A stretch of 64,000 bases of DNA from Rhodoluna sp. (lineage in GTDB: Bacteria > Actinomycetota > Actinomycetes > Actinomycetales > Microbacteriaceae). Positions 1 to 64,000 of this stretch are shown piece after piece (position 1 is the first letter of the stretch; each line of letters starts with the position of its first letter). The stretch covers positions 1 through 64,000 of the forward strand of contig JAHEBZ010000004.1 of assembly GCA_024641985.1 (NCBI GenBank), written 5' to 3'. The notes beneath the pieces are model-generated. The model had not been told where the DNA came from and ran no database searches. It saw only the letters and a program-made list of their open reading frames with translations. A program made the position numbers and the translations under genes.

Positions 1-1106
1 ACGCTTAGGTTGGCGCGAACCACTCCATCGAGCCTGCGTTGGCGACGGCCCACAAACGCTGGTGCTTCGTGGCCAAGGCTGCGCCCCTCGCCCTTGATGA
101 CCAATTTGCCGCCATCGATGGTGGCAAAGTTGCTTGCCAAGCGCCTAATCGACAACCATTCGCCGCCAAGCTGGGGTGCCGAAAAATCATCGCGAAACTC
201 TGGTGCCGGCAAAACATCGTTGAGTTCAATCGGCTCAACGATCGGCCAGCCGTCTTGCCAAGTTACATTGCTGGCAAAGGTTTCGCGGCCAAGCGAAGAG
301 AACGCCCGGGTCATGCCGCGGGTGCGCATGCCGAGGCAAAACACGGCCCACTCGCCATCGGGGGTTTGCACCAAGTCGCCGTGGCCGGTGTTTTGAACCG
401 GGCGAGCGGTGCTGCGGGCACTCAAAATTGGGTTGTGCGGCGCGCCTTCAAAAGGCCCCTCCGGTGATGAACCGCGGGCAATAGAGATTCCGTGGCCGCG
501 TTCGGTGCCGCCTTCGGCGATCATTAGATACCAAACGCCGTCGATCTCATATAGGTGCGGAGCCTCGGGGAACATCAGCCCGGTGCCCTTCCACATGTTG
601 CGCGGTTCTTCGAGCTTCTTGCCAGTTTCGAGATCGATGCGAACCTGCTGAATGCCCAGGTGCTTGCCCATCTCTTCGCCGTGCAAAATGAGCCCCGAGA
701 ATGTCATGTAGCAAACGCCGTTTGAATCCCAGGCTAGATCTGGGTCGATGCCGTCGATGTCGGTAACGATGCCATCAGACCAAGGCCCCTCCGGTTTTTC
801 GGCCGTGAAAATCATGGTTCCGCGGCCCATTGCATCGGTGATCACAACATAAAAAATGCCATCGTGATGACGAATTGTTGGCGCCCAAGCGCCACCACCG
901 GTTGGCACGCCGGCCATTTGCAATTGCCCCTCGCGGGTCATCACGTGGCCGATCAGCGCCCAATCAACCAGGTTCTTTGAGTGATAAATAGGAACGCCGG
1001 GCAGATATTCGAAGGTTGAGGTGGCCAAATAATAATCTTCGCCAACCCGAACAATCGATGGGTCTGGGTTAAAACCGGGGATTGCCGGGTTAGCAAGTTT
1101 TAGCAA
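1..1106 (-). CDS. Glycoside hydrolase family 43, C-terminus cut by window edge
   Basis: Beta-xylosidase/alpha-L-arabinofuranosidase-type enzyme for plant-wall oligosaccharides. The five-blade propeller domain is visible: the N-terminal NPDPS carries the base Asp, the motif IDPDLAWD the central Asp, and MFPEAPHLYE the acid Glu. A C-terminal beta-sandwich begins after SLGRETF and runs off the window. About 368 residues are present, against 503 in the paralogue at 22465-23976, which has the same layout. No ATG fits: an in-frame TGA lies just upstream, so TTG at 1106 is the start, one base after the GH3 stop, implying translational coupling. Substrate specificity within GH43 cannot be told from sequence. 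Confidence 0.85.
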   Translation of the reverse strand, partial: MLKLANPAIPGFNPDPSIVRVGEDYYLATSTFEYLPGVPIYHSKNLVDWALIGHVMTREGQLQMAGVPTGGGAWAPTIRHHDGIFYVVITDAMGRGTMIFTAEKPEGPWSDGIVTDIDGIDPDLAWDSNGVCYMTFSGLILHGEEMGKHLGIQQVRIDLETGKKLEEPRNMWKGTGLMFPEAPHLYEIDGVWYLMIAEGGTERGHGISIARGSSPEGPFEGAPHNPILSARSTARPVQNTGHGDLVQTPDGEWAVFCLGMRTRGMTRAFSSLGRETFASNVTWQDGWPIVEPIELNDVLPAPEFRDDFSAPQLGGEWLSIRRLASNFATIDGGKLVIKGEGRSLGHEAPAFVGRRQRRLDGVVRANLS

Positions 1107-1107
1107 T

Positions 1108-3567
1108 TTAGCCCATCACTACGTTGAATGAAACCGGAAGGTCGTTCACGCTTGAACCGATGTGCAATGTGAATTCACCGGCTTCGAAGTTCCAACCATT
1201 GTTGTAGTCGGCAAACTCGCGACCCCGAATGGTGATCGAGGCTGAAGTGGTTTCACCAGCAGCGGCGTGAACCTCGGCAAAACCAACCAACCAACGAACT
1301 GGGCGATCAACCGATGAGTTTTTGCGCTCGGCATAAACCTGCACAACGTGCTTGCCAGCACGGTCGCCGGTGTTCTTAACCTCAACCGAAAGTTCGAGGT
1401 TTTTGGTTTCTGAGACCTGGTTTCCGCCGGCAACCCCCACGATCTGCCAAGTGGTGTAACCAAGCCCATAGCCAAAGTCATAGGCAGGCTTTGCCCCGGC
1501 CTTTAACCAAGCACGGTAGCCGATGTGGATACCCTCTTCGTAGATGACCTGGTGGTTTGCATCGGGGGTGCAGTTTAGAACTGGCACCGAACCCTCGGTT
1601 GCAGGCCAAGTGGTCGGAAGGCGACCACCGGGTTCTGCTGCGCCGGTAAGCATGTCGACAAGCGCGTTGCCCATTTGTTCGCCACCGAAATAGCTGACCA
1701 AAACGGCCTTAACCTCTTTGCGCCAAGGCATTAGAACCGGTGAACCCGAGTTCACGATCACGATGGTGTTTGGGTTTGCCGCAACTACGGCAGAAACTAG
1801 TTCATCTTGGCGGCCAGGCAACTTTAGATCTTTGCGGTCAAAGCCTTCAGATTCAACCTGTGCGTTGGTGCCAACCACAACAATGGCCAACTCGGCAGCC
1901 TTGGCGGCTGCCACGGCCTCTGCAATTAGCGCCTCTTCGTTTGAGCGGTCGGTTTCAAAGCCAAACACAAAGTTCTGCGCCGAAAGCGCAAGGCCCTCAC
2001 GGTCAGCCAGATCAATGTTGATTTCAAGCGAAACCGGCTTGCCAGCCACAAAGTCGATAGCCGACGAGGTGTATGGCGGGTCCATCAGTGCGGTGAACAC
2101 ATCCGAGGTTTCGGGGGTTAGTTTGGCGTCAAGCACCGAGGTGCCGTCGATAGCAATTTTGACCGGCTGAACCGAAGCAAAACCAAACAACGCCGTTTCT
2201 GAAGCAACTGGCGTGTAGGTGGTGCGCAAGCGAAGCGAAGCAGCGGTTTCGACCGGCGCTTGGCTGCCCAGCCAGGTGAGCGTGCTGGCAAGGCGCTCTT
2301 CGGTGAAGATAACCTGGCCTGCCGCGTCGAGGAATTCGACATGAACACCAGCATTGCCGGTAATCGGGTTTACCAATTGAGTCTTGGCCAGTTCGCCGAT
2401 TCCGCGCTGAACAACAGCGCCAACCGAGTAGGTTAGCTTGTCGCCGAGCAACTCTTGCAAGGCATCGATAGGGGTAACCACAAACTCGGGCAGAGTGGTG
2501 GCCGAGCCGCCACCCTGGGTGCGAGCAGCTTTGGCATTGTGGCCAATTAGGGCAACGCTGCCCTTTTGAGCTAGGTCGGTGATCGGCAGAATGCCATCGT
2601 TCTCAAGCAGCACGGCACCCTCGGTTGCAGCACGGCGAGCAAATGCTCGGCCCTCTGCCCCGATGTTGTTGTGGCGCGCCGGCTGAGCCGGGGTTTCGCC
2701 ATCGGCACCAATTGCGCCAACGCGAACAGCAAGCAAAATCAAACGAGCAATCTTGCGATCGATGGTTGATTCGGCAATCTCACCGCTGCGAACGGCAGCA
2801 ACCAGGGCATCGCCCCATGGGCCAATCGGGCCAGGCATAACAAGGTCTTGCTCGGCTTTTGCACTCTCAAGCGATCGAACCGCAGTCCAGTCACTGATTA
2901 CCACACCGTCGAATCCCCATTCGGTGCGCAGTGGAGTGTTGAGCAAGTCATTTTCGGTTGCCGTGGTTCCGTTGATCTGGTTATAAGAACTCATGATCGT
3001 CCAGGCACCACCTTCGGTGACGGCGTCCTCGAAAGGGCGCAAGTAGAGCTCGCGCAGGGTGCGCTCGTCAACTACCACGTCTACGGTGTAGCGGTCGGTT
3101 TCAAAATCGTTGGCAACGTAGTGCTTTGGGCAAGCCGCCTTGCCCAGGCTCTGCATTCCCTTGGTATAAGAAGTAGCAAGAGCGCCGGTAAGCATGGCAT
3201 CTTCGCTGAGGCATTCGAAGTGGCGGCCACCAAGTGGGCTGCGGTGCAAGTTGATGGTTGGGCCAAGCACAACGTCAACACCCTTTCGGGCAGCTTCGCG
3301 AGCCAGCGTGCGGCCATATTCGGCAGCAAGCTCGTGGCTCCAAGATGATCCAAGCGCCGTTGCGCTAGGCAGGTTCAAAGAGTTGTCGCGCTCATCCCAA
3401 AACTCGCCGCGAACACCCGATGGGCCATCCGACATCAACATGTTGCGAAGCCCGATTGACTCGAGTGGAACCGAGTTCCAGAAATCGCGGCCGGTTAGCA
3501 GCGAAACCTTTTCTTCGAGGGTTAGTTTTGCGGTTAGCTCGTCTACTTTGGCGGCTAGGTTTGACAT
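1108..3567 (-). CDS. Glycoside hydrolase family 3 (beta-glucosidase/xylosidase type)
   Basis: Retaining exo-glycosidase removing terminal sugars from oligosaccharides. The 819 residues give the usual GH3 layout: an N-terminal TIM barrel with the KHY motif at 148-150 and the nucleophile Asp226 in VISDW, then an alpha/beta sandwich. A PA14-like insert follows at roughly 405-500, and a C-terminal fibronectin-III-like domain ends the protein. There is no signal peptide, so it probably acts on imported oligosaccharides in the cytoplasm. It lies downstream of the Dpp-type transporter (37 bases after the ATPase gene) and just upstream of the GH43 gene, in keeping with an import-and-digest operon. 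The exact sugar is not predictable. Confidence 0.9.
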   Translation of the reverse strand: MSNLAAKVDELTAKLTLEEKVSLLTGRDFWNSVPLESIGLRNMLMSDGPSGVRGEFWDERDNSLNLPSATALGSSWSHELAAEYGRTLAREAARKGVDVVLGPTINLHRSPLGGRHFECLSEDAMLTGALATSYTKGMQSLGKAACPKHYVANDFETDRYTVDVVVDERTLRELYLRPFEDAVTEGGAWTIMSSYNQINGTTATENDLLNTPLRTEWGFDGVVISDWTAVRSLESAKAEQDLVMPGPIGPWGDALVAAVRSGEIAESTIDRKIARLILLAVRVGAIGADGETPAQPARHNNIGAEGRAFARRAATEGAVLLENDGILPITDLAQKGSVALIGHNAKAARTQGGGSATTLPEFVVTPIDALQELLGDKLTYSVGAVVQRGIGELAKTQLVNPITGNAGVHVEFLDAAGQVIFTEERLASTLTWLGSQAPVETAASLRLRTTYTPVASETALFGFASVQPVKIAIDGTSVLDAKLTPETSDVFTALMDPPYTSSAIDFVAGKPVSLEINIDLADREGLALSAQNFVFGFETDRSNEEALIAEAVAAAKAAELAIVVVGTNAQVESEGFDRKDLKLPGRQDELVSAVVAANPNTIVIVNSGSPVLMPWRKEVKAVLVSYFGGEQMGNALVDMLTGAAEPGGRLPTTWPATEGSVPVLNCTPDANHQVIYEEGIHIGYRAWLKAGAKPAYDFGYGLGYTTWQIVGVAGGNQVSETKNLELSVEVKNTGDRAGKHVVQVYAERKNSSVDRPVRWLVGFAEVHAAAGETTSASITIRGREFADYNNGWNFEAGEFTLHIGSSVNDLPVSFNVVMG

Positions 3568-3604
3568 TTGACTTCGATTCTTTTGGTGGGTTTGAAGAAA
3601 TTGC

Positions 3605-4432
3605 TTAGATCAGGCCGGCGGCCATCATGCGGCGGCGCTCTTCGCGACGCGCAGTTTGCTCTACCGGGTTTGGCACCGGCGCGGCCATCATGAGGCGCTT
3701 GGTGTATGGGTGCTGTGGGTTTTGGGTAACCTGCTCGCCCTGACCCCACTCGACAATCTCGCCCTGATACATCACGGCAACACGGTGGCTGAGGTGGCGA
3801 ACCACTGCGAGGTCGTGCGAGATGAACAGGTAGGCCACGTTGGTGCGCTCTTGAATCTCTAGAAAAAGATCTAGAACTTTGGCCTGGGTGGTTAGGTCGA
3901 GAGCAGAAACCGGCTCGTCACACACAATCAGCTTTGGATCTAGTGCCAGTGCGCGGGCAATTGCAATGCGCTGGCGCTGACCTCCCGAAAACTCGCGTGG
4001 TCGGCGTTCGGCCGCATCGGCAGGCAAGCCAACCGAGTCAAGCAATTCACGAACTCGCTTGTTTGCATCGGCCTTTGACCAGTTGCGAACCAGCATTGGC
4101 TCGGTCAAGATCTGCTCGATCGACATCGATGGGTTTAGCGAAGAATATGGGTCTTGAAAAACTACCTGGATGTCTCGAGCCAGCTCGGCTCGCTCGGCAC
4201 GCGAGGCATGAGCGATTTCGCGGCCCTCGAGAGTGATTGAGCCGCCGGTAACCGGGGCCAAGCCAAGCACCGCACGACCAAGGGTGGTCTTGCCAGAGCC
4301 AGACTCACCAACCAGGCCAACGCATTCGCCTGGGCGAATGTCGAGCGAAACGCCCTTTAGCGCCTTGAAGTCTTTTTTTAGACCCTTGCCCTTATAGGTA
4401 ACTTCTACGTTTTCGATATTTAGCAACGACAT
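3605..4432 (-). CDS. Oligopeptide/dipeptide-type ABC transporter ATPase (DppF/OppF-like)
   Basis: Second ATPase of the importer encoded upstream. Walker A GESGSGKTT lies at 42-50, followed by the SGGQRQR signature and a Walker B with DEPVSALD. The C-terminal NPQHPYT motif is typical of the Opp/Dpp ATPases (oligo_HPY tail). Length, 275 residues, is normal or slightly short. The ATG lies two bases after the stop of the fused permease-ATPase gene, so the two are probably co-translated. Transporters of this family carry peptides, nickel or oligosaccharides; between glycosidases a glycan substrate is the better guess, but that is inference. Confidence 0.9.
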   Translation of the reverse strand: MSLLNIENVEVTYKGKGLKKDFKALKGVSLDIRPGECVGLVGESGSGKTTLGRAVLGLAPVTGGSITLEGREIAHASRAERAELARDIQVVFQDPYSSLNPSMSIEQILTEPMLVRNWSKADANKRVRELLDSVGLPADAAERRPREFSGGQRQRIAIARALALDPKLIVCDEPVSALDLTTQAKVLDLFLEIQERTNVAYLFISHDLAVVRHLSHRVAVMYQGEIVEWGQGEQVTQNPQHPYTKRLMMAAPVPNPVEQTARREERRRMMAAGLI

Positions 4433-4434
4433 AA

Positions 4435-6204
4435 TTAGTTGCCTTTCGGTGCGATGTATGCGCCACGTGCGGGGCCACCCTCAAGGATGGAATCGAGCAG
4501 CGACTGAGTGTAAGGGTGCTGGGCGTTCTGGAAAATCTCGAGAACTGGGCCGGCTTCAAGAATTCGACCCTCTTGCATCACGTTGATGTAGTCACAAAGG
4601 TCGGCAACAACACCAAAGTTGTGAGTGACCATTAGCAATGCGGTGTTGGTCTCTTTTTGAAGATCGCGAAGCAGGTCAAGAACCTCGGCCTGAACCGTCA
4701 CGTCGAGAGCCGTGGTTGGCTCGTCGGCGATGATCAGATCTGGGTCACAAGAAACGGCTCCGGCAATAAGCACGCGCTGTGCCTGACCGCCCGAAATCTC
4801 ATGCGGATACTTCTTCATGGTCAGCTCTGGGTTTGGAATTCCGACGCGAGTCAACAACGCAATCGCCTTAGCCTTAGCTTCTGATTTGCTGAGGCCTAGC
4901 ACCTTCATCATTGGCTCAACCAACTGGCTGCCAATGGTGAACGATGGGTCTAGGTTGCTCATTGGCTCTTGCGGAATGTAGCTGATGCGGCCACCGCGAA
5001 TTTGGTCGTATTCGCGCGCCGAAGCGCCAACCAACTCTTTGCCATCGAAGACAATAGAGCCGGCCACAACTCGACCGCCTGCCGGAAGCAGACCCAAAAC
5101 CGCGAATGCGGTTTGAGTTTTGCCCGAACCAGACTCGCCAATTAGGCCAACAACTTCGCCGCGGTTCACGGTGAGATTCACATTGTGAACCACCTGCTTT
5201 ACGCCACCTTGACCATTTGGATATCCAACGGCAAGTTTTGAAACCGAGATCAGCGCATCGTTTGTGCGGCTTGGAGCCGCGTGAACGATAGTGGCAACCT
5301 CGGCGGCATCATCGGCCAATTGGGCGGCGGTTTTGCCGAGGCCCTTGATCTTTTTGACTCGAGGCCCGGTGCGCTCTAGTTCGTCGCGAACCGTGTTAGC
5401 AAAAATGACTAGCGAGATGGTAACCAGCGCGATGGTTGCGCTTGGCCAAACAAGCAGACCCGGTGCGTCATAAATTTGACGGAAGGCATCGTTCAACATG
5501 GCGCCCCAGCTTGGGGTGTCTTTGTCGCCAAGGCCCAAGAACTCGATGCCCGATTGAATTGCGATTGCAATCGAGGCGATGATTGCCGTTTGAATAATGA
5601 TTGGTGCACGAACCACACCAAGAATGTGACGAGCAATGATGCGCAGATCGCTTAGGCCCGAAACACGAGCAGCGTCTACATAAAGCTCGTTGCGAACACC
5701 GCGCACGGTTGTATAAACCAATCGGTAATAGGCAGGTGAAAGCAGCACACCAAAGATGGCCATGGCGCCCCACATGGTTGGGCCAATTACCGCCATTGCG
5801 GCAAGCAACACAACCAAGCCAGGCAGAGCCATCAGGATCGATGTCATCCAAGATGCAATTGCATCAAACCAGCCACCAAAATAACCAGCGATTAGACCGC
5901 CGACCACACCAATGGCAAGCGCAACAACCACTGCCAGAGCAGCGGTTTCGAGGCTGAACTGAGTTGAGAAGGCCAAGCGAGTAAACACATCGCGGCCGGC
6001 ACTGTCGGTGCCAAACCAGTGCGCCGCACTTGGGCCACCAAGCACCGAATAAACGTCTGGTTCGTTTGGATCCCAGGCGCTAACCAGCGGTGCAAAAACG
6101 CCAAACAGAACGATGGCAAAAACAAAGCCAGCCGACATCCATCCGCTTGGGTTCTTAAGAACCTTTCGGGCAAGCCCTTCTCGTTTGATAGTCGTGTTAC
6201 TCAT
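4435..6204 (-). CDS. Fused ABC permease-ATPase (DppC-DppD type)
   Basis: A single 589-residue chain joins two normally separate subunits. Residues about 1-285 are a DppC-like permease with several membrane segments, including an N-terminal anchor at about 23-43 and an EAA-like loop near 170-195. Residues about 285-315 are a charged, Ala-rich linker, and about 316-589 form a DppD-like ATPase with Walker A GESGSGKT at 356-363, ISGGQAQRV and DEPTTALD, ending in a QHPYT motif. The gene overlaps the upstream permease by four bases (ATGA). I see no frameshift that could have produced the fusion. Such fusions occur in some actinobacteria. It fixes a 1:1 ratio of these two parts. Confidence 0.9.
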   Translation of the reverse strand: MSNTTIKREGLARKVLKNPSGWMSAGFVFAIVLFGVFAPLVSAWDPNEPDVYSVLGGPSAAHWFGTDSAGRDVFTRLAFSTQFSLETAALAVVVALAIGVVGGLIAGYFGGWFDAIASWMTSILMALPGLVVLLAAMAVIGPTMWGAMAIFGVLLSPAYYRLVYTTVRGVRNELYVDAARVSGLSDLRIIARHILGVVRAPIIIQTAIIASIAIAIQSGIEFLGLGDKDTPSWGAMLNDAFRQIYDAPGLLVWPSATIALVTISLVIFANTVRDELERTGPRVKKIKGLGKTAAQLADDAAEVATIVHAAPSRTNDALISVSKLAVGYPNGQGGVKQVVHNVNLTVNRGEVVGLIGESGSGKTQTAFAVLGLLPAGGRVVAGSIVFDGKELVGASAREYDQIRGGRISYIPQEPMSNLDPSFTIGSQLVEPMMKVLGLSKSEAKAKAIALLTRVGIPNPELTMKKYPHEISGGQAQRVLIAGAVSCDPDLIIADEPTTALDVTVQAEVLDLLRDLQKETNTALLMVTHNFGVVADLCDYINVMQEGRILEAGPVLEIFQNAQHPYTQSLLDSILEGGPARGAYIAPKGN

Positions 6205-7142
6205 GAAAGACGCACCTTTGGGTTTAGAGCAGCTGAAAGAAGATCGATGATTAGGTTGACCACGATTACAACCAGAGCGGTCACAACCACCAAGCCCATA
6301 ACTGCTGGGATGTCGCTAACCGCGGTTGAGCTAACCGCATAGGGGCCAAGGCCCGGAATAGCAAAGATTTGCTCTACCAAGACCGAACCGCCAAGCATGC
6401 CCACAAACTGCACACCCAAGATCGAAAGAGCTGGGCCGCCGGCGTTGCGCAGAACGTGCTTGTAGACGACTCGGTTGAAGCTGAGGCCCCTGGCACGAAG
6501 GGTGCGAACGTAATCCATGTTGATTGCATCTGTAACCGAACCGCGCACCTGTTGTGCCACGGCGGCAAGTGCACTTAGCGCCAAGGCTGCAACCGGCAGA
6601 GTGATCGATTTTGCCCACTCGCTTGGGTTCTCAGAAAAGTCGGTGTAGCCGACCGCGTTGAAAATTGGAATTTGGATTGCAAAGAGTGTGACCAAGAAAA
6701 AGGCGACCAAGAAGCCCGGCACGGCAAAACCAATGAGGCCCAAAAACTGAACAATGCGGTCAACAAAGCCACCGTGAATTGCGGCTAGCGTGCCAAGCAC
6801 GATTGCAATAATTGCGGCCACCAAAGTGGTGAGAGCAACGATGGTGAGGGTCACGCCCAAGCGTGGAAACAGAACTTCGTTAACTGTTTCGGGCATCGAC
6901 CAAGATGCACCAAAGTCGAGGCGAACAGCACCCGAAAGCCAGGTTAGAAACTGTTCGATGAAAGGTCGGTTTAAGCCGAGTTGCTCGTTAAGCTCGTTGA
7001 TTTGCTCGGGAGTTGCCTCAAGACCGAGAATCAAGCGAGCAACGTTGCCGGCGCCGATGTAAAGCAGAAAGTAGGCAAGGAAGCTAACGGCAACCATCAT
7101 TACGATGCCGTTGAAGACGCGCCTAAGCGTGAAATTTAGCAA
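6201..7142 (-). CDS. Oligopeptide/dipeptide-type ABC permease (DppB-like)
   Basis: First permease of the importer, 313 residues with about six membrane segments, starting with the characteristic cytoplasmic-to-membrane N-terminus (LRRVFNGIVMMVAVSFLAYF). A long extracellular loop follows, as in DppB/OppB, and the EAA-type coupling region falls around RARGLSFNRVVYKHVLRNA. It follows the binding-protein gene after a 109-base gap containing a strong stem-loop at 7199-7232. It overlaps the next gene by four bases. Substrate is unknown; context suggests oligosaccharide. Confidence 0.88.
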   Translation of the reverse strand: MLNFTLRRVFNGIVMMVAVSFLAYFLLYIGAGNVARLILGLEATPEQINELNEQLGLNRPFIEQFLTWLSGAVRLDFGASWSMPETVNEVLFPRLGVTLTIVALTTLVAAIIAIVLGTLAAIHGGFVDRIVQFLGLIGFAVPGFLVAFFLVTLFAIQIPIFNAVGYTDFSENPSEWAKSITLPVAALALSALAAVAQQVRGSVTDAINMDYVRTLRARGLSFNRVVYKHVLRNAGGPALSILGVQFVGMLGGSVLVEQIFAIPGLGPYAVSSTAVSDIPAVMGLVVVTALVVIVVNLIIDLLSAALNPKVRLS

Positions 7143-7198
7143 TTGGGGATCCGTTCGGATTTGGCCGGGGCCGGTGTGCTGTGGTGTTTGGTTTAGAA

Positions 7199-7232
7199 CG
7201 GAGGGCTGGGAGTTTTAATCCCCAGCCCTCCG
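7199..7232 (-). terminator. Intra-operon stem-loop after the binding-protein gene
   Basis: A perfect 12-bp GC-rich stem (CGGAGGGCTGGG paired with its complement) closes a 10-base loop, 19 bases after the binding-protein stop and 56 bases before the permease start. No T-run follows on the minus strand, only TTCTAAACC, so it is better read as a partial terminator or 3' stabiliser that makes binding protein more abundant than permease. The sugar transporter at 28128-28169 has an equivalent element in the same place. Confidence 0.7.
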
Positions 7233-7251
7233 GCACTGCTATTTCAGTTCT

Positions 7252-8748
7252 TTACTTGATGTTGTAAAGGAACGGAATGATGTTTCCAGCCTGAGCCGAC
7301 TTCACAACGATGCCCTTGTAGGCGAAGTTGCTCTGAAGTGCATACCAAGGGCAGAACCAAGCGTTGTTAACAAGCTCGGTGTTGATTGCCTTTAGGATTG
7401 CTGGCTGCTTTGCTGCCGATGCCTTAGCGAAGTCGGCGATCAACTTGGTGACGGTTGCCTCTTCGTAGTTGTCGGTGTTGAAAGTTGCACCCTTGGTGAT
7501 CATGAAGTTCAAGAACTGCCATGAGTTGCCGGCACGCTCGAACTGCATTAGGTAAGCGTCATACTTGCCGCCAAGGATGTTTGAGATGAAGGTACCGCCG
7601 GTCTCTTCGATCTCTTTAACAGTCACGCCAATTTTGCCAAGCTGTGCCTTGATGATGCTGTAAACAGCCTCGCCAAAGTAAGGTGCGAAGGTTGGCATGG
7701 TGATGGTGCAACCGTTAGGGAATGATGACTTAGCCATCAAAGCCTTGGCAGCATCGATGCTGTAGGCATACTTCTTGTCGAAAGCGGTGTCGTAACCCTT
7801 GCTTGCGGTTGAGAAGTACTGGGTGGTTACCTTGCCGAAACCGTTGTCAAGGCTCTGAAGCATTGCAGCGCGGTCGAAAGCGGTGTTGATTGCACGACGA
7901 ACGTTTACGTCAGAGATACAGCTCTTTGAACCTGAGCGGCTCGAGAAGTAGATACCCTTTGCGTCTACATAACCAGAAGCCATCTTTAGGCCAGCAGCCT
8001 TAAGAGTGTTAACGGTTGTAGTGGTTACGTTTCCACCCTGAATAGCGCCCGACTTTAGAGCGTTGGTCATAGCGGTGGTGTCTTCGTAGATGCTGATTAC
8101 AAGAGCGTCATACTTGCGGTTTGCCTTGTTCCAGTAGTTTGGGTTGGCGGTGTAGACATACTTTGAGCCGGCGCGAGTCTTGGCCTTGTCAAGGATGTAT
8201 GGGCCTGAACCGATTGGGCTGGTGGCAGCAGATGCCTTGCCAATGTTGCTAGGTGCACCAACGGTGCCAGCGGTGTTGGCTAGGTAGTCAAGAAGTGCTG
8301 GGTCGGCAGCCTTTAGACCAAGAATAACGTTATTGCCATCGGCTACAACCTGCTTTACAGAAGCTAGGTAGTTAGCGGTTGGGCCATTCTTGTCGCGGTT
8401 CGCGATGATGTTCTTTACAACGGCAGCAGCGTTAAGCGCGGTGCCATCGGTGAACTTTACGCCGGTGCGAATGGTGAGGGTTAGCTGGGTCTGAAGTGCG
8501 TTGTATGACCACTTGGTGGCAAGACCGGCCTTTAGGGTGCCGTCTTCAGCCTTTACCAAAAGGCTGTCATAAACAGCCTGGTAGAACCAAGCGCGGTTGC
8601 CATATTCTGCCTGGTCAGCTGCAAGGCTAACTGGCTTGGCGATTGCACCTAGTGAGAGGGTCTTGCCAGCAGCGCCTGCGCCTGTGACAGATCCCATTGC
8701 AAGCGCAGCAGCAATTGCTACAGCTGCGAGAGCCTTGAATGACTTCAT
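7252..8748 (-). CDS. Extracellular solute-binding protein, family 5
   Basis: Substrate-capture subunit of the Dpp/Opp-type importer. I start it at the ATG at 8748 because CAGGAGA sits seven bases upstream; an in-frame Met nine codons earlier lacks this. That gives 498 residues. The N-terminus is a Sec signal (MKSFKALAAVAIAAALAMGS, Ala-rich to AGA-AG). There is no lipobox cysteine, which is unusual for a Gram-positive binding protein. The body follows the SBP_bac_5 pattern (AVYDSLLVKAEDGTLKAGLA near the N-terminus, VRRAINTAFDR in the middle). It is the first gene of the operon and opposes a TetR gene. Confidence 0.88.
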   Translation of the reverse strand: MKSFKALAAVAIAAALAMGSVTGAGAAGKTLSLGAIAKPVSLAADQAEYGNRAWFYQAVYDSLLVKAEDGTLKAGLATKWSYNALQTQLTLTIRTGVKFTDGTALNAAAVVKNIIANRDKNGPTANYLASVKQVVADGNNVILGLKAADPALLDYLANTAGTVGAPSNIGKASAATSPIGSGPYILDKAKTRAGSKYVYTANPNYWNKANRKYDALVISIYEDTTAMTNALKSGAIQGGNVTTTTVNTLKAAGLKMASGYVDAKGIYFSSRSGSKSCISDVNVRRAINTAFDRAAMLQSLDNGFGKVTTQYFSTASKGYDTAFDKKYAYSIDAAKALMAKSSFPNGCTITMPTFAPYFGEAVYSIIKAQLGKIGVTVKEIEETGGTFISNILGGKYDAYLMQFERAGNSWQFLNFMITKGATFNTDNYEEATVTKLIADFAKASAAKQPAILKAINTELVNNAWFCPWYALQSNFAYKGIVVKSAQAGNIIPFLYNIK

Positions 8749-8953
8749 TTTGTCTCCTGAATGGATATGTGCCACAAACCCCGATGATTTATGGTTATCG
8801 CTAACATAATGGAAATAACTTAGTCATCACTAAGTTTTTTTGAAAAGATGCAAAACCGTTATCGATTCGTTTTGTAACGAAACGGTCTCGGTGACGGGGT
8901 TGCCAAGATAGTGTGCCACCCTGTAAACGCTCGACAAATATCAAGGAAGAATT
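8749..8953. promoter_or_regulatory. Divergent control region with two inverted repeats
   Basis: This 205-base region separates the binding-protein gene (minus) from the TetR gene (plus). Two perfect inverted repeats are candidate TetR operators: AACTTAG-6-CTAAGTT at 8817-8836 and TTCGTT-4-AACGAA at 8866-8881. The first is followed by a T-run on the plus strand and so resembles a weak terminator, but no plus-strand gene ends there. RBS elements are clear on both sides: CAGGAGA before 8748 and AAGGAAG before 8954. Confidence 0.5.
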
Positions 8954-9559
8954 ATGGCCAGACCACGCGGTGATCAGCAGATGACAGAAGCCCGTCGCCA
9001 ATCGATTCTTGTAAGCGCTTTCAATGTTTTTGCAAAATCGGGCTTCAGGGGCAGCTCTGTTAAGCAGGTAGCCGAGCTCGAGGGCATCAGCGAGGCCGGT
9101 GTTTTGCACCACTTCAAGACAAAAGGTCAGCTGCTAATTTCGGTGCTCGAATACCGTGATCGAGTCACCCAATTTGACCAACCGGGCGAACAAGCCACCG
9201 GAAAAATCTTTATTGAAGGCTGGCTAAATCTGATTAGCCAAAACATGCAAAACAAAGGCATCGTCGAATTGTTCTGCATTCTCTCGGCCGAGGCTACCGC
9301 CGAAGACCACCCGGCCCACCAATATTTTCAAGACCGCTACAAGTTTGTTCGAGATCTGACTGGCCAATATTTTGCCATCTTGAAAACCGAAGGAAAGCTG
9401 CGTGACGGGCTTGACCCTGCTGTGGCGGCAAGCGCTCTGATTGCTGCAGCCGATGGCTATCAGGTGCAGTGGCTATTAGACCCAACCTGGAACATGCTCG
9501 AGGGTCACAAAACTTTCTTTAGAAGCGTGCTCAAAGCCGAACACCACGACATGGTTTAG
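8954..9559 (+). CDS. TetR-family transcriptional regulator
   Basis: 201 residues with a TetR N-terminal DNA-binding domain at about 13-60 (AFNVFAKSGFRGSSVKQVAE, then GVLHHFKTKGQL) and a ligand-binding C-terminal region like those of TetR_C actinobacterial regulators. The start is supported by AAGGAAG just upstream. It diverges from the Dpp-type transporter operon across a 205-base region holding two palindromes, so it is likely to control that operon and itself. The ligand is unknown; an oligosaccharide breakdown product is possible. It ends 34 bases from the end of the convergent LacI gene. Confidence 0.88.
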   Translation: MARPRGDQQMTEARRQSILVSAFNVFAKSGFRGSSVKQVAELEGISEAGVLHHFKTKGQLLISVLEYRDRVTQFDQPGEQATGKIFIEGWLNLISQNMQNKGIVELFCILSAEATAEDHPAHQYFQDRYKFVRDLTGQYFAILKTEGKLRDGLDPAVAASALIAAADGYQVQWLLDPTWNMLEGHKTFFRSVLKAEHHDMV

Positions 9560-9593
9560 CTTTATCGGCTTCGACGCTTGTGGCCTGAGGTCG

Positions 9594-10622
9594 CTAATTT
9601 GAAGTGCTGGCTCGAACCACTAGCTCGGGTTGATACGTGATTTGGCGGTGCTTGTGGCTTGAGGCGCTCTCGATTTCTTCGACTAAAAGTTCGACCGCGG
9701 TTGAGCCAAGCAACGCGGCCGGTTGGCGAATCGAACTAAGCGGCACAATGGCGGCCTCGGCGAATGCGATGTCGTCGTAGCCAATCACCGCAATATCGCC
9801 CGGAACCTGCACCTGAGATTTGAACATGAACGCTTGAAGCAAGCCAACCGCAAGCAAGTCGTTTGCCGCAAAAATTGCATCTGGCCATTCTGATTTGGGC
9901 AATGCGGCTATTTTGTCGCCCACCTCACGACCGGCAAGAACCGAGAGTGCGGTGGTTTTGAAGTGCTCGATTGTGGCCGTGCCCTCAAAGGTCTTTACCG
10001 CCTGAGTTGCCCCGGCGAGGCGGTCGGCCACCTGCTGAAAATCGAGCGGCCCGCCAACAAATAGAAGCTTCTTTCTTCCGAGCGAAAGCAAGTGTTCGGC
10101 GGCAAGCCGGCCGCCGGCAAAGTCGTCTACCGAAATCGAGCAACCAATGGCCGCATCAATATGCCGATCTACCACTACAACGTTTGTGCCACGGGCACGA
10201 AGCGTTGCCACCGTTTCGGTGGCTGCATCGACCGGCGAGATGATGATGCCACCCACCCGCTGTTCATCGAAGAGCGAAACATAGCGAGATTCGCGCCGAA
10301 GATCATCAGAGCTATTGCCCAAAATAATTGAATAACCTTCTTGGGCCGCGGCATCTTCGGCACCGCGGGCAAGCACACTAAAGAACGGGTTGGCAATGTC
10401 GAGAACAACCATGCCCAGGGTTTTGCTGCGACCCGCCTTAAGTTGGCGGGCGGCATCGTTGCGCACAAAACCCAGCTGTTCAATGGCTTTGGTTACTCGC
10501 AAAACGGTTTCTGCCCTAACCCGATCGGGGTTGTTTAGCACATTCGAAACGGTGCCGAGCGAAACACCTGCAAGACGCGCAACATCTTGGATGCTCGGAC
10601 GAGGCTTCTTTGCTGTCGGCAT
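9594..10622 (-). CDS. LacI-family regulator of the rhamnose operon
   Basis: 342 residues. The LacI helix-turn-helix and hinge occupy about 8-64 (IQDVARLAGVSLGTVSNVLN, then AARQLKAGRSKTLG). The periplasmic-binding-protein-like sensor domain follows, with the usual NDLLAVGLLQA and YDDIAFAE motifs. It diverges from rhaI, and two LacI-type palindromes centred on CG lie in the shared 117-base gap. Repression of the rha operon, relieved by rhamnose or a pathway intermediate, is the natural reading, though the inducer is inferred. Confidence 0.9.
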   Translation of the reverse strand: MPTAKKPRPSIQDVARLAGVSLGTVSNVLNNPDRVRAETVLRVTKAIEQLGFVRNDAARQLKAGRSKTLGMVVLDIANPFFSVLARGAEDAAAQEGYSIILGNSSDDLRRESRYVSLFDEQRVGGIIISPVDAATETVATLRARGTNVVVVDRHIDAAIGCSISVDDFAGGRLAAEHLLSLGRKKLLFVGGPLDFQQVADRLAGATQAVKTFEGTATIEHFKTTALSVLAGREVGDKIAALPKSEWPDAIFAANDLLAVGLLQAFMFKSQVQVPGDIAVIGYDDIAFAEAAIVPLSSIRQPAALLGSTAVELLVEEIESASSHKHRQITYQPELVVRASTSN

Positions 10623-10657
10623 GCGTTCACTTTCTATAACGATTCAATCCTATTGAC

Positions 10658-10669
10658 CAAAACGTTTTG
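10658..10669. promoter_or_regulatory. LacI operator O1
   Basis: Perfect 12-bp palindrome CAAAACGTTTTG with the central CG typical of LacI/GalR operators. It overlaps the -35 of the rhaI promoter and lies 35 bases from the divergent LacI start. Confidence 0.75.
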
Positions 10670-10695
10670 CATCGCGATGAAAAAGCCTTTATTCT
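10667..10695 (+). promoter_or_regulatory. rhaI promoter
   Basis: TTGCAT (10667-10672) and TATTCT (10690-10695) separated by 17 bases, a good sigma-70-like match. Transcription would start near 10702, inside the second operator, leaving a leader of about 38 bases with a GGAG element before the rhaI ATG. Confidence 0.65.
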
Positions 10696-10699
10696 TGTA

Positions 10700-10713
10700 T
10701 TGAAACGCTTCAA
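10700..10713. promoter_or_regulatory. LacI operator O2
   Basis: Near-palindrome TTGAAACGCTTCAA, central CG, one mismatched pair. It covers the predicted transcription start. Its centre is 43 bp from that of O1, close to four helical turns, so one tetramer or two dimers could bind the same DNA face. Confidence 0.65.
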
Positions 10714-10739
10714 TTTATCGATTACAACGGAGTATTCCC

Positions 10740-11909
10740 ATGTCTGTGGACACCGCGAAACTTTTCGCTCAGCTAGACCAGCAAGCCATCGAATTGCCAT
10801 CCTGGGCCTTCGGCAATTCGGGCACCCGCTTTCGGGTTTTCCCATCGGCAGGCGTTCCGCGTGACCCCTTCGAAAAGATTGAGGATGCCGCCCAGGTACA
10901 CAAATATTCGGGCATCGCGCCAAGCGTTGCACTGCACATCCCCTGGGACAAGGTCGATTCGTATTCAGAGCTTCGCGCGCACGCCGAAGGCCTTGGGGTA
11001 AAGCTTGGAACCATAAACTCGAACACTTTTCAGGATGAGGACTACAAGTTCGGCAGCATCACGCATTCGAACCCGGTAATTCGTCAGAAGGCCATCGACC
11101 ACCACTTTGACTGCATCGACATCATGCACGAGACGGGCTCGCGCGACCTCAAAATTTGGCTCGCCGACGGCACCAACTACCCTGGCCAAGATGACATTCG
11201 CGGTCGCCAAGATCGCCTTGCCGACTCACTCGAAAAAATCTATGCGCGCATCGGTGAAAACCAACGCCTCGTGCTCGAATACAAGTTCTTCGAGCCAGCT
11301 TTTTATCACACCGATGTTCCCGACTGGGGCACCGCCTATGCACAGGTGGCTGCACTCGGCGAGCGCGCTTCGGTTTGCCTCGACACCGGCCACCACGCCC
11401 CCGGCACCAACATCGAGTTCATCGTTGCTCAGCTGCTTCGCCTTGGCAAGCTTGGCTCGTTCGATTTCAATTCGCGTTTCTATGCCGACGACGACCTTAT
11501 CGTTGGCGCAGCCGATCCCTTCCAGCTGTTCCGCATCATGTATGAAGTGATTCGCGGCGGCGGTTATGGCAACGATTCTGACGTGGCATTCATGCTCGAC
11601 CAGTGCCACAACATCGAAGACAAAATTCCGGGCCAAATTCGCTCGGTGCTCAACGTGCAGGCCATGACAGCTCGTGCCCTTGCCGTAGACACCAAGGCCC
11701 TCAACGAGGCGCAACTTGCCGGTGACGTTTTGGCCGCAAACGACATCTTTATGGACGCCTTCTATACCGATGTTCGCCCAACTCTGGCAGCATGGCGCGA
11801 ATCGAAGGGTTTGAACCCAGACCCAATTAAGGCTTTCAATAACTCTGGCTATCTAAAGCAAATAGCCGAAACTCGTGTTGGTGGCCAGCAGGCCGGATGG
11901 GGTGCATAA
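10740..11909 (+). CDS. rhaI: L-rhamnose isomerase (RhaI, actinobacterial subtype)
   Basis: Converts L-rhamnose to L-rhamnulose, first step of the pathway. 389 residues with a TIM-barrel xylose-isomerase-like fold; metal-binding candidates lie in LEYKFFEP, CLDTGHHAPGTN and FDFNSRFYADDD. This is the RhaI subtype of Streptomyces and Pseudomonas stutzeri, not the enterobacterial RhaA. GGAG precedes the ATG. It is the first gene after a LacI-controlled promoter and ends two bases before rhaDE. Confidence 0.92.
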   Translation: MSVDTAKLFAQLDQQAIELPSWAFGNSGTRFRVFPSAGVPRDPFEKIEDAAQVHKYSGIAPSVALHIPWDKVDSYSELRAHAEGLGVKLGTINSNTFQDEDYKFGSITHSNPVIRQKAIDHHFDCIDIMHETGSRDLKIWLADGTNYPGQDDIRGRQDRLADSLEKIYARIGENQRLVLEYKFFEPAFYHTDVPDWGTAYAQVAALGERASVCLDTGHHAPGTNIEFIVAQLLRLGKLGSFDFNSRFYADDDLIVGAADPFQLFRIMYEVIRGGGYGNDSDVAFMLDQCHNIEDKIPGQIRSVLNVQAMTARALAVDTKALNEAQLAGDVLAANDIFMDAFYTDVRPTLAAWRESKGLNPDPIKAFNNSGYLKQIAETRVGGQQAGWGA

Positions 11910-11911
11910 CC

Positions 11912-13957
11912 ATGGCGTCACTTAAAAAGAACAAAGAACTCTTGAACCTGATCACCCGATCAAATCGCTTGGGTTCGAACCCAAAGAACACCAACTATGC
12001 CGGTGGCAACACCTCGGCCAAAGGTGTCGAAATCGACCCATCAACCGGCAAGCCAATCAACCTGCTTTGGGTTAAAGGCTCTGGCGGCGATCTTGGCACC
12101 CTAACCGAGGCTGGTCTTGCAGTTCTTGAACTCGACCGCGTTCGCGCACTCATCGATGTTTACCCTGGTGTAGAACGCGAAGACGAAATGGTTGCGGCGT
12201 TCGACTACTGCCTTCACGGCCGTGGCGGCGCTGCGCCATCAATCGACACCGCAATGCACGCGCTGGTAGATGCAGCACACGTTGATCACCTGCACCCCGA
12301 CAGCGGCATTGCCATTGCAACCGCCAAGGATGGCGAAAAACTTACCAAGAAGATTTTTGGCGACAAGGTTGCCTGGGTTGATTGGCGCCGCCCTGGTTTT
12401 CAACTTGGCCTCGACATCGCTGCAATCAAAGCGGCAAACCCTCAGGCAATTGGCTGCATCCTTGGTGGGCACGGCATTACCGCCTGGGGTGAAACCAGCG
12501 CAGCCGCCGAAAACAACTCGAACTTCATCATCAAAACTGCCGAGACCTTCATTGCAAAGAACGGCAAAAAGAACCCATTCGGCGATAAGGTTGCCGGCTA
12601 TGAGGCCCTAAAACCAAAGGCGCGTTTAGCCAAGGCGGCAGCAATTGCGCCTTTCATCCGCGGTTTGGCATCAACCGACAAACCAATGGTTGGCCACTTC
12701 ACCGATGCACCTGCCGTGCTCGACTTTTTGGGCAGCGCGAAGCTTAAGAAACTTGCGGCTCTTGGCACCAGTTGCCCCGACCACTTCTTGCGCACCAAGG
12801 TAAAGCCAATGGTTCTTGATTTGCCGGCCGATGCCGACATCGAAAAGGTTAAGGCTCGCTTGGTTAAGCTGCACGAGCAATACCGCAAAGACTATGAGGC
12901 TTATTACTCAAAGCACAAGAGCAAGAACTCGCCTGCAATGCGCGGCGCCGACCCTGCGATTGTTTTGGTGCCGGGCGTTGGCATGTTCTCGTTTGGAGCC
13001 AACAAGCAAACCGCTCGAGTTGCCGGTGAGTTCTATCAAAACGCCATCAATGTGATGCGCGGCGCCGAGTCGATCTCTACCTACAGCCCAATCAGCGATG
13101 CCGAAAAGTTCAACATCGAATATTGGTCACTCGAGGAGGCCAAGCTGCAGCGCATGCCAAAGCCAAAGCCTCTGGCGAGCCGCGTGGCATTTGTTACAGG
13201 CGCGGGCAGCGGCATTGGCAAAGCCATTGCCGAGCGCATTGTTGCCGAGGGCGGCTGCGTTGTTATTGCCGACCTAAACCTCGAGAACGCACAGTCGGTT
13301 GCAGCCAGCCTTGGCCGCGATAACGCGGTTGCGGTGCACATCGATGTAACCAGCGAGGCTGCAATTCAAAGCGCGCTGGCCGAGGCTTCGATTGCCTTTG
13401 GCGGTGTTGACCTTATCGTGAACAACGCCGGCCTATCGCTTTCAAAGCCATTGCTAGAGACCACCCAACGCGATTGGGATCTGCAGCACGACGTGATGGC
13501 TCGCGGTTCGTTCTTGGTTTCGCGCGAGTCGGCCCGCATTTTGCTCGACCAAAAAATGGGCGGCGACATCATCTACATTTCGTCAAAGAACTCGGTGTTT
13601 GCCGGCCCTAACAACATCGCCTACTCGGCGACCAAGGCCGACCAGGCGCACCAGGTTCGATTGCTGGCGGTTGAGCTTGGCGAGCACGGCGTGCGAGTTA
13701 ACGGAATCAACCCCGATGGCGTGGTTCGCGGTTCGGGCATCTTTGCCGGCGGCTGGGGTGCATCGCGCGCCAAGGTTTATGGCGTGAATGAGAACGACTT
13801 GGGCAAATATTATGCGCAGCGCACCATCTTGAAGCGCGAGGTTTTGCCCGAAACCGTGGCTAACGCCGTGATTGCACTAACCGCTGGTGAGCTAACCCAC
13901 ACCACCGGTTTGCACATTCCGGTTGATGCCGGTGTTGCCGCGGCCTTCCTTCGATAA
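11912..13957 (+). CDS. rhaDE: Bifunctional rhamnulose-1-phosphate aldolase/lactaldehyde dehydrogenase
   Basis: A fused enzyme of 681 residues. The N-terminal part (about 1-400) is a class II aldolase with the His-rich metal site HVDHLHPD; it splits rhamnulose 1-phosphate into DHAP and L-lactaldehyde. The C-terminal part (about 425-680) is an SDR with GAGSGIG at 430-436 and the catalytic pair Tyr571/Lys575, oxidising lactaldehyde to L-lactate. I start at the ATG at 11912, two bases after the rhaI stop, instead of an in-frame ATG five codons earlier that overlaps rhaI. This fusion is a known actinobacterial and Bacillus arrangement. Confidence 0.92.
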   Translation: MASLKKNKELLNLITRSNRLGSNPKNTNYAGGNTSAKGVEIDPSTGKPINLLWVKGSGGDLGTLTEAGLAVLELDRVRALIDVYPGVEREDEMVAAFDYCLHGRGGAAPSIDTAMHALVDAAHVDHLHPDSGIAIATAKDGEKLTKKIFGDKVAWVDWRRPGFQLGLDIAAIKAANPQAIGCILGGHGITAWGETSAAAENNSNFIIKTAETFIAKNGKKNPFGDKVAGYEALKPKARLAKAAAIAPFIRGLASTDKPMVGHFTDAPAVLDFLGSAKLKKLAALGTSCPDHFLRTKVKPMVLDLPADADIEKVKARLVKLHEQYRKDYEAYYSKHKSKNSPAMRGADPAIVLVPGVGMFSFGANKQTARVAGEFYQNAINVMRGAESISTYSPISDAEKFNIEYWSLEEAKLQRMPKPKPLASRVAFVTGAGSGIGKAIAERIVAEGGCVVIADLNLENAQSVAASLGRDNAVAVHIDVTSEAAIQSALAEASIAFGGVDLIVNNAGLSLSKPLLETTQRDWDLQHDVMARGSFLVSRESARILLDQKMGGDIIYISSKNSVFAGPNNIAYSATKADQAHQVRLLAVELGEHGVRVNGINPDGVVRGSGIFAGGWGASRAKVYGVNENDLGKYYAQRTILKREVLPETVANAVIALTAGELTHTTGLHIPVDAGVAAAFLR

Positions 13958-14002
13958 CCAACTGGCCAAAGCAACTTCACACACAACTCAGAAAGCTCAA
14001 CT

Positions 14003-15445
14003 TTGTCTGCAATATTTGCCGCAATCGACCTAGGCGCATCTTCTGGCCGCGTGATTGCCGGCGTTTTTAGCCCAGCCAAAGTTGAGCTTCACGAGATTGC
14101 TCGTTTTGCCAATGGCCCGGTTCAAATAGAGAATTCGCTGCACTGGGATTTTGATGCACTTTGGACAGCGGTGAAAAACGGTTTGGAGCGACTTGGCGAG
14201 TTTGCCGAGAAGCGCGGTTTGCCGGTGGTGAGCATTGGTGTTGACACTTGGGCAGTCGACTATGGGCTAATTGGCGTCAATGGCGAATTGCTTGCCGCCC
14301 CTCACCATTACCGCGATGAGCGCAACCTACTTGGCGCCGATGCCGTGCACGCCATCATTGAACAGCCGCAACTGTATGCAATCAATGGCCTGCAATTTCA
14401 GCCGTTCAACACCGTTTATCAACTTGCCGCCGAGGCTCTGCAAAGCCCAGAGCTGCTTGGGCAAGCCAGCAAAGTGCTTTTGATCCCAGACCTAATCGGC
14501 TATTTGCTAACCGGGGTTGCCAAGGCCGAGGTAACCAATGCTTCGACAACCGGCTTGCTTGATGTGCGCACTCACCAGTGGAACCTCGACCTGGTTGGCG
14601 AACTTGGCATCGATGCGGCACTGCTGCCAGATTTGATTAACCCGGGCGAGGTGCTTGGTTCGCTTAAACCCGGCCTGCTAGATCACCCCGCTTTTGCAAC
14701 CACAAAAGTTGTGGCAATTGCCTCGCACGACACCGCTTCGGCGGTTTTGGCTGTGCCAAAACTTGCCCCCGGCGGGGCATACCTTTCGAGTGGAACCTGG
14801 AGCCTGATCGGGGCAGAGCTGAAGGCGCCGGTGCTCACCGAGGCCAGCGCGCGAGCAAACTTTACGAACGAACTTGGTGTTGATAACCGGGTGCGGTTTT
14901 TGAAAAACCTAACCGGGTTGTGGTTGCTTTCTGAGTCGATTAGAACCTGGACAGAGTTTGGCGATGACTTGCAAATTGCCGAGCTGATTGACGAGGCTGC
15001 CTTGGTGGTGAGTGATTCACGCATCGATGTGAATGACCCAGAATTTAGCGCCCCCGGAAACATGCCGGCCCGAATCTCGGCCCACTGCCAACGCCGCGGC
15101 CTCACGGTTCCGCACTCTAGGGCCCAGGTAACCCGTTGCATTCTTGACTCGCTGGCCGATGGTTATGTTGAGGCGATCGACGAACTCGAGCGCATCACCG
15201 AAACCAAAATTAATCAGCTAAACATTGTTGGCGGAGGAAGCCAGAACGAGCTGCTGTGCCAATTGGCCGCTAACAAAACCGGGCTCACCGTTGTTGCTGG
15301 CCCGGTTGAGGCAACCGCAATTGGTAACTTGGCTTTGCAAGCAAGCGCTGCCGGCCTGCTGCCAAAAAACATCGAGGCCATTCGTGCATTTGTGGCCGCC
15401 AACTTTGAACCAAAAACATTCACCCCAACCAGCGAGGGCAAATAA
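14003..15445 (+). CDS. rhaB: Rhamnulokinase
   Basis: Phosphorylates L-rhamnulose to rhamnulose 1-phosphate with ATP. 480 residues of FGGY-kinase fold: the N-terminal phosphate loop AIDLGASSGRVIAG and the C-terminal NIVGGGSQNELLCQ, which contacts ADP. The start is TTG; no better codon is available between the preceding stop and the conserved N-terminus. The TAA stop shares one base with the next ATG, so the GH78 gene is translationally coupled. It supplies the substrate of the upstream aldolase. Confidence 0.93.
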   Translation: MSAIFAAIDLGASSGRVIAGVFSPAKVELHEIARFANGPVQIENSLHWDFDALWTAVKNGLERLGEFAEKRGLPVVSIGVDTWAVDYGLIGVNGELLAAPHHYRDERNLLGADAVHAIIEQPQLYAINGLQFQPFNTVYQLAAEALQSPELLGQASKVLLIPDLIGYLLTGVAKAEVTNASTTGLLDVRTHQWNLDLVGELGIDAALLPDLINPGEVLGSLKPGLLDHPAFATTKVVAIASHDTASAVLAVPKLAPGGAYLSSGTWSLIGAELKAPVLTEASARANFTNELGVDNRVRFLKNLTGLWLLSESIRTWTEFGDDLQIAELIDEAALVVSDSRIDVNDPEFSAPGNMPARISAHCQRRGLTVPHSRAQVTRCILDSLADGYVEAIDELERITETKINQLNIVGGGSQNELLCQLAANKTGLTVVAGPVEATAIGNLALQASAAGLLPKNIEAIRAFVAANFEPKTFTPTSEGK

Positions 15446-18096
15446 TGATCGACACCGCAACCACAGTTGTTAGCCTCAAGAGCCAGTTTGCAGCGGGCTT
15501 GATTGGCTTGCCTGGCGAGCCTTTGCTGTTGAGCTGGGCGGTTGAGTCAACCGACGCGCAATCGCAGCAACTTGGCTATGAAATCGAACTTGCCGCTAAT
15601 GCCGATTTTGCCGGCGATGTGCTTAGGGCTAGTGCCGAAGGCGCCGAATCGCAGTGGGTTGCCGCCCCCGCATTTGAGGCCACCAGCCGCGCCACCTGGT
15701 TTGCCCGCGTGCGCGTGCGCACCCAAGCGGGCTTAACCGCCTGGAGCCCAACCCTGGTGCACGAACTTGGCCTGTTGAATGCTAGCGACTGGGCTGGCGT
15801 TGCCATTGGCGACGAAGGCCTTGCCGATGAGCCGGCCGCACTTTTGCGCACAAAATTTAACCTCACCAAACCTGTTTTAAAGGCACGCGTGTATGCAACT
15901 GCCCACGGTGTTTTTGACTTGATGATCAACGGCCAAAAAGTTGGCGACCACATCTTGGCACCGGGCTGGACTTCATATCAAGAGCGCGTGCTTGCCGAAA
16001 CCCACGATGTAACCGCGATGCTGACCCAGGGCGAAAACGCCTTCGGCGCACTGCTTGGCGATGGTTGGTACCGCGGCAAGTTTGGCTTCCAAAATCTCTA
16101 CAACAACTATGGCAACCACACCTCGCTTTTGGCTCAACTAGAAATCGAATACACCGATGGCACCACCGAAGTGATTGCCACGGGCGAGCGCTTCAAAACT
16201 GCTACCGGCGGGGTTCGGTTGGCATCAATTTATGATGGCTGCACACTCGACTTCACCAAGGCTCAACCCGCTTGGTGCAAGCCCGGCTTTGATGACAGCG
16301 CCTGGGTTTCGCCCACCATTCGCGAATTCGACAAATCGCAAATTTCGCCACTAACCGCGCCACCCGTGCGAGTTAAGGCCGAACTGCCAATGACCATCAA
16401 AAAGCAGGCCGACCGCTCGCTTCTAAACGCGGGGCAAAACATCTCGGGTTGGGTGCGGCTAACCGTGAACGGCAAGCGCGGCGATGTTGTCACGGTTCGT
16501 CACGCCGAAATTTTGGAGCCGGGTGAAAAGCTGCACACCGTTGCCCTGCGCAGCGCGAAGGCAACCGACACCTACACACTTGGCAAAGATGGCGAAACCA
16601 CCCTCGAGCCAAAGTTAACCTTTCACGGTTTTCAATATGCCGATGTGGTCACCGAGGCCGAGGTGGTTTCGGCTGTGGCAATTGCCATCACCAGCGATAC
16701 CCCCGAGCGCGGAACATTCGAGTCGGCGCACCCACTGCTTAACAAGTTGCACAGCAATGTGCTTTGGTCGCTGCGCGATAACTTTGTTTCAATTCCAACA
16801 GACTGCCCGCAACGCGATGAGCGAATGGGCTGGACAGGCGATGCCCAGGCGTTCGTTTATGCGGCAAGCACCCTGGTAGACGCTCACGCGTTTTTGAACT
16901 CTTGGTTGACCGACCTGGCTATCGATCAGCGCGACAGCGGGCAGGTGCCTCACGTGGTGCCAGACCTTTTGGCGATCGCCGCCAAGATCATTCCGAGCGA
17001 GTTCCCAGATCAGGGTGAAGCCGGCTGGGGCGATGCCGCGGTTGTTGTGCCTTGGTCGCAATATCAAATGTATGGCGACAAGCAAATTTTGCAGCGTCAA
17101 CTGCAGTCGATGCGCGGCTGGATCGACTATTGCGAGACTCAAAAAGTTGGCAGCCTGATTCCGCCACGCATGCAACTGGGCGACTGGCTCGACCCAGATG
17201 CCCCCGACGGCCAGCCTTGGGCAGCCAAAGTGTCTGGGCAATATGTGGCCAACTCTTATATCGTGCACAGCGCCACAATTCTGGCCGACATCGAAGCGCT
17301 CTTGGGCAACACGGCATCTGAGGCAAAATATCGCAAAATCGCAACCGACACCGCTGCAGCAACCTGGGCAGAGTTGGGCGAAGCAGCCATCACAACACCA
17401 ACCGGTTGCGCCATGGCGCTAATTTTTAATGTGGCCCCAAAAAGCGAACACGCTCGCATTTCAAGCGCACTCGCAAAGTTGGTGCGCGACACCGATGGCC
17501 GCATCTCAACCGGCTTCTTGGGCACACCAATCATCTTGGATGCCCTCTCGCAATTCGGAAACGTGAGCGAGGCATACCTGATGTTGCTTCGCGAGCAGAT
17601 GCCATCTTGGCTATACCCGATCACCGTTGGCGCAACCACCATCTGGGAGCGCTGGAACGCAATTCACCCAGACGGATCAATTAACGGAGGCGGGCTTGAG
17701 AACCCGGCCGAGGGCTCTGGCGATGGCATGATTTCGTTCAACCACTATGCCTACGGCGCGGTTATCGACTGGGTTTACCGAAACCTAGCTGGCCTAACCG
17801 CCACCGGTGCCGGCTATCAGCAGGTTAGCTTTGCACCAAAGTTGGTCGATGGCATTACCTACGCCAAGGCTGCAATCGAAACCGGCTACGGCAAATATGC
17901 AGTCGACTATCGCTTCACAAAAGAGCAATTTGAGGCAACCCTCGATGTTCCATTCGGCGTCACCGCAACCTTGCAGCTACCAATCAACGCCGACTCGGTT
18001 ATCACCATCGATGGCAAGCCAGCGCAAAACCAATCAGCACTCACCCACGGCACCTACCAAATCGTGGTCACCAACCCAGCATTCGCAACAGTCTAA
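15445..18096 (+). CDS. Alpha-L-rhamnosidase, GH78
   Basis: Inverting exo-enzyme that releases L-rhamnose from rhamnosides or pectic side chains. 883 residues: N-terminal fibronectin-like and two jelly-roll domains (about 1-410), the (alpha/alpha)6 barrel (about 420-780) and a C-terminal beta sandwich. The barrel carries the two conserved acidic motifs, [14 protein letters not shown] (Glu459 likely acid) and TIWERW (Glu735 likely base). No signal peptide is visible, so rhamnosides are probably cleaved after import. Its place directly after rhaB makes it part of the rhamnose operon. A second GH78 lies at 23978-26305. Confidence 0.92.
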
Positions 18097-18125
18097 GCAA
18101 CGCGGCAAAAGAAGAGGCACCCAAC

Positions 18126-19364
18126 ATGGCACACCTAAAACGACAGTTTCCGAACCCCAAAGACCTTGCGCAACTTATGCGATTTAAGGCACCGGTATGG
18201 AACGCCCGCGAGCGCAGACTTAACGAAGCGCTAACCATTTACGACCTGCGCGAAATCGCTCACCGCCGCACGCCACAGGCGCCGTTTGACTACACCGATG
18301 GCTCTGCCGATCAAGAGCTTTCACTGGCTCGTGCGCGTCAAGCATTCGAAGACATCGAGTTTCAGCCTCGAATTCTGCGCGATGTTTCAGACCTCGACCT
18401 AAGCTCTACGGTTTTGGGAAAGCGCGTTTCGATGCCGTTTGGCATTGCCCCAACCGGCTTTACCCGAATGATGCACGCCGAGGGCGAAATTGCGGGCTCG
18501 CAGGCAGCCGAAGCCGCCGGAATTCCGTTTTCACTATCGACGATGGGAACCCGCTCGATCGAAGAGGTGGCAGCTGCCGCACCAAACGGCCGAAACTGGT
18601 TTCAGCTATACATGTGGAAAGACCGCGAAAAGAGCATGGCCTTGGTTGAGCGCGCCCAGGCCGCCGGTTTCGACACCTTGCTTTTGACAGTCGATGTTCC
18701 GGTTGCCGGAGCCAGGCTTCGAGACAAGCGCAACGGCATGACTATTCCGCCGGCTCTCACCTTAAAAACCATTACCAACGCGCTGCCAAGGCCAGAGTGG
18801 TGGATTAACTTCCTAACCACCGAACCGTTGGCATTCGCCTCGCTGGGTTCATGGAACGGCACGGTTGCCGAACTTCTAGATCAGATGTTTGACCCCACAG
18901 TGACCTTTGAAGACCTGAAGTGGATTCGAACTCAGTGGAAGGGCAAGCTGGTCGTTAAGGGCATTCAAAATGTTGAAGACGCCAAGTTGGCAGTTGAGGC
19001 CGGCGCCGATGCCGTCATTTTGTCGAACCACGGCGGTCGCCAACTAGACCGTGCCCCGATTCCGTTCCACCTGTTGCCAGAGACGGTTCGCCAGATTGGC
19101 AAGCACGCCGAGGTTCACGTTGACACCGGCATCATGCACGGTCAAGACATCGTTGCCTGCATCGCCAAGGGCGCCAAGTTCACCCTGATTGGCCGCGCCT
19201 ACCTTTATGGCCTGATGGCCGGCGGTCGCGAGGGCGTTGACAAGACCATCGATATTTTGGGCACCCAGATGACCCGCACCATGAAGCTTTTGGGCGCAAG
19301 ATCGTTAGATGAACTTGAGCCAGGCCACGTGAAGATTCTTGAGCGCCTAGCCGAGAAGCGTTAA
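18126..19364 (+). CDS. lldD: FMN-dependent L-lactate dehydrogenase / alpha-hydroxyacid oxidase
   Basis: 412 residues of the FMN alpha-hydroxyacid dehydrogenase family: [12 protein letters not shown] near the FMN site, [18 protein letters not shown], and the catalytic-base motif SNHGGRQLD with His302. AGAGG precedes the start by eight bases. In this operon it would oxidise the L-lactate made by RhaE to pyruvate, passing electrons to quinone or cytochrome (or O2 if it is an oxidase). The gene name is by family and context; mandelate or glycolate oxidase activity cannot be excluded. Confidence 0.85.
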
Positions 19365-19414
19365 CCTCGCCGCAAAAACGGCCACACTAATACAGAGCCG
19401 AAAGTTGGTCGACG

Positions 19415-20542
19415 ATGAAGTCGCAAATGCATCGAATTAGTGACCTCCTGTTAGGCGCTTCCTCGATCTCGATCGACCAACGCGGGGCGCGCTTTAGCCG
19501 GCTGCCAGCCTGGGTTGTCGAGCGCATCGCGGGCGACCCGATCTTGCCATTTGTTGCCGCCGATGGTTCGGGCGTTCGGCTCAGTTTTTCAACCGAAGCC
19601 ACTCAAATTTTGCTTAGCCTCGAACTAACCGAGTTGAGGTTCGGCGACATGCCAGCCCAAACCGTGGCGGCAATTGCCGTGGTCGACGGCAAGCAAATTC
19701 GGTTCGATTTTGACTCGGTTGCAAACAGCATCAACCCACTAGCGCCCGGTGGCGGCACCTTTGGCGCCGCAAATTCTGAGATCAAACTTGAGTTGCCCCA
19801 AGGGTTGCACGAGGTCGAAATTTGGTTGCCCCAGAACTGCTCCTGTGTGATTGCCACCTTCGAGGCAAATGCAGAGCTGCACCAGCTAAGCGATTCAAAA
19901 CCACTCTGGGTTCACTATGGCAGCTCAATCAGCCACGCAAACGAAGCCGATGGCCCGCTAGGCGTTTGGCCGGTTTTTGCAGCCAAAGCTCTTGGCCTAA
20001 ACCTCTATAACCTCGGCCTCGCCGGCCAAGCTCACCTAGATCAATTTGCGGCTCGCACCATCGCCGATCTAAACCCCGATTTCATCTCACTCAAAATTGG
20101 CATCAACAACATCAACGGCAACTCACTAAGTTCACGCACCTACCCCCATGCGGTGCACGGCTTTATCGACACAATTCGCCAGCAGCACCAGCATGTTCCG
20201 ATCTTGGTTTCTACTGCTATTTTTTGCCCACCGCACGAGCAGGGTTTTGCGCCAACGATTTTTGACCCGGTGGCCGGCAAGGCTTTGGCTAGCCCCAAAC
20301 CTAACGAATTTTTCGAAACCACCATGAACCTTTCAAAGACCCGCGAACTCACCGAAGCTGTCATCGCCTTGCGCCAACAGACAGATTCGAACTTGTATTT
20401 GATGAGCGGCTTAGATCTGTTCGGTGAGGCCGATGCAACCGATTTACCCGACGACCTGCACCCCAACGCTGCAGGCTATCGCCGCATCGGCGAGCGCTTC
20501 GCTGCCCACCCACAAACAGCCAACTGGCTACTAAGGAAATAG
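19415..20542 (+). CDS. SGNH-family esterase with N-terminal beta-sandwich
   Basis: 375 residues. The first 155 or so look like the beta-sandwich of CE2-like or SGNH carbohydrate esterases. The hydrolase part has block I as GSSIS (Ser171 likely nucleophile), a block III-like GINN and DLHP with Asp347 and His349 completing the triad. It has no signal peptide. Removing acetyl or other acyl groups from rhamnose-containing oligosaccharides is the likely job given its neighbours. The start is weakly supported: no good RBS precedes the ATG, and a Met four codons on is possible. Confidence 0.75.
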   Translation: MKSQMHRISDLLLGASSISIDQRGARFSRLPAWVVERIAGDPILPFVAADGSGVRLSFSTEATQILLSLELTELRFGDMPAQTVAAIAVVDGKQIRFDFDSVANSINPLAPGGGTFGAANSEIKLELPQGLHEVEIWLPQNCSCVIATFEANAELHQLSDSKPLWVHYGSSISHANEADGPLGVWPVFAAKALGLNLYNLGLAGQAHLDQFAARTIADLNPDFISLKIGINNINGNSLSSRTYPHAVHGFIDTIRQQHQHVPILVSTAIFCPPHEQGFAPTIFDPVAGKALASPKPNEFFETTMNLSKTRELTEAVIALRQQTDSNLYLMSGLDLFGEADATDLPDDLHPNAAGYRRIGERFAAHPQTANWLLRK

Positions 20543-20544
20543 CA

Positions 20545-21492
20545 ATGACACCAGTAGATCCAGATTTTGCCAGCCGGTTTCACCTATTTGATGGCATCGC
20601 CGCCGATGCCTCCAGAGACGACTGGGCACCAAGCATCATGCCGTTGTTTGATGCTGGCACCTACGAATATGTTTCGCCGCCGCTGAGTGTCGAAAATCGC
20701 ACAATTCCTGGCCCTCAGGGCGAAATTCCGGTGCGCATTTATGCTCCCGAGGCTGTCTCTACGGGGCATCCGGGCCTGGTTTGGTTTCATGGCGGGGCGT
20801 TCATGTTTGGCGACCTAGACATGAAAGAAGCTGATGTTGTGTCGCGCGAAATTGCTCACCGGGCAGGTGCCGTGGTGATGTCGGTTGACTATCGATTGGT
20901 AACCCCAGATCGCAAGTTTCCGACCTCGCAAATCGATGGCTTGGCCGCAACGCAGTGGTTTATCGAGAATGCCGCAACCCTTGGCGTGAACCCTAACCAA
21001 ATCACCGTTGCCGGGGGCTCTGCGGGCGCCTGCCTAACCGCATCGGTAATGTTGCAGCTTCGCGATCGAGGTCAGACTGCGGGGCTTAGAAACATTCTGA
21101 TCTACCCAATCGCTCACAGCAATTTGCCCGATTTTTCTGATGACCTACTGGCAAAAACTGCCGAGATTCCGCCCCAACTTGTCTTTACTAAGCAAGACAC
21201 TATTTGGTTAAACAGCAACATGGGCTTCGAATCTGTCGACCCAAGTTATTACTGTTTTCCGGGTGACTCGGCCAACCACGCCGGGCTACCAAAAACACTG
21301 ATTATCAATGCAGAATACGATTCGCTGCGGGCATCGGGCGAGCGCTATTTCGAGCAACTGCAAGCCGCGGGCGTTGATGCCACTCAAATCACGGCAGTGG
21401 GCGCCCTGCACGGTCACCTAAATCGCAACCCGGGCGATTGTGCCGTTATGCATTTAACGCTAGATCAGATGGTCGAGTTCATCACCGGCTAA
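20545..21492 (+). CDS. Alpha/beta hydrolase, hormone-sensitive-lipase type
   Basis: 315 residues with HGG at 82-84 (oxyanion hole), nucleophile elbow GGSAG with Ser159, Asp259 and His289 or His291. Esterases of this family act on small acyl esters. It starts two bases after the SGNH esterase stop, so the pair is co-translated and may de-esterify the same substrate. A clear paralogue of the same length is encoded at 47487-48434, beside the CoA-transferase genes. Confidence 0.85.
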   Translation: MTPVDPDFASRFHLFDGIAADASRDDWAPSIMPLFDAGTYEYVSPPLSVENRTIPGPQGEIPVRIYAPEAVSTGHPGLVWFHGGAFMFGDLDMKEADVVSREIAHRAGAVVMSVDYRLVTPDRKFPTSQIDGLAATQWFIENAATLGVNPNQITVAGGSAGACLTASVMLQLRDRGQTAGLRNILIYPIAHSNLPDFSDDLLAKTAEIPPQLVFTKQDTIWLNSNMGFESVDPSYYCFPGDSANHAGLPKTLIINAEYDSLRASGERYFEQLQAAGVDATQITAVGALHGHLNRNPGDCAVMHLTLDQMVEFITG

Positions 21493-21509
21493 AACCGAGG
21501 CAAGCCTAA

Positions 21510-21550
21510 GCGCCCCCGCAAATACCTGTAATCAGCAATAGCGAGGGCGC
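21510..21550. other. Long-loop inverted repeat between esterase and lyase genes
   Basis: GCGCCCCCGC and GCGAGGGCGC pair over 10 bases with one mismatch around a 21-base loop, in a 136-base gap. There is no T-run. It may separate the esterase and lyase transcripts, or be chance. Confidence 0.3.
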
Positions 21551-21628
21551 ATTTGCGCATCCGGTGTGAAATTCAGGCAAAGATAGAACTAGACCCAATT
21601 CAAAGACGAATTCACGCGGAGATTTAAC

Positions 21629-22462
21629 ATGGCAGTCGCAAAAAAAATACCGGCAGATATTTCACGTTCATGGCTGTTGGTAAACGGAAATAAACCCGAG
21701 ATTTTTGACAAGGCAGCGGCCTCGCGTGCCGACCAAATCATTCTCGACATCGAAGATGCCGTTGACCCTAAAGACAAAGTCAAGGCGCTCGAGCAAGTGG
21801 CTCAGTGGCTCGAAGCTGGCGGCAAAGCCTGGGTTCGAATCAACGACCGGCTAACCCCATTTTGGGCGGCAGACTGTGCCCGCTTGAAGGGCATCAAAAA
21901 CCTGCAGGGAGTAATGCTTGCCAAGACCGAAGATGCCTCACACGTCGAAGACACTAACCTTGCCCTTGGCGGCAACGTGCCAATTATTGCCCTGGTCGAA
22001 TCGGCACTTGGCATCGAAGAGGCCCGCAATATTGCCTGCGCAAAGGGTGCGTTTAGGTTGGCATTCGGCAGCGGCGATTACCGCCGCGACACCGGCACCG
22101 CGGCCGACAACATGGCCATGCTTTACCCGCGCTCTCGCCTAGTGGTTGCCAGCCGCATCGGCGGGTTGCCCGGCCCAATCGATGGCCCCACCATCACCAC
22201 CAGCCACCCTCAGCTGCGCGAAGGTTCAGAACACGCGGTTATTTTGGGCCTAACCGGCAAGCTTTCTGTCGACCCAAGTCAAATACCGGTGATAAACGAA
22301 ACCATCTGCCCCAACCAAGCCGATGTAACCTGGGCTCGCGATTTTATGAACGATTTCGAGGCCGGCGGCCGGGTTATTCGCGATGGCTCAGACCTGCCTC
22401 GCCTTGCCCGCGCCGAAAAGATCGACAAGCTGGCCAAGGCCTTCGGCATCGAGCCTTTCTAA
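21629..22462 (+). CDS. CitE-like HpcH/HpaI aldolase / citrate lyase beta-type protein
   Basis: 277 residues with the CitE motif LDIEDAVDPKDK, the metal-ligand region around LVESALGIEEARN, and GSGDYRRDTG. Proteins of this fold cleave or form C-C bonds of short-chain acyl-CoAs or 2-oxoacids with Mg2+. No CitD or CitF partner is present, so it is not a true citrate lyase subunit. GGAG stands eight bases before the ATG. It is followed after two bases by GH43. Its part in sugar breakdown is unclear. Confidence 0.75.
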   Translation: MAVAKKIPADISRSWLLVNGNKPEIFDKAAASRADQIILDIEDAVDPKDKVKALEQVAQWLEAGGKAWVRINDRLTPFWAADCARLKGIKNLQGVMLAKTEDASHVEDTNLALGGNVPIIALVESALGIEEARNIACAKGAFRLAFGSGDYRRDTGTAADNMAMLYPRSRLVVASRIGGLPGPIDGPTITTSHPQLREGSEHAVILGLTGKLSVDPSQIPVINETICPNQADVTWARDFMNDFEAGGRVIRDGSDLPRLARAEKIDKLAKAFGIEPF

Positions 22463-22464
22463 TC

Positions 22465-23976
22465 ATGAGCTCTCGCCCGAACCCCATCATCCCTGGTTTC
22501 AACCCCGACCCATCGATTGTTCGCGTGGGCGACGATTATTACATCGTCAACTCGACTTTTGAATACCTGCCGGGTTTGCCCATTTATCACTCGCGCGACT
22601 TGGCTAACTGGAACCTAATTGGGCACGTGGCCAACCGGCCGGGGCAATTTCAGGGAGTTGGCGTAAAACCGCCCGGCGGCGCCTGGGCACCAACAATTCG
22701 TTTTTACGAAGGCAAGTTTTATGTTGTGGTTACCGACTTCTTTGGCCGAGGCAACTTGCTGTTCACCGCCGAAAACCCTGCCGGGCCTTGGAGCGATGGC
22801 ATTGAATTGGCAATTGGCGGCATCGACCCCGATCTTGCCTGGGATGAATTTGGCACCTGCTACCTCTCGGTATCTGGCCTCAATCTGAATTCTGAAGGCG
22901 GATTTGAGGGCCACAACGGCATTGCTCAGGTGAAGATTAATCACCTGACCGGTGAACTGCTTGAGGCCCCACGCCACCTGTGGGAGGGCAGCGGCTTGAT
23001 GTTTGCCGAAGGCCCGCACCTATACAAAATTGGCAAATACTGGTATCTGCTAACCGCCGAAGGTGGCACCGATCGCGGCCACGCGGTTTCGATCGGGCGC
23101 TCGCTATCGCCCGAGGGCCCCTGGCAAAACAACCCGGCCAACCCGCTCACCACGGCCGCCGGCAGCAACCGGCGGGTGCAAAACACCGGCCACGCCGACA
23201 TGTTCGAAGATGCCGAAGGCAACTGGCACATGGTGATGCTTGGCGTGCGCCCACGCGGCATGGTTAAGGCCTACTCGCCCCTGGGCCGCGAAACCTTTTT
23301 GACCGATGTGCACTGGGTAAACGAGTGGCCAGTTGTTGCGAGTTTTGACACCAACGAGCAAACCCCGCAACCAGAATTTCACGATGAGTTTGTTGGCCAG
23401 CAGCTTGGCCTCGAGTGGATGGGTGTTCGCCAACAGCCGGGCCAGGTGGCCGATTTGGTTGATGAAAATTTGATCATTTTTGGTAAGGGCGAAAGCCTAA
23501 ACGCCTACGAACCGGCAGCAATTTTGAAGCGTCAACGGCTTTTGCTTGGAACCGCCAGCGCAAAGATTAAGGTGGCCGGGGTTGGTGGCCTAGTGCTTCG
23601 CTATAACGAAACCACACACTACGAACTCGAAATTGCGAACGGCAAATTGGCGGCCAAAGTTAACCTGGCGTCAATTCACCAGAGCGTCGATGCGCCAAGC
23701 TTTGGTGCCAACGCACTCGATCAAGACGGCTTCGCGCGCTTGTTCTTAACCTTCAGGCAAGATGCCAAACCGTTCACCCCCGAAATTCTCACCTGCGACT
23801 TCATCGACATGGGCTTCATCGACAACACCGGCCAAAGGCACATAGTTGCCAGCTTTGATGGCCGCCACATGTCTAGCGAAGTGATTAGTTCGTTTACGGG
23901 CAGAGCGATCGGCTTTTATTGCATCGATGGCCAAACCACCGTTGCTTCATACAGCGAAGTGCCCCAGCAAACCTAA
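22465..23976 (+). CDS. Glycoside hydrolase family 43
   Basis: 503 residues: five-blade propeller (about 1-305) with catalytic Asp15 in NPDPS, Asp121 in IDPDLAWD and acid Glu182 in FAEGPHL, then a C-terminal concanavalin-like sandwich (about 310-500). This is the layout of bacterial beta-xylosidases and arabinofuranosidases. It is a paralogue of the truncated gene at the left edge. There is no signal peptide, so intracellular action on imported oligosaccharides is likely. It follows the CitE-like gene by two bases and converges with the second GH78, the two stops lying one base apart. Confidence 0.92.
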   Translation: MSSRPNPIIPGFNPDPSIVRVGDDYYIVNSTFEYLPGLPIYHSRDLANWNLIGHVANRPGQFQGVGVKPPGGAWAPTIRFYEGKFYVVVTDFFGRGNLLFTAENPAGPWSDGIELAIGGIDPDLAWDEFGTCYLSVSGLNLNSEGGFEGHNGIAQVKINHLTGELLEAPRHLWEGSGLMFAEGPHLYKIGKYWYLLTAEGGTDRGHAVSIGRSLSPEGPWQNNPANPLTTAAGSNRRVQNTGHADMFEDAEGNWHMVMLGVRPRGMVKAYSPLGRETFLTDVHWVNEWPVVASFDTNEQTPQPEFHDEFVGQQLGLEWMGVRQQPGQVADLVDENLIIFGKGESLNAYEPAAILKRQRLLLGTASAKIKVAGVGGLVLRYNETTHYELEIANGKLAAKVNLASIHQSVDAPSFGANALDQDGFARLFLTFRQDAKPFTPEILTCDFIDMGFIDNTGQRHIVASFDGRHMSSEVISSFTGRAIGFYCIDGQTTVASYSEVPQQT

Positions 23977-23977
23977 T

Positions 23978-26305
23978 TTAGATGCGGCAGCGGGCACTGG
24001 TTTCGGTGCCACCAAGCACAGCCACAACTCGGCCGTCGGGCATCACAATTGTGCCGCTTGTGTTGTCTGGCGCCAAAACCTCAACGATCACTTCAGAGCC
24101 GTCAAGGTGCCAGCCAACCGAAATCAAACCGTGTGGGCTGTCGAGCGTGGTCTTGGCGTGGCTTAGGCCGCCGCCCAAAACAGGCTTCACCTCGAAGGTC
24201 TGGTAACCCGGCGAGGTTGGCTTTAGGCCGGCAACATAGTGGTGCAAAAATGAAACCACAGCACCCTTCGAATAGTGGTTCAGCGAATCGTGGGCTTCGC
24301 CACTCTCATCTACGCCGTTCCAGCGTTCCCAAATTGTGGTTGCACCCTTCAGGCGCATGTTCATCCAAGATGGTTCTTGGTCTTGAAACAAAACTTGGTA
24401 TGCCAGCTGCGCATGGCCGTGTTCGGCGAGCACCGGAAGCAAGAACGGAGTAGACAAAAAGCCGGTTGCCAGGCGATTGCCATTGGCGCTAATCAGTGCA
24501 GCCAGATTATCGGCAACAGCCTGAGCCGACTCGCCCGGCACCAAACCAAACGCCAAAGCCCTGGAATGGGCCGCCTGGCTCTGGGTCTTTAGCAATCCAA
24601 CCTCATCAAGATATTCAAACTGCCAGGCATCGCGAATTTTATTGGCCAACGCTTGATAGCTAGCCGCCTGAACGGTTTTGCCAAGCACCTCGGCAACCTG
24701 GGCCAAATCGCGCGAAGAGCGATAGAAATAAGCGGTCGCAACCTCACCCTGGTTGTTTTGCATGGCATAAGCCATTGGGTCGCCGGCCACTCCAGGCTCT
24801 AGCCACTCGCCCCAGTGAAAACCGGTGTCCCAAATAAATTGTTCGTGCGGTTCTTGTGGCCCGGTCTTCGATTCGTGGCGCGCGCTTGCAGCCGCATTCT
24901 CGGCAAAGCCAACCCATCGAACCATGGCGTCAAAGCACTCGGCCAAGGCCTCGGTTTTGCCATATTCGCGCCAAGCCACAATTGGGGCCTGCACAATTAC
25001 ATCGCCCCACCCCGAAGACCCGTTCATCTTGCCCATCGGGCTATCAAAACCGGCCGATGGTGTAATGGGGGTAACGTTTGCAATTCGCCCGTCGGCGCCC
25101 TGATCTAACACCGCATCGGCAAGCCACTTGCGGCTAAACCCATCGATGTCATATAGGTAGGCCGCCGTCTCGGCAAACAATTGCCAGTCGCCAGACCAAC
25201 CGGCGCGCTCACGATGCGGGCAGTCGGTTGGCACATCGCAGGCATTGCCCCTAAACGACCAATCGGCAGCATTGTGCAACCAGGTCAGGCGTTCATCGCT
25301 GCTCTCGAACGTGCCAATCTTTTTCAAATCGGTGTGCACCACTACCGCACTGATGTCGCCCTTAGTGAGTTCGCCCTCGAACCCTTCGACGCGAACAAAC
25401 TGAAATCCGTGCGTAGTGAATTGTGGCTCAAACGCATCGCCCTCGATGCCGGCCGAAATAACCACATCAACCTGGTGATCTTTGATTGGGTGGGGCATAA
25501 ACGGAAACTGCACGTTTAGGTTGGCAGTCGAAATATTGCCGGTGTTTTGATCTAGCCACTCGGCGTGAGTAAGGGTAATTTGATTGCCGGCGCTGCCAAG
25601 GTTTTCGAGGTGGCACCAGCCATTAATGTTTTGGCCAAAATCGACAACAAACGAACCGTTTGGCAACTTGGTGATTGATTTCGGCGCGAGCGTTTCGATG
25701 CGGCGAACCGGCGGGGCGATTGGTTCGACCAAATCCGCAGCTACCTCGATGGCTGCCGGGGCAGACCAACCCGAGTCATCGAAGCCGGCCTGCGAAACGC
25801 TTGCATCGAACAGCCGGCGGTCTTCGACCTGGCCCAAAAATAGATCGGCACCCAAAATGTGCGAGGGCGCAAATTTGAAGGTGTCGTCGGTGCCAAAAAC
25901 GGTCTGCTTGCCCGAGCCATCAACCACAACCAACTCGGCAATTAGCGACACGTGCTCACCAAACTGCTTATCAGAGCGCATGATGTCGGCTGCGCCTCTA
26001 AACCAGCCGTCGGCAAGCAACACCGCCAGTGCGTTTGCGCCAGCCAAGATCTGCCCGGTCACATCATAGGTTTGCACCTGAATGCGCTGGCGATATTGAG
26101 TTGAACCAGGGGTTAGCTCTTGATCGCCAACTCGATTGCCGTTCAAGAATGCTTGATAAAGCCCCTGGGCCGAAACTCGCAAAGTAGCCGAAACCGGCGC
26201 TGCTGTTAGCTCGAATTCGCCGCGCAGCCAATATGCTGGGCGTTCTCCCTTGGCTGCCAGCTCGCCCTCAACGGGCGAAACCCAGGCGGCACGCAAGCCA
26301 GACAA
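23978..26305 (-). CDS. Alpha-L-rhamnosidase, GH78 (second copy)
   Basis: 775 residues with the GH78 plan: N-terminal sandwich domains (about 1-325), the alpha/alpha barrel with DCPHRERAGWSGD (Glu366 likely acid) and TIWERW (Glu660 likely base), and a C-terminal sandwich. It is shorter and divergent from the copy at 15445-18096, which suggests a different rhamnoside. The start is TTG at 26305, five bases after the ABC ATPase stop, making it the last gene of the sugar transporter operon. No signal peptide is seen. Confidence 0.9.
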   Translation of the reverse strand: MSGLRAAWVSPVEGELAAKGERPAYWLRGEFELTAAPVSATLRVSAQGLYQAFLNGNRVGDQELTPGSTQYRQRIQVQTYDVTGQILAGANALAVLLADGWFRGAADIMRSDKQFGEHVSLIAELVVVDGSGKQTVFGTDDTFKFAPSHILGADLFLGQVEDRRLFDASVSQAGFDDSGWSAPAAIEVAADLVEPIAPPVRRIETLAPKSITKLPNGSFVVDFGQNINGWCHLENLGSAGNQITLTHAEWLDQNTGNISTANLNVQFPFMPHPIKDHQVDVVISAGIEGDAFEPQFTTHGFQFVRVEGFEGELTKGDISAVVVHTDLKKIGTFESSDERLTWLHNAADWSFRGNACDVPTDCPHRERAGWSGDWQLFAETAAYLYDIDGFSRKWLADAVLDQGADGRIANVTPITPSAGFDSPMGKMNGSSGWGDVIVQAPIVAWREYGKTEALAECFDAMVRWVGFAENAAASARHESKTGPQEPHEQFIWDTGFHWGEWLEPGVAGDPMAYAMQNNQGEVATAYFYRSSRDLAQVAEVLGKTVQAASYQALANKIRDAWQFEYLDEVGLLKTQSQAAHSRALAFGLVPGESAQAVADNLAALISANGNRLATGFLSTPFLLPVLAEHGHAQLAYQVLFQDQEPSWMNMRLKGATTIWERWNGVDESGEAHDSLNHYSKGAVVSFLHHYVAGLKPTSPGYQTFEVKPVLGGGLSHAKTTLDSPHGLISVGWHLDGSEVIVEVLAPDNTSGTIVMPDGRVVAVLGGTETSARCRI

Positions 26306-26310
26306 AGCGC

Positions 26311-27096
26311 TTAGATGCCCTCTTGGGCGGGCAACGCACCGGTTATGTAACCGACGATCTTTTCGTAGGTTGTTTCGGTTGTTTGCACATCACAAACCTT
26401 GCGCCCGCGATTTAGAACCACCATGCGTGATGTGGCGTTGAACGCCAACGGCAGATCGTGGGTAACCACAACCACGGCAATGCCAGCGGCAGCCAGGCGC
26501 TTGATGAGCCCCTCAACCATCACTTTTTGCTCATAGCCCAAAGCTGCTGTTGGTTCGTCGAGCAACAAAATGCCATTTGGTTTGCCGTTTACACGCACGG
26601 CCGCACGCGCAAGCGCCACACCCTGGCGCTGGCCACCCGAAAGCATTTCAACAGGTCGGGTTAGGTTGGCAATTTTTACGCCAAGCAATTCGGTTTCGGC
26701 ATTGGCTTCGGCAATCATCTTTTTGCGGTCAACAAAGCCAAGCCACCCAAGCGGGCCCTTGCGCAGAATCTCGCGGCCAAGCAGCAGGTTGGTGGCGCTG
26801 TCTAGCGCATCAACCAAGGCAAGGTCTTGGTAAACCATCTCGATGCCGGCATTGGCCGAATCTTTTGGTGCGTGAAAATGCACTTCTTCTCCGTGCACAC
26901 GAATTGTGCCGCGGGTTTGTTTGTGCACACCAGACATCAATTTAAGCAGAGTCGATTTGCCGGCGCCGTTGTCACCAAGCAAAGCCACTGCCTCGCCCTG
27001 GTTCACCTTAAAGTTAATGCCGTCTAGGGCCTTCACATATCCATAGTGAAGTTCAATTCCCTCTAGGTCGAGGGCTACAGATTTCTGTTCGCTCAT
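26311..27096 (-). CDS. Sugar ABC transporter ATPase, single-domain (FrcA-like)
   Basis: 261 residues with Walker A GDNGAGKST at 41-49, signature LSGGQ at 152-156 and Walker B ILLLDEP at 176-182. Unlike the duplicated RbsA/XylG ATPases it carries one nucleotide-binding domain, as in FrcA of the fructose-type CUT2 importers. It would act as a homodimer with the permease encoded upstream. Linked to a rhamnosidase, it most likely powers rhamnose or rhamnoside uptake; the sugar is inferred. Confidence 0.88.
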   Translation of the reverse strand: MSEQKSVALDLEGIELHYGYVKALDGINFKVNQGEAVALLGDNGAGKSTLLKLMSGVHKQTRGTIRVHGEEVHFHAPKDSANAGIEMVYQDLALVDALDSATNLLLGREILRKGPLGWLGFVDRKKMIAEANAETELLGVKIANLTRPVEMLSGGQRQGVALARAAVRVNGKPNGILLLDEPTAALGYEQKVMVEGLIKRLAAAGIAVVVVTHDLPLAFNATSRMVVLNRGRKVCDVQTTETTYEKIVGYITGALPAQEGI

Positions 27097-27101
27097 GGTT
27101 T

Positions 27102-28100
27102 TTACTTCGCTTCCTTGTGAGCCGAAACTTTTGATTTGCCAACCGCCTGGCGGGCAACGGCCTTGCCAAGGTAGTGCTCACCAGCCAACGCGCTAATCAG
27201 CAATAGACCGGTGATGGTGATTGTCCAGTATGGCTGGATGTTCATAATCAAGAGGCCGCTGCCGATGGTCGAAATAACCAGCGCACCAACCAAGACCTTG
27301 GGCAAACTTCCGCGGCCACCGGCAAGAGAAATGCCCGAGAGCGCCACCGCGGTGAGGCCATCAAACAAGACTCCGGTTGCGGCGGTAGGTGTGGCCTGTG
27401 CGGTGTAGGCGCAGGTAACTACGCCGCCAAGCGCAGCCAAGGCGCCCGACAGGATGAAACCAAGCAGGCGATAGGTGTTTGCGTTTACACCTGCCCGACG
27501 AAGTGCCTCGGCGTTGCCACCGGCAGCCAAGAAGCGAATTCCGCCGCGGGTTTTAGTCAAGAAAATTGTTCCGATTGCGAATACAACAATCACTACATAG
27601 AAGGTTGAAGGCAGCCCGAAGTAGATTTCGGTGCCAAGCCAACCCAGTGTGTCCATCTTGTCGAAAAGAGGGATGCCGTCAGAAAGAATTGCGGCCAAAC
27701 CGCTGGTTACCGAAAGCATACCGATGGTTACAGCAAGAGGGTTCAAACCGGTCTGCACGATCAAACCGTTGGCATAGCCAATGAGCGCACCAATTGCAAC
27801 CGCGATGGCAATAGAGAGAAACGGGTCAAAGCCCCCACCAATCAGCTTGCCCAAAATGATGCCGGCAACTGCAGCGGTGCCCGGAACCGAGAGGTCGAGT
27901 GCGCCAGAGAACACACCCATGGCAATCGATGCGGCAAAAATTGCACTGATCGATGCGGCACCCAGAATAAGGCTAGCGTTTTCGAAGGTTCCAAAAATTG
28001 GAGAGGTAGAGGCAAAAAGTGCCCACAGTGCGATTAGCAAAATTGTGATGCCCCAGCTTCGAATGAAGACTAAGACTGAGAGTGAATCTGGCTTTTTCAT
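27102..28100 (-). CDS. Sugar ABC transporter permease (FrcC/RbsC-like)
   Basis: 332 residues with eight to ten hydrophobic segments and the BPD_transp_2 signature region near ALRRAGVNANTYRLLGFILSG. It belongs to the CUT2 class with the single-domain ATPase and a RbsB-like binding protein. It stops five bases before the ATPase start. The 79-base gap to the upstream binding-protein gene contains a very stable stem-loop. Confidence 0.9.
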   Translation of the reverse strand: MKKPDSLSVLVFIRSWGITILLIALWALFASTSPIFGTFENASLILGAASISAIFAASIAMGVFSGALDLSVPGTAAVAGIILGKLIGGGFDPFLSIAIAVAIGALIGYANGLIVQTGLNPLAVTIGMLSVTSGLAAILSDGIPLFDKMDTLGWLGTEIYFGLPSTFYVVIVVFAIGTIFLTKTRGGIRFLAAGGNAEALRRAGVNANTYRLLGFILSGALAALGGVVTCAYTAQATPTAATGVLFDGLTAVALSGISLAGGRGSLPKVLVGALVISTIGSGLLIMNIQPYWTITITGLLLISALAGEHYLGKAVARQAVGKSKVSAHKEAK

Positions 28101-28127
28101 TGGCTTTTCTTTTTGTTGTTGAATGAA

Positions 28128-28169
28128 AATTAGTTTCCCCTCGGTTTGCGCACCGAGGGGAAACTAATT
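28128..28169 (-). terminator. Intra-operon stem-loop after the sugar-binding-protein gene
   Basis: A perfect 17-bp stem (AATTAGTTTCCCCTCGG and its complement) with an eight-base loop, 10 bases past the binding-protein stop. Only a short T-pair follows on the minus strand, so full termination is unlikely. It matches the position of the element at 7199-7232 and probably sets the binding protein in excess over permease by 3' protection or partial termination. Confidence 0.75.
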
Positions 28170-28179
28170 GATCTGTGTG

Positions 28180-29136
28180 TTACTTGGTGTAAACGATAAC
28201 TGGGGTTACAAGCTGCTTGCCCATAACACCGGTGCCAGCCATAAGGCGCTTTAGCTCAACAATGTTCTGAACAATGTCGGCACCAAAGTCAAGCGCTACG
28301 TCTGCAAAAAGGTTCTTTGCCTTCACAGCAGCCTTAGCCTGGTCGCCACCACCGGCACCAACTAGGCAAAGGTTCGCTGGCTTCTTGCCAGCGGTCTTGT
28401 ATGCAGCGATCGAGCCAAGTGACCCTTCGTCAGTCCAGGTAGCAATTCCGACTGCCTTTGGAGAAGCCTGAATCGCTGTGCGGATGGTTGCCTGCTGCTT
28501 TGCCTGGTCGCCGGTTAGAGCAATGGCGCGAACAATCTTGGCCTTTGGCGCTGCCTTCTTGAATGCCGCCTGGAAGGCTGCTTCCATTTCGATCTTGCCG
28601 ATGGTTCCGGCTGGGTTTATACCCAAGATGATCGATGAGGTAGCAAGCTTCTTGGTGACAAGGCACTTGCCCATCTGAGCGCCAAGTGAAGTTCCCAGCT
28701 TGGCGTAGTCGATTACGGCAAAGCTGATGCCCTTTTGTAGGCCACTGAAACCGTAGTCTTCTGGCTTGCCGTTAACAACCGCTGCAACGCCCTTTTCTTG
28801 TGCAAGCACGAGGGTTGACTTTAGGGTGCTTGGAACACCGGGGGTGATTGACCAGAAGCCATCAACGATCTTGTTGGTAACCCAAGACTCGATGTTTTTC
28901 TTGGCGGTTGCTGAATCAAAGTTTGGGTCTGGCGCATCGGCGGTCTTTAGGCCCATCGACTCGGCGATGTGGTTGAAGCCACCCTTGATGCCAACCATGG
29001 CCGGAATTGCCCAGGCGATTGGCGAGAAGCCAACGGTCTTTTGCTCTTCAGCTGCTGCTGGAAAAACGTTGGTTGCGACTATCAGGCTGGCGGCGGCCAA
29101 TCCGGCTAGAACGCGCTTAGTGTTGCGAGCACCCAT
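28180..29136 (-). CDS. Sugar-binding protein of the CUT2-type ABC importer
   Basis: 318 residues from the ATG at 29136, chosen because AAGGAGA lies just before it; an in-frame start 18 codons upstream would place the signal peptide internally. N-terminal Sec signal (KRVLAGLAAASLIVATNVFPAAA, cut near AAA-EEQ) with no lipobox Cys. The rest is a RbsB-like two-lobed binding protein. Together with the permease, ATPase and GH78 it forms a four-gene uptake and cleavage unit, probably for rhamnose-containing sugars. Confidence 0.85.
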   Translation of the reverse strand: MGARNTKRVLAGLAAASLIVATNVFPAAAEEQKTVGFSPIAWAIPAMVGIKGGFNHIAESMGLKTADAPDPNFDSATAKKNIESWVTNKIVDGFWSITPGVPSTLKSTLVLAQEKGVAAVVNGKPEDYGFSGLQKGISFAVIDYAKLGTSLGAQMGKCLVTKKLATSSIILGINPAGTIGKIEMEAAFQAAFKKAAPKAKIVRAIALTGDQAKQQATIRTAIQASPKAVGIATWTDEGSLGSIAAYKTAGKKPANLCLVGAGGGDQAKAAVKAKNLFADVALDFGADIVQNIVELKRLMAGTGVMGKQLVTPVIVYTK

Positions 29137-29328
29137 GTGAGAATCTCCTTGGTCGAGGTGCCATCGATGCAGAGCCTTTGGGCCAAACACACGACGACGT
29201 TGTCATTGCGTATTGCTAAGTTATCGCCAGTTTTAAACAAAGAGTTATCAGCCACACCGATAGGTCGTAATCGCCGATTGCTATGCCTGCCCGTTTCATA
29301 ACATCCTTATAACAAAAGGGTTGCAGGG
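29137..29328 (-). promoter_or_regulatory. Upstream region of the sugar transporter operon with direct repeats
   Basis: Two AGTTATC direct repeats at 29219-29225 and 29243-29249 lie 24 bases apart and are candidate regulator sites. A 27-codon open frame with an AAGGA element, 29299 down to 29216 on the minus strand, begins with MKRAGIAIGD; it could be a leader peptide but may be chance. No clear -35/-10 pair was recognised. Confidence 0.3.
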
Positions 29329-30252
29329 CTAGTCGTCGATCGAACCTTCGATGTTTTCAGAGGTCTTGCGAAGCATCTCAACCAGCCACTTTAAGGCCGG
29401 GTCGGTTGTCTTAGATGGGTGCCAGTGCACCGCTTCGATCAGCATCGATTGCGGCAGCGGGGTCTCGGCAATCACCAGCCCGAGCGAGTCTTTATATTGT
29501 TCGGCCAACCGTTCTGGCACAAAACCGATCATGGTCGAATCGGCAACCGCAAAGGGCACCGGCACAAAACCTCTAACCGTGATGCCAATGCGCGGCACAA
29601 CACCGGCTTGCGAAAGCAGTTGATCTACCTGAGTGGTGATGTCGTCGCCGAAGGTTGCCCGCACAAATCGCAATTCTTCGAGGTCGGCAAGGCTCAGCTT
29701 GCCTAGCCTAAGGCGTGGGTTTTTTTCATCCACTATGCAAACAAAACGATCGCTGAACAGCGATTTGCGCTTGCCAGCAATTCGCGGGTCGCCAGAGATG
29801 ATCACATCGCGGCGAAGCAAATCGACTGGGCTAACGCTGGCATCGGGCGGCAGGCTGTCGAATGAGATGTTCACACCCGGCGCCTCTTTCTCGATGAGGG
29901 CAAGCAGCTGGCCGGTCATCTGGCTGAGCACATAATCTGAAGCGGCGATGCTGAAGGTTCTGGTGCTTACTTTGGGGTCAAAGGTGGGCATGATTTCGAA
30001 GGTTCGTTGAATCTCGTTCATTGCCTCGACAACCAACGGTTTTAGAGCTTCGGCGCGCTCGGTGAGTTCAAAAACGCGACCCTTGCGAACCAGCAACGGG
30101 TCGCCATATTGTTGGCGCAGCCGAGCCAATGCGCCGCTAACGGCAGGTTGCGACATGCCAACGGCCTCGCCAGCGCGAGTTAGGTTCATCTCGGTCAAGA
30201 TTGCGCCAAGAACCACAATCAGGTTTACGTCGATGCGTCTTAGGTCAGTCAT
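29329..30252 (-). CDS. LysR-family transcriptional regulator
   Basis: 307 residues: winged helix-turn-helix at about 5-64 (LTRAGEAVGMSQPAVSGALARLR) and a LysR substrate-binding domain. The N-terminus, starting RRIDVNLIVVLGAIL, resembles NodD/NahR-like regulators of aromatic and plant-signal catabolism. It lies 33 bases after the aldehyde dehydrogenase gene in the same direction, so it may be the last gene of that operon. It could also regulate the adjacent sugar transporter. A related LysR is at 36831-37736. Confidence 0.88.
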   Translation of the reverse strand: MTDLRRIDVNLIVVLGAILTEMNLTRAGEAVGMSQPAVSGALARLRQQYGDPLLVRKGRVFELTERAEALKPLVVEAMNEIQRTFEIMPTFDPKVSTRTFSIAASDYVLSQMTGQLLALIEKEAPGVNISFDSLPPDASVSPVDLLRRDVIISGDPRIAGKRKSLFSDRFVCIVDEKNPRLRLGKLSLADLEELRFVRATFGDDITTQVDQLLSQAGVVPRIGITVRGFVPVPFAVADSTMIGFVPERLAEQYKDSLGLVIAETPLPQSMLIEAVHWHPSKTTDPALKWLVEMLRKTSENIEGSIDD

Positions 30253-30285
30253 GTTGCATCAATAGTAGGCACAGGGCCGGCTCGA

Positions 30286-31674
30286 TTATGAGCGCGGCAT
30301 TGCTCCAGCCCAAATTGCGCGCACATTGGTGAACTCGTGCATGCCTTCGATTGAAAGCTCGCGGCCATAGCCGCTCAACTTCACGCCACCAAAAGGCAGG
30401 CGTGGGTCTGAGGCAACAACGCCGTTGATGAACAAAGCGCCCGAGTTGATGCCCTTGCCAAGTTCGATTCCGGCGTTCATGTCTGATGTCCAGATGCTTG
30501 CCGCCAGGCCATACTGCGAAAGATCGGCCAAGCGAATGGCATCTTCGGTGTTTTCGGCTTTGGCAAGTGCCAAAACTGGGCCAAAGGTTTCTTGGTTAAA
30601 GCAAGGCATCTCGGGTGTTACATCGGCAAGCACGGTTGGCGCATAAAAATTGCCTGGGCCTTCAATGCGATAGCCGCCGGTAACCAAGCGAGCACCCATA
30701 GCGATTGAGTCTTGAACCTGCTTGTCGATTTCGTCGACAAACGACTTTTTAGCAAGTGGGCCAATTTGGGTGCTTGGGTCGAGCGGGCTGCCAATCTTGA
30801 GCGCCTCAACCTGAGTCTTTAGGCCTGCCTCAAACTCGGCAATAACCGCTGCGTCAACAACAAAACGTTTTGCGCACAGGCAGCTTTGGCCGGTGTTAAT
30901 GAAGCGCGCCTTAACCGCAAACGGTGTAACTGCCTTCACATCGGCATCGGCCAAAATCACAAATGGGTCTGAACCGCCCAGCTCGAGAACTGTCTTTTTT
31001 AGTGCACGGCCGGCAGCCTCGGCAACCGATGCGCCTGCGCCTTCAGAGCCAGTAAGCGTGACAGCTGCAACGCGCTTGTCGGCGATGATGTCGTTGACCA
31101 TTGAGTGATCGGCAATCACCAAGGTGGTGAACAGGTGCTTCGGAAACCCGGCACGCTCGATTGCGCTTTCGATTGCAACCGCAGCACCAGTCACGTTTGA
31201 GGCGTGCTTTAGAAGCCCGCCATTACCGGCGGCAAGAGTTGGTGCCGCAAAACGGATTACCTGCCAATAAGGAAAGTTCCATGGCATAACGGCAAGCACT
31301 ACGCCGATTGGTTCGTAGGCAACATATGAGGTAACGGCCTCGGTCTTGACTGGCTTTGGAGCCAAATATTCTTCGACGTGATCTGCATAAAAGTCGCAGG
31401 TGAGCGCGCACTTCAGAACTTCGCCGCGGGCTTCTGAAACGGGCTTGCCCATCTCGTTGCTGATCAAGGCTGCGTGTGTTTCAACTTCGTCGCGCAAAAT
31501 GTTGGCCAGGTTGCGAAGCAACTGCGCACGGTGCTTTAGGTCGGTGTTGCGCCATTCGCGCTGCACATCGGCCGTTGCCTGCAGGGCAGCATTCAATGAG
31601 TCGCGATCTAGGGCCGCATAGTCGGCTAGCTTTTCGTCGGTTGCCGGGTTAAAGGTTGAAACTACTTTGCTCAA
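30286..31674 (-). CDS. NAD(P)-dependent aldehyde dehydrogenase (succinate-semialdehyde type)
   Basis: Oxidises an aldehyde to its acid. 462 residues of ALDH fold: PWNFPYWQ near 131-138, Glu231 in LELGGS and the catalytic Cys265 in GQSCLC. Similarity is nearest to the GabD-type semialdehyde dehydrogenases (KHASNVTG region). I start at TTG at 31674 because GAGGA lies nine bases upstream and it overlaps the previous stop by four bases; a longer frame would give a non-homologous Arg-rich N-terminus. In this island it probably handles a semialdehyde from ring or side-chain cleavage. Confidence 0.85.
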   Translation of the reverse strand: MSKVVSTFNPATDEKLADYAALDRDSLNAALQATADVQREWRNTDLKHRAQLLRNLANILRDEVETHAALISNEMGKPVSEARGEVLKCALTCDFYADHVEEYLAPKPVKTEAVTSYVAYEPIGVVLAVMPWNFPYWQVIRFAAPTLAAGNGGLLKHASNVTGAAVAIESAIERAGFPKHLFTTLVIADHSMVNDIIADKRVAAVTLTGSEGAGASVAEAAGRALKKTVLELGGSDPFVILADADVKAVTPFAVKARFINTGQSCLCAKRFVVDAAVIAEFEAGLKTQVEALKIGSPLDPSTQIGPLAKKSFVDEIDKQVQDSIAMGARLVTGGYRIEGPGNFYAPTVLADVTPEMPCFNQETFGPVLALAKAENTEDAIRLADLSQYGLAASIWTSDMNAGIELGKGINSGALFINGVVASDPRLPFGGVKLSGYGRELSIEGMHEFTNVRAIWAGAMPRS

Positions 31675-32633
31675 AGCATGTCCTCGCTGTAGGTGCGTTT
31701 TGCTGGAGGAGCCATGTGGCCAGGGCTCTTGGTTTCTACAATACGGTTTCGGATGGTGCCCAAGCCGGTTACTGTCATTTCGACCACATCGCCCACCTGA
31801 AGCGGTGGCGGGTTTTGGGTTCCTGAGCGACTCCATTTTTCTGACAGCGCGCCGCCACTGCAGGTGCCCGAGGCCAAAACATCGCCGGGGCCAACCATCG
31901 CATCGCGTGATGCGTGCACCAAAAGCTCTTCAAAGTTCCAAGACATATTTTTGGTTGAGTCGCGGCCAATTTCTATGCCATTAACCGAAACCGTCATCTC
32001 TAGATCTAGGCGGTCATCTTTGCGATATTTAGCCAATTCGTCGGGTGTGGTGATCCAGGGGCCAATGGTGTTGGCAAAATCTTTGCCCTTTGATGGGCCA
32101 AGGCCAACCGACATTTCGTGACGCTGAATATCGCGTGCAGACCAGTCGTTGAAAAGCGTGTAGCCGGCGATAAACTCACCGGCATTTTCGAGCGAAACAT
32201 CGCGAGCAGGCTTTAGAACAATGGCAGCCACCTCGAGCTCAAAGTCGAGTGCCTTGGTGTGCGGCGGCATTGGCACATCGGCGTTTGGGTCAAGAACCGA
32301 CCACGGGTTCATAAAAATAAACACCGGCACGTCATACCAGGCCTGCGGAATCTTGCCGGTTCCACCCTCTGATTTTTTCATGCCCGCGATGTGAGCCTCG
32401 AAGGCAACGAAGTCGCGCATGGCACGAGGTTCGACCGGCGGCAAAAAGTGCACCTTGTCGATGCTTGTGTTGAATAGCCGGCCGGCCTGGGCTTCGATTA
32501 GATTGCGCTCGCCAATCGGCAACGCCAAAACCTCGAGCACCGACAAACGGGTCGGCAGGTTAAGCAAGCGGCCGTGGTCAGTTACCACTCCCACATGGGC
32601 AAAGCCGTTGTGAAGATAGCGAGCGATTTTCAT
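31671..32633 (-). CDS. Fumarylacetoacetate hydrolase-family protein
   Basis: 320 residues of FAH fold. The small N-terminal domain is followed by the catalytic domain with DFVAFEAHI, the metal ligands in LDFELEVA and the FNDWSARD motif. Members hydrolyse C-C bonds of acylpyruvates or hydrate and isomerise ring-cleavage products. ATG at 32633 overlaps the TAA of the upstream ABM gene by one base. A paralogue of nearly equal length is at 43826-44800. Confidence 0.88.
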   Translation of the reverse strand: MKIARYLHNGFAHVGVVTDHGRLLNLPTRLSVLEVLALPIGERNLIEAQAGRLFNTSIDKVHFLPPVEPRAMRDFVAFEAHIAGMKKSEGGTGKIPQAWYDVPVFIFMNPWSVLDPNADVPMPPHTKALDFELEVAAIVLKPARDVSLENAGEFIAGYTLFNDWSARDIQRHEMSVGLGPSKGKDFANTIGPWITTPDELAKYRKDDRLDLEMTVSVNGIEIGRDSTKNMSWNFEELLVHASRDAMVGPGDVLASGTCSGGALSEKWSRSGTQNPPPLQVGDVVEMTVTGLGTIRNRIVETKSPGHMAPPAKRTYSEDML

Positions 32634-32926
32634 TAGAAGTCCAGAGTCTCGTAGAAGTCGCGCTGACGAACCTCGAGTGCCGGGATTGCCTGCCCTAGAG
32701 CCCACTGCTTGAAGTGCTCGTATTCGGCATGTGCCTTGAAAGCTGCTTCGTCGGTGTAGACCTCGAAGATGCGGAAGGTGTTTGGCTCGGCTGGGTCTTG
32801 GTAGGCCTGGTAGTAGATGTTGCCCTCTTCGGTGCGCGATGCAGGTGAGAGGTGGTTTAGAGCCTCGGCCACAAGGTGTGCGCTGCCCTCTTTGGCAACC
32901 CAGGTTGCGCTGCAAACAAATGCCAT
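32633..32926 (-). CDS. ABM-domain putative quinol monooxygenase
   Basis: 97 residues forming one antibiotic-biosynthesis-monooxygenase (YgiN-like) ferredoxin-like domain: FEVYTDEAAFKAHAEYEHFK is the usual C-terminal half. Such proteins oxidise or reduce quinols or aromatic intermediates, or act as dimeric heme-degrading-like folds. AAGGAA precedes the start. It is the first gene of the operon that continues into FAH, aldehyde dehydrogenase and LysR. Confidence 0.82.
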   Translation of the reverse strand: MAFVCSATWVAKEGSAHLVAEALNHLSPASRTEEGNIYYQAYQDPAEPNTFRIFEVYTDEAAFKAHAEYEHFKQWALGQAIPALEVRQRDFYETLDF

Positions 32927-33059
32927 GATGTTCCTTCCGGTGCTCGCCGTCTTTGGCGAATCTTTTTATAAGTGAAGCAGTTTTGAAACGTATCTAAAAC
33001 TCACCCGACGCTATGGCTTCCATAGGTCGCCGCGATGGATAAGAGACTTCGGTGACCCG
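32927..33059 (-). promoter_or_regulatory. Candidate promoter region upstream of the ABM gene
   Basis: A 133-base gap in which the minus strand reads TTATAA, and further upstream an inverted repeat GTTTT-11-AAAAC at 32980-33000 of the T-N11-A kind bound by LysR proteins. It may give the ABM-FAH-ALDH genes their own promoter. Confidence 0.3.
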
Positions 33060-33548
33060 TTAGTTGGTGATTGTCCAGCCCTCGATGGTTTTCGAGGCTT
33101 CATACTCGTTGGTGTTAACAATTCGACGAGCATCGTCGAGCACGTTATTAAAGCTTGCCTCGATGATCGCGGTAATCATTGCCTTGGCCTGTTCTAACTT
33201 GGTGTTCAAAGCGCCAATCACCAAGATGCTCGCGTTTGCGTGCTCGCGCGATTTGGTTACAAAGTCGACAGAGTGCCCAAACACCGCTCTTGCACCTGGC
33301 ACCTTGTTGGCCGCAATTGTTTCGCCGCCACCAATGCCACCAATCAAAACACCTCGCACCTCTAGTGCCTGGTCTTCATCGGCAATCACCGCTTGACCGA
33401 TGCGAAAGGCAAAAAGCGGGTAGTCATCCTCAAAATCGTAGGCTTCGGCGCCGTGCCAAACCACTTCGTGGCCAAGGCCCAAAACCCAGCTCTCGAGTTC
33501 GCGGCCGAGCTCAAAGCCCTCATAGTTTGCTGCCATGTGAATGCGCAT
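33060..33548 (-). CDS. RpiB/LacAB-family sugar-phosphate isomerase
   Basis: 162 residues from the ATG at 33548, preceded by TAGGAG. The RpiB fold is clear: MRIHMAANYEGFELG at the N-terminus and the phosphate/active-site loop GGIGGGETIAANKVPG. The Cys base of E. coli RpiB is absent; Glu76 takes its place as in mycobacterial RpiB. Substrates of this family are ribose 5-phosphate, allose 6-phosphate or C4-C5 ketose phosphates. Its presence among aromatic-type genes is odd and its role there is unknown. Confidence 0.8.
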   Translation of the reverse strand: MRIHMAANYEGFELGRELESWVLGLGHEVVWHGAEAYDFEDDYPLFAFRIGQAVIADEDQALEVRGVLIGGIGGGETIAANKVPGARAVFGHSVDFVTKSREHANASILVIGALNTKLEQAKAMITAIIEASFNNVLDDARRIVNTNEYEASKTIEGWTITN

Positions 33549-33555
33549 GTGGCTC

Positions 33556-34941
33556 CTAGATTTGCCAGTGGTTCTTGTTGACGGTTGAAGAATCTTTTGC
33601 CAAATAGCGCACAAAGCGGTTTTCGGGGTCGCGGTCGGCGATTATTTTTTGCAAGCGAGCAAAGTTGTCGTCGGCCATAAATTTGACCTGACGATTTGTC
33701 ATGTCTGAATCGCCTAGATATTGACCTACGGTAACCGATTGAGCGCCGGCCATGGCCGCGTTTAGCCAGGCTCGGTTTTCGCCGTCGCGAGACTCATCTT
33801 CACTCACCAAATAGGTAGCAACATAGCCGGGGCTCTGCATGCTGAACGCCATATCGGGCAATTCGCGAACCGGGCCCATGCTGAACCAAATGGTGAACCC
33901 GCGAGGTTCTGGAAGGTCGGTAAACAGTGGCGCAATGCCATCAACGATGTTTTGAGTTTCACCTTCGACCCATATGTTGTCGACGAAATAGCGCATGCCC
34001 TCTGGGTTGGCTTCTACCTGTTGGCGTTTGCGCTCTGCCATTGAGGTAACACCGCAATCAACGTTCACCAAGGCCTTGTGCAAAAGCGGGTTGGTTCGCA
34101 TCGGGGCAAGGGCGGCCTCGGCTTCTTCTTTCGAGTCAACCAGGGCAAGAGCATCAACAATCAGCATGCGCTTGCCTGGCTTGCCGTTTTCATCAAGCGG
34201 GCAGGCACTAACCACAACCAGCTCAACGGTTGGCGCAAGGTGGTTGTGCACCTCATAGATCCAGTGCATTACCGCCTTAAAGTCATCAAGTTCAAATATT
34301 TGAACCGACTCGTGTGGTGCCTTATAGCGCGGTTGAGTTTGCAAGTGAAACCGAGTCACGATTCCCGGAAACGATGGGCCGGCGCCTCTGGCCGCCCAAT
34401 ACAAATCTTGATTTTGAGTGGCGTCACAGCGAACAATTTCGCCTTCGGCAGTCAGCACATCTACGGCAACTACATATTCGGCCGCCCAGCCCATGCCTCG
34501 AGCGCAATAGCCCTGGCCACCCTGCAGCAAAAACCCGCCGATGGCTACGGTTGGGCAGTGGCCGCCGTTGAAATATCTTCCGTGACTTTCAAGAAATGGG
34601 TCTAAAACCTCTCCGCCCTTGATTGCAGGCCGAGCCGAGGCAATTCCGGTGGCTTCGTCGTAGGTTGCATCTTGCAAACGCGACAAATCGATCAGCATTG
34701 TGCCGTTTTGCACGCTCCAGGCAGCCCAAGAATGCCCGCCGCTTCGCATGGCCAACGACCAGCCGTTAGCTTTTGCTAGCCTTACGGCCTGCTTAAGGTC
34801 TTCGTCTGATTCGGCATAAAGAACTGCTTCTGGTCGGCGCTCGGCCGCCTTTGGGCGCCGCCCGTTAAACACCCGGCCAACAGCGGCGTCTTCAAAACCT
34901 TCATCGCCTTTTTGCCAATATGAACCTACAAATTCGCTCAT
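33556..34941 (-). CDS. Bicovalent-FAD oxidase, BBE/6-hydroxy-D-nicotine-oxidase type
   Basis: 461 residues with an FAD_binding_4 domain (about 35-205) and a C-terminal berberine-bridge element ending NHWQI. Both attachment sites for doubly linked FAD are visible: His70 in MRSGGHSW and Cys146 in GYCARGMGW. Such enzymes oxidise alcohols, sugars or cyclic amines with O2, giving H2O2. Length matches 6-hydroxy-D-nicotine oxidase, but substrate cannot be assigned. It overlaps the upstream SDR by four bases. Confidence 0.87.
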   Translation of the reverse strand: MSEFVGSYWQKGDEGFEDAAVGRVFNGRRPKAAERRPEAVLYAESDEDLKQAVRLAKANGWSLAMRSGGHSWAAWSVQNGTMLIDLSRLQDATYDEATGIASARPAIKGGEVLDPFLESHGRYFNGGHCPTVAIGGFLLQGGQGYCARGMGWAAEYVVAVDVLTAEGEIVRCDATQNQDLYWAARGAGPSFPGIVTRFHLQTQPRYKAPHESVQIFELDDFKAVMHWIYEVHNHLAPTVELVVVSACPLDENGKPGKRMLIVDALALVDSKEEAEAALAPMRTNPLLHKALVNVDCGVTSMAERKRQQVEANPEGMRYFVDNIWVEGETQNIVDGIAPLFTDLPEPRGFTIWFSMGPVRELPDMAFSMQSPGYVATYLVSEDESRDGENRAWLNAAMAGAQSVTVGQYLGDSDMTNRQVKFMADDNFARLQKIIADRDPENRFVRYLAKDSSTVNKNHWQI

Positions 34942-35702
34942 CCCAGAACCGTTCCGCCGCCATCAACTACAAGATTTATGCCCGTGATCCACGATGCTTC
35001 GTCTGATGCCAAAAACAGTGCCGCATTAACAATGTCGTCTGGCTGGCCAACACGACCAAGCGGAATTCGGGCAATGTTCTTTTTGAATGGTTCTGGCCCA
35101 GATTCAACCAACCAAGCCGTTGATGGGGTCACAATAAACCCGGGGCTCACGCAAACAGCACGGATGCCATATTTGGCGCCTTCGGCGGCGAGTTGCTGGG
35201 TGAGCGAGATTACGCCGCCCTTGGCCGTGCCGTGAGCGTTTTGGCTCATGAATTCGACGCCACGGGTGCCCGCGATAGAACCAATGTTTAGCACCACGCC
35301 ACCGTTTTTCATGAAGTGCGGCCAAATTGCCTTAACCGCATAAAAAACTAGGTTCAGCTCGTTGTTGATGACAAAATTCCAGTCTTCGATCGACAGGTCT
35401 TGAACATCACCAAACTTTGGCGTTGAGGCATTGTTATAAAGAATGTCGGCCTGGCCGTGAACGGCAATCGCGGCTTCAACCCACTTTGCGGTGGCTTCGG
35501 CGTTCGAAAGATCGACAGGCGCAAAGTTGACTATCTCGCCGCCGGCCTCACGAACCAGGCGAACCGTTTCGTTGGCGCCATCTTCATAAAGATCGCAGCC
35601 AATTATCTTTGCTCCCTCGCGGGCAAAAGTTAAGGCCGCCTGCCGGCCCATGCCGCCACCAATACCGGTGATTAGCGCAACTTTATTGTCTAGACGACCC
35701 AT
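34938..35702 (-). CDS. Short-chain dehydrogenase/reductase with His at the catalytic Tyr position
   Basis: 254 residues from the ATG at 35702, with AAGGAGAG six bases before. Rossmann motif GIGGGMG lies at 13-19, the NNAS motif at 90-93 and the catalytic Ser at 142. The YxxxK pair reads HGTAK, so His157 replaces Tyr while Lys161 is kept. The paralogue at 42997-43818 shares this change. It may still be a dehydrogenase with altered chemistry, or a dehydratase/isomerase-like variant. It sits between the extradiol-type enzyme and the BBE oxidase. Confidence 0.85.
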   Translation of the reverse strand: MGRLDNKVALITGIGGGMGRQAALTFAREGAKIIGCDLYEDGANETVRLVREAGGEIVNFAPVDLSNAEATAKWVEAAIAVHGQADILYNNASTPKFGDVQDLSIEDWNFVINNELNLVFYAVKAIWPHFMKNGGVVLNIGSIAGTRGVEFMSQNAHGTAKGGVISLTQQLAAEGAKYGIRAVCVSPGFIVTPSTAWLVESGPEPFKKNIARIPLGRVGQPDDIVNAALFLASDEASWITGINLVVDGGGTVLG

Positions 35703-35738
35703 CAAAACTCTCCTTTGAGTAACAGCGAAAACCGGTGA

Positions 35739-36677
35739 TTAAACCGGAGGCGCTACAAAAAGGCCGAGGTCTTTATCGTTGAACGATTCGCGCGCAATGA
35801 GCTCGCTCATTGGCTGAGCCGTGCCCCACTGGTCTTGAGTCGATAGCTCACCGATGTTGAACTTGCTAGGGTGCCAGTTGTCTTCATCTTCGATGGTGCC
35901 AAGCTCGGTGGTGTATTCGATGGTGTTGCCGGCTGGGTCAAGGAAGTAGGCGAAGGTGTTGTCGCCGGCATTGTGGCGACCAGGGCCCCAAACCATGCGA
36001 GCGCCAGCGCGCAAAATCTTGCCGGTTCCGCGCATCCACTCTTCAACTCCGCGCATCTCAAACGAGATGTGATGCAAAGATGCGTGCGGGCCCTGAGCCA
36101 TGGCAAACGAGTGGTGAGCACTGTTGCAACGCAAGAAGTGCATCATGTCGCCCATGTGATCGCTGTAAAGGCTGTCGCTCAGCGCAAAGTCGAGGTTCTT
36201 CACATACCACTCGGCGGTTGCCGCCAACTGGGTTGTGTTAACCACAAAGTGAGAAAGCTTTACCGGAATCGCTTCGCGCTCATTGATTTTGCGGCTGCCC
36301 TTAAGTTCGACCTCGGTCGAAACCTCTACAGTGCGACCCTCGTTGTCGAAGAAGCGCATGCCATAGCCGCCGCCGAACTGGGTGAGCTCTTGTGGGCCGT
36401 GAATCATCTGAACGCCATTAGCTACAAGGCGGTTGTGCAACTCGTTTACATCATCGCGATTTGCTGCGCCAAAACCAACTAGGTCGATGCGCTTCTCGCC
36501 CTTGCGAAGGCGAACCACAAATGGTTCTGGGGTTCCCTCGGCACCAAGCCAAGCCACATCGCCGTCGCGGTGAACTTCTGAAAGGCCCCAGTGCTGGGTC
36601 ATAAACGCCAACTCTTCTTCAAAGTTTGGCATGGCCAATGCGCCATAGCGCAGGTGGGTAATCAGGCGTCGAGTCAT
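35739..36677 (-). CDS. Two-domain VOC protein, extradiol ring-cleavage dioxygenase type
   Basis: 312 residues with two vicinal-oxygen-chelate modules: about 1-125 (non-catalytic by family pattern) and about 140-285. Candidate Fe(II) ligands are the His in KLSHFVVNT, the His pair in SLHHISFE and the Glu in NTIEYTTE, in the spacing of type I extradiol dioxygenases. It would open a catechol-like ring, whose product could be handled by the FAH-family enzymes. It is the first gene of a minus-strand operon facing a LysR gene. Confidence 0.82.
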   Translation of the reverse strand: MTRRLITHLRYGALAMPNFEEELAFMTQHWGLSEVHRDGDVAWLGAEGTPEPFVVRLRKGEKRIDLVGFGAANRDDVNELHNRLVANGVQMIHGPQELTQFGGGYGMRFFDNEGRTVEVSTEVELKGSRKINEREAIPVKLSHFVVNTTQLAATAEWYVKNLDFALSDSLYSDHMGDMMHFLRCNSAHHSFAMAQGPHASLHHISFEMRGVEEWMRGTGKILRAGARMVWGPGRHNAGDNTFAYFLDPAGNTIEYTTELGTIEDEDNWHPSKFNIGELSTQDQWGTAQPMSELIARESFNDKDLGLFVAPPV

Positions 36678-36720
36678 CGTTGATCTCCTAGAAAAATGCC
36701 ATCGCTGGCGGTATTGAGTT

Positions 36721-36737
36721 CAGGTTAGATGAACCTG
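36721..36737. promoter_or_regulatory. Inverted repeat in the divergent LysR/dioxygenase gap
   Basis: CAGGTT-5-AACCTG, a perfect 6-bp inverted repeat in the 153-base space between the VOC gene (minus) and the LysR gene (plus). It is a fair candidate for the LysR binding site controlling both directions. Confidence 0.45.
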
Positions 36738-36830
36738 CGACTTTTTCACTAATTAGTTAGACCGATAATATCTATCTCAAACGACGAACCATCTGCCACG
36801 CACGCCCAACCCAAAATTTGGAGCCCACCG

Positions 36831-37736
36831 ATGACCTTCACAGGCAAAGACCTGAACCTTTTGGTGGCCTTGCGTGCTCTGCTTGAAGAAGCCAACGTGA
36901 CACGGGCCGGCGAGCGCATTTCTATGGGCCAATCATCGATGAGCTCGGCGCTGTCAAGGCTTCGGTTGCAATTCAACGATGAACTTCTGGTTCGAGTGGG
37001 CCGCGATTACGAGTTGACCCCTTTGGCCCGTTTGCTGCTTCCGCAGTTGCAACTCACTTTGCCGCTAATCGAAAACGCGCTAATGAGCCAAGAGGCCTTC
37101 GACCCGGCAACATCTACTCGCCACTATCGCCTTTTAATGTCTGATTATGCCGCCATCGAACTTCGGCCTCGATTGTCGCAGGCAATGAACGAGGCGCCGC
37201 ACATTCGAATCGATATTTTGCCACTGCCGGCTGAACCAACCGATGCCGGACGCGATTTGGTGAACAACGATTTTGTGGTGATTGTGCCCGGAATCGGTGT
37301 CGAAGGCGACCGCGCACACTTGTTTGTCGACCACTACGTTTGCATGGTCGACAAAAATAACCCGGCCCTAGAAAAAGGCAAATTAAGCTGGGATGCGTTT
37401 AAGGCACTGCCGCACGCGGTTGTAGATTTTGGCCAGGCGCACCTAACCCCTGCCGATCGCAAACTTGGCGAAATGGGTTTTTCGCGCAAGGCACACGTTA
37501 AAACCACATCGTTCATGCCAATGGCCTCAATTATCGAAGGCACCAACCTGGTTGGCATAGTGCCATCGCGCCTGACCGAGCGCATGTCAAAAAGCACCAA
37601 CACCATTGGCGTTGAGGCGCCATTTGGCCACATCGAGATTTTCGAAAACCTGTGGTGGCACCCCTCGCACAACTCAGACCCTTCGCACGTGTGGCTGCGC
37701 AAAATTTTGGCCGGCGAAAATTCGGCAGCTCTCTAA
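36831..37736 (+). CDS. LysR-family transcriptional regulator
   Basis: 301 residues: N-terminal winged HTH at about 5-62 (VTRAGERISMGQSSMSSALSRLR) and a LysR effector domain. It is homologous to the LysR at 29329-30252, with the same NodD/NahR-like N-terminus. It diverges from the dioxygenase-SDR-BBE operon and lies upstream of the flavin hydroxylase operon, so it could govern both. The inducer is probably the aromatic substrate, an inference from neighbours. Confidence 0.88.
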   Translation: MTFTGKDLNLLVALRALLEEANVTRAGERISMGQSSMSSALSRLRLQFNDELLVRVGRDYELTPLARLLLPQLQLTLPLIENALMSQEAFDPATSTRHYRLLMSDYAAIELRPRLSQAMNEAPHIRIDILPLPAEPTDAGRDLVNNDFVVIVPGIGVEGDRAHLFVDHYVCMVDKNNPALEKGKLSWDAFKALPHAVVDFGQAHLTPADRKLGEMGFSRKAHVKTTSFMPMASIIEGTNLVGIVPSRLTERMSKSTNTIGVEAPFGHIEIFENLWWHPSHNSDPSHVWLRKILAGENSAAL

Positions 37737-37872
37737 CCCAGCAATCTGAATCGGCCAAGTATGCCTTCGGCAAATGGGTCTCATTTGCTCGACTTAGTTC
37801 ATGGGCAATGCAGTTTTCGACTAGTTTTGGCATACAAAGCAATGTGGCTTGTCGAATTGGAGATCAGAGAAG

Positions 37873-38997
37873 ATGTCAGTTAAGAACGTTCTCGTCGTTG
37901 GTGGCGGAATCACCGGAACCGTTGCCGCCGTAGCGTTGGCACAAAAGGGCGTAAAAGTTACCCTCGCCGAGATTTCACCGGTTTGGTATGGCGTTGGCCA
38001 CGGCATCACGCTTCAAGGAAACGCCCTTCGGTCTTTCAAAAACATCGGTGCGCTCGACCGCATCCTTGAGAATGCCCACGGCTTCAACGACATCGCGATG
38101 TATCACGCAAGCGGCCAGTTGCTTCAGCGCATGCCCGTTGCTCACACGGGTGGCGAAGACCTTTATGCAACCATGGGAGCCTTGCGTTCAGACATTCAAA
38201 CCGTTCTGGTTGACATGATTCACGAGCTGGGGGTTGATGTTCGCCTTGGCACCTCGATGGAATCTTTCGAGAACCACCCAGACCACGTTGATGTGACCTT
38301 TAACAATGGCAACACCGAAAGCTTCGACCTGGTCATCGCCTGCGACGGAATCAAATCTAAGACTCGCAAGATGCTAGGAATTAGCCACGACAAGAAATCT
38401 TCTGGCCTCGGCATTTGGCGAGTGGTCACCAAGCGAACCCCAGAGATGGACTGCTCGGCAGTGTTCCACGGCGGGCCAGAATATAAGGCCGGCTACACCC
38501 CGATCTCAAAAGACCTTTGCTATGCCTATGTGCTAACCAAGCCACAGCGCCCCGACAACGGCCTAACCGATGCTCAAGAAATGAAGCGTTTGCTAGAGGG
38601 CTACCACGGCCCATTCGACTTCATTCGTGAAAATATCTCTGAAGACGACTACATGAACTTTCAAGAGATCGAGTGGTTGTTTGTAAATGACGAACCTTGG
38701 CACCAGGGCCGCGTAATTGTTACCGGCGATGCCGTGCACGCTTGCCCTCCGGTGATTGCCCAGGGTGGCGCCCAGTGCTCTGAAGATGCTTGGGTTCTTG
38801 CCGAGATGGTTACCCAAGATGGCGACATCGACGAAATTTTGACCGCCTATCAGGCACGCCGAATGCCTCGTTTGACAGTTGTGGTTGAGGGCTCGATGCA
38901 GTTGGTCGACTGGGAAATTCACCCAGACACACCTGGCGCGAACCCTGGCATGTTGATGGGTAAGTCGCTGGCGCAGCTTGCTGCAATGCCTGTCTAG
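37873..38997 (+). CDS. FAD-dependent aromatic monooxygenase
   Basis: 374 residues of the PHBH/salicylate-hydroxylase class: GGGITG dinucleotide motif near 9-14, the ACDGIKSKTRK motif and GDAVHACPPVIAQGGAQ near the C-terminal third for the FAD ribityl. It hydroxylates an aromatic or heteroaromatic ring using NAD(P)H and O2. I start at the ATG at 37873, since the conserved N-terminus begins there; an upstream in-frame start adds eight unconserved residues. It leads an operon of cupin, VOC, SDR, hydrolase and Gfo/Idh genes. Confidence 0.87.
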   Translation: MSVKNVLVVGGGITGTVAAVALAQKGVKVTLAEISPVWYGVGHGITLQGNALRSFKNIGALDRILENAHGFNDIAMYHASGQLLQRMPVAHTGGEDLYATMGALRSDIQTVLVDMIHELGVDVRLGTSMESFENHPDHVDVTFNNGNTESFDLVIACDGIKSKTRKMLGISHDKKSSGLGIWRVVTKRTPEMDCSAVFHGGPEYKAGYTPISKDLCYAYVLTKPQRPDNGLTDAQEMKRLLEGYHGPFDFIRENISEDDYMNFQEIEWLFVNDEPWHQGRVIVTGDAVHACPPVIAQGGAQCSEDAWVLAEMVTQDGDIDEILTAYQARRMPRLTVVVEGSMQLVDWEIHPDTPGANPGMLMGKSLAQLAAMPV

Positions 38998-39008
38998 GCG
39001 ATCAAATC

Positions 39009-39563
39009 ATGAGTTCTGAAATGCCCAAGGGCAATGTTCCGCGCCGAGTTGTTACTGGCCACGATGCAAATGGCGTTTCGGTTGTGCTTTCTGACGGCAT
39101 CGTGCCGGTTCACCGGGTAATGCCGCAAGATGGCGTTGGATTCTATGAAATCTGGAACACCGATTCGATGCCCGCCCCTGTTGCGGCAGTTGAACCAAGC
39201 GAACCAACCGAGCGTTCACTTCGGGTGCCACCAGAGCCCAATGGAACCAAGATTCGAATCAACGAATTCTTTCCGGGCTACATCAACGAGCTGGGCAACC
39301 AATCGCCGTTTCACCGCACCGAATCGATCGACTATGGCATTGTGCTTGAGGGCGAAATTTGGTTGGTTCTCGACAACAGCGAGGTGCTGTTGAAGGCTGG
39401 CGATGTGTGCGTGCAGCGCGGCACAGATCACGCCTGGGCAAATCGAAGCGACAAGGTTTGCCGAGTGGCGTTCATCTTGGTCGACGGCAAATTTAGCGAA
39501 GACCTGGTTGAGCTGGTGCCAAGCATCAAAGACAAACTGATGTTGAACGGGCCACACGACTAA
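39009..39563 (+). CDS. Cupin-domain protein
   Basis: 184 residues with one cupin barrel in the C-terminal half: first motif HRTESIDYGIVLEGE, second motif GDVCVQRGTDHAW, giving a His/Glu/His metal site. It may be a dioxygenase, isomerase or decarboxylase-like catalyst, or a small-molecule sensor. It follows the flavin hydroxylase by 11 bases and its stop abuts the next ATG, so it very likely works on the hydroxylated product. No closer function can be given. Confidence 0.8.
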   Translation: MSSEMPKGNVPRRVVTGHDANGVSVVLSDGIVPVHRVMPQDGVGFYEIWNTDSMPAPVAAVEPSEPTERSLRVPPEPNGTKIRINEFFPGYINELGNQSPFHRTESIDYGIVLEGEIWLVLDNSEVLLKAGDVCVQRGTDHAWANRSDKVCRVAFILVDGKFSEDLVELVPSIKDKLMLNGPHD

Positions 39564-39977
39564 ATGAAACTTGACCACGTTGGGCTAAACGTTGCCAACC
39601 TAGCTGCGCAGGCTGCTTGGTATGGCAAGGCGTTCGGCCTTCGTGAAACAGGTCGGTTTGAAGTGCCGCCGCTAAATTTGCGCGGGCTCTTTATGACTAA
39701 CGACGATGGGCTGACCATCGAGTTGCTTGAACGTGAGGGTTCGCAAGGCGGGCAGCAGGCCCAAACTCAGGCCCAAGCACTCTTGACGCGCGGCTATGGC
39801 CACATTTGCGTGCGGGTGGCCGATGTGCAAGCTTTGCACGACAAACTTTTAGCGCTTGGTGGGCGGCAGGCTATGCCGGTTGGGCCTTCGCCCGAGCCGG
39901 GCGTTACCTTTAGTTTTGTTGCCGACCCAGAGGGCAACCTGATCGAAATTATCGACCGCAAAGGGGCAATCGCCTAA
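39564..39977 (+). CDS. Small VOC/glyoxalase-family protein
   Basis: 137 residues, a single vicinal-oxygen-chelate unit with two beta-alpha-beta3 modules. Metal ligand candidates are His5, the Glu in LTIELLE, the His in YGHICVRV and the final Glu in GNLIEIID. Possible activities are isomerase, lyase or dioxygenase. Its ATG directly follows the cupin stop and its TAA overlaps the next ATG, so it belongs to the same translational unit. Confidence 0.8.
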   Translation: MKLDHVGLNVANLAAQAAWYGKAFGLRETGRFEVPPLNLRGLFMTNDDGLTIELLEREGSQGGQQAQTQAQALLTRGYGHICVRVADVQALHDKLLALGGRQAMPVGPSPEPGVTFSFVADPEGNLIEIIDRKGAIA

Positions 39978-40783
39978 TGACCGAACTGCTTTCGCTGCCA
40001 GGCTTGGCCGGCAAAACCGTGGTTGTCACCGGTGCATCTGGTGGCCAAGGCCTTGCCGAAACGGTGGTTTTGTTGAACTCGGGTGCCAACGTTATTGCCA
40101 CCGACCTCAACAGCGAACCAACCGCCGAAATGCTTGAGCTTTCGGCTGGCCTTGCCGGCAAGTTGCACTATCGCAAGCTCGATGTAGCCAGCGAATCAGA
40201 TTGGGCCGATGTTGCCGCGTTTGCCGCCAGCCTTGGCAACGGGGTTCAGGGCCTAGTTAACAACGCGGGAATTCCGTTTAGGGCCCGGCTCGGCGAGATG
40301 AAGGTCGAAGACTGGAACCGCGTGATGGGCATCAACCTCACCGGCCCAATGCTTGGCATGCAGGCAATCGCGCCGCTAATGGGCCCTGGCTCATCGATCG
40401 TAAACACCGGTTCCGCAGCCGCGGTTACCCCGCACTACACGGTTTCATACACGGCCAGCAAGTGGGGGCTGCGCGGCCTAACCCATGTTGCCGCCACCGA
40501 ATATGGCGCCCGCGGAATTCGCGTGAACATTGTGCACCCCGGCTACATCGAAACCCCAATGATGGCCGCGGCACCAGCCGTGATGACCAACGCGCAGCTT
40601 GCCCTAACCCCTCTCGAGCGCACCGGCCAACCAATCGAAGTTGCTGCAGTGGTGTGCTTTTTGCTTTCAGATTCGGCCTCATATGTAAGCGGTGCCGAGA
40701 TTCCCATCGACGGCGCCTTCTCGAGCTCGGGCGGCGTGAAATTTATGTCAGACACCATTCGCAACGCACAACAAGCCAAATAA
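39977..40783 (+). CDS. Short-chain dehydrogenase/reductase (canonical)
   Basis: 268 residues with GASGGQG at 19-25, NNAG at 95-98 and an intact catalytic set Ser146, Tyr158, Lys162. It therefore has the standard SDR chemistry, unlike the two His-variant SDRs of this island. It probably oxidises or reduces a hydroxyl/keto group of the ring-derived intermediate. The start overlaps the VOC stop by one base. Confidence 0.88.
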   Translation: MTELLSLPGLAGKTVVVTGASGGQGLAETVVLLNSGANVIATDLNSEPTAEMLELSAGLAGKLHYRKLDVASESDWADVAAFAASLGNGVQGLVNNAGIPFRARLGEMKVEDWNRVMGINLTGPMLGMQAIAPLMGPGSSIVNTGSAAAVTPHYTVSYTASKWGLRGLTHVAATEYGARGIRVNIVHPGYIETPMMAAAPAVMTNAQLALTPLERTGQPIEVAAVVCFLLSDSASYVSGAEIPIDGAFSSSGGVKFMSDTIRNAQQAK

Positions 40784-40812
40784 CCCAAAGACCACAAACA
40801 AAGGAACCCGCC

Positions 40813-41982
40813 ATGTTTATGTATTTCCCAACCAACTATGTATGGAGCCTCGCAGTTGTTGCGACCCTGAACAACGGCGGTTTTATTGACGAAGTAGACC
40901 GAGCCTGCCGCCCGGTTCTTGACGCCGCCAAAAATGGCGACGACGCCGGAACCGAGCTGCTTTATGCATCTTGGAAGGCCGTTGCCGACCGCCTGATTGA
41001 CCTTGCCGAGAAGGATGTGGCCAAGGGCCGCATGATCGGCGCCGGCGAAAAGTATTACCGCGCCAGCCTTTACACCTCGCAGGCCGAGCGCCTGCAGTCG
41101 CCTCAGTGGGAGGGCCGCAAAGCCGAATATCAGAAGTCGATCGACTTGCTTCTAAAGCATGTTGAAATTGCCGGCGTTCCGTTCGAGCGCGTAGAGATTC
41201 CTTACGAGGGTTCGTCGCTTCCAGGCTACCTATACACAGCACCAAGCCTAGATGGCCAGCCAACCCCAATCATGATTCAGTGGAACGGGTTCGACTCGAC
41301 CAAAGAAATGATGTACTACTCGGGCTACCCTCAGATGCTTGCCGAGCGCGGAATTTCGACCTTGATGGTTGACACCCCGGGTTCGGGCGAGGCTCTGCGC
41401 ATGCGCGGCCTAACTGCACGCCACGACACCGAAGCCTGGGCATCTGCCTGCATCGACTGGATCGAAACTCGACCAGAGCTTGATGCCAACATGGTTGGCA
41501 TCACCGGCTGGTCTTTGGGCGGCTACTATGGCCCTCGCGCAACCGCATTCGAAAAGCGCATCAAACTTTGCATCGTGTGGGGCGCAAACCACAACTGGGC
41601 CGAGGTTCAAGAAGGCCGCCGAAACCGCGAGGGCGAAAACCCGGTTCCGCACTACTGGAACCACGCCTTCTGGGTTTGGAACGCGACCGACATCGATGAC
41701 TTTATGGAAAAGACCAAGGGCATGCACCTGAACGGTGTGGCCGAGCTGATTGACCAGCCGATCTTGATTACCCATGGTGCCAACGACCGCCAGATCAACG
41801 TGAAGTATGCCCACCAAACATTTGACGCAATCACCAAGAGCCCAAAGAAAGACATGCACATCTTTGATGAGCCTGAGGGTGGCACCGAGCACATCAGCAT
41901 CGACAATTTAACCTTTGTGGCTGGCTATAACGCCGACTGGGCACAAGAGACCTTTGCCGAGCTAAAGGCGGGCAAATTCTGA
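40813..41982 (+). CDS. Alpha/beta hydrolase, dihydroxypseudooxynicotine-hydrolase/FrsA-like
   Basis: 389 residues: a helical N-terminal domain (about 1-125) and an alpha/beta domain with nucleophile elbow GWSLGG (Ser234), acid Asp in THGANDRQ and His in GGTEHIS. This two-part plan is that of 2,6-dihydroxypseudooxynicotine hydrolase and related C-C hydrolases and esterases. AAGGA precedes the start. In this operon it could cleave the C-C bond of a polyhydroxylated ring ketone. The identity of the substrate is open. Confidence 0.78.
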   Translation: MFMYFPTNYVWSLAVVATLNNGGFIDEVDRACRPVLDAAKNGDDAGTELLYASWKAVADRLIDLAEKDVAKGRMIGAGEKYYRASLYTSQAERLQSPQWEGRKAEYQKSIDLLLKHVEIAGVPFERVEIPYEGSSLPGYLYTAPSLDGQPTPIMIQWNGFDSTKEMMYYSGYPQMLAERGISTLMVDTPGSGEALRMRGLTARHDTEAWASACIDWIETRPELDANMVGITGWSLGGYYGPRATAFEKRIKLCIVWGANHNWAEVQEGRRNREGENPVPHYWNHAFWVWNATDIDDFMEKTKGMHLNGVAELIDQPILITHGANDRQINVKYAHQTFDAITKSPKKDMHIFDEPEGGTEHISIDNLTFVAGYNADWAQETFAELKAGKF

Positions 41983-42959
41983 TGAGCAAACTAAATTGGG
42001 CCATGGTTGGCACCGGTTTGATGGCCGAACTGATTCTTCGCGATTTTGCGCTAGCCGATGGCACCAACCTTTATGCGTTGGTTTCGCGCGAGCCAGCCAA
42101 GGCAGAGGCGCGCCTGGCCGAGTTTGGCATCACCGGTGCAAAGGGCTTGACCTTTGAGCAGGCAATTGCAGACCCAGAAGTTGACGTGATTTATGTGGCA
42201 TCGCCGCACTCTGAGCACCTTTGGCAAGCCAAGGCGGCGCTAAACGCGGGCAAGCACGTGCTGGTTGAAAAGGCATTTACCCTAACTGCCGCGGAGGCAA
42301 TCGAGCTTGACGAACTAGCCAAATCAAAGGGCTTGTTCTTGATGGAAGCCATGTGGACAAAGTTCTTGCCACTGCACAACGCGGTAAAGAAAATGATCGA
42401 GGCAGGCGACCTTGGCAAGCTGGTGATGATTCAGGCAGAATTTGCCATGAACGCGCCATTCGACAACGCTCACCGATTGTTTAATTTTGAACTCGGCGGC
42501 GGCACAACCCTCGACCAAGGCGTTTACACCACCACAGTTAACCGCTTTTTTGCCGACTCACCGATTGCATCGCAGACCACTATTGGCCACCGATTCGAAA
42601 ACGGTGCCGATGCGTTTGCCGACACCACTTTCGTGTTTGAAAACGGTGTAATCGGCCACGGCATTTCGGCGCTCGATGCAAACATTGGCTTTGGTTGCCG
42701 CGTGATGGGTGACAAATACAGCGTTGAGTTGATCGGTTCATTCTGGAACGCCCGCGAGCTTGACTTGGTGAAATATGCGGGCCAAACCCCGCCAACTCGC
42801 GAGCGAATTAAATATGAAACCAAGGGCGCTGGCTATGCCCACATGCTTGGGGCAGTAAGCACCGCAATTTTGGCTGGCAAAACCGAGTGCGCAGAGCACC
42901 CGCTTAGCTGGACAATCGAGAACATGAAGGTTCTCGACAAGATTCGCTCGGCTTTCTAA
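41982..42959 (+). CDS. Gfo/Idh/MocA-family oxidoreductase
   Basis: 325 residues: N-terminal Rossmann domain (GTGLMAE near 8-14, VASPHSEHLWQAK, then GKHVLVEKAFT with the conserved EK pair) and a C-terminal alpha/beta domain. These NAD(P) enzymes act on sugars, inositols or trans-dihydrodiols. The dihydrodiol-dehydrogenase branch would suit an aromatic pathway. Its ATG overlaps the hydrolase TGA, and a strong terminator follows, so it is the last gene of the operon begun by the flavin hydroxylase. Confidence 0.87.
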   Translation: MSKLNWAMVGTGLMAELILRDFALADGTNLYALVSREPAKAEARLAEFGITGAKGLTFEQAIADPEVDVIYVASPHSEHLWQAKAALNAGKHVLVEKAFTLTAAEAIELDELAKSKGLFLMEAMWTKFLPLHNAVKKMIEAGDLGKLVMIQAEFAMNAPFDNAHRLFNFELGGGTTLDQGVYTTTVNRFFADSPIASQTTIGHRFENGADAFADTTFVFENGVIGHGISALDANIGFGCRVMGDKYSVELIGSFWNARELDLVKYAGQTPPTRERIKYETKGAGYAHMLGAVSTAILAGKTECAEHPLSWTIENMKVLDKIRSAF

Positions 42960-42969
42960 AAGCTGCAAG

Positions 42970-42998
42970 TGCCCCGGGGTTAGCCTCGGGGCATTTTT
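42970..42998 (+). terminator. Rho-independent terminator
   Basis: TGCCCCGGGG and CCTCGGGGCA form a 10-bp stem with one G-U pair around the loop TTAG, followed by TTTTT at 42994-42998. It ends the flavin-hydroxylase operon and runs into the stop codon of the convergent SDR gene. Confidence 0.9.
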
Positions 42999-43818
42999 AT
43001 GCGCCCGGCAGAACCGCCGACCAACCGCCGTCGACCATAAGGTTTGCGCCGGTTACATACGAGGCATCGCCGCTGGCCAAAAACACCGCACAGTTTATAA
43101 CCTCGTCGGGCGTGCCAATTCGCTGCAACGGTATGTGCTTTGCGATGCCGATCATGGCACTGCCCTCGGCAAGCAAATCGGCCTCGGTTGCCGGCGTGCG
43201 CACCATGCCCGGGCTGATGCAATTAACCCTGATGCCAAACTCGGCGCCCTCGGCCGCCAGCTGTTTTGTCATGGCAACAACGCCGCCCTTGGTTGCGGTG
43301 TGAGCAATGCGGTGATTGGTTAGCGAGCCGGTTACCCCGGCCGTTGAACCAACCAAAATCACGCTGCCCGAAGATTTTTTAAGCGCCGCCCAAGCGTGCT
43401 TAACCGGCAAAAAAACGATGTCGAGTTCGTGTTGCAAAACAAAGCGCCACTCGGCAAGCGAGGTGTCTTCGAGGCGGTTGAACTTGGTTGCGCCGGCGTT
43501 TGCATAAAGCACATCGATGCGGCCCAGCTGGGCCTCAACCTTGACCAGCCAAGCACTGGTTTCGCCTTCGTCGGTTAGGTTCACCGGCGCCTCGCCAATC
43601 ATGCGCCCACCGGCTGCTTCAACCAGCTTGATCGTTTCTAGATTGCCGTCAAGCTTCATGTCGCATCCGGCAATAATGGCACCCTCGGCCGCAAAGCGCA
43701 GCGCCGCAGCGCGGCCCATGCCGCCACCGGTTCCGGTGATTACAACTACTTTGCCTTCGAAGCGCTTTCCAACAAAGGGTTGGTTCAAAACATTTGCTGT
43801 GCCAGATTGCTCGGCCAT
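42997..43818 (-). CDS. Short-chain dehydrogenase/reductase with His at the catalytic Tyr position
   Basis: 273 residues from the ATG at 43818, seven bases after the FAH stop. GTGGGMG at 29-35 is the nucleotide loop and Ser158 is present, but YxxxK reads HTATK: His173 replaces Tyr and Lys177 is kept. It is a clear paralogue of the SDR at 34938-35702, with a longer N-terminus of about 20 residues. Both sit near an FAH gene, which suggests that the two act on similar compounds. Confidence 0.85.
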   Translation of the reverse strand: MAEQSGTANVLNQPFVGKRFEGKVVVITGTGGGMGRAAALRFAAEGAIIAGCDMKLDGNLETIKLVEAAGGRMIGEAPVNLTDEGETSAWLVKVEAQLGRIDVLYANAGATKFNRLEDTSLAEWRFVLQHELDIVFLPVKHAWAALKKSSGSVILVGSTAGVTGSLTNHRIAHTATKGGVVAMTKQLAAEGAEFGIRVNCISPGMVRTPATEADLLAEGSAMIGIAKHIPLQRIGTPDEVINCAVFLASGDASYVTGANLMVDGGWSAVLPGA

Positions 43819-43825
43819 GTTGCGC

Positions 43826-44800
43826 CTAACGAGCCATTCTTGGCCGCACGCGTGCCGACGCAATTGCCGGCGCAGCAACGGCTTCGCCAACCACATTGCT
43901 AATCTCGCCGATTCCCTCAACCGTCATCACAACTTCGTCGCCGGGCTTTAGCGGTGGCGGGGTTAGGCCGCCGGCACGGCCCCAAAGCTCGGCCAAGCAG
44001 CCAGAACCGGCGGTGCCAGAGCCAAGAATATCGCCCGGCACAACGCGAGTGTTGCGCGATGCATAGGCAATCAGTTCGCTCAGCGGCCAACCCATGTTGG
44101 CGAGCGAATCGCGGCCAATTTCGACACCGTTTACCGAAACGGTCATCAACAGGTTCAAAAAACCTTCGCCATCGTGGCGCGATTCAAATTCGTCGGCGGT
44201 CACTATCCAGGGGCCAAGGGTGGTGGCAAAATCTTTGCCCTTGGCTGGGCCAAGCCGCACCTTCATCTCGCGGGCCTGAATATCGCGTGCCGACCAATCG
44301 TTAAAAATTGTGTAGCCAAAGATTGCCTCTTGGGCCTCAGCGGGCGTCAGGTTTGAACCATCTCGGCCTTCAACCGCACCAACAATTACGCCAACCTCAA
44401 GTTCAAAGTCGAGGCGCTGGCATATCGGTGGGTTCATCACATCGCCGGTGGCAATCAAAGAGTTTGGGTTGGTGAAATAAAAGGTCGGGTATTCATACCA
44501 CTCGGGCACCACACCCTCGCTGGCATCGATGCTTTTAACCACGCCTTCAACATGCTCTTCGAACGCCACAAAATCTCGAATCGAGGGCGGCTGAATTGGC
44601 ACCAAAAGCTGCACATCATCGAGGTAAGGTTCGTTGCCGGTTGCCGCAGCCAGGGTTAGTGCGCCCACCTTGAGCGCCATTGGCAAACCCAGCTTCACAA
44701 GGTCTTCGTTGCTATAACCACCGGCAAAGGCATAAACCTTGCCGTTTTCAACCAGGCCATCGTGGCTTAGGCCGTTGTGTTGCCAGCGGGCGAGTTTCAT
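43826..44800 (-). CDS. Fumarylacetoacetate hydrolase-family protein (second copy)
   Basis: 324 residues with DFVAFEEHV, LDFELEVG (metal Glu pair), FNDWSARD and KDFATTLGPW, the FAH signature set. It is homologous along its length to the protein at 31671-32633. Expected chemistry is hydrolysis of an acylpyruvate or 3-oxo-acid C-C bond, which would feed the CoA-transferase and thiolase encoded upstream. It overlaps the thiolase gene by four bases. Confidence 0.88.
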   Translation of the reverse strand: MKLARWQHNGLSHDGLVENGKVYAFAGGYSNEDLVKLGLPMALKVGALTLAAATGNEPYLDDVQLLVPIQPPSIRDFVAFEEHVEGVVKSIDASEGVVPEWYEYPTFYFTNPNSLIATGDVMNPPICQRLDFELEVGVIVGAVEGRDGSNLTPAEAQEAIFGYTIFNDWSARDIQAREMKVRLGPAKGKDFATTLGPWIVTADEFESRHDGEGFLNLLMTVSVNGVEIGRDSLANMGWPLSELIAYASRNTRVVPGDILGSGTAGSGCLAELWGRAGGLTPPPLKPGDEVVMTVEGIGEISNVVGEAVAAPAIASARVRPRMAR

Positions 44801-45993
44801 TTTTTAGCTACTTTCAAAAGAAGCGCCGAGCCCTGGCCGCCGCCGCCACAAAGAGCAGCCGCACCGATGCCACCGCCTCGGCGATTTAGTTCGTAGGCAA
44901 GGTGCAAAACTAGGCGCGCACCCGATGCGCCAACCGGGTGGCCAAGTGCAATGGCGCCACCATTCACATTCACCTTGGCGTGCGGGGCACCAAGCTTGTC
45001 GGCCGAAACCAAACCAACCACCGCAAAGGCTTCGTTTAGCTCAAAAAGATCAACATCGGCAACGGTTAGGCCCTCGCGCGCCAACGCATGGTTCACGGCG
45101 TTTGCCGGCTGCTCTTGCAGCGATGTGTCGGGCCCGGCAACATTGCCGGCGGCACCAATCTCGGCCAACCATTCCAGGCCAAGCGCTGCGGCTCGAGATT
45201 TTTTCATCACAACAACGGCCACAGCGCCATCCGAAATCTGTGATGCATTGCCAGCGGTAATTAGGCCACCACTCGAGAAGGCTGGGCGCAATTTGCCGAG
45301 ACTTTCTAGCGAGGTCTCTGGGCGAATGCCTTCGTCAAACTCAACAACGGCGGTTTTGCCGCGACCAAAATCTACCTCTACCGGCACAATTTCGGCAGCC
45401 AATCGGCCGGCCGCGGTTGCCTCGTGCGAACGCGAGTGCGAGGCAACGCTGAACTCATCCTGGTGCTCACGGGTGAACGAATATTTGCCGTTAAAGGCTT
45501 CGGTGCTTTCGCCCATCGCCATCTGGTCAAACGCGCAGGTTAGGGCATCGTTTGCCACCGAGTCTTTCAAAACCCAGTCGCCATATTTTGCGCCTTCGCG
45601 CGAGCGAGGCAAATAGTGTGGGCCGTTGCTCATCGACTCCATGCCTCCGGCAACCACCACCTCAAATTCGCCGGCACGAATCAACTGGTCGGCAAGGGCA
45701 ATGGCCTCGATGCCCGAGAGGCACACTTTGTTGATGGTTATTGCCGGGATGTGGTTTGGCACACCAGCACCTATGGCCGCCTGCCGAGCAGGGTTTTGCC
45801 CAGCGCCAGCCTGCACAACCTGGCCCATGATCACATAGTCAACAACGCCCGCATCGATGCCAGCGCGCTTGATTGCCTCGGCAATCGCCACCGAACCAAG
45901 CTCGGCCGCGGTCTTGGTTTTTAGGCCACCGAGCAATCGGCCAAACGGGGTGCGGGCACCGGCCACCAAAACGGTTGGGTCTGCAAACGACAT
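44797..45993 (-). CDS. Thiolase (acetyl-CoA acetyltransferase type)
   Basis: 398 residues with the complete thiolase set: nucleophile Cys91 in NKVCLSG, His352 in ALGHPVGASG and Cys382 in CGGGGQG. It cleaves a 3-oxoacyl-CoA with CoA to acetyl-CoA and a shortened acyl-CoA. Together with the CoA-transferase just upstream it forms the classical end of a 3-oxoacid pathway (acetoacetate or 3-oxoadipate). Which of these is the substrate cannot be told. Confidence 0.9.
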   Translation of the reverse strand: MSFADPTVLVAGARTPFGRLLGGLKTKTAAELGSVAIAEAIKRAGIDAGVVDYVIMGQVVQAGAGQNPARQAAIGAGVPNHIPAITINKVCLSGIEAIALADQLIRAGEFEVVVAGGMESMSNGPHYLPRSREGAKYGDWVLKDSVANDALTCAFDQMAMGESTEAFNGKYSFTREHQDEFSVASHSRSHEATAAGRLAAEIVPVEVDFGRGKTAVVEFDEGIRPETSLESLGKLRPAFSSGGLITAGNASQISDGAVAVVVMKKSRAAALGLEWLAEIGAAGNVAGPDTSLQEQPANAVNHALAREGLTVADVDLFELNEAFAVVGLVSADKLGAPHAKVNVNGGAIALGHPVGASGARLVLHLAYELNRRGGGIGAAALCGGGGQGSALLLKVAKK

Positions 45994-45995
45994 AT

Positions 45996-46643
45996 TTAGC
46001 CCTTCAACGATTCGGCAATTGCAAAGCCAGCGCCGGTCTTTTCGGTTAGCTCTTCAACTGTCACGCCGGGTGCCATTTGGGTTAGCAAAAGACCGCTTGG
46101 GGTTACATCAAAAACCGCAAGGTCACTGATGATGCGCTTCACCACGCCCTTGCCGGTTAGCGGCAAATTGCACACGTCAACAATCTTTGGCGCGCCATCT
46201 TTGCTCACGTGGTCGGTCAAAACGATCACTCGTTCGGTGCCGGCAACAAGGTCCATGGCTCCGCCCATGCCCTTAACCAGCTTGCCCGGAATCGTCCAGT
46301 TGGCTAAGTCGCCGGTGGCCGAAACCTCCATTGCGCCAAGCACCGCAAACTTTACGTGCCCGCCGCGAATCATGCCAAAAGAGGTAGCGCTGTCGAAAAA
46401 GCTGCCACCAGGGTTGAGGGTTACGGTTTGCTTGCCAGCATTAATTAGGTCGGCGTCTTCTTCGCCTTCATACGGAAATGCGCCCATGCCGAGCATGCCG
46501 TTTTCGCTCTGCAAAATGACATTGATGCCCGCCGGGATGTGGTTTGCCACCAGGGTTGGAATGCCAACGCCCAGGTTCACATAATCGCCGTCGCTAAGTT
46601 CGGTTGCGGCAATTGCCGCCATTTGGTCGCGGGTCCAGGCCAT
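45996..46643 (-). CDS. 3-oxoacid CoA-transferase, subunit B
   Basis: 215 residues, starting [10 protein letters not shown] at the ATG at 46643, one base after the stop of subunit A. The active-site Glu47 lies in SENGMLGMG, which forms the glutamyl-CoA thioester. With subunit A it transfers CoA from succinyl-CoA or acetyl-CoA to a 3-oxoacid. It is followed after two bases by the thiolase. Confidence 0.9.
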
Positions 46644-46644
46644 G

Positions 46645-47370
46645 TTAGGCACCTGCCTTTGCATCGGCGGCTGAGGGCCGGGGCGTTGTGGTGCGCTGTT
46701 CAATCGGTTTTTGGCGGGGCATCGATTGCACCAAACGTTGAACAAAAATGCCCGGGGTGATGATTTGGTTTGGGTCAAGATAGCCATCAACAATTTGCTC
46801 AACCTCGGCAATGGTTTGCTTGCTTGCGGTTGCGGTGATGGGGTTAAAGTTTCTGGCGCTGTGCCGATAAATCAGGTTGCCGGCGCGATCGCCCTGATAG
46901 GCATGCACCAACGCCAAGTCGGCCAAGATGCCGCGCTCTTCAATATAGGTTTCGCCGTTAAACACCTTGTGGTCTTTGCCCTCGGCAACCAGGGTGCCAA
47001 CACCGGTTCGCGTATAAAATGCTGCGATGCCCGCACCACCGGCGCGAAGGCGCTCGGCCAGGGTTCCCTGAGGTGAAAATTCGACCTCAAGCTTGCCGTC
47101 AAGATAGAGCTGGGCAAAGTGTTTGTTTTCGCCAACGTATGAAGAAATCACTTTCGAGACCTGGCCGTTTTCGAGCAGAATGCCGAGGCCCTGGCCATCA
47201 ACTCCCATGTTGTTCGAGATGATGGTGAGGTTCTTTGCGCCCGAATCGCGCACTGCCTCAATCAGGTCAAACGGGTTTCCGCCAAGGCCAAAACCGCCAA
47301 CGGCAATCACCGCGCCATCAAAAATTACATCTCGGATGGCCTCTTGCGCGTTAGCGAACTCTATGGGCAA
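46645..47370 (-). CDS. 3-oxoacid CoA-transferase, subunit A
   Basis: 241 residues with the CoA-binding GGFGLGGNP motif near 23-31 and [16 protein letters not shown] typical of the alpha subunit. The start is TTG at 47370, supported by AGGAGG six to seven bases upstream. The C-terminal 25 or so residues form a Pro/Ala/Thr-rich tail. It is the first gene of a minus-strand operon (A, B, thiolase, FAH, SDR), which diverges from an esterase gene. Confidence 0.9.
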
Positions 47371-47486
47371 AACCGGCCTCCTGAAATGACTTCTATGTCT
47401 CTTACTAAGCCAATTTTAGGCCTGATTTCTCGAGCAAAATCCTCTAGTTGTATGCCTAATTCGTGTAGGTGTGTTTGTATTTAGTT

Positions 47487-48434
47487 ATGCCTCTAGACCC
47501 GCTATTTGCCGACCGAGCCCACTTCTTTGACGAACTGGCTTTGCCAGAAGCCATCAAGGCCTATGAAGCACCGGTTAGCGAATATGTGAGCCCGCCGATC
47601 ACCACCGAAGAGCGCGTGATCTCGGGGCCGAATGGTGAAATTAGGGCACGCCTTTATCGCCCGGCCAACACATCTGCCGAGACCCATGTTTTGCCTGGCT
47701 TGGTTTGGTATCACGGTGGCGGTTTTGTGATGGGCGATTACAACATGAACGAGTCAGATGTGGTTGCGCGCGAAATCGCACATCGCCTTGGCGCTGTGGT
47801 TCTTGGTGTCGATTACCGCTTGGTAACCGAAACGGTCAAATTTCCGGCTCCTCAACTCGATGGCATTGCCAGCCTGCAGTGGTTTGGCCGCAGCACCCGC
47901 GAGCTTGGTGTTGACCCAAACAAAATCTTTGTCGGTGGCATCAGTGCGGGTGGTTGCTTGGCGGCATCGGTTGCAATTATGGATCGCGACATGGGCGATA
48001 ACTATCTTGCCGGTCAGCTTTTGAACTGCCCGATCGCGCACAAGCACATGCCAAAATACAGCGTTGAACTGCAGAGCAAAGTCGACGAACTGCCTGCCGG
48101 TTTTGGTCTGAGCAAAGATTTTGTTGACCAGAACAACGTGTTTATGGTCGAAAATGGCGATCTCTCAGACATCGAGCCCTACTGGTTCGCGGGTGAGGTC
48201 GAAGATCTTTCGGGGCTTGCGCCAGCACAAATCATCAACTGCGAATACGACACCCTGCGTTCTTCGGGCGAGCTTTATGGCAAGCAACTGGCCGAGGCCT
48301 GCAACCGGGTTGAGGTTCTAACTCAGGATTCTGTGCCCCACGCACACATCAACCGTTATCCAGCCGACTGCAAGCAAATGGGCGAAACCCTCGAGAACAT
48401 GGTGCGCTTTATGCGCGAAACCTCAAAGGCTTAA
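47487..48434 (+). CDS. Alpha/beta hydrolase, hormone-sensitive-lipase type (second copy)
   Basis: 315 residues with HGGGFVMGD (oxyanion), GGISAGG (nucleophile Ser), an Asp in CEYDTLRSSG and His in VPHAHINR. I start at the ATG at 47487, which gives the same length and N-terminus as the paralogue at 20545-21492; an upstream in-frame start adds six residues. No convincing RBS is seen. It diverges from the CoA-transferase operon and may remove an ester from the compound degraded by this island. Confidence 0.83.
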   Translation: MPLDPLFADRAHFFDELALPEAIKAYEAPVSEYVSPPITTEERVISGPNGEIRARLYRPANTSAETHVLPGLVWYHGGGFVMGDYNMNESDVVAREIAHRLGAVVLGVDYRLVTETVKFPAPQLDGIASLQWFGRSTRELGVDPNKIFVGGISAGGCLAASVAIMDRDMGDNYLAGQLLNCPIAHKHMPKYSVELQSKVDELPAGFGLSKDFVDQNNVFMVENGDLSDIEPYWFAGEVEDLSGLAPAQIINCEYDTLRSSGELYGKQLAEACNRVEVLTQDSVPHAHINRYPADCKQMGETLENMVRFMRETSKA

Positions 48435-48479
48435 ACCTCGAAGCGAATGTCATAGGTAGAGGCAAGACTAAACCTAGAA

Positions 48480-48546
48480 ATGAACAAAACCCCGGCCGTT
48501 TGATCGGTTCTCGAAAGAACTACAGGGACGGTTCCGGGGTGTTCAT
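48480..48546 (+). ncRNA. Structured RNA element upstream of the Abi gene
   Basis: A 67-base segment folds into one nested hairpin with 22 base pairs. From outside in: ATGAAC/GTTCAT (48480-48485 with 48541-48546), an AAA bulge, ACCCCGG/CCGGGGT (48489-48495 with 48534-48540), a TT bulge, CCGT/ACGG, a symmetric 7x7 internal loop, then GTTCT/AGAAC closing a CGAA loop (48507-48520). It ends 16 bases before the Abi GTG start. No T-run follows. A weak promoter (TTAAAC-16-TAGGTA at 48431-48458) may drive it. It may be a regulatory RNA or RNA antitoxin, or a translation-control leader. Confidence 0.45.
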
Positions 48547-48562
48547 AGAAAGGTTAACGCAA

Positions 48563-49231
48563 GTGTCTGACATTAATCAAGCGCATTCTTGGGAGTTCCT
48601 TGAGCGACATTTCACTCCCGCACGTCTGCACTCATACCTGCTCGAATTTAATGGCGACAAGCAATTAGCTCAAGCACTGTACGAGTGGAACATTGAAATT
48701 TCTGGCGCATTCTGGGAACTCATAACATACGTGGAAATCGCACTTAGGAACAGAATTAACCAGCGTTTTGAAAACGCAGCAATTTCTAAGGGTGGGCATT
48801 GGATTCTTGAATTTGAGAAACTTGCGACACCTAATTCGGAGATGGCCTTGAAAGAGATTCGGCAGGCGAGATTCAGGATCTCGGCAGGTAAGAAACTTGT
48901 CACTCCTGAGCAATTAGTCTCAGAGCTTCCCTTCGGTTTTTGGGTTAACCTGTTGTCGAAGCGTCACCGAAATTTTTGGCCTGAACTCGCATCCGGGTTT
49001 CCTGGCATGCCAAATCGAAACCCGTCGGTCCTTTACACAAAACTTTCGTCGCTCAAAGATTTAAGAAACCGAATCGGGCACCACCATCGAATTTGGTCTT
49101 TAGATTTGAGCTCAATGCATCAAGACATCCTCAAAATCAGCGCATTCCTAGATAAAGACCTGGCGACTTGGATTTTGAGAAAGAGCAAAGTAGACGAACT
49201 CCTTGCGAGGAAACCCAGAAACCAAACTTGA
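48563..49231 (+). CDS. Abi-family (HEPN) abortive-infection protein
   Basis: 222 residues of the Abi-like family common in actinobacteria. Recognisable blocks are RLHSYLLEFNGDKQLAQALY, ITYVEIALRNRI, LPFGFWVNLLSK and LRNRIGHHHRIW. The last carries the HEPN R-x4-H nuclease motif (RNRIGH). I start at GTG at 48563, which has AAAGG nine bases before; longer frames would begin inside the RNA hairpin. The gene looks more AT-rich than its neighbours and stands alone between an esterase and purM, which suggests acquisition. Probable role: phage-triggered RNA cleavage. Conditions and partner are unknown. Confidence 0.82.
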   Translation: MSDINQAHSWEFLERHFTPARLHSYLLEFNGDKQLAQALYEWNIEISGAFWELITYVEIALRNRINQRFENAAISKGGHWILEFEKLATPNSEMALKEIRQARFRISAGKKLVTPEQLVSELPFGFWVNLLSKRHRNFWPELASGFPGMPNRNPSVLYTKLSSLKDLRNRIGHHHRIWSLDLSSMHQDILKISAFLDKDLATWILRKSKVDELLARKPRNQT

Positions 49232-49264
49232 TCCTCGCGGATCATTTCTATTGATTGAAACGAA

Positions 49265-50362
49265 TTATTTGTATTCGCCAACTAGGCGAACTGCGCCGCC
49301 ATCAACACCCTTTGCACCCTGAACATAGCTAGCCAGGTCTGCTGGTGCAGCCTCGATCTCGCCGAGAGTCCAGGTGTGAACACCTAGTTTGGTTAGGCTA
49401 GCCGCAATTTCATCGGCCTTGTCGGCGTCAACCACAACTGCCTGGCCAAGTCCGAGGTTCCAGGTGCCCTCAACCGATTCAAGCGAAAAGTCGCCCCAGC
49501 CGGCAAGAACTTGAAAGACCTCTTGAGGTGCCCAGGTGGCACGGTGAACATCGAGGGCAACGCCCTGTGGCAAAACGCGCGCAATGTTGGCTGCGATGCC
49601 GCCGCCGGTGATGTGGCTCATGGCGTGAACGCCCGAACCAAGCTGGCTTTCGAGCAGCGAATTAAGCACACCCGTATAAAGAGCGGTTGGCTCTAGAAGC
49701 TTTTCGCCTAGCGAAATGCCGGCAAACTCTGGCACCTGATCGGTGTATTTGTAGCCCATGTCGCGAACGATTTTGCGCACCAGCGAATAACCGTTTGAGT
49801 GCAAACCCGAAGACTGCATGCCAAGCACAACATCGCCAACGCGCACATTTTGGGGGCCAAGCAATTTGGCTGCGTCAACCACGCCAACCGCTGCGCCGGC
49901 AACGTCATAATCATCAGCGCCAAGCAAGCCCGGGTGCTCGGCGGTTTCGCCACCAACCAGTGCAACGCCAACGGCCGAACAAGCCTGTGCAATGCCGCGA
50001 ACAATGTCGGCGATGCGCTCTGGAACAACCTTGCCACAGGCAATGTAGTCGGTCATAAATAGGCTCTTTGCGCCAACCACAACGATGTCGTCGACAACCA
50101 TTCCAACTAGATCTTGGCCAATGGTGTCGTGCTTGTCGATTGCCTGCGCGATGGCAACTTTGGTGCCAACACCATCTGTCGAGGTTGCCAACAGCGGGCG
50201 GTCATAAGATTTTAGAAACGAAACATCCATCATGCCGGCAAAGCCACCAAGGCCGCCCATCACAAGGTCGTTGTGAGTTGCGCCAACGGCACGCTTCATA
50301 AGTTCTACGGCCAGGTCGCCGGCTTCGGTGTCGACACCCGATTCTGCATATGCGTTAGACAT
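49265..50362 (-). CDS. purM: Phosphoribosylformylglycinamidine cyclo-ligase
   Basis: Makes AIR from FGAM with ATP in purine synthesis. 365 residues with the PurM/AIRS N-terminal dimer domain (MGGLGGFAGMMDV, then TSTDGVGTKVAIA and GQDLVGMVVDDIVVVGA) and the C-terminal AIRS_C domain (HITGGGIAANIARVLP). It lies 26 bases downstream of purF in the same direction, a conserved actinobacterial pair. It converges with the Abi gene. Confidence 0.95.
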   Translation of the reverse strand: MSNAYAESGVDTEAGDLAVELMKRAVGATHNDLVMGGLGGFAGMMDVSFLKSYDRPLLATSTDGVGTKVAIAQAIDKHDTIGQDLVGMVVDDIVVVGAKSLFMTDYIACGKVVPERIADIVRGIAQACSAVGVALVGGETAEHPGLLGADDYDVAGAAVGVVDAAKLLGPQNVRVGDVVLGMQSSGLHSNGYSLVRKIVRDMGYKYTDQVPEFAGISLGEKLLEPTALYTGVLNSLLESQLGSGVHAMSHITGGGIAANIARVLPQGVALDVHRATWAPQEVFQVLAGWGDFSLESVEGTWNLGLGQAVVVDADKADEIAASLTKLGVHTWTLGEIEAAPADLASYVQGAKGVDGGAVRLVGEYK

Positions 50363-50388
50363 CTTGAGCTTTCTTTGCGGCTAAAAAA

Positions 50389-51927
50389 TTAGTTGGTTTC
50401 GGCTGCGCGCACGGTTGCGTCGAGCTCTGAATCGGGGCCTGGCTCGCACGCTGCGGCCTCTGGGCGCTCGAGCAAGTTTTTGCCAAGGCGCTCGGCGGTT
50501 GGCAACTCGATTGGGTAGGTGCCGGTGAAACAAGCGGTGCAAAGCTGCGATTCTTGCTGGCCGGTGGCCGCAATCATGCCGTCTTTGGTTAGGTAACCAA
50601 GGGTGTCAGCGCCAATCGAAGCACGCACGTCGTCAACTCCAAGGCCGGTGGCAATTAGCTCGGCGCGAGTGGCAAAATCGATTCCATAGAAGCAAGGCCA
50701 GGTGATGGGTGGGCTAGAAATTCGCACGTGAATTTCGGCGGCGCCCGCCTCGCGAAGCATTTGCACAAGTGCTCGCTGGGTGTTGCCGCGCACAATTGAA
50801 TCGTCGATCACAATGATGCGCTTGCCGCGAATTACCTCTTTTAGAGGGTTCAACTTGAGGCGAATGCCTCGTTGGCGAATGGTTTGCGAAGGCTGAATAA
50901 AGGTGCGGCCAACATAGGCGTTTTTGACTAGGCCGTGGCCAAACGGAATTCCCGATTCTTGCGAGAAACCGATGGCTGCCGGGGTGCCCGACTCGGGGGT
51001 TGGAATAACCAGGTCGGCTTCTACCGGATATTCGCGGGCCAATTGACGACCCATTTCGACGCGGGCGTCGTAAACATTCTTGCCGTTGATTGCGGTGTCG
51101 GGGCGGGCCAAATATACGTATTCAAAAACGCAACCGGCTCGCTTGGTTTCGGCGAAGCGAGTTGAGCGAAGGCCGTTTTCGTCGATGGCAATTAGCTCGC
51201 CAGGCTCGACCTCGCGAACCAAAGATGCGCCCACAATATCGAGGGCTGCGGTTTCTGAGGCAACCACCCAACCGCGCTCGAGGCGGCCAAGCACCAACGG
51301 GCGCACGCCCTGCGGGTCGCGAGCGGCATACAGAGTGGTTTCATCCATGAAAACAAGGCAGAAGGCACCCTTAACCTTTGGCAGCAATTCGAGTGCTGTT
51401 GCCTCAAGTGTGTGATCAAGATCACCGGCCATGAGGGCCGTTAAAACTGCGGTGTCGGTGGTGTTGCCACCGGTGATTTCATTGGTGCCCTGATCTGGGT
51501 AGCGCTGCTTTAGAAGCTCGAGAAGATCGGCGGTGTTGGTTAGGTTGCCGTTGTGAGCAAGCGCAACAGTGCCGGCCGAGGTGCGGCCAAGGGTTGGTTG
51601 TGCGTTGCGCCAGTGGCTTGCGCCGGTTGTTGAATAGCGGTTGTGGCCAACTGCAATGTGGCCAATTAGGCTTTCGAGGGCCGACTCAGAGAAGACCTGC
51701 GAAACCAGACCCATGTCTTTATAGACCAAAATCTTTTTGCCATCAGAGGTGGCAATGCCGGCCGATTCTTGGCCGCGGTGCTGAAGCGAATAGAGACCAA
51801 AGAATGTCAGTTTGGCAACCTCTTCGCCGGGTGCCCATACGCCAAAAACGCCACACTGATCTTGTGGTGCTTTTTCGTCACTGCTAACAGCAATGTCGGT
51901 GTTCAGAAGTCCGTCGCCACGAAGCAA
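50389..51927 (-). CDS. purF: Amidophosphoribosyltransferase
   Basis: Commits PRPP and glutamine to purine synthesis. 512 residues: a 24-residue propeptide, then the Ntn nucleophile Cys25 in QCGVFGVW, a class II glutaminase domain (to about 250) and a type I PRTase domain with the PRPP loop VIDDSIVRGNT. Cysteines consistent with the [4Fe-4S] Bacillus-type enzyme occur near the C-terminus (LCTACFTG). The start is a TTG with AGGA about ten bases upstream; no ATG fits the propeptide. purM follows. Confidence 0.94.
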   Translation of the reverse strand: MLRGDGLLNTDIAVSSDEKAPQDQCGVFGVWAPGEEVAKLTFFGLYSLQHRGQESAGIATSDGKKILVYKDMGLVSQVFSESALESLIGHIAVGHNRYSTTGASHWRNAQPTLGRTSAGTVALAHNGNLTNTADLLELLKQRYPDQGTNEITGGNTTDTAVLTALMAGDLDHTLEATALELLPKVKGAFCLVFMDETTLYAARDPQGVRPLVLGRLERGWVVASETAALDIVGASLVREVEPGELIAIDENGLRSTRFAETKRAGCVFEYVYLARPDTAINGKNVYDARVEMGRQLAREYPVEADLVIPTPESGTPAAIGFSQESGIPFGHGLVKNAYVGRTFIQPSQTIRQRGIRLKLNPLKEVIRGKRIIVIDDSIVRGNTQRALVQMLREAGAAEIHVRISSPPITWPCFYGIDFATRAELIATGLGVDDVRASIGADTLGYLTKDGMIAATGQQESQLCTACFTGTYPIELPTAERLGKNLLERPEAAACEPGPDSELDATVRAAETN

Positions 51928-51987
51928 GGGTTGCGTCCTATCAAGAGGTTTGCGATTGCGGGCTTTCGACGCCCTTGTGAGGCCCGT

Positions 51988-52266
51988 TTACCCCTTTAGT
52001 TTAGTCGCTTCCAAGCTCTTGGCACGAGCCAATCCAACCCGGTCGGCAACTACCGCAGCCACAATTCCGAGCGCCACACCGATGCCGCCAAAATAGGCAA
52101 GCAGGTAGGTGATTATGGGTTGCGCAGTGCGCTGCTGTTCGGGAATCGCCAGCCCAACAATCAAAGCCAACACGATTCCGATCACGCCACCGGTTAGCAG
52201 AAACGGTAAGAACTTTGGTGCACGTCGAATTTTGACTGATTCGGTTTTTGAAGTTTGGTTAACCAT
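51988..52266 (-). CDS. Small conserved membrane protein
   Basis: 92 residues with two membrane helices, about 20-42 and 51-75, and basic ends. It starts 60 bases upstream of purF in the same direction and may be co-transcribed with it. I do not recognise a function. A related-looking hydrophobic stretch (shared L-x-AYFG motif) occurs in the open frame at 52412-52654, which may be a decayed copy. Confidence 0.7.
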   Translation of the reverse strand: MVNQTSKTESVKIRRAPKFLPFLLTGGVIGIVLALIVGLAIPEQQRTAQPIITYLLAYFGGIGVALGIVAAVVADRVGLARAKSLEATKLKG

Positions 52267-52411
52267 GACTTAATTGAACACCACCATGGCGCAGCAACAT
52301 TCCTTGGTGCCTGAGGTCACCCAAGCGCCTCAATTCAAGTCATAAAATTGACACTTTTTTAATGCAACATCGCTATTAATCGCTCAGAAAAATGGCCAAA
52401 TTTGGTCGCTA
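52267..52411. other. AT-rich intergenic stretch
   Basis: No gene, tRNA or convincing terminator seen. It presumably holds the promoter of the membrane-protein/purF genes, but no -35/-10 pair stands out. Confidence 0.4.
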
Positions 52412-52654
52412 TATATTCAAATTATTTGACTGATCATTCATGAATGCCGCGAAAATATTTGATTTTTGCGGCACCAAAATTGACAGGTTTTTCAACAGAG
52501 TTCGGCGTTTTTCGCACAGTAAAACTGTCAAATTTGAAACATGGATTGAGGCGCGAAGAACACTAAAAACCAGTGCCCCCACAGCGAGAACCGCTGCGAG
52601 GCCTCCAAAAAATCTTGCAACAATTCCGAAGTAGGCAACCAGGCATCGAAGCCA
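52412..52654 (-). pseudogene. 81-codon open frame in phase with, and after, the stop of the sterol-carrier gene
   Basis: After the TAG at 52655-52657 the same frame stays open for 81 codons to a TAG at 52409-52411. The first 35 residues form a strong membrane helix (LVAYFGIVARFFGG, then LAAVLAVGALVF). They recall the small membrane protein encoded next (LLAYFGGIGVALG). There is no good start codon (CTG at codon 5, GTG at codon 25), so independent expression is doubtful. Best reading: remnant of a duplicated membrane gene; TAG readthrough is a less likely option. Confidence 0.35.
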
Positions 52655-53026
52655 CTACGAAGTTAGAGGCAAAACTTCGGAGATGTCGGCACGAACGCCC
52701 GAGGCGATCACGTAAGCGCCCGCGACGGCATCGGCCCACTGCATCTGGCCAGTAGCCAACGCAAACCACACTTCGGGCTGCATCTCAACAACATTTGGTG
52801 GCGTGCCCCGAGTGTGCCTTGGCCCTTCGATGCACTGCGTTGCACCAAGCGGTGGCACGCGAACCTCAACCGAGTTGCCTGGTGCAACCTCGGCAAGCTC
52901 TTCGAGCAGGTATCTAACAGCGGTGGCCATTAGCGCCGAATCTGCTTGCAAACCTTGGGCCAACGCAGCGCGAACAGCGGCAACCGCGTGGTTGCCATCT
53001 GCCGCCTTAATGCGCCTTCGTGCCAT
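52655..53026 (-). CDS. Sterol-carrier-family (SCP2-like) protein
   Basis: 123 residues of the actinobacterial sterol-carrier/MDMPI-C-like family, often found beside purF. The hydrophobic pocket region is [17 protein letters not shown] and the C-terminus ends [17 protein letters not shown], where relatives also end. I take ATG at 53026; a Met three codons earlier is possible. Function is not established, perhaps binding of a lipid or thiol cofactor. It diverges from the iron permease gene. Confidence 0.75.
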
Positions 53027-53060
53027 AACTAACATTCTGGTCGGTTTAGAAATAAAAGTC

Positions 53061-53097
53061 TTGACTGCCCGGTTTTAGTTAGGGTAGCCTTACCTTG
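53061..53097 (+). promoter_or_regulatory. Iron-regulated promoter with IdeR/DtxR-like box
   Basis: The 19-mer TTAGGGTAGCCTTACCTTG at 53079-53097 matches the DtxR/IdeR consensus TTAGGTTAGCCTAACCTAA at 15 of 19 positions. A promoter TTGACT (53061-53066) with an 18-base spacer to TAGCCT (53085-53090) places the -10 inside the box, so Fe-loaded regulator would block transcription of the permease gene. Confidence 0.75.
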
Positions 53098-53136
53098 CTA
53101 ATAAGTCAGAGAATACTGACCCAACGAAAGAAAATA

Positions 53137-53949
53137 ATGCTCTCAAACTATCTAATCGGCCTTCGCGAAGGCCTCGAAGCTGCCCTTGTGGTCAGCATTC
53201 TGATCACCTACCTAGTGCGCACCAGTCGCTTGCAAAACATCAAACACGTGTGGCTTGGCGTGTTTTCGGCACTCGCACTTAGTCTTGCTTTCGGTGCGTT
53301 GCTCACCTTCACTCGCACCAACATTCTCGAGAGCGAAGCCTCAAAAGAAACCTTCGGCGGAATCATTTCGCTGGTGGCCGTGGCCTTCGTTACCTGGATG
53401 ATCATTTGGATGCGCGACACCGGTTCGCGAATGAACGCCGAACTGCAGGGCAAACTCGAAAACGCAATTAAGGGTGGCATCGCAACCATCGTTGCCATGG
53501 CATTTATCGCCGTTGCTCGCGAGGGCCTCGAAACCACACTCTTCTTCTACAGCGCTGTTCAGGCTGCTGGATCAACCGTTGAGCCTGTCATCGGCTTCAT
53601 TCTTGGCATCGCCACTGCGGTCGCCATCGGCTACCTTCTTTACCGTCGAGCCATCAAGCTGAACATGAAGCACTTCTTCACGTGGACCGGCTACTTCTTG
53701 ATTCTTGTTGCCGCGGGTGTTCTGTCATACGGCATTCACGAACTGCACGAAAGCGGCGTGATTCCTGAGTGGGGTGGCGCACTGTTCGACATTCGCGACA
53801 GCTTCTCGGTTGACACCTGGTTCGGCTCACTTGCCAAGGGAATCTTCAACTTCAGCCCCGAGACCACCTGGGTTCAGGCAATCGCCTGGACTGCATACGT
53901 GGTTATCACCGTGCTGATTTTCAACCGCAAAAAGCAGCCAACCGCCTAA
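53137..53949 (+). CDS. efeU: FTR1/EfeU-family iron permease
   Basis: 270 residues with about seven membrane segments and both REGLE motifs needed for iron passage: REGLEAAL near the N-terminus and AREGLETTLFF in the middle. The ATG at 53137 begins the conserved MLSNYLIGLREG; an upstream start adds 14 residues that overlap the promoter. The usual partners efeO and efeB are not adjacent. The next gene is an unrelated LysE exporter. Iron-box control fits uptake under iron lack. Confidence 0.9.
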   Translation: MLSNYLIGLREGLEAALVVSILITYLVRTSRLQNIKHVWLGVFSALALSLAFGALLTFTRTNILESEASKETFGGIISLVAVAFVTWMIIWMRDTGSRMNAELQGKLENAIKGGIATIVAMAFIAVAREGLETTLFFYSAVQAAGSTVEPVIGFILGIATAVAIGYLLYRRAIKLNMKHFFTWTGYFLILVAAGVLSYGIHELHESGVIPEWGGALFDIRDSFSVDTWFGSLAKGIFNFSPETTWVQAIAWTAYVVITVLIFNRKKQPTA

Positions 53950-53958
53950 ACTAACGGC

Positions 53959-54600
53959 ATGCCCACGCTTGCCTCTTGGATCACGTTTTTGATTACCTCA
54001 TTGGTGATCATTTTGATTCCGGGGCCAAGCGTGGTTTTTGCTATCGGGCGAACTCTGGCACTTGGCCGCCCAGCCGGGCTGGTTACGGTTGCCGCCAACG
54101 CGCTTGGCACATCGATGTGGGTTATTGCAACAGCGATTGGTTTGACCGGTTTGATCACTGCGGCACCATGGGCGTTAGAGGTTGTCAAAATTGCTGGCGT
54201 AATGTATCTGGGCTACCTGGGCGTTAAAACCATCATCGGCAGCAAGGCGCAGCACGCAGCCGTTGTGGGCGCATCGGGCACCACCAAAACCCTTGGTCAA
54301 ATTTGGCGCGAAGGCTTTTTTGTTGGGCTTAGCAACCCAAAAACCGCCGTGTTTTTTATGGCCATCTTGCCGCAGTTTATTAACCCCGAAGGCAACTTTG
54401 CCTTGCAGTTCTTGTTGCTTGGGGCCACCTTCGAGGTGATTGGCGTGCTGAGCGATTCGGCATATGTGGTCGGCGCTGCCGCTGTGCGCAACTGGATCTT
54501 GAACGAACCCAAACGCCTCACCGCCATCATCGCCGTTGGCGGAGTGCTCATCCTGGGCGTATCAGTCTGGTTGCTTATCAACATGCTGAGCGGGCACTAG
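53959..54600 (+). CDS. LysE-family amino-acid exporter
   Basis: 213 residues with five to six membrane helices and the LysE/RhtB motif FLITSLVIILIPGPSVVFAIGRTLALG at the N-terminus, plus GLSNPKTAVFFMAILPQF in the middle. It exports an amino acid or derivative; the substrate is not predictable. It begins nine bases after the iron permease stop and so may share its transcript. Confidence 0.88.
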   Translation: MPTLASWITFLITSLVIILIPGPSVVFAIGRTLALGRPAGLVTVAANALGTSMWVIATAIGLTGLITAAPWALEVVKIAGVMYLGYLGVKTIIGSKAQHAAVVGASGTTKTLGQIWREGFFVGLSNPKTAVFFMAILPQFINPEGNFALQFLLLGATFEVIGVLSDSAYVVGAAAVRNWILNEPKRLTAIIAVGGVLILGVSVWLLINMLSGH

Positions 54601-54686
54601 TTCATCCACAGTTTCGAGTTTTTCTCTGCCGCAGATCGAGCGGTCAAATCACAATAAAAACCCTATTGATTTGCACCCCTTTATTG

Positions 54687-54712
54687 CTTAGATTTCTAAG
54701 TAGATATCTAAG
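54687..54712. promoter_or_regulatory. Operator of the toxin-antitoxin operon
   Basis: Three CTTAG/CTAAG half-sites: CTTAGATTTCTAAG at 54687-54700 and a further ATCTAAG at 54706-54712 that pairs with the first CTTAGAT. They lie 14 bases before the antitoxin ATG and are the expected site of Phd/YefM autorepression. Confidence 0.6.
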
Positions 54713-54725
54713 CAGAGGAGGTGAA

Positions 54726-55028
54726 ATGAAAAACAAGAAAGTGTTTGGGCAAACCTTGTCTGTAACCGAACTAAGTCAAAACGCATCCGGCGCGATCAAG
54801 CGCGTGCAAACCGAAGATGAGCCGATCGTCATTATGAAAAACAACAAACCGGTCGCTGTCTTGATGGACATCAAGTTATTCGAATACCTTGATGGCATTG
54901 CAGAGGAAGTCGAATGGGAGAAGCATATCCTCGACAGGATTGCCAGTGATACGGGAGAGCGTTACTCGTTAAAAGAAGTTCTTGGCGAGCTGAGCGAGAA
55001 GAGGCGCAAAAAGGGGTCATCCAAGTGA
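54726..55028 (+). CDS. Phd/YefM-family antitoxin
   Basis: 100 residues starting at the ATG at 54726, which has an excellent AGGAGG five bases before. The Phd/YefM DNA-binding fold covers about 8-58 (LSVTELSQNASGAIKRVQ, then VIMKNNKPVAVLMDIKLFEYL), and a charged C-terminal tail would wrap the toxin. It overlaps the toxin by four bases. Palindromic half-sites precede it. The long poly-basic end (EKRRKKGSSK) is unusual. Confidence 0.87.
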   Translation: MKNKKVFGQTLSVTELSQNASGAIKRVQTEDEPIVIMKNNKPVAVLMDIKLFEYLDGIAEEVEWEKHILDRIASDTGERYSLKEVLGELSEKRRKKGSSK

Positions 55029-55366
55029 GCAACTGGCAGGTAGCTCTTACCGGGGCGGCAAAAATGGACCTTGACGCGCTCGACAATTCGGTTCAAAAGC
55101 CTGTCGCCAAGGCTTTGATGAAGCTCAGCGAAAGCCCAGACCGTCGAGGACACGCTCTGACCGGCAACCTTGCTGGCTATCGCGCGATGGTCGTGGGCAA
55201 GAAAAAAATCAGAATTGTTTATCGCCTTGAGCACGATCGCGTGTTGGTTTTAGTTATCGCAATTGGCCAACGCAGAAATAAAGAGGTTTACGAGGCGGCA
55301 GGCGAAAGGGCGAGCGAAGACGGGCCCGAACGGGCGATTCGCCCAGCCAGTAAACTTGAGGGGTGA
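55025..55366 (+). CDS. RelE/ParE-family toxin
   Basis: 113 residues from GTG. The RelE fold is shown by LTGAAKMDLDALDNSVQKPV, LTGNLAGYRAMVVGKKKIRIVYRL and the final strand VLVLVIAIGQRRNKEVYEAA; the R..Y pattern fits ribosome-dependent mRNA interferases. Relatives usually end near VYEAA. Here about 19 further residues run on into the purD start, and its TGA overlaps the purD GTG by four bases. The tail probably derives from the former purD leader. Confidence 0.87.
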   Translation: MSNWQVALTGAAKMDLDALDNSVQKPVAKALMKLSESPDRRGHALTGNLAGYRAMVVGKKKIRIVYRLEHDRVLVLVIAIGQRRNKEVYEAAGERASEDGPERAIRPASKLEG

Positions 55367-56628
55367 AGATTCTAGTTTTGGGCGCGGGCGCCCGCGAGCA
55401 CGCAATTGTTAAGGCCTTGATTCGCACTGGCACCGCCAAAGGCGATTTGATCGTGGCCCCTGGCAACGCGGGCATTGCCGGCGATGCCCACTGCGAGCCG
55501 CAACTCAACCCAAACGACCCACTAGAGGTAACCAAGTTTGCCCTTGAGCACGGCATCGAACTGGCCATCATTGGCCCAGAGGCCCCACTTGTTGCCGGAG
55601 TTAGCGATGCGCTGCGCGACCAGGGAATTGCGGTTTTTGGCCCTTCACAAAAAGCCGCCGCTCTCGAAGGTTCTAAGAGCTTTGCCAAAGAAGTTATGGC
55701 TGCAGCCGGCGTGCCAACCGGCATGGCCCGCGAGTGCTCGAACCTGGCCGAGGTTGAAGACGCCATGGATGAGTTTGGTGCCCCATATGTGATTAAGGCC
55801 GATGGCTTGGCTGCCGGCAAGGGCGTTATCGTTACCAGCGATCGCGCGGCCGCACTTGAGCACGCCGCCAAGTTCATTGAGATGGGCATTTTGGTCGAAG
55901 AATTCTTGGATGGCCAAGAGGTTTCGTTGTTCTTCTTGGCCGATGGCAAAAACGTGCTGCCGCTGACCCCCGCCCAAGATTTCAAGCGCGCTTATGACAA
56001 CGACGAAGGCCCAAACACCGGCGGCATGGGCGCATACAGCCCGCTGCCTTGGTTGCCCGAGGGCTTTATTGAGGAGGTTGAGCGCGAGGTGGCTTTGCCA
56101 ACGGTGCAAGAACTGGCCAAGCTTGGCGCACCATTTGTTGGCCTGCTTTACTGCGGCCTAATTCTTACTAAACGCGGCACCCGAGTTATTGAGTTCAATG
56201 CTCGCTTTGGCGACCCCGAAACCCAGGTGGTTTTGCGCCGCCTCATCACCCCGCTCAGCACACTTCTTTATAAGGCCGCAACCGGTCACCTCGAAACGGC
56301 TCCGCAGCCCGAATTTAGCAACGATGTTGCCATCACCGTGGTGCTTGCCAGCGAGGGCTACCCAGAAACCGCGGCACCGAATCGCCCAATTTATGGGTTG
56401 AGCGATGCCGAAGCAAAGGGTGTTGAGGTTTGCCATGCGGCAACCGCATTCAACGAAACCAAAGATGGCGAAGAGGTTTTGGTTGCCACCGGCGGCCGCG
56501 TGCTTTCGGTGGTTGCCACCGGCAAAAATTTTGCCCGCGCACGCGCGCATGCATACGAGGGTTTGAAACAAATTCACCTCGAGGGTTCGCACTATCGCAA
56601 CGACATCGCGGCAAAGGTGGCCAACTAA
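55363..56628 (+). CDS. purD: Phosphoribosylamine-glycine ligase
   Basis: Joins glycine to phosphoribosylamine (GAR synthesis). 421 residues with the GARS N-domain (LVLGAGAREHAI), ATP-grasp domains (VIKADGLAAGKGVIV, EFLDGQEVSLF, FNARFGDPETQ) and a C-domain. The start is GTG, lying inside the toxin stop (GTGA), so ribosomes leaving the toxin gene may restart here. The TAA overlaps the purC ATG by one base. Confidence 0.95.
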   Translation: MKILVLGAGAREHAIVKALIRTGTAKGDLIVAPGNAGIAGDAHCEPQLNPNDPLEVTKFALEHGIELAIIGPEAPLVAGVSDALRDQGIAVFGPSQKAAALEGSKSFAKEVMAAAGVPTGMARECSNLAEVEDAMDEFGAPYVIKADGLAAGKGVIVTSDRAAALEHAAKFIEMGILVEEFLDGQEVSLFFLADGKNVLPLTPAQDFKRAYDNDEGPNTGGMGAYSPLPWLPEGFIEEVEREVALPTVQELAKLGAPFVGLLYCGLILTKRGTRVIEFNARFGDPETQVVLRRLITPLSTLLYKAATGHLETAPQPEFSNDVAITVVLASEGYPETAAPNRPIYGLSDAEAKGVEVCHAATAFNETKDGEEVLVATGGRVLSVVATGKNFARARAHAYEGLKQIHLEGSHYRNDIAAKVAN

Positions 56629-57512
56629 TGGCGGGCACCGAGTCAACCGGCGGCGCAACCGCGATCAACGGCTGGAAGCACGTTTATAGCGGCAAGGTTC
56701 GCGACCTTTATGAAAGCGAAGACCCGGCACTCGACCACCTGATTTTGGTGGTTGCCAGCGATAGGGTTAGCGCCTTCGACACCGTGCTCGAACCGGCCAT
56801 CACCGGCAAGGGCAAGCACCTAACCGCCCTCACCAACTGGTGGTTCGATCGCCTTGGCGTGCCAAACCACCTAAGCCACGATGTTTCCGTGCCTGCCGAG
56901 GTTGCCGGGCGCGCAACCGTTGCCAAAAAGCTCGAGATGTTTCCGATTGAGTGTGTGGTTCGTGGCTATATTTCGGGATCAGGCTGGAAGGATTATCAGG
57001 CGACCGGCTCAATCTGTGGCGTTGAATTGCCAGCAGGTTTGACCTTTGGTGGCAAGCTGCCCGAACCGATTTTTACCCCGGCATATAAGGCCCCGCTTGG
57101 CGAGCACGACGAGAACATCGATTTTGCCAAGGTGATCGAGCTAATCGGCGAGGCTAACGCCATTGCGCTTCGCAACCTTTCGCTGAGCGTTTTTAAGAAG
57201 GCAAGCGGCCTGGCCGAGCACGCCGGATTGATTTTGGCTGACACCAAATTTGAGTTCGGAATCGACCCGGCCAACGGCCAGATCACGCTGGGCGATGAGG
57301 TTTTGACCCCCGACTCGAGCCGCTTTTGGAGCAAGGCTGCTTGGGATCGCGGCGAGCGCAAAGACAGTTTTGACAAGCAAATTGTGCGCAACTGGTTGGC
57401 CGAAAACTGGAACCAGGTGGGCCAGCCGCCCGCGTTGCCAGCCGAGATTGTTGCCCAAACCGCAGACAAATATGCCGAACTTGTTGACCGCCTAACCAGC
57501 GAAGTTGCTTAG
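56628..57512 (+). CDS. purC: SAICAR synthetase
   Basis: Adds aspartate to CAIR. 294 residues: YSGKVRDLYE at the N-terminus, VVASDRVSAFD, and the PurC signatures PIECVVRGYISGSGWKDYQ and LADTKFEFGID. The ATG at 56628 overlaps the purD stop. A TetR gene follows after 56 bases. Confidence 0.95.
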   Translation: MAGTESTGGATAINGWKHVYSGKVRDLYESEDPALDHLILVVASDRVSAFDTVLEPAITGKGKHLTALTNWWFDRLGVPNHLSHDVSVPAEVAGRATVAKKLEMFPIECVVRGYISGSGWKDYQATGSICGVELPAGLTFGGKLPEPIFTPAYKAPLGEHDENIDFAKVIELIGEANAIALRNLSLSVFKKASGLAEHAGLILADTKFEFGIDPANGQITLGDEVLTPDSSRFWSKAAWDRGERKDSFDKQIVRNWLAENWNQVGQPPALPAEIVAQTADKYAELVDRLTSEVA

Positions 57513-57546
57513 ACAGCAACCCTGAAGTTAAACGGAATAACCAAGA

Positions 57547-57565
57547 CAACTAGATAGTTGCAACT
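57547..57565. promoter_or_regulatory. Overlapping palindromes before a TetR gene
   Basis: CAACTA-GA-TAGTTG at 57547-57560 and AGTTGCAACT at 57556-57565 are both perfect palindromes sharing five bases, three bases before the TetR GTG. They are the probable autoregulatory operator. Confidence 0.6.
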
Positions 57566-57568
57566 GCT

Positions 57569-58162
57569 GTGACCCCAGCCCTGAAAACCAACGACGAGCG
57601 CCAAGAGCAAATTCTTGCTGCTGCCTCGCGTTTGATTGCAACCCATGGGGTTGACGCTGTGACCATGGCTCAGTTGGCGACCGAAACCGGCCTCAGCCGC
57701 CCGGCGATTTATCAATACTTTGCTTCAAAAGACCACGTTCTTGCCGAGCTGGTCATCAATGAAATGGCCGATCTAAGCAACGCAATCGAGCGGCACATCG
57801 AGGGCCTTGCCGACCCCCTCGAGCGCGTGCGCATTTGGGTGCACTATTCACTGGCTCACTTGGCTAGCGCCGAGCACAGGGTAATTCGTGAAATTTCGAT
57901 TCAAACCCTGCCCGAAGATTCGCGCGGAATGATTAATGCGATGCATGGGCACTTTATGGTGGCTTTGCTTAGCCCACTTCGCGAACTTGGCGTTAAAGAT
58001 GTAACGGCCACCGCCCACCTGATTTTTGCATCGGTGGCAGCAGCAGCCAAGCGAATCGACGAAGGCAGCGAGTTCGTTAGAGAGGCCGCTGCCCTCGAGC
58101 AATTCACGGTTGCGGGGTTAGCCGCGAGTGCCGGCGCAAGCGCCAACAACTTTGCTTTTTAG
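57569..58162 (+). CDS. TetR-family transcriptional regulator
   Basis: 197 residues, GTG start. The HTH lies at about 12-58 (RLIATHGVDAVTMAQLATETGLSRPAIYQYFASK), and the C-terminal domain is of unknown ligand. It overlaps the 3' end of the convergent secreted-protein gene by four bases. It may control itself through the palindromes just upstream. Its target genes are not obvious. Confidence 0.88.
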   Translation: MTPALKTNDERQEQILAAASRLIATHGVDAVTMAQLATETGLSRPAIYQYFASKDHVLAELVINEMADLSNAIERHIEGLADPLERVRIWVHYSLAHLASAEHRVIREISIQTLPEDSRGMINAMHGHFMVALLSPLRELGVKDVTATAHLIFASVAAAAKRIDEGSEFVREAAALEQFTVAGLAASAGASANNFAF

Positions 58163-58860
58163 CCAAGCTTTAACACGTTGTTTGCAACCGCACGGCCACG
58201 AAGCAGCACCGAAACCTTAACCGATGCGCCCTTTGGCGCTGGCACGCTAAACACATACTTGTCGGTTGCGATTGCGCGAACCAACTTGCGAGCGCCAACC
58301 ACAAAGGTGAGTTTGGTGCCGGCATAATTTGCCACGGTCACCTGAATTTTTCCGTCAACCAACTCGATGCTTGCGGCTGGCTTTGGTGCACCAAAAGTTA
58401 CCGGAATGAATCGGTCAAGCGAGAAATCGGTTGTGCCACCGAGGTGATCGCGGCGAACGTGAATGCCGCAGGCAAGCTGGGTGCAGTCGATTTTGGTTTC
58501 ACCCGACACAAAGTTGGCCGGCAAAGAAAGCGCAACCGGGCCAGCCAAAAGTTTTGCACCCTGGCGAAGGGCATTTTGGTCGGTGGTTACCCAAACGGTT
58601 TCGGCCATGCCAACACAGTTGATTGGGCGCGCCTTGGCAACCTGAGCCAAAGTGCCCGCGCACAAACGCAAATAAACGCCCTGGCCGGTTGGCAAACCTT
58701 CGATGGTTATGTTTGCTGTGTCGCCGGCGATGTTTAGGTTTTGCGATTTATCGGCTGTCACCTTGAAGTCGGCGGCCTGGGCTGGGCCGGCAACAGCTGC
58801 CAATAAGGCTGTTAGCACTGCTGTGGCAATTGCGCCAACGCGCATGGTTGAGGTTCTCAT
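58159..58860 (-). CDS. Secreted protein with neocarzinostatin-like beta-sandwich
   Basis: 233 residues. A signal peptide (about 1-29, ending GPAQA-AD) precedes a domain with the pattern of the neocarzinostatin family: INIAGDTANITIEG-like strands, GVYLRLCAG, a second Cys in PINCVG, and a Cys pair in DCTQLACGIHVRRDH. The last 65 residues form a separate Lys-rich strand region. AGGAG precedes the ATG. It may bind a small molecule or serve at the cell surface; function unknown. The next gene upstream encodes a related protein. Confidence 0.65.
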   Translation of the reverse strand: MRTSTMRVGAIATAVLTALLAAVAGPAQAADFKVTADKSQNLNIAGDTANITIEGLPTGQGVYLRLCAGTLAQVAKARPINCVGMAETVWVTTDQNALRQGAKLLAGPVALSLPANFVSGETKIDCTQLACGIHVRRDHLGGTTDFSLDRFIPVTFGAPKPAASIELVDGKIQVTVANYAGTKLTFVVGARKLVRAIATDKYVFSVPAPKGASVKVSVLLRGRAVANNVLKLG

Positions 58861-58902
58861 TACTCTCCTTGATATGGTGGGGCGGGTCGGCTTGTGGCCG
58901 GC

Positions 58903-59394
58903 CTATTTGAACGTGATGGGGATAATCACGTCGGCTTTGCGGTTAGCCGCATTGGTGTGATCGGCTCGGGTCAAAATGGCACAGCGCACCAGCTTGCAGT
59001 CGGCTTCGTCGATCATTTGCCGCATCGGCAACGTGACTTTGAAAGTGCCACCCCTGCCAAACGGGGTGACGAACAATTTGCCATAAAAAGGTGGGTTTGA
59101 CGAAACCCATACCGCTTGGTTATCGTGACCGGTGACATCATATGGGCCGCAGATTTCGGGTTTTTTGCCCTTTGGCGGAACCACGCAAACCGCCACATAA
59201 ATGCCGGTTTTTAAGTTGTAGCCCTTGCCGGTAACGGTTATTTGCTGGCCTTCGACTAGACCCTTTGCTGTCGATACGGTTAGTGTTTGCCCAGCCGGGC
59301 CTTTGGCGCTAACGCTTGGGGCACCAGTGGCCAATAATGTTGCCAACAGAATCGCAGTGGTTTTGATCACGTTGACAAAGTTAACTGAAGGCAA
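58903..59394 (-). CDS. Secreted neocarzinostatin-like protein
   Basis: 163 residues: signal peptide (about 1-30, ending SVSA-KG), then the family pattern GLVEGQQITVTGKGYN, GIYVAVC with a second Cys in PEICGPY, and DCKLVRCAILTRADHTN before the final strand IIPITF. The four Cys could make the two disulfides of neocarzinostatin apoproteins. The start is uncertain: TTG at 59394, or GTG eight codons later, neither with a good RBS. It is probably co-expressed with the downstream paralogue. Confidence 0.65.
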   Translation of the reverse strand: MPSVNFVNVIKTTAILLATLLATGAPSVSAKGPAGQTLTVSTAKGLVEGQQITVTGKGYNLKTGIYVAVCVVPPKGKKPEICGPYDVTGHDNQAVWVSSNPPFYGKLFVTPFGRGGTFKVTLPMRQMIDEADCKLVRCAILTRADHTNAANRKADVIIPITFK

Positions 59395-59445
59395 ATATTG
59401 AAACCTGACACATTGTCAGCGTGAGCGTTCTGGCAAGATTGAGGG

Positions 59446-59853
59446 ATGTCTAAAAAAGCCTCAGTTCTATTTGTTTGTGTTCACAACGCAGGTCGGTCGC
59501 AGATGGCCGCCGGTTATTTGCAGGCACTTGCCGGCGACCGCATTGAGGTTCGCTCAGCTGGCACCGCCCCGCGCGACAGCGTGAACCCATCGGCTGTTGC
59601 CGCCATGCTCGAAGAGGGCATCGACATCAGCGCGAACACCCCAAAGGTGCTAACCGACGAAGCCGTTAAAGACTCTGACTATGTGATCACTATGGGTTGC
59701 GGCGACACCTGCCCATACTTTGCCGGCAAAACCTACCTTGATTGGGTGCTCGACGACCCAGCAGGGCAGGGTGTTGAGGCGGTTCGCCCAATTCGCGACA
59801 AAATTCGCGCACACATCGAAGAGCTGATCGCCGAAATCGATCAAAAGTTCTAA
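59446..59853 (+). CDS. arsC: Arsenate reductase, low-molecular-weight phosphatase type
   Basis: 135 residues with the P-loop VCVHNAGRS at 10-18 and the acid loop in YLDWVLDDPAG. The signature and the tail GQGVEAVRPIRDKIRAHIEEL are those of the actinobacterial mycothiol/mycoredoxin-dependent ArsC. No arsR or arsB/acr3 neighbours are present, so a tyrosine-phosphatase role remains possible. Confidence 0.82.
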   Translation: MSKKASVLFVCVHNAGRSQMAAGYLQALAGDRIEVRSAGTAPRDSVNPSAVAAMLEEGIDISANTPKVLTDEAVKDSDYVITMGCGDTCPYFAGKTYLDWVLDDPAGQGVEAVRPIRDKIRAHIEELIAEIDQKF

Positions 59854-59969
59854 CAGCGATTTAACACCAACTGGTCAGGCAGTTTTGCGGCTTTTCTCGC
59901 AACCCTCTCAAGTTGAGTTGTGAGGCTTCTTTCAACGGGCAAATAGTTCGTTAGACAAGGAGCAACAAA

Positions 59970-60395
59970 ATGAAAAAGAATATTCTTGGAGCCGCCGGGC
60001 TGCTAACCGCTGGCCTGCTTGCCGGCGGCGCAATGTCGATCGGAGCTGCAAACGCAGCCGACACCACCGCTGCTGTTTCGGTTGCCGCAAGCACCGATTC
60101 AACCACCACTGCCCCAAGCGATTTGGGCACCCCACCTGCTGGCGCACCCGACATTTTTAGCCCAACCTCGGTTCGCCCAGACGAAAAGAACGTGACTGGC
60201 ACCGACAAGACCAAGCTTGAAACAGCGGCCTTGGCCGAGGTGCCAGCAGCCACCGTGATTCGTGCCGAAACCGACGCCGATGGTGGCGCAACCTATGAGG
60301 TGCACCTGAAGCGTGCCGACGGCACCGTTGTGACGGTTGAATTTGATGCCAACTTTAAGGTGACTGGCACACACGAAGGTTTTGCAAAGCACTAA
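59970..60395 (+). CDS. Secreted PepSY-like protein
   Basis: 141 residues: signal peptide (about 1-29, ending ANA-AD), a Thr/Ser/Ala/Pro-rich linker (about 30-75) and one PepSY-type repeat in which ALAEVPAATVIRAETDADGG and TYEVHLKRADGTVVTVEFD are the helix-strand parts. Such proteins sit at the cell surface, often near metal or two-component genes. AAGGAG precedes the start. It converges on the multicopper oxidase and may belong to the same metal theme. Confidence 0.75.
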   Translation: MKKNILGAAGLLTAGLLAGGAMSIGAANAADTTAAVSVAASTDSTTTAPSDLGTPPAGAPDIFSPTSVRPDEKNVTGTDKTKLETAALAEVPAATVIRAETDADGGATYEVHLKRADGTVVTVEFDANFKVTGTHEGFAKH

Positions 60396-60418
60396 TTAGC
60401 TAAGCAACCCGCAAAGAG

Positions 60419-60447
60419 GTAGGGCTCGATTGACAATCGGGCCCTAC
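60419..60447. terminator. Bidirectional terminator between PepSY and multicopper oxidase genes
   Basis: GTAGGGC-T-CGATT pairs with AATCG-G-GCCCTAC around a three-base loop (12 Watson-Crick pairs and one T-G pair). TTT follows on the plus side and an A-rich run lies before it, so it can end both convergent transcripts. Confidence 0.75.
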
Positions 60448-60470
60448 TTTGCCATTTGCTTTTGTGCCAG

Positions 60471-61961
60471 CTACAAAACCTGTATTTGACCCATCATGCC
60501 AAGATCTTCGTGATCCAAAATGTGGCAGTGATACATGGTTTTGCCAGTGATTCGTTCAAACGCAATGCGCACAACCACCTCACCCAGATACGGCACATTC
60601 ACAACGTCTCGCCAACGAACATCGTTCACTGCAACACCGTTTATGCTCACAATTTGCATAGGCCATACGTGCAAATGAAACGGGTGGTTCATGCCGCTGG
60701 TGTTTGTCAGGGTCCACTCTTCGATGGTGTTCAGCGAGGCCCGAGTGTTCACCTTGTTCATGTCAAACGATTCGCCGTTGATGGTGAACATGCCTTGCAT
60801 TCCGCCGCCCATGTTGTGGTTCATTGACCCCATGCCTGGCATTGCCAGCACAAATTTGCGCTTCACATCGGCTTTTTTATCGCGGATGTCTCGAGTGGGT
60901 TGAAGAATCACACTTTGCGATGGGGCCGGATATGGTTCAGCGGCAATGACATTGAGATTAGCTAAAACCTGCCCCTTCACCGGGCTCGCCATCATGTCGG
61001 GGTGCGCCACCGAATCGAACAAAATTGACCCAGATGATTCACCCACTAGAGCCAGCATTTGGGCGCGATTGCCAGGGGCTAAAACCAATTCGTCGATCTC
61101 GGTTTGGGCTAATCCAAAACCCGAGTCCATCGCCTCGGCAGTTAGAGTCACACCACTCCAGTGCAGGTGCAAATATCGCGAGCTGCAGGCATTAACGATG
61201 TGCCAGCGTTCGGTGTTGTTTTTAGGCAAATCAAGTGTTGGTTGCACTTGGCCATTAACCAAAATTCGACTACCTTCGCGGCCCATCATCACCGACATCA
61301 TGCCCGGTTGCCACAAATTTCCGTTGTCATCAAAATCGATGTCTGAAATCACTAAAACCCTAGATTCCAAGCCATCTTGCGCCATGGTCGGCTCAATTAT
61401 CACCGTTCCATAAAGCCCTGCAAACAATTGATCGGCCGCGGCGCCGTGAAGGTGTGGGTGATACCAGTTGGTGCTCAGCGGGTGATCTGCGCCGATTTGA
61501 TATTCGTATCTAAAGGTTTCGCCGTTGCGAATTTCGAGCATTACGTTATCTGAATTGCCCTCTGGCGAAACGTGCAAGCCATGCATATGCAGATTGGTTG
61601 AGGCACCGAGTTTGTTCTGAAAATTGACCACAATTTTGTCACCCGGGTTAACAATCAGAGTTGGCCCAGGCACGCTGCCGTTGTAGGAGAGGGCCGAAAC
61701 TTGCACGCCATCAATTTCTACTATGGTTTGCGCTGCCACTAAATCGACTTCGAGCAAGCCTTTTTTGCTGCGCAACACCTCAGGTTGCCCGGTTTTGCCT
61801 GCTTGCTGTTGCGGGCCAACCAAGCCATTTTGATTTGCCAATGTTCCCAGCAAATAGCTTCCGCCGCCAAGCACGCCAAAGGCCGCAACGCCGCCGGCTA
61901 CCTTTAGCACCGTGCGACGGCTGGTCGATTTTGCTTGGGCAGGTTTCGGTATCTGATTCAT
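60471..61961 (-). CDS. Multicopper oxidase (CueO/SpoA-like)
   Basis: 496 residues. An N-terminal Tat-type signal (SRRTVLK, then a hydrophobic stretch) is followed by three cupredoxin domains. Copper-site motifs are HMHG, HPHLHG, HPFHLH and HCHILDHEDLGMM. A Met-rich loop (MPGMGSMNHNMGGGMQGM) resembles the cuprous-binding insert of CueO. It oxidises Cu(I) outside the membrane as part of copper defence. I use ATG at 61961 with AGGA eight bases before. It is downstream of csoR and the metallothionein-like peptide. Confidence 0.9.
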   Translation of the reverse strand: MNQIPKPAQAKSTSRRTVLKVAGGVAAFGVLGGGSYLLGTLANQNGLVGPQQQAGKTGQPEVLRSKKGLLEVDLVAAQTIVEIDGVQVSALSYNGSVPGPTLIVNPGDKIVVNFQNKLGASTNLHMHGLHVSPEGNSDNVMLEIRNGETFRYEYQIGADHPLSTNWYHPHLHGAAADQLFAGLYGTVIIEPTMAQDGLESRVLVISDIDFDDNGNLWQPGMMSVMMGREGSRILVNGQVQPTLDLPKNNTERWHIVNACSSRYLHLHWSGVTLTAEAMDSGFGLAQTEIDELVLAPGNRAQMLALVGESSGSILFDSVAHPDMMASPVKGQVLANLNVIAAEPYPAPSQSVILQPTRDIRDKKADVKRKFVLAMPGMGSMNHNMGGGMQGMFTINGESFDMNKVNTRASLNTIEEWTLTNTSGMNHPFHLHVWPMQIVSINGVAVNDVRWRDVVNVPYLGEVVVRIAFERITGKTMYHCHILDHEDLGMMGQIQVL

Positions 61962-62063
61962 TTGCAAATCCTAGAGTTTTTAAATGTGTAACTGCTGTGA
62001 GGTTGAACGGCAGGGCGCGGCCCTTTCGAACCGAGCCCTACCGAGGGTTTAAAGCAACGGCAA

Positions 62064-62159
62064 TTAGCAGTTGCAGCCCTTGCTCTCTGTCTTGCCGCTG
62101 CACTGGCAGTCGCCTCCGCAGTTGCAACCTTCAGCGGTCTCGATTAGGTTGATGTTCAT
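62064..62159 (-). CDS. 31-residue Cys-rich metallothionein-like peptide
   Basis: A very short gene with an excellent GGGAGG six bases before its ATG. The peptide begins MNINLIETAEG and has six cysteines in three C-x-C pairs: 12/14, 18/20 and 29/31, spaced by Gly, Asp, Ser and Lys, and ends on Cys31. It lacks aromatic residues and hydrophobic core, as expected of a metallothionein. It lies 38 bases after csoR and 102 bases before the multicopper oxidase. Likely role: cytoplasmic Cu(I) buffering. It resembles in plan, not in sequence, mycobacterial MymT. Confidence 0.8.
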   Translation of the reverse strand: MNINLIETAEGCNCGGDCQCSGKTESKGCNC

Positions 62160-62196
62160 TTTCGCCTCCCTTCCTAACTGGTTATTTTCGCGCCGG

Positions 62197-62484
62197 CTAT
62201 TTGCTGGCTCGAATATTCGAAATTTCAAAAACTTTCAACATCTCTTCGATGGCTTTTGCATTCTGCGCCTCGTCGGGCGATTGCATCATGTGCGTTACGT
62301 GCGTGCGAAGGTGGTTTTCAACTAGCAGCTTGTTTAGTGAGGCAAGCGATTTTTGAATGGCCAGCGATTGCGTAATTATGTCTACGCAATAATCTTCAGA
62401 CTCTATGGCTTTGTGCAAGCCACGCACCTGCCCTTCGATGATCTTTGACCGATGCAGTGCACGTTTTTTCAAATCCTTCAGCAT
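62197..62484 (-). CDS. csoR: CsoR-family copper-sensing repressor
   Basis: 95 residues, all-helical DUF156 fold (RSKIIEGQVRGLHKAIE, YCVDIITQ, LLVENHLRTHV). Ligands in the W-X-Y position set are Cys33, His58 and His62; the usual third ligand is Cys, so the site is C-H-H. It binds its own promoter, whose operator matches the CsoR consensus. Predicted transcription begins at the ATG itself. It heads the copper operon. Confidence 0.88.
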   Translation of the reverse strand: MLKDLKKRALHRSKIIEGQVRGLHKAIESEDYCVDIITQSLAIQKSLASLNKLLVENHLRTHVTHMMQSPDEAQNAKAIEEMLKVFEISNIRASK

Positions 62485-62490
62485 GCCTTA

Positions 62491-62518
62491 ATAATACCCC
62501 CATGGGGTATTAAGTCAA
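62491..62518 (-). promoter_or_regulatory. Copper promoter with CsoR box in its spacer
   Basis: On the minus strand TTGACT (62518-62513) and TATTAT (62496-62491) stand 16 bases apart. The palindrome TAATACCCC-3-GGGGTATTA (62492-62512) fills the spacer and the -10, matching the known TACCCC/GGGGTA CsoR site. The csoR ATG begins seven bases past the -10, at the expected +1, so the mRNA should be leaderless. Confidence 0.85.
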
Positions 62519-62629
62519 GAGGTTCGTGAGCGTCTTAACGGGCAAACCGAAACTGGGCTAAAATAGAAGGGTTCGCCGACGTCGCCGTGCGCAAAACCTG
62601 CAACCAACCACACAAGTTTGGAGCCATTC

Positions 62630-62881
62630 GTGCCAAAAATCATCGTTGAAGTTATGCCTAAAGAGGTTCTTCTTGACCCGCAGGGCAAGGCAGTGGCAAA
62701 CAGCCTGCACCGCACCGGCCACAAAGACATCACGGCTGTTCGCATTGGCAAGCGCATCGAGTTGCACTTTGACCGCCCTGTTACCGAGGCCGATGTTGCC
62801 GCGGCACAAAAGATTGGCGAGAGCTTTCTATCGAACGCAGTTATCGAAGACGTTGTCGCGGTAACCGTCGAAGACAACTAA
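62630..62881 (+). CDS. purS: Phosphoribosylformylglycinamidine synthase subunit PurS
   Basis: 83 residues from GTG at 62630, with GGAG six bases before. The small PurS fold is seen in IIVEVMPKEVLLDPQGKAV and VRIGKRIELHF. PurS bridges PurQ and PurL in the three-part FGAM synthase, helping ammonia transfer. It is followed by purQ after 12 bases. Confidence 0.93.
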   Translation: MPKIIVEVMPKEVLLDPQGKAVANSLHRTGHKDITAVRIGKRIELHFDRPVTEADVAAAQKIGESFLSNAVIEDVVAVTVEDN

Positions 62882-62893
62882 GGCCGGCCGCGC

Positions 62894-63595
62894 ATGACCA
62901 TGAAAATTGGTGTCGTAACATTTCCGGGAACACTAGATGACCGTGATGCCCAGCGCGCGGTTCGAATTGCCGGCGCAACCGCAGTGCCACTTTGGCACGC
63001 CGATGCAAACTTGCACAAAGTAGATGCCGTTGTTTTGCCAGGCGGTTTCTCTTATGGTGACTACCTTCGCTGTGGCGCAATTGCCGCCCAGGCCCCGGTT
63101 ACCGAGGCAATCATTAAGGCAGCAAATGGCGGCCTGCCGGTGCTTGGCATTTGCAACGGTTTTCAGGTTTTGGTTGAGTCTCACCTTTTGCCTGGTGGCC
63201 TAATTCGCAACGAGGCTCAGCACTTTATTTGCCGCGATCAAAAACTTCGCGTTGAAAACATCAACACCCCGTGGACAAACCAGTTTGAGCTAAACCAAGA
63301 AATCACTATTCCGCTAAAGAACGGTGAGGGTGGCTATATTGCCACCGACGAAACTCTAAAGCGCCTCGAGGGCGAGGGCCTGGTTGCCTTTCGCTACCTA
63401 GATGGCAACCCAAACGGTTCGATGAACGACATCGCGGGTTTGCGCAACGAGCGCGGCAACGTTGTTGGCCTAATGCCTCACCCAGAGCACGCTGTTGAGG
63501 CTGGCTTTGGCCCCGACACCAACATTGCAATGCGCTCGGGCATCGATGGCCTCAAGTTCTTCACCTCAGTTATCAACGCACTAGTTAACGCATAA
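62894..63595 (+). CDS. purQ: Phosphoribosylformylglycinamidine synthase, glutaminase subunit
   Basis: 233 residues of class I glutamine amidotransferase: nucleophile Cys87 in GICNGFQ and the His/Glu pair in PHPEHAVE. It supplies ammonia to PurL. Start may be the ATG at 62894 or the one two codons later (MKIGVV). It lies between purS and purL. Confidence 0.94.
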
Positions 63596-63603
63596 GGCAG
63601 ATC

Positions 63604-64000
63604 ATGGCACTTTTTAAGAAGAAGACCCCGTTTGTGCCCTCGGGCGTTGACACCACCGCAAATGCTGCGGCCACCCCCCAAAAAGAGCAGCCATATGCGC
63701 TGTTGGGCCTAAAAGATGACGAATACAATCGCATTCGCGAAATTCTGGGTCGCCGCCCAAGCTCATCTGAGTTGGCAATGTATTCGGTGATGTGGTCTGA
63801 GCACTGCTCTTATAAGTCATCAAAAATCTACCTGCGCCAGTTTGGCGAAAAGGTTACCGAAGACATGAAGAAGCACCTGATGGTGGGCATGGGCGAAAAC
63901 GCCGGTGTGGTTGACATTGGTGAGGGCTGGGCCGTGACCTTTAAGGTCGAGAGCCACAACCACCCTTCATATATCGAGCCGTTTCAGGGCGCTGCAACCG
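63604..64000 (+). CDS. purL: Phosphoribosylformylglycinamidine synthase subunit PurL, 5' part
   Basis: The first 132 codons are present; the rest lies beyond the window. Recognisable blocks are [32 protein letters not shown] and [19 protein letters not shown], the ATP/FGAR site of small PurL. The first 29 residues form a Lys-then-Ala-rich extension before the conserved region. It starts nine bases after purQ. Confidence 0.93.

Follow-up and report, generated by a model that had tools for sequence, protein, structure and literature searches.

The locus described here raises the question of what an RNA hairpin does directly in front of a gene for an Abi-family protein, and whether the two form a functional pair. 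A preliminary description of the window, a stretch of 64,000 nucleotides from a 1.38-Mb Rhodoluna genome in six contigs, had proposed that a single RNA inhibitor and a HEPN RNase make up a phage-defence unit. The gene, the protein and the hairpin are considered here in turn, followed by their relatives, the known systems they resemble and the other ways in which the hairpin could be explained.

The abi gene is an open frame of 222 codons with a GTG start (48563-49231, forward strand), flanked by an esterase gene (47469-48434, forward strand) and by purM (49265-50362, reverse strand), both named from their translations. Measured in 500-base steps across 46000-51499, GC content is 0.456 and 0.464 in the two that cover abi, against 0.496 to 0.586 in all others. 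A likely ribosome-binding site, AGAAAGG (48547-48553, forward strand), was read by eye 9 nt before the GTG. A simple terminator scan of 48300-49400 listed no site at the hairpin and a simple promoter scan found no promoter-like site for it, so that a discrete small RNA at this place is a candidate. The same interval holds three terminator-like sites where 1.6 are expected from shuffles, which makes the possible terminator hairpin after abi (49229-49244, readable on both strands and thus also towards purM) a weak candidate. The 3' side of purM (49229-49265 of the window) differs among the seven loci compared and looks like a variable spot in the genus. Beside purM, abi and the esterase gene were both absent by tblastn from 29 other loci of the genus, a comparison that drew on 36 other genomes with a purM match and covered up to 1.5 kb on each side, less at contig ends. 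Relatives on plasmids adjoin XRE regulators, an HNH endonuclease or a Shedu nuclease. The absence at the purM site and these plasmid neighbours suggest that the abi locus is a mobile defence-type cassette.

The product of abi, 222 amino acids long, is a predicted RNase toxin of the Abi_2/AbiF type. It matches Pfam Abi_2 (PF07751) at E 8.7e-9, with 36.4 bits against a gathering cut-off of 25.6. PADLOC gave weak matches to AbiD and to the 309-position profile of PD-T4-5 (E 1.8e-7), a plasmid-borne defence gene of E. coli that is a distant relative of AbiF/D (PMC9519451); passages of that paper on PD-T4-5 name no RNA partner, unlike the window protein with its upstream RNA. NCBIfam profiles did not match the protein, a PDB sequence search returned one unrelated match (E 0.36), and an IMG/VR scan with this single protein confirmed no relative. 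The R-x4-H nuclease motif of HEPN proteins, already recognised in the preliminary description, is present as R168-N-R-I-G-H173-H174 (49064-49084, forward strand), and R168, N169, R170, H173 and H174 are invariant in the 10 aligned proteins of alignment A1, whose further invariant columns include Y25, E58 and R62. The AlphaFold2 model built from A1 has a pLDDT of 91.7 and a pTM of 0.87. In VIA-align its top row is chain A of PDB 8VZ6, titled "PbAbiF dimer bound to ncRNA", which aligns over 203 residues at 3.0 A and 18% identity with Z 13.1. The next six rows, at Z 5.7 to 5.0, are toxin-antitoxin HEPN chains with one exception, Roquin; we take 5yep to be a HEPN pair. A Z of 13 is near the caution line of VIA-align for helical proteins, and it is the gap to the next row (5.7) that supports the match. 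The top row in Foldseek was also 8VZ6 chain A (E 4.3e-3), with no row at E<=0.001. On the Abi_2 match, the invariant motif and the fold match to 8VZ6, the modelled protein is very probably a HEPN protein of the AbiF type whose predicted active site is intact.

The 67 bases at 48480-48546 (forward strand) had been described as one long hairpin with bulges, and the folding energy bears this out: 48470-48565 reaches a minimum free energy of -36.6 kcal/mol against a mean of -22.05 (sd 3.28) in 200 dinucleotide shuffles (z -4.44), none of which matches it. The 16 bases between the end of the hairpin (48546) and the GTG at 48563 and the missing T-run after the hairpin were likewise described correctly. 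Within the hairpin lies a conserved core (48489-48540, forward strand), defined by fold, covariation and a match to our covariance model R1 (55.5 bits, E 3.3e-11, the window itself being in the seed). The core consists of P1 (ACCCCGG/CCGGGGU), P1b (CCGU/ACGG), a UG/CA pair, an asymmetric internal loop, a variable P2 and an apical loop of 4 nt, with a 2-nt bulge on the 3' side between P1 and P1b. A 3-nt bulge separates P1 from an outer 6-bp helix, AUGAAC/GUUCAU, which pairs 48480-48485 with 48541-48546, and the minimum-free-energy fold adds a further outer helix, AACCU/AGGUU. The core recurs in relatives; the outer 6-bp helix was not seen in the flanks of 62 of them. The symmetric 7x7 internal loop of the preliminary description (UUUGAUC x UACAGGG) is obtained only if the conserved UG/CA pair and the U.G pairs are left open, whereas the minimum-free-energy fold has a 4x4 loop.

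Homologues were sought by protein only. They were present in 14 of 149 related genomes, the window genome included, and from GTDB contigs the best 80 of at least 521 relatives were used. A regular expression demanding complementary P1 arms picked out 76 of 101 loci, among them spurious and other-type hairpins, so that counts from the model are given below. After L020, L021, L065, L095 and L096 had been dropped by hand 71 loci were kept, and 53 were listed once 15 more had been left out by name and three as duplicates. MAFFT slid the 3' arm in both alignment A2 (33 sequences) and alignment A3 (39 sequences), and R1 was therefore built only from the 24 sequences with equal 3' spacing (A4), a choice that narrows the model. 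It was applied to 91 of the 101 loci (all except L013, L014, L016, L018, L019, L020, L059, L065, L095 and L096), with L001 represented by the window. A class sample of 296 genomes contained 45 with an Abi_2 match, 30 of which gave a locus, each the best Abi_2 match of its genome; leaving out the window's own gives 29, part of which are from the same genomes as loci of the GTDB set, with none apparently among the 24 seeds. From plasmid and phage collections, eight of the 22 matches listed were fetched. Antisense matches of R1 are the near-palindrome read backwards.

The hairpin is found upstream of many orthologues. R1 matches at E<=0.01 within 200 nt upstream, on the gene strand, at 61 of the 91 listed loci, 24 of the 61 being the seed. 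Outside the seed it matches just upstream of 22 of the 29 class-sample Abi_2 loci, all at E<=0.0025, and of five of the eight plasmid loci (5/6 actinobacterial, 0/2 alphaproteobacterial). Seven of the 29 class loci have no match just upstream at E<=0.1 and 30 of the 91 none at E<=0.01, which suggests that part of the family relies on a different RNA type or on no RNA. Close relatives share a near-identical core, ACCCCGG-CCGU-UUGAUC-[P2]-UACAGGG-ACGG-UU-CCGGGGU, and distant ones keep the same plan in other letters, often ACCCCGG-NGNC-AUG-[P2]-CAGAGG-...-CCGGGGU. The record titles of the matches range from Salinibacterium, Dietzia, Brachybacterium, Frankia, Blastococcus and Pseudonocardia to Loktanella, Devosia, Sedimenticola, Methylomonas and an Acidobacteria bin. 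The label "actinobacterial version" suggested for the element earlier is too narrow, since it also occurs in loci whose titles name genera of Alphaproteobacteria, Sedimenticola, Methylomonas and the Acidobacteria bin. In six proteobacterial genomes R1 recovered the six known copies and an unlisted one (L201) directly before an Abi_2 frame (E 6.6e-60), and in 196 genomes of a proteobacterial order it found only the seed genome and one weak match (E 0.008). Over the 12 nt on either side of the core, the flanks of P1 are also conserved in 62 loci, with A at -8 in 55, C at -4 in 42 and A at -1 in 52 on the 5' side, and U at +2 in 49, U at +3 in 44 and C at +4 in 51 on the 3' side. These A-rich 5' and UUC 3' flanks lie outside the stem and are perhaps processing sites or parts of the mature RNA. 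No common promoter box was found upstream of the RNA in the 62 loci, TANNNT occurring in at most three of them at any position.

As judged from aligned relatives, the RNA structure is under selection, and the compensatory changes that a functional fold would leave behind are found in both alignments examined. In A4 both sides change in 5 of 13 pairs, and the covariation score is 0.222 against 0.106 in shuffled alignments and at most 0.080 with slid partners; the shuffles ignore relatedness, the slid-partner controls do not. Since the regular expression required complementary P1 arms, the pairing of P1 in A4 is partly built in. The pairing of P1b played no part in choosing the sequences, and P1b holds 18 of the 21 double changes, its pairs appearing as CG/GC 17/6, GC/AU 18/4 and UA/CG 16/8. 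Alignment A6 comprises 13 close relatives, among them L120, which R1 detected, and three plasmid loci that the protein search brought in; it has changes on both sides in 6 of 18 pairs and a score of 0.221 against 0.089 shuffled. Here C-G in P1 becomes U-A in two plasmids and G-C becomes A-U in L120, and in P2 both partners change at four pairs, a single position having as many as four pair types; the P2 pair of columns 20-64 is broken in 5 of the 13.

The pairing of this RNA with Abi_2 genes is specific at strong R1 scores. At E<=1e-3 the 296 class genomes give 12 matches, nine of them directly before a full Abi_2 gene (the window's among them), one before a C-terminal Abi_2 remnant (G303) and two without Abi_2 in their 3-kb loci; of the latter two genomes, one (G095) carries a Pfam Abi_2 gene on a different contig, and the other (G272) is partially matched by A1 at another chromosomal position. 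A further 17 matches in the same genomes fall between E 1e-3 and 0.1. Four of them are the tandem copies of G258, and one, in G398, has an Abi_2 gene some 1.4 kb downstream. The other 12 are without an Abi_2 frame in the fetched loci, so R1 is not specific in this range. In G303 the toxin looks decayed and the RNA kept, with only a C-terminal Abi_2 part (L122). In L119 (1501-1542) and L121 (1501-1538) the RNA is an orphan: its core is almost perfect, the 3-kb locus contains no Abi_2 gene, and it could possibly be a solo antitoxin.

The RNA had been called single, and this is indeed its usual form, with one copy in the window genome; tandem pairs exist as well. The 2.2-Mb genome G258 carries the pairs L124/L138 and L139/L140 before two Abi_2 genes, and the tandem copies of L038 score weakly (E 0.018 and 0.43). 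G258 has four Abi_2 matches in all. In L051 and L088 RNA copies flank the gene, including a position after it, and over 62 loci the distance from RNA to the start of the protein match varies from 21 to 135 nt. The tandem copies of G258, and weakly those of L038, recall type III arrays. The type of RNA, scored as internal-loop letters, other type or none, follows the protein tree: it changes 21 times on a tree of 87 proteins against 40 to 54 times (mean 48.5) in 300 shuffles, a signal that either co-evolution or co-inheritance could produce. The tree was made by a quick method and many of its forks are weak; 14 of the 101 loci had been dropped by name. A manual correction to the label of L063, made ahead of the shuffles, lowered the count of changes from 22 to 21.

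The abiF RNA motif, RF03085 in Rfam, had been named as a possible parallel to the hairpin, and the hairpin does not belong to it. Rfam has no match on the hairpin, either in 20 kb at E<=1 or in the 161 bases of 48440-48600 at E<=10, and the RF03085 model has none in 15 homologue loci at E<=1 and in 15 more at E<=5. When RF03085 was run over 30 genomes at E<=10 no match fell on the hairpin, and in the window genome its matches are only on other contigs (E 8.0 and 9.1). A true copy of RF03085 (44.6 bits, cut-off 37) is present in another genome of the same genus (G005, L102, C1:24426-24461), directly before an Abi_2 gene of 287 aa (E 2.2e-50), in contrast to the 222 aa of the window protein. Two RNA families with two Abi_2 lineages are thus found in one genus. 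The RF03085 consensus, CCCGCCAAGCCUCUCAACGAUGCUCAAAUCGGCGGGU, has 37 positions, whereas the window RNA has 52 nt, the P1 arms ACCCCGG/CCGGGGU, a different internal loop and a variable arm. The window RNA is probably a new RNA variant of the AbiF kind, its distinctness being judged from the sequence against Rfam RF03085 only; two covariance models for AbiF RNAs from Zilberzwige-Tal et al. 2025, AbiF5_iter3.CM and diverse_rna_xinsi.CM, are named in PMC12804078. No paper on such an RNA in Actinomycetota was found among the top-ranked matches in the open-licence literature. The account of AbiF in PMC12373285 stresses Bacillota and Pseudomonadota, and the stem "actino" is absent from its main text.

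By analogy with AbiF in other bacteria, the locus probably behaves as an AbiF-like toxin-antitoxin unit, in the manner of type III systems. In C. difficile, AbiFCd is toxic and is neutralised in cis and in trans, by direct binding, by the ncRNA RCd22, which contains two RF03085 motifs and has its own promoter and terminator; destruction of its stems abolishes neutralisation (PMC12373285). A complex of PbAbiF with RNA is reported in a review (PMC12737573). AbiFCd-RCd22 and the PbAbiF system of Prevotellaceae have in common with the window an Abi_2 HEPN protein with R-x4-H and an RNA directly upstream in the same orientation, and the fold of PbAbiF is shared by the model of the window protein. 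The window RNA differs from RCd22 in being one hairpin with no terminator seen by the scan, and as it is not RF03085 the function is borrowed across different RNAs. The structured RNA directly upstream on the same strand is a type III feature that the window has, and ToxIN, CptIN and TenpIN also have an RNA antitoxin upstream of an RNase toxin gene; type III loci have arrays of 34-50-nt repeats, compared with mostly one hairpin in the window family, and a tandem-repeat antitoxin is held to be a key type III feature (PMC12373285). With one copy in the window genome, we say that the locus works like a type III system and not that it is one. The toxins of these systems have the ToxN fold, unlike the predicted HEPN fold of the window protein.

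Of the pair proposed earlier, a structured RNA together with an AbiF-type HEPN protein stands: the predicted RNA structure has covariation, it is tightly associated with an Abi_2 lineage, and the protein has a predicted AbiF-like fold with the catalytic motif. The inhibitor and RNase activities would follow the AbiF precedent. One transcript would carry the hairpin RNA and the abi gene. In this RNA, P1 and P1b would form a GC-rich rod with an asymmetric internal loop that is conserved (5' ...UG..., 3' CAGGGA in the window, where many relatives have CAGAGG) and with an apical arm that varies. Once released or processed, it could bind the HEPN protein, which is presumably a dimer, and hold the R-x4-H RNase site shut. 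The supply of RNA could fail if, say, the locus were lost or a phage halted transcription in the host; the protein would then be freed and could cut cellular RNA, so that growth would stop.

The hairpin could instead be only a cis-acting element of the 5'UTR that limits translation or transcription of abi until a phage protein or cold opens it. It does lie in a presumed 5'UTR, where the outermost helix, AACCU/AGGUU, would mask some of the likely ribosome-binding site, and there is a precedent in lactococcal AbiD1, a member of the same Abi_2/AbiD/F protein group with an RNA structure before the gene, in which the structured initiation region acts as a cis translational switch opened by binding of phage Orf1 (PMC2661086). 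The window RNA differs from AbiD1 in its trans-type features. The variable distance to the protein and the lack of conservation of the outer helix do not suit such a switch, nor do the copies after the gene (L051, L088), in tandem (G258) and without a toxin in 3 kb (L119, L121); we infer from these copies that the RNA more likely acts in trans than purely as a 5'UTR switch. Among the unpaired letters, moreover, conservation is highest in the internal loop, as in a protein-binding RNA, and control purely in cis is unlikely. Instead of simply inhibiting the HEPN protein, the RNA might be bound by it as a guide or sensor for RNA cleavage, much like an early Cas13 crRNA. The report of AbiF as the ancestor of Cas13 (PMC12737573) and an apical arm that varies in length and sequence on a fixed core are in line with guiding; in close relatives, however, changes in the arm are compensatory and keep it paired as a stem, unlike a free guide, which leaves this role very improbable.

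Explanations without a functional RNA fare still less well. A DNA palindrome (an operator, or an integration or transposition site) or a coding sequence would make the fold incidental, and the element is nearly palindromic, the gene frame stays open through the hairpin in 28 of 62 loci, and a peptide YRDGSGVF is in frame in several close relatives. Yet the conserved asymmetric bulges and loops are not needed by a DNA palindrome, the sequence changes are compensatory, and in the other 34 loci a stop closes the gene frame in or after the hairpin, so that it is not a conserved coding leader; it is hardly credible that the fold is incidental. A translated leader was rejected on the phase of the frames, 28/22/12 in 62 loci. 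That the hairpin is the ordinary transcription terminator of the upstream esterase gene has next to no probability: it is GC-rich and its core starts 54 nt past the esterase stop codon, but it has no T-run, it accompanies abi genes elsewhere, and the esterase and abi genes are missing together beside purM in the 29 loci of the genus.

The reading of a toxin with an RNA antitoxin can be extended, tentatively and with slightly less than even confidence, to an undescribed family of RNA antitoxins unlike RF03085, usually a single hairpin, which co-evolves with its own short AbiF lineage in Actinomycetota and Proteobacteria and persists as solo RNAs after loss of the toxin. If this is true, solo RNAs may act as trans-acting immunity against incoming toxin copies. 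AbiF with its RNA is the proposed root of RNA-guided Cas13, and a second RNA family of distinct sequence would be an independent case for learning which RNA features HEPN toxins need. It would also allow one to ask how an antitoxin RNA changes as its toxin diverges and whether inhibition is older than guiding. Genes of plasmids and chromosomes labelled merely "Abi family protein" would become testable RNA-protein pairs, which the RNA covariance model is able to find.

Several relatives have surroundings or hairpins of their own. On the Dietzia plasmid pI (L212) the RNA-Abi_2 pair adjoins a Shedu nuclease and a DUF262 gene, in what appears to be a small plasmid defence island. Loci L057, L058, L060, L084 and L039, from one protein clade of the tree, have another hairpin type upstream of the Abi_2 gene, GCCCCGGGGGGUUU...CCCGGGGC-UCUCUGU and similar, perhaps a further RNA class of the family. 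The Abi_2 genes of L052, L056 and L059 are without the core and have a strong upstream hairpin, GAGCCCGGGUCGGUCGC..., and those of L010 and L017, also without it, have an upstream hairpin of the form ...GACGGUGAAAACCGCCGGAC... and similar; each of these could be a further RNA partner.
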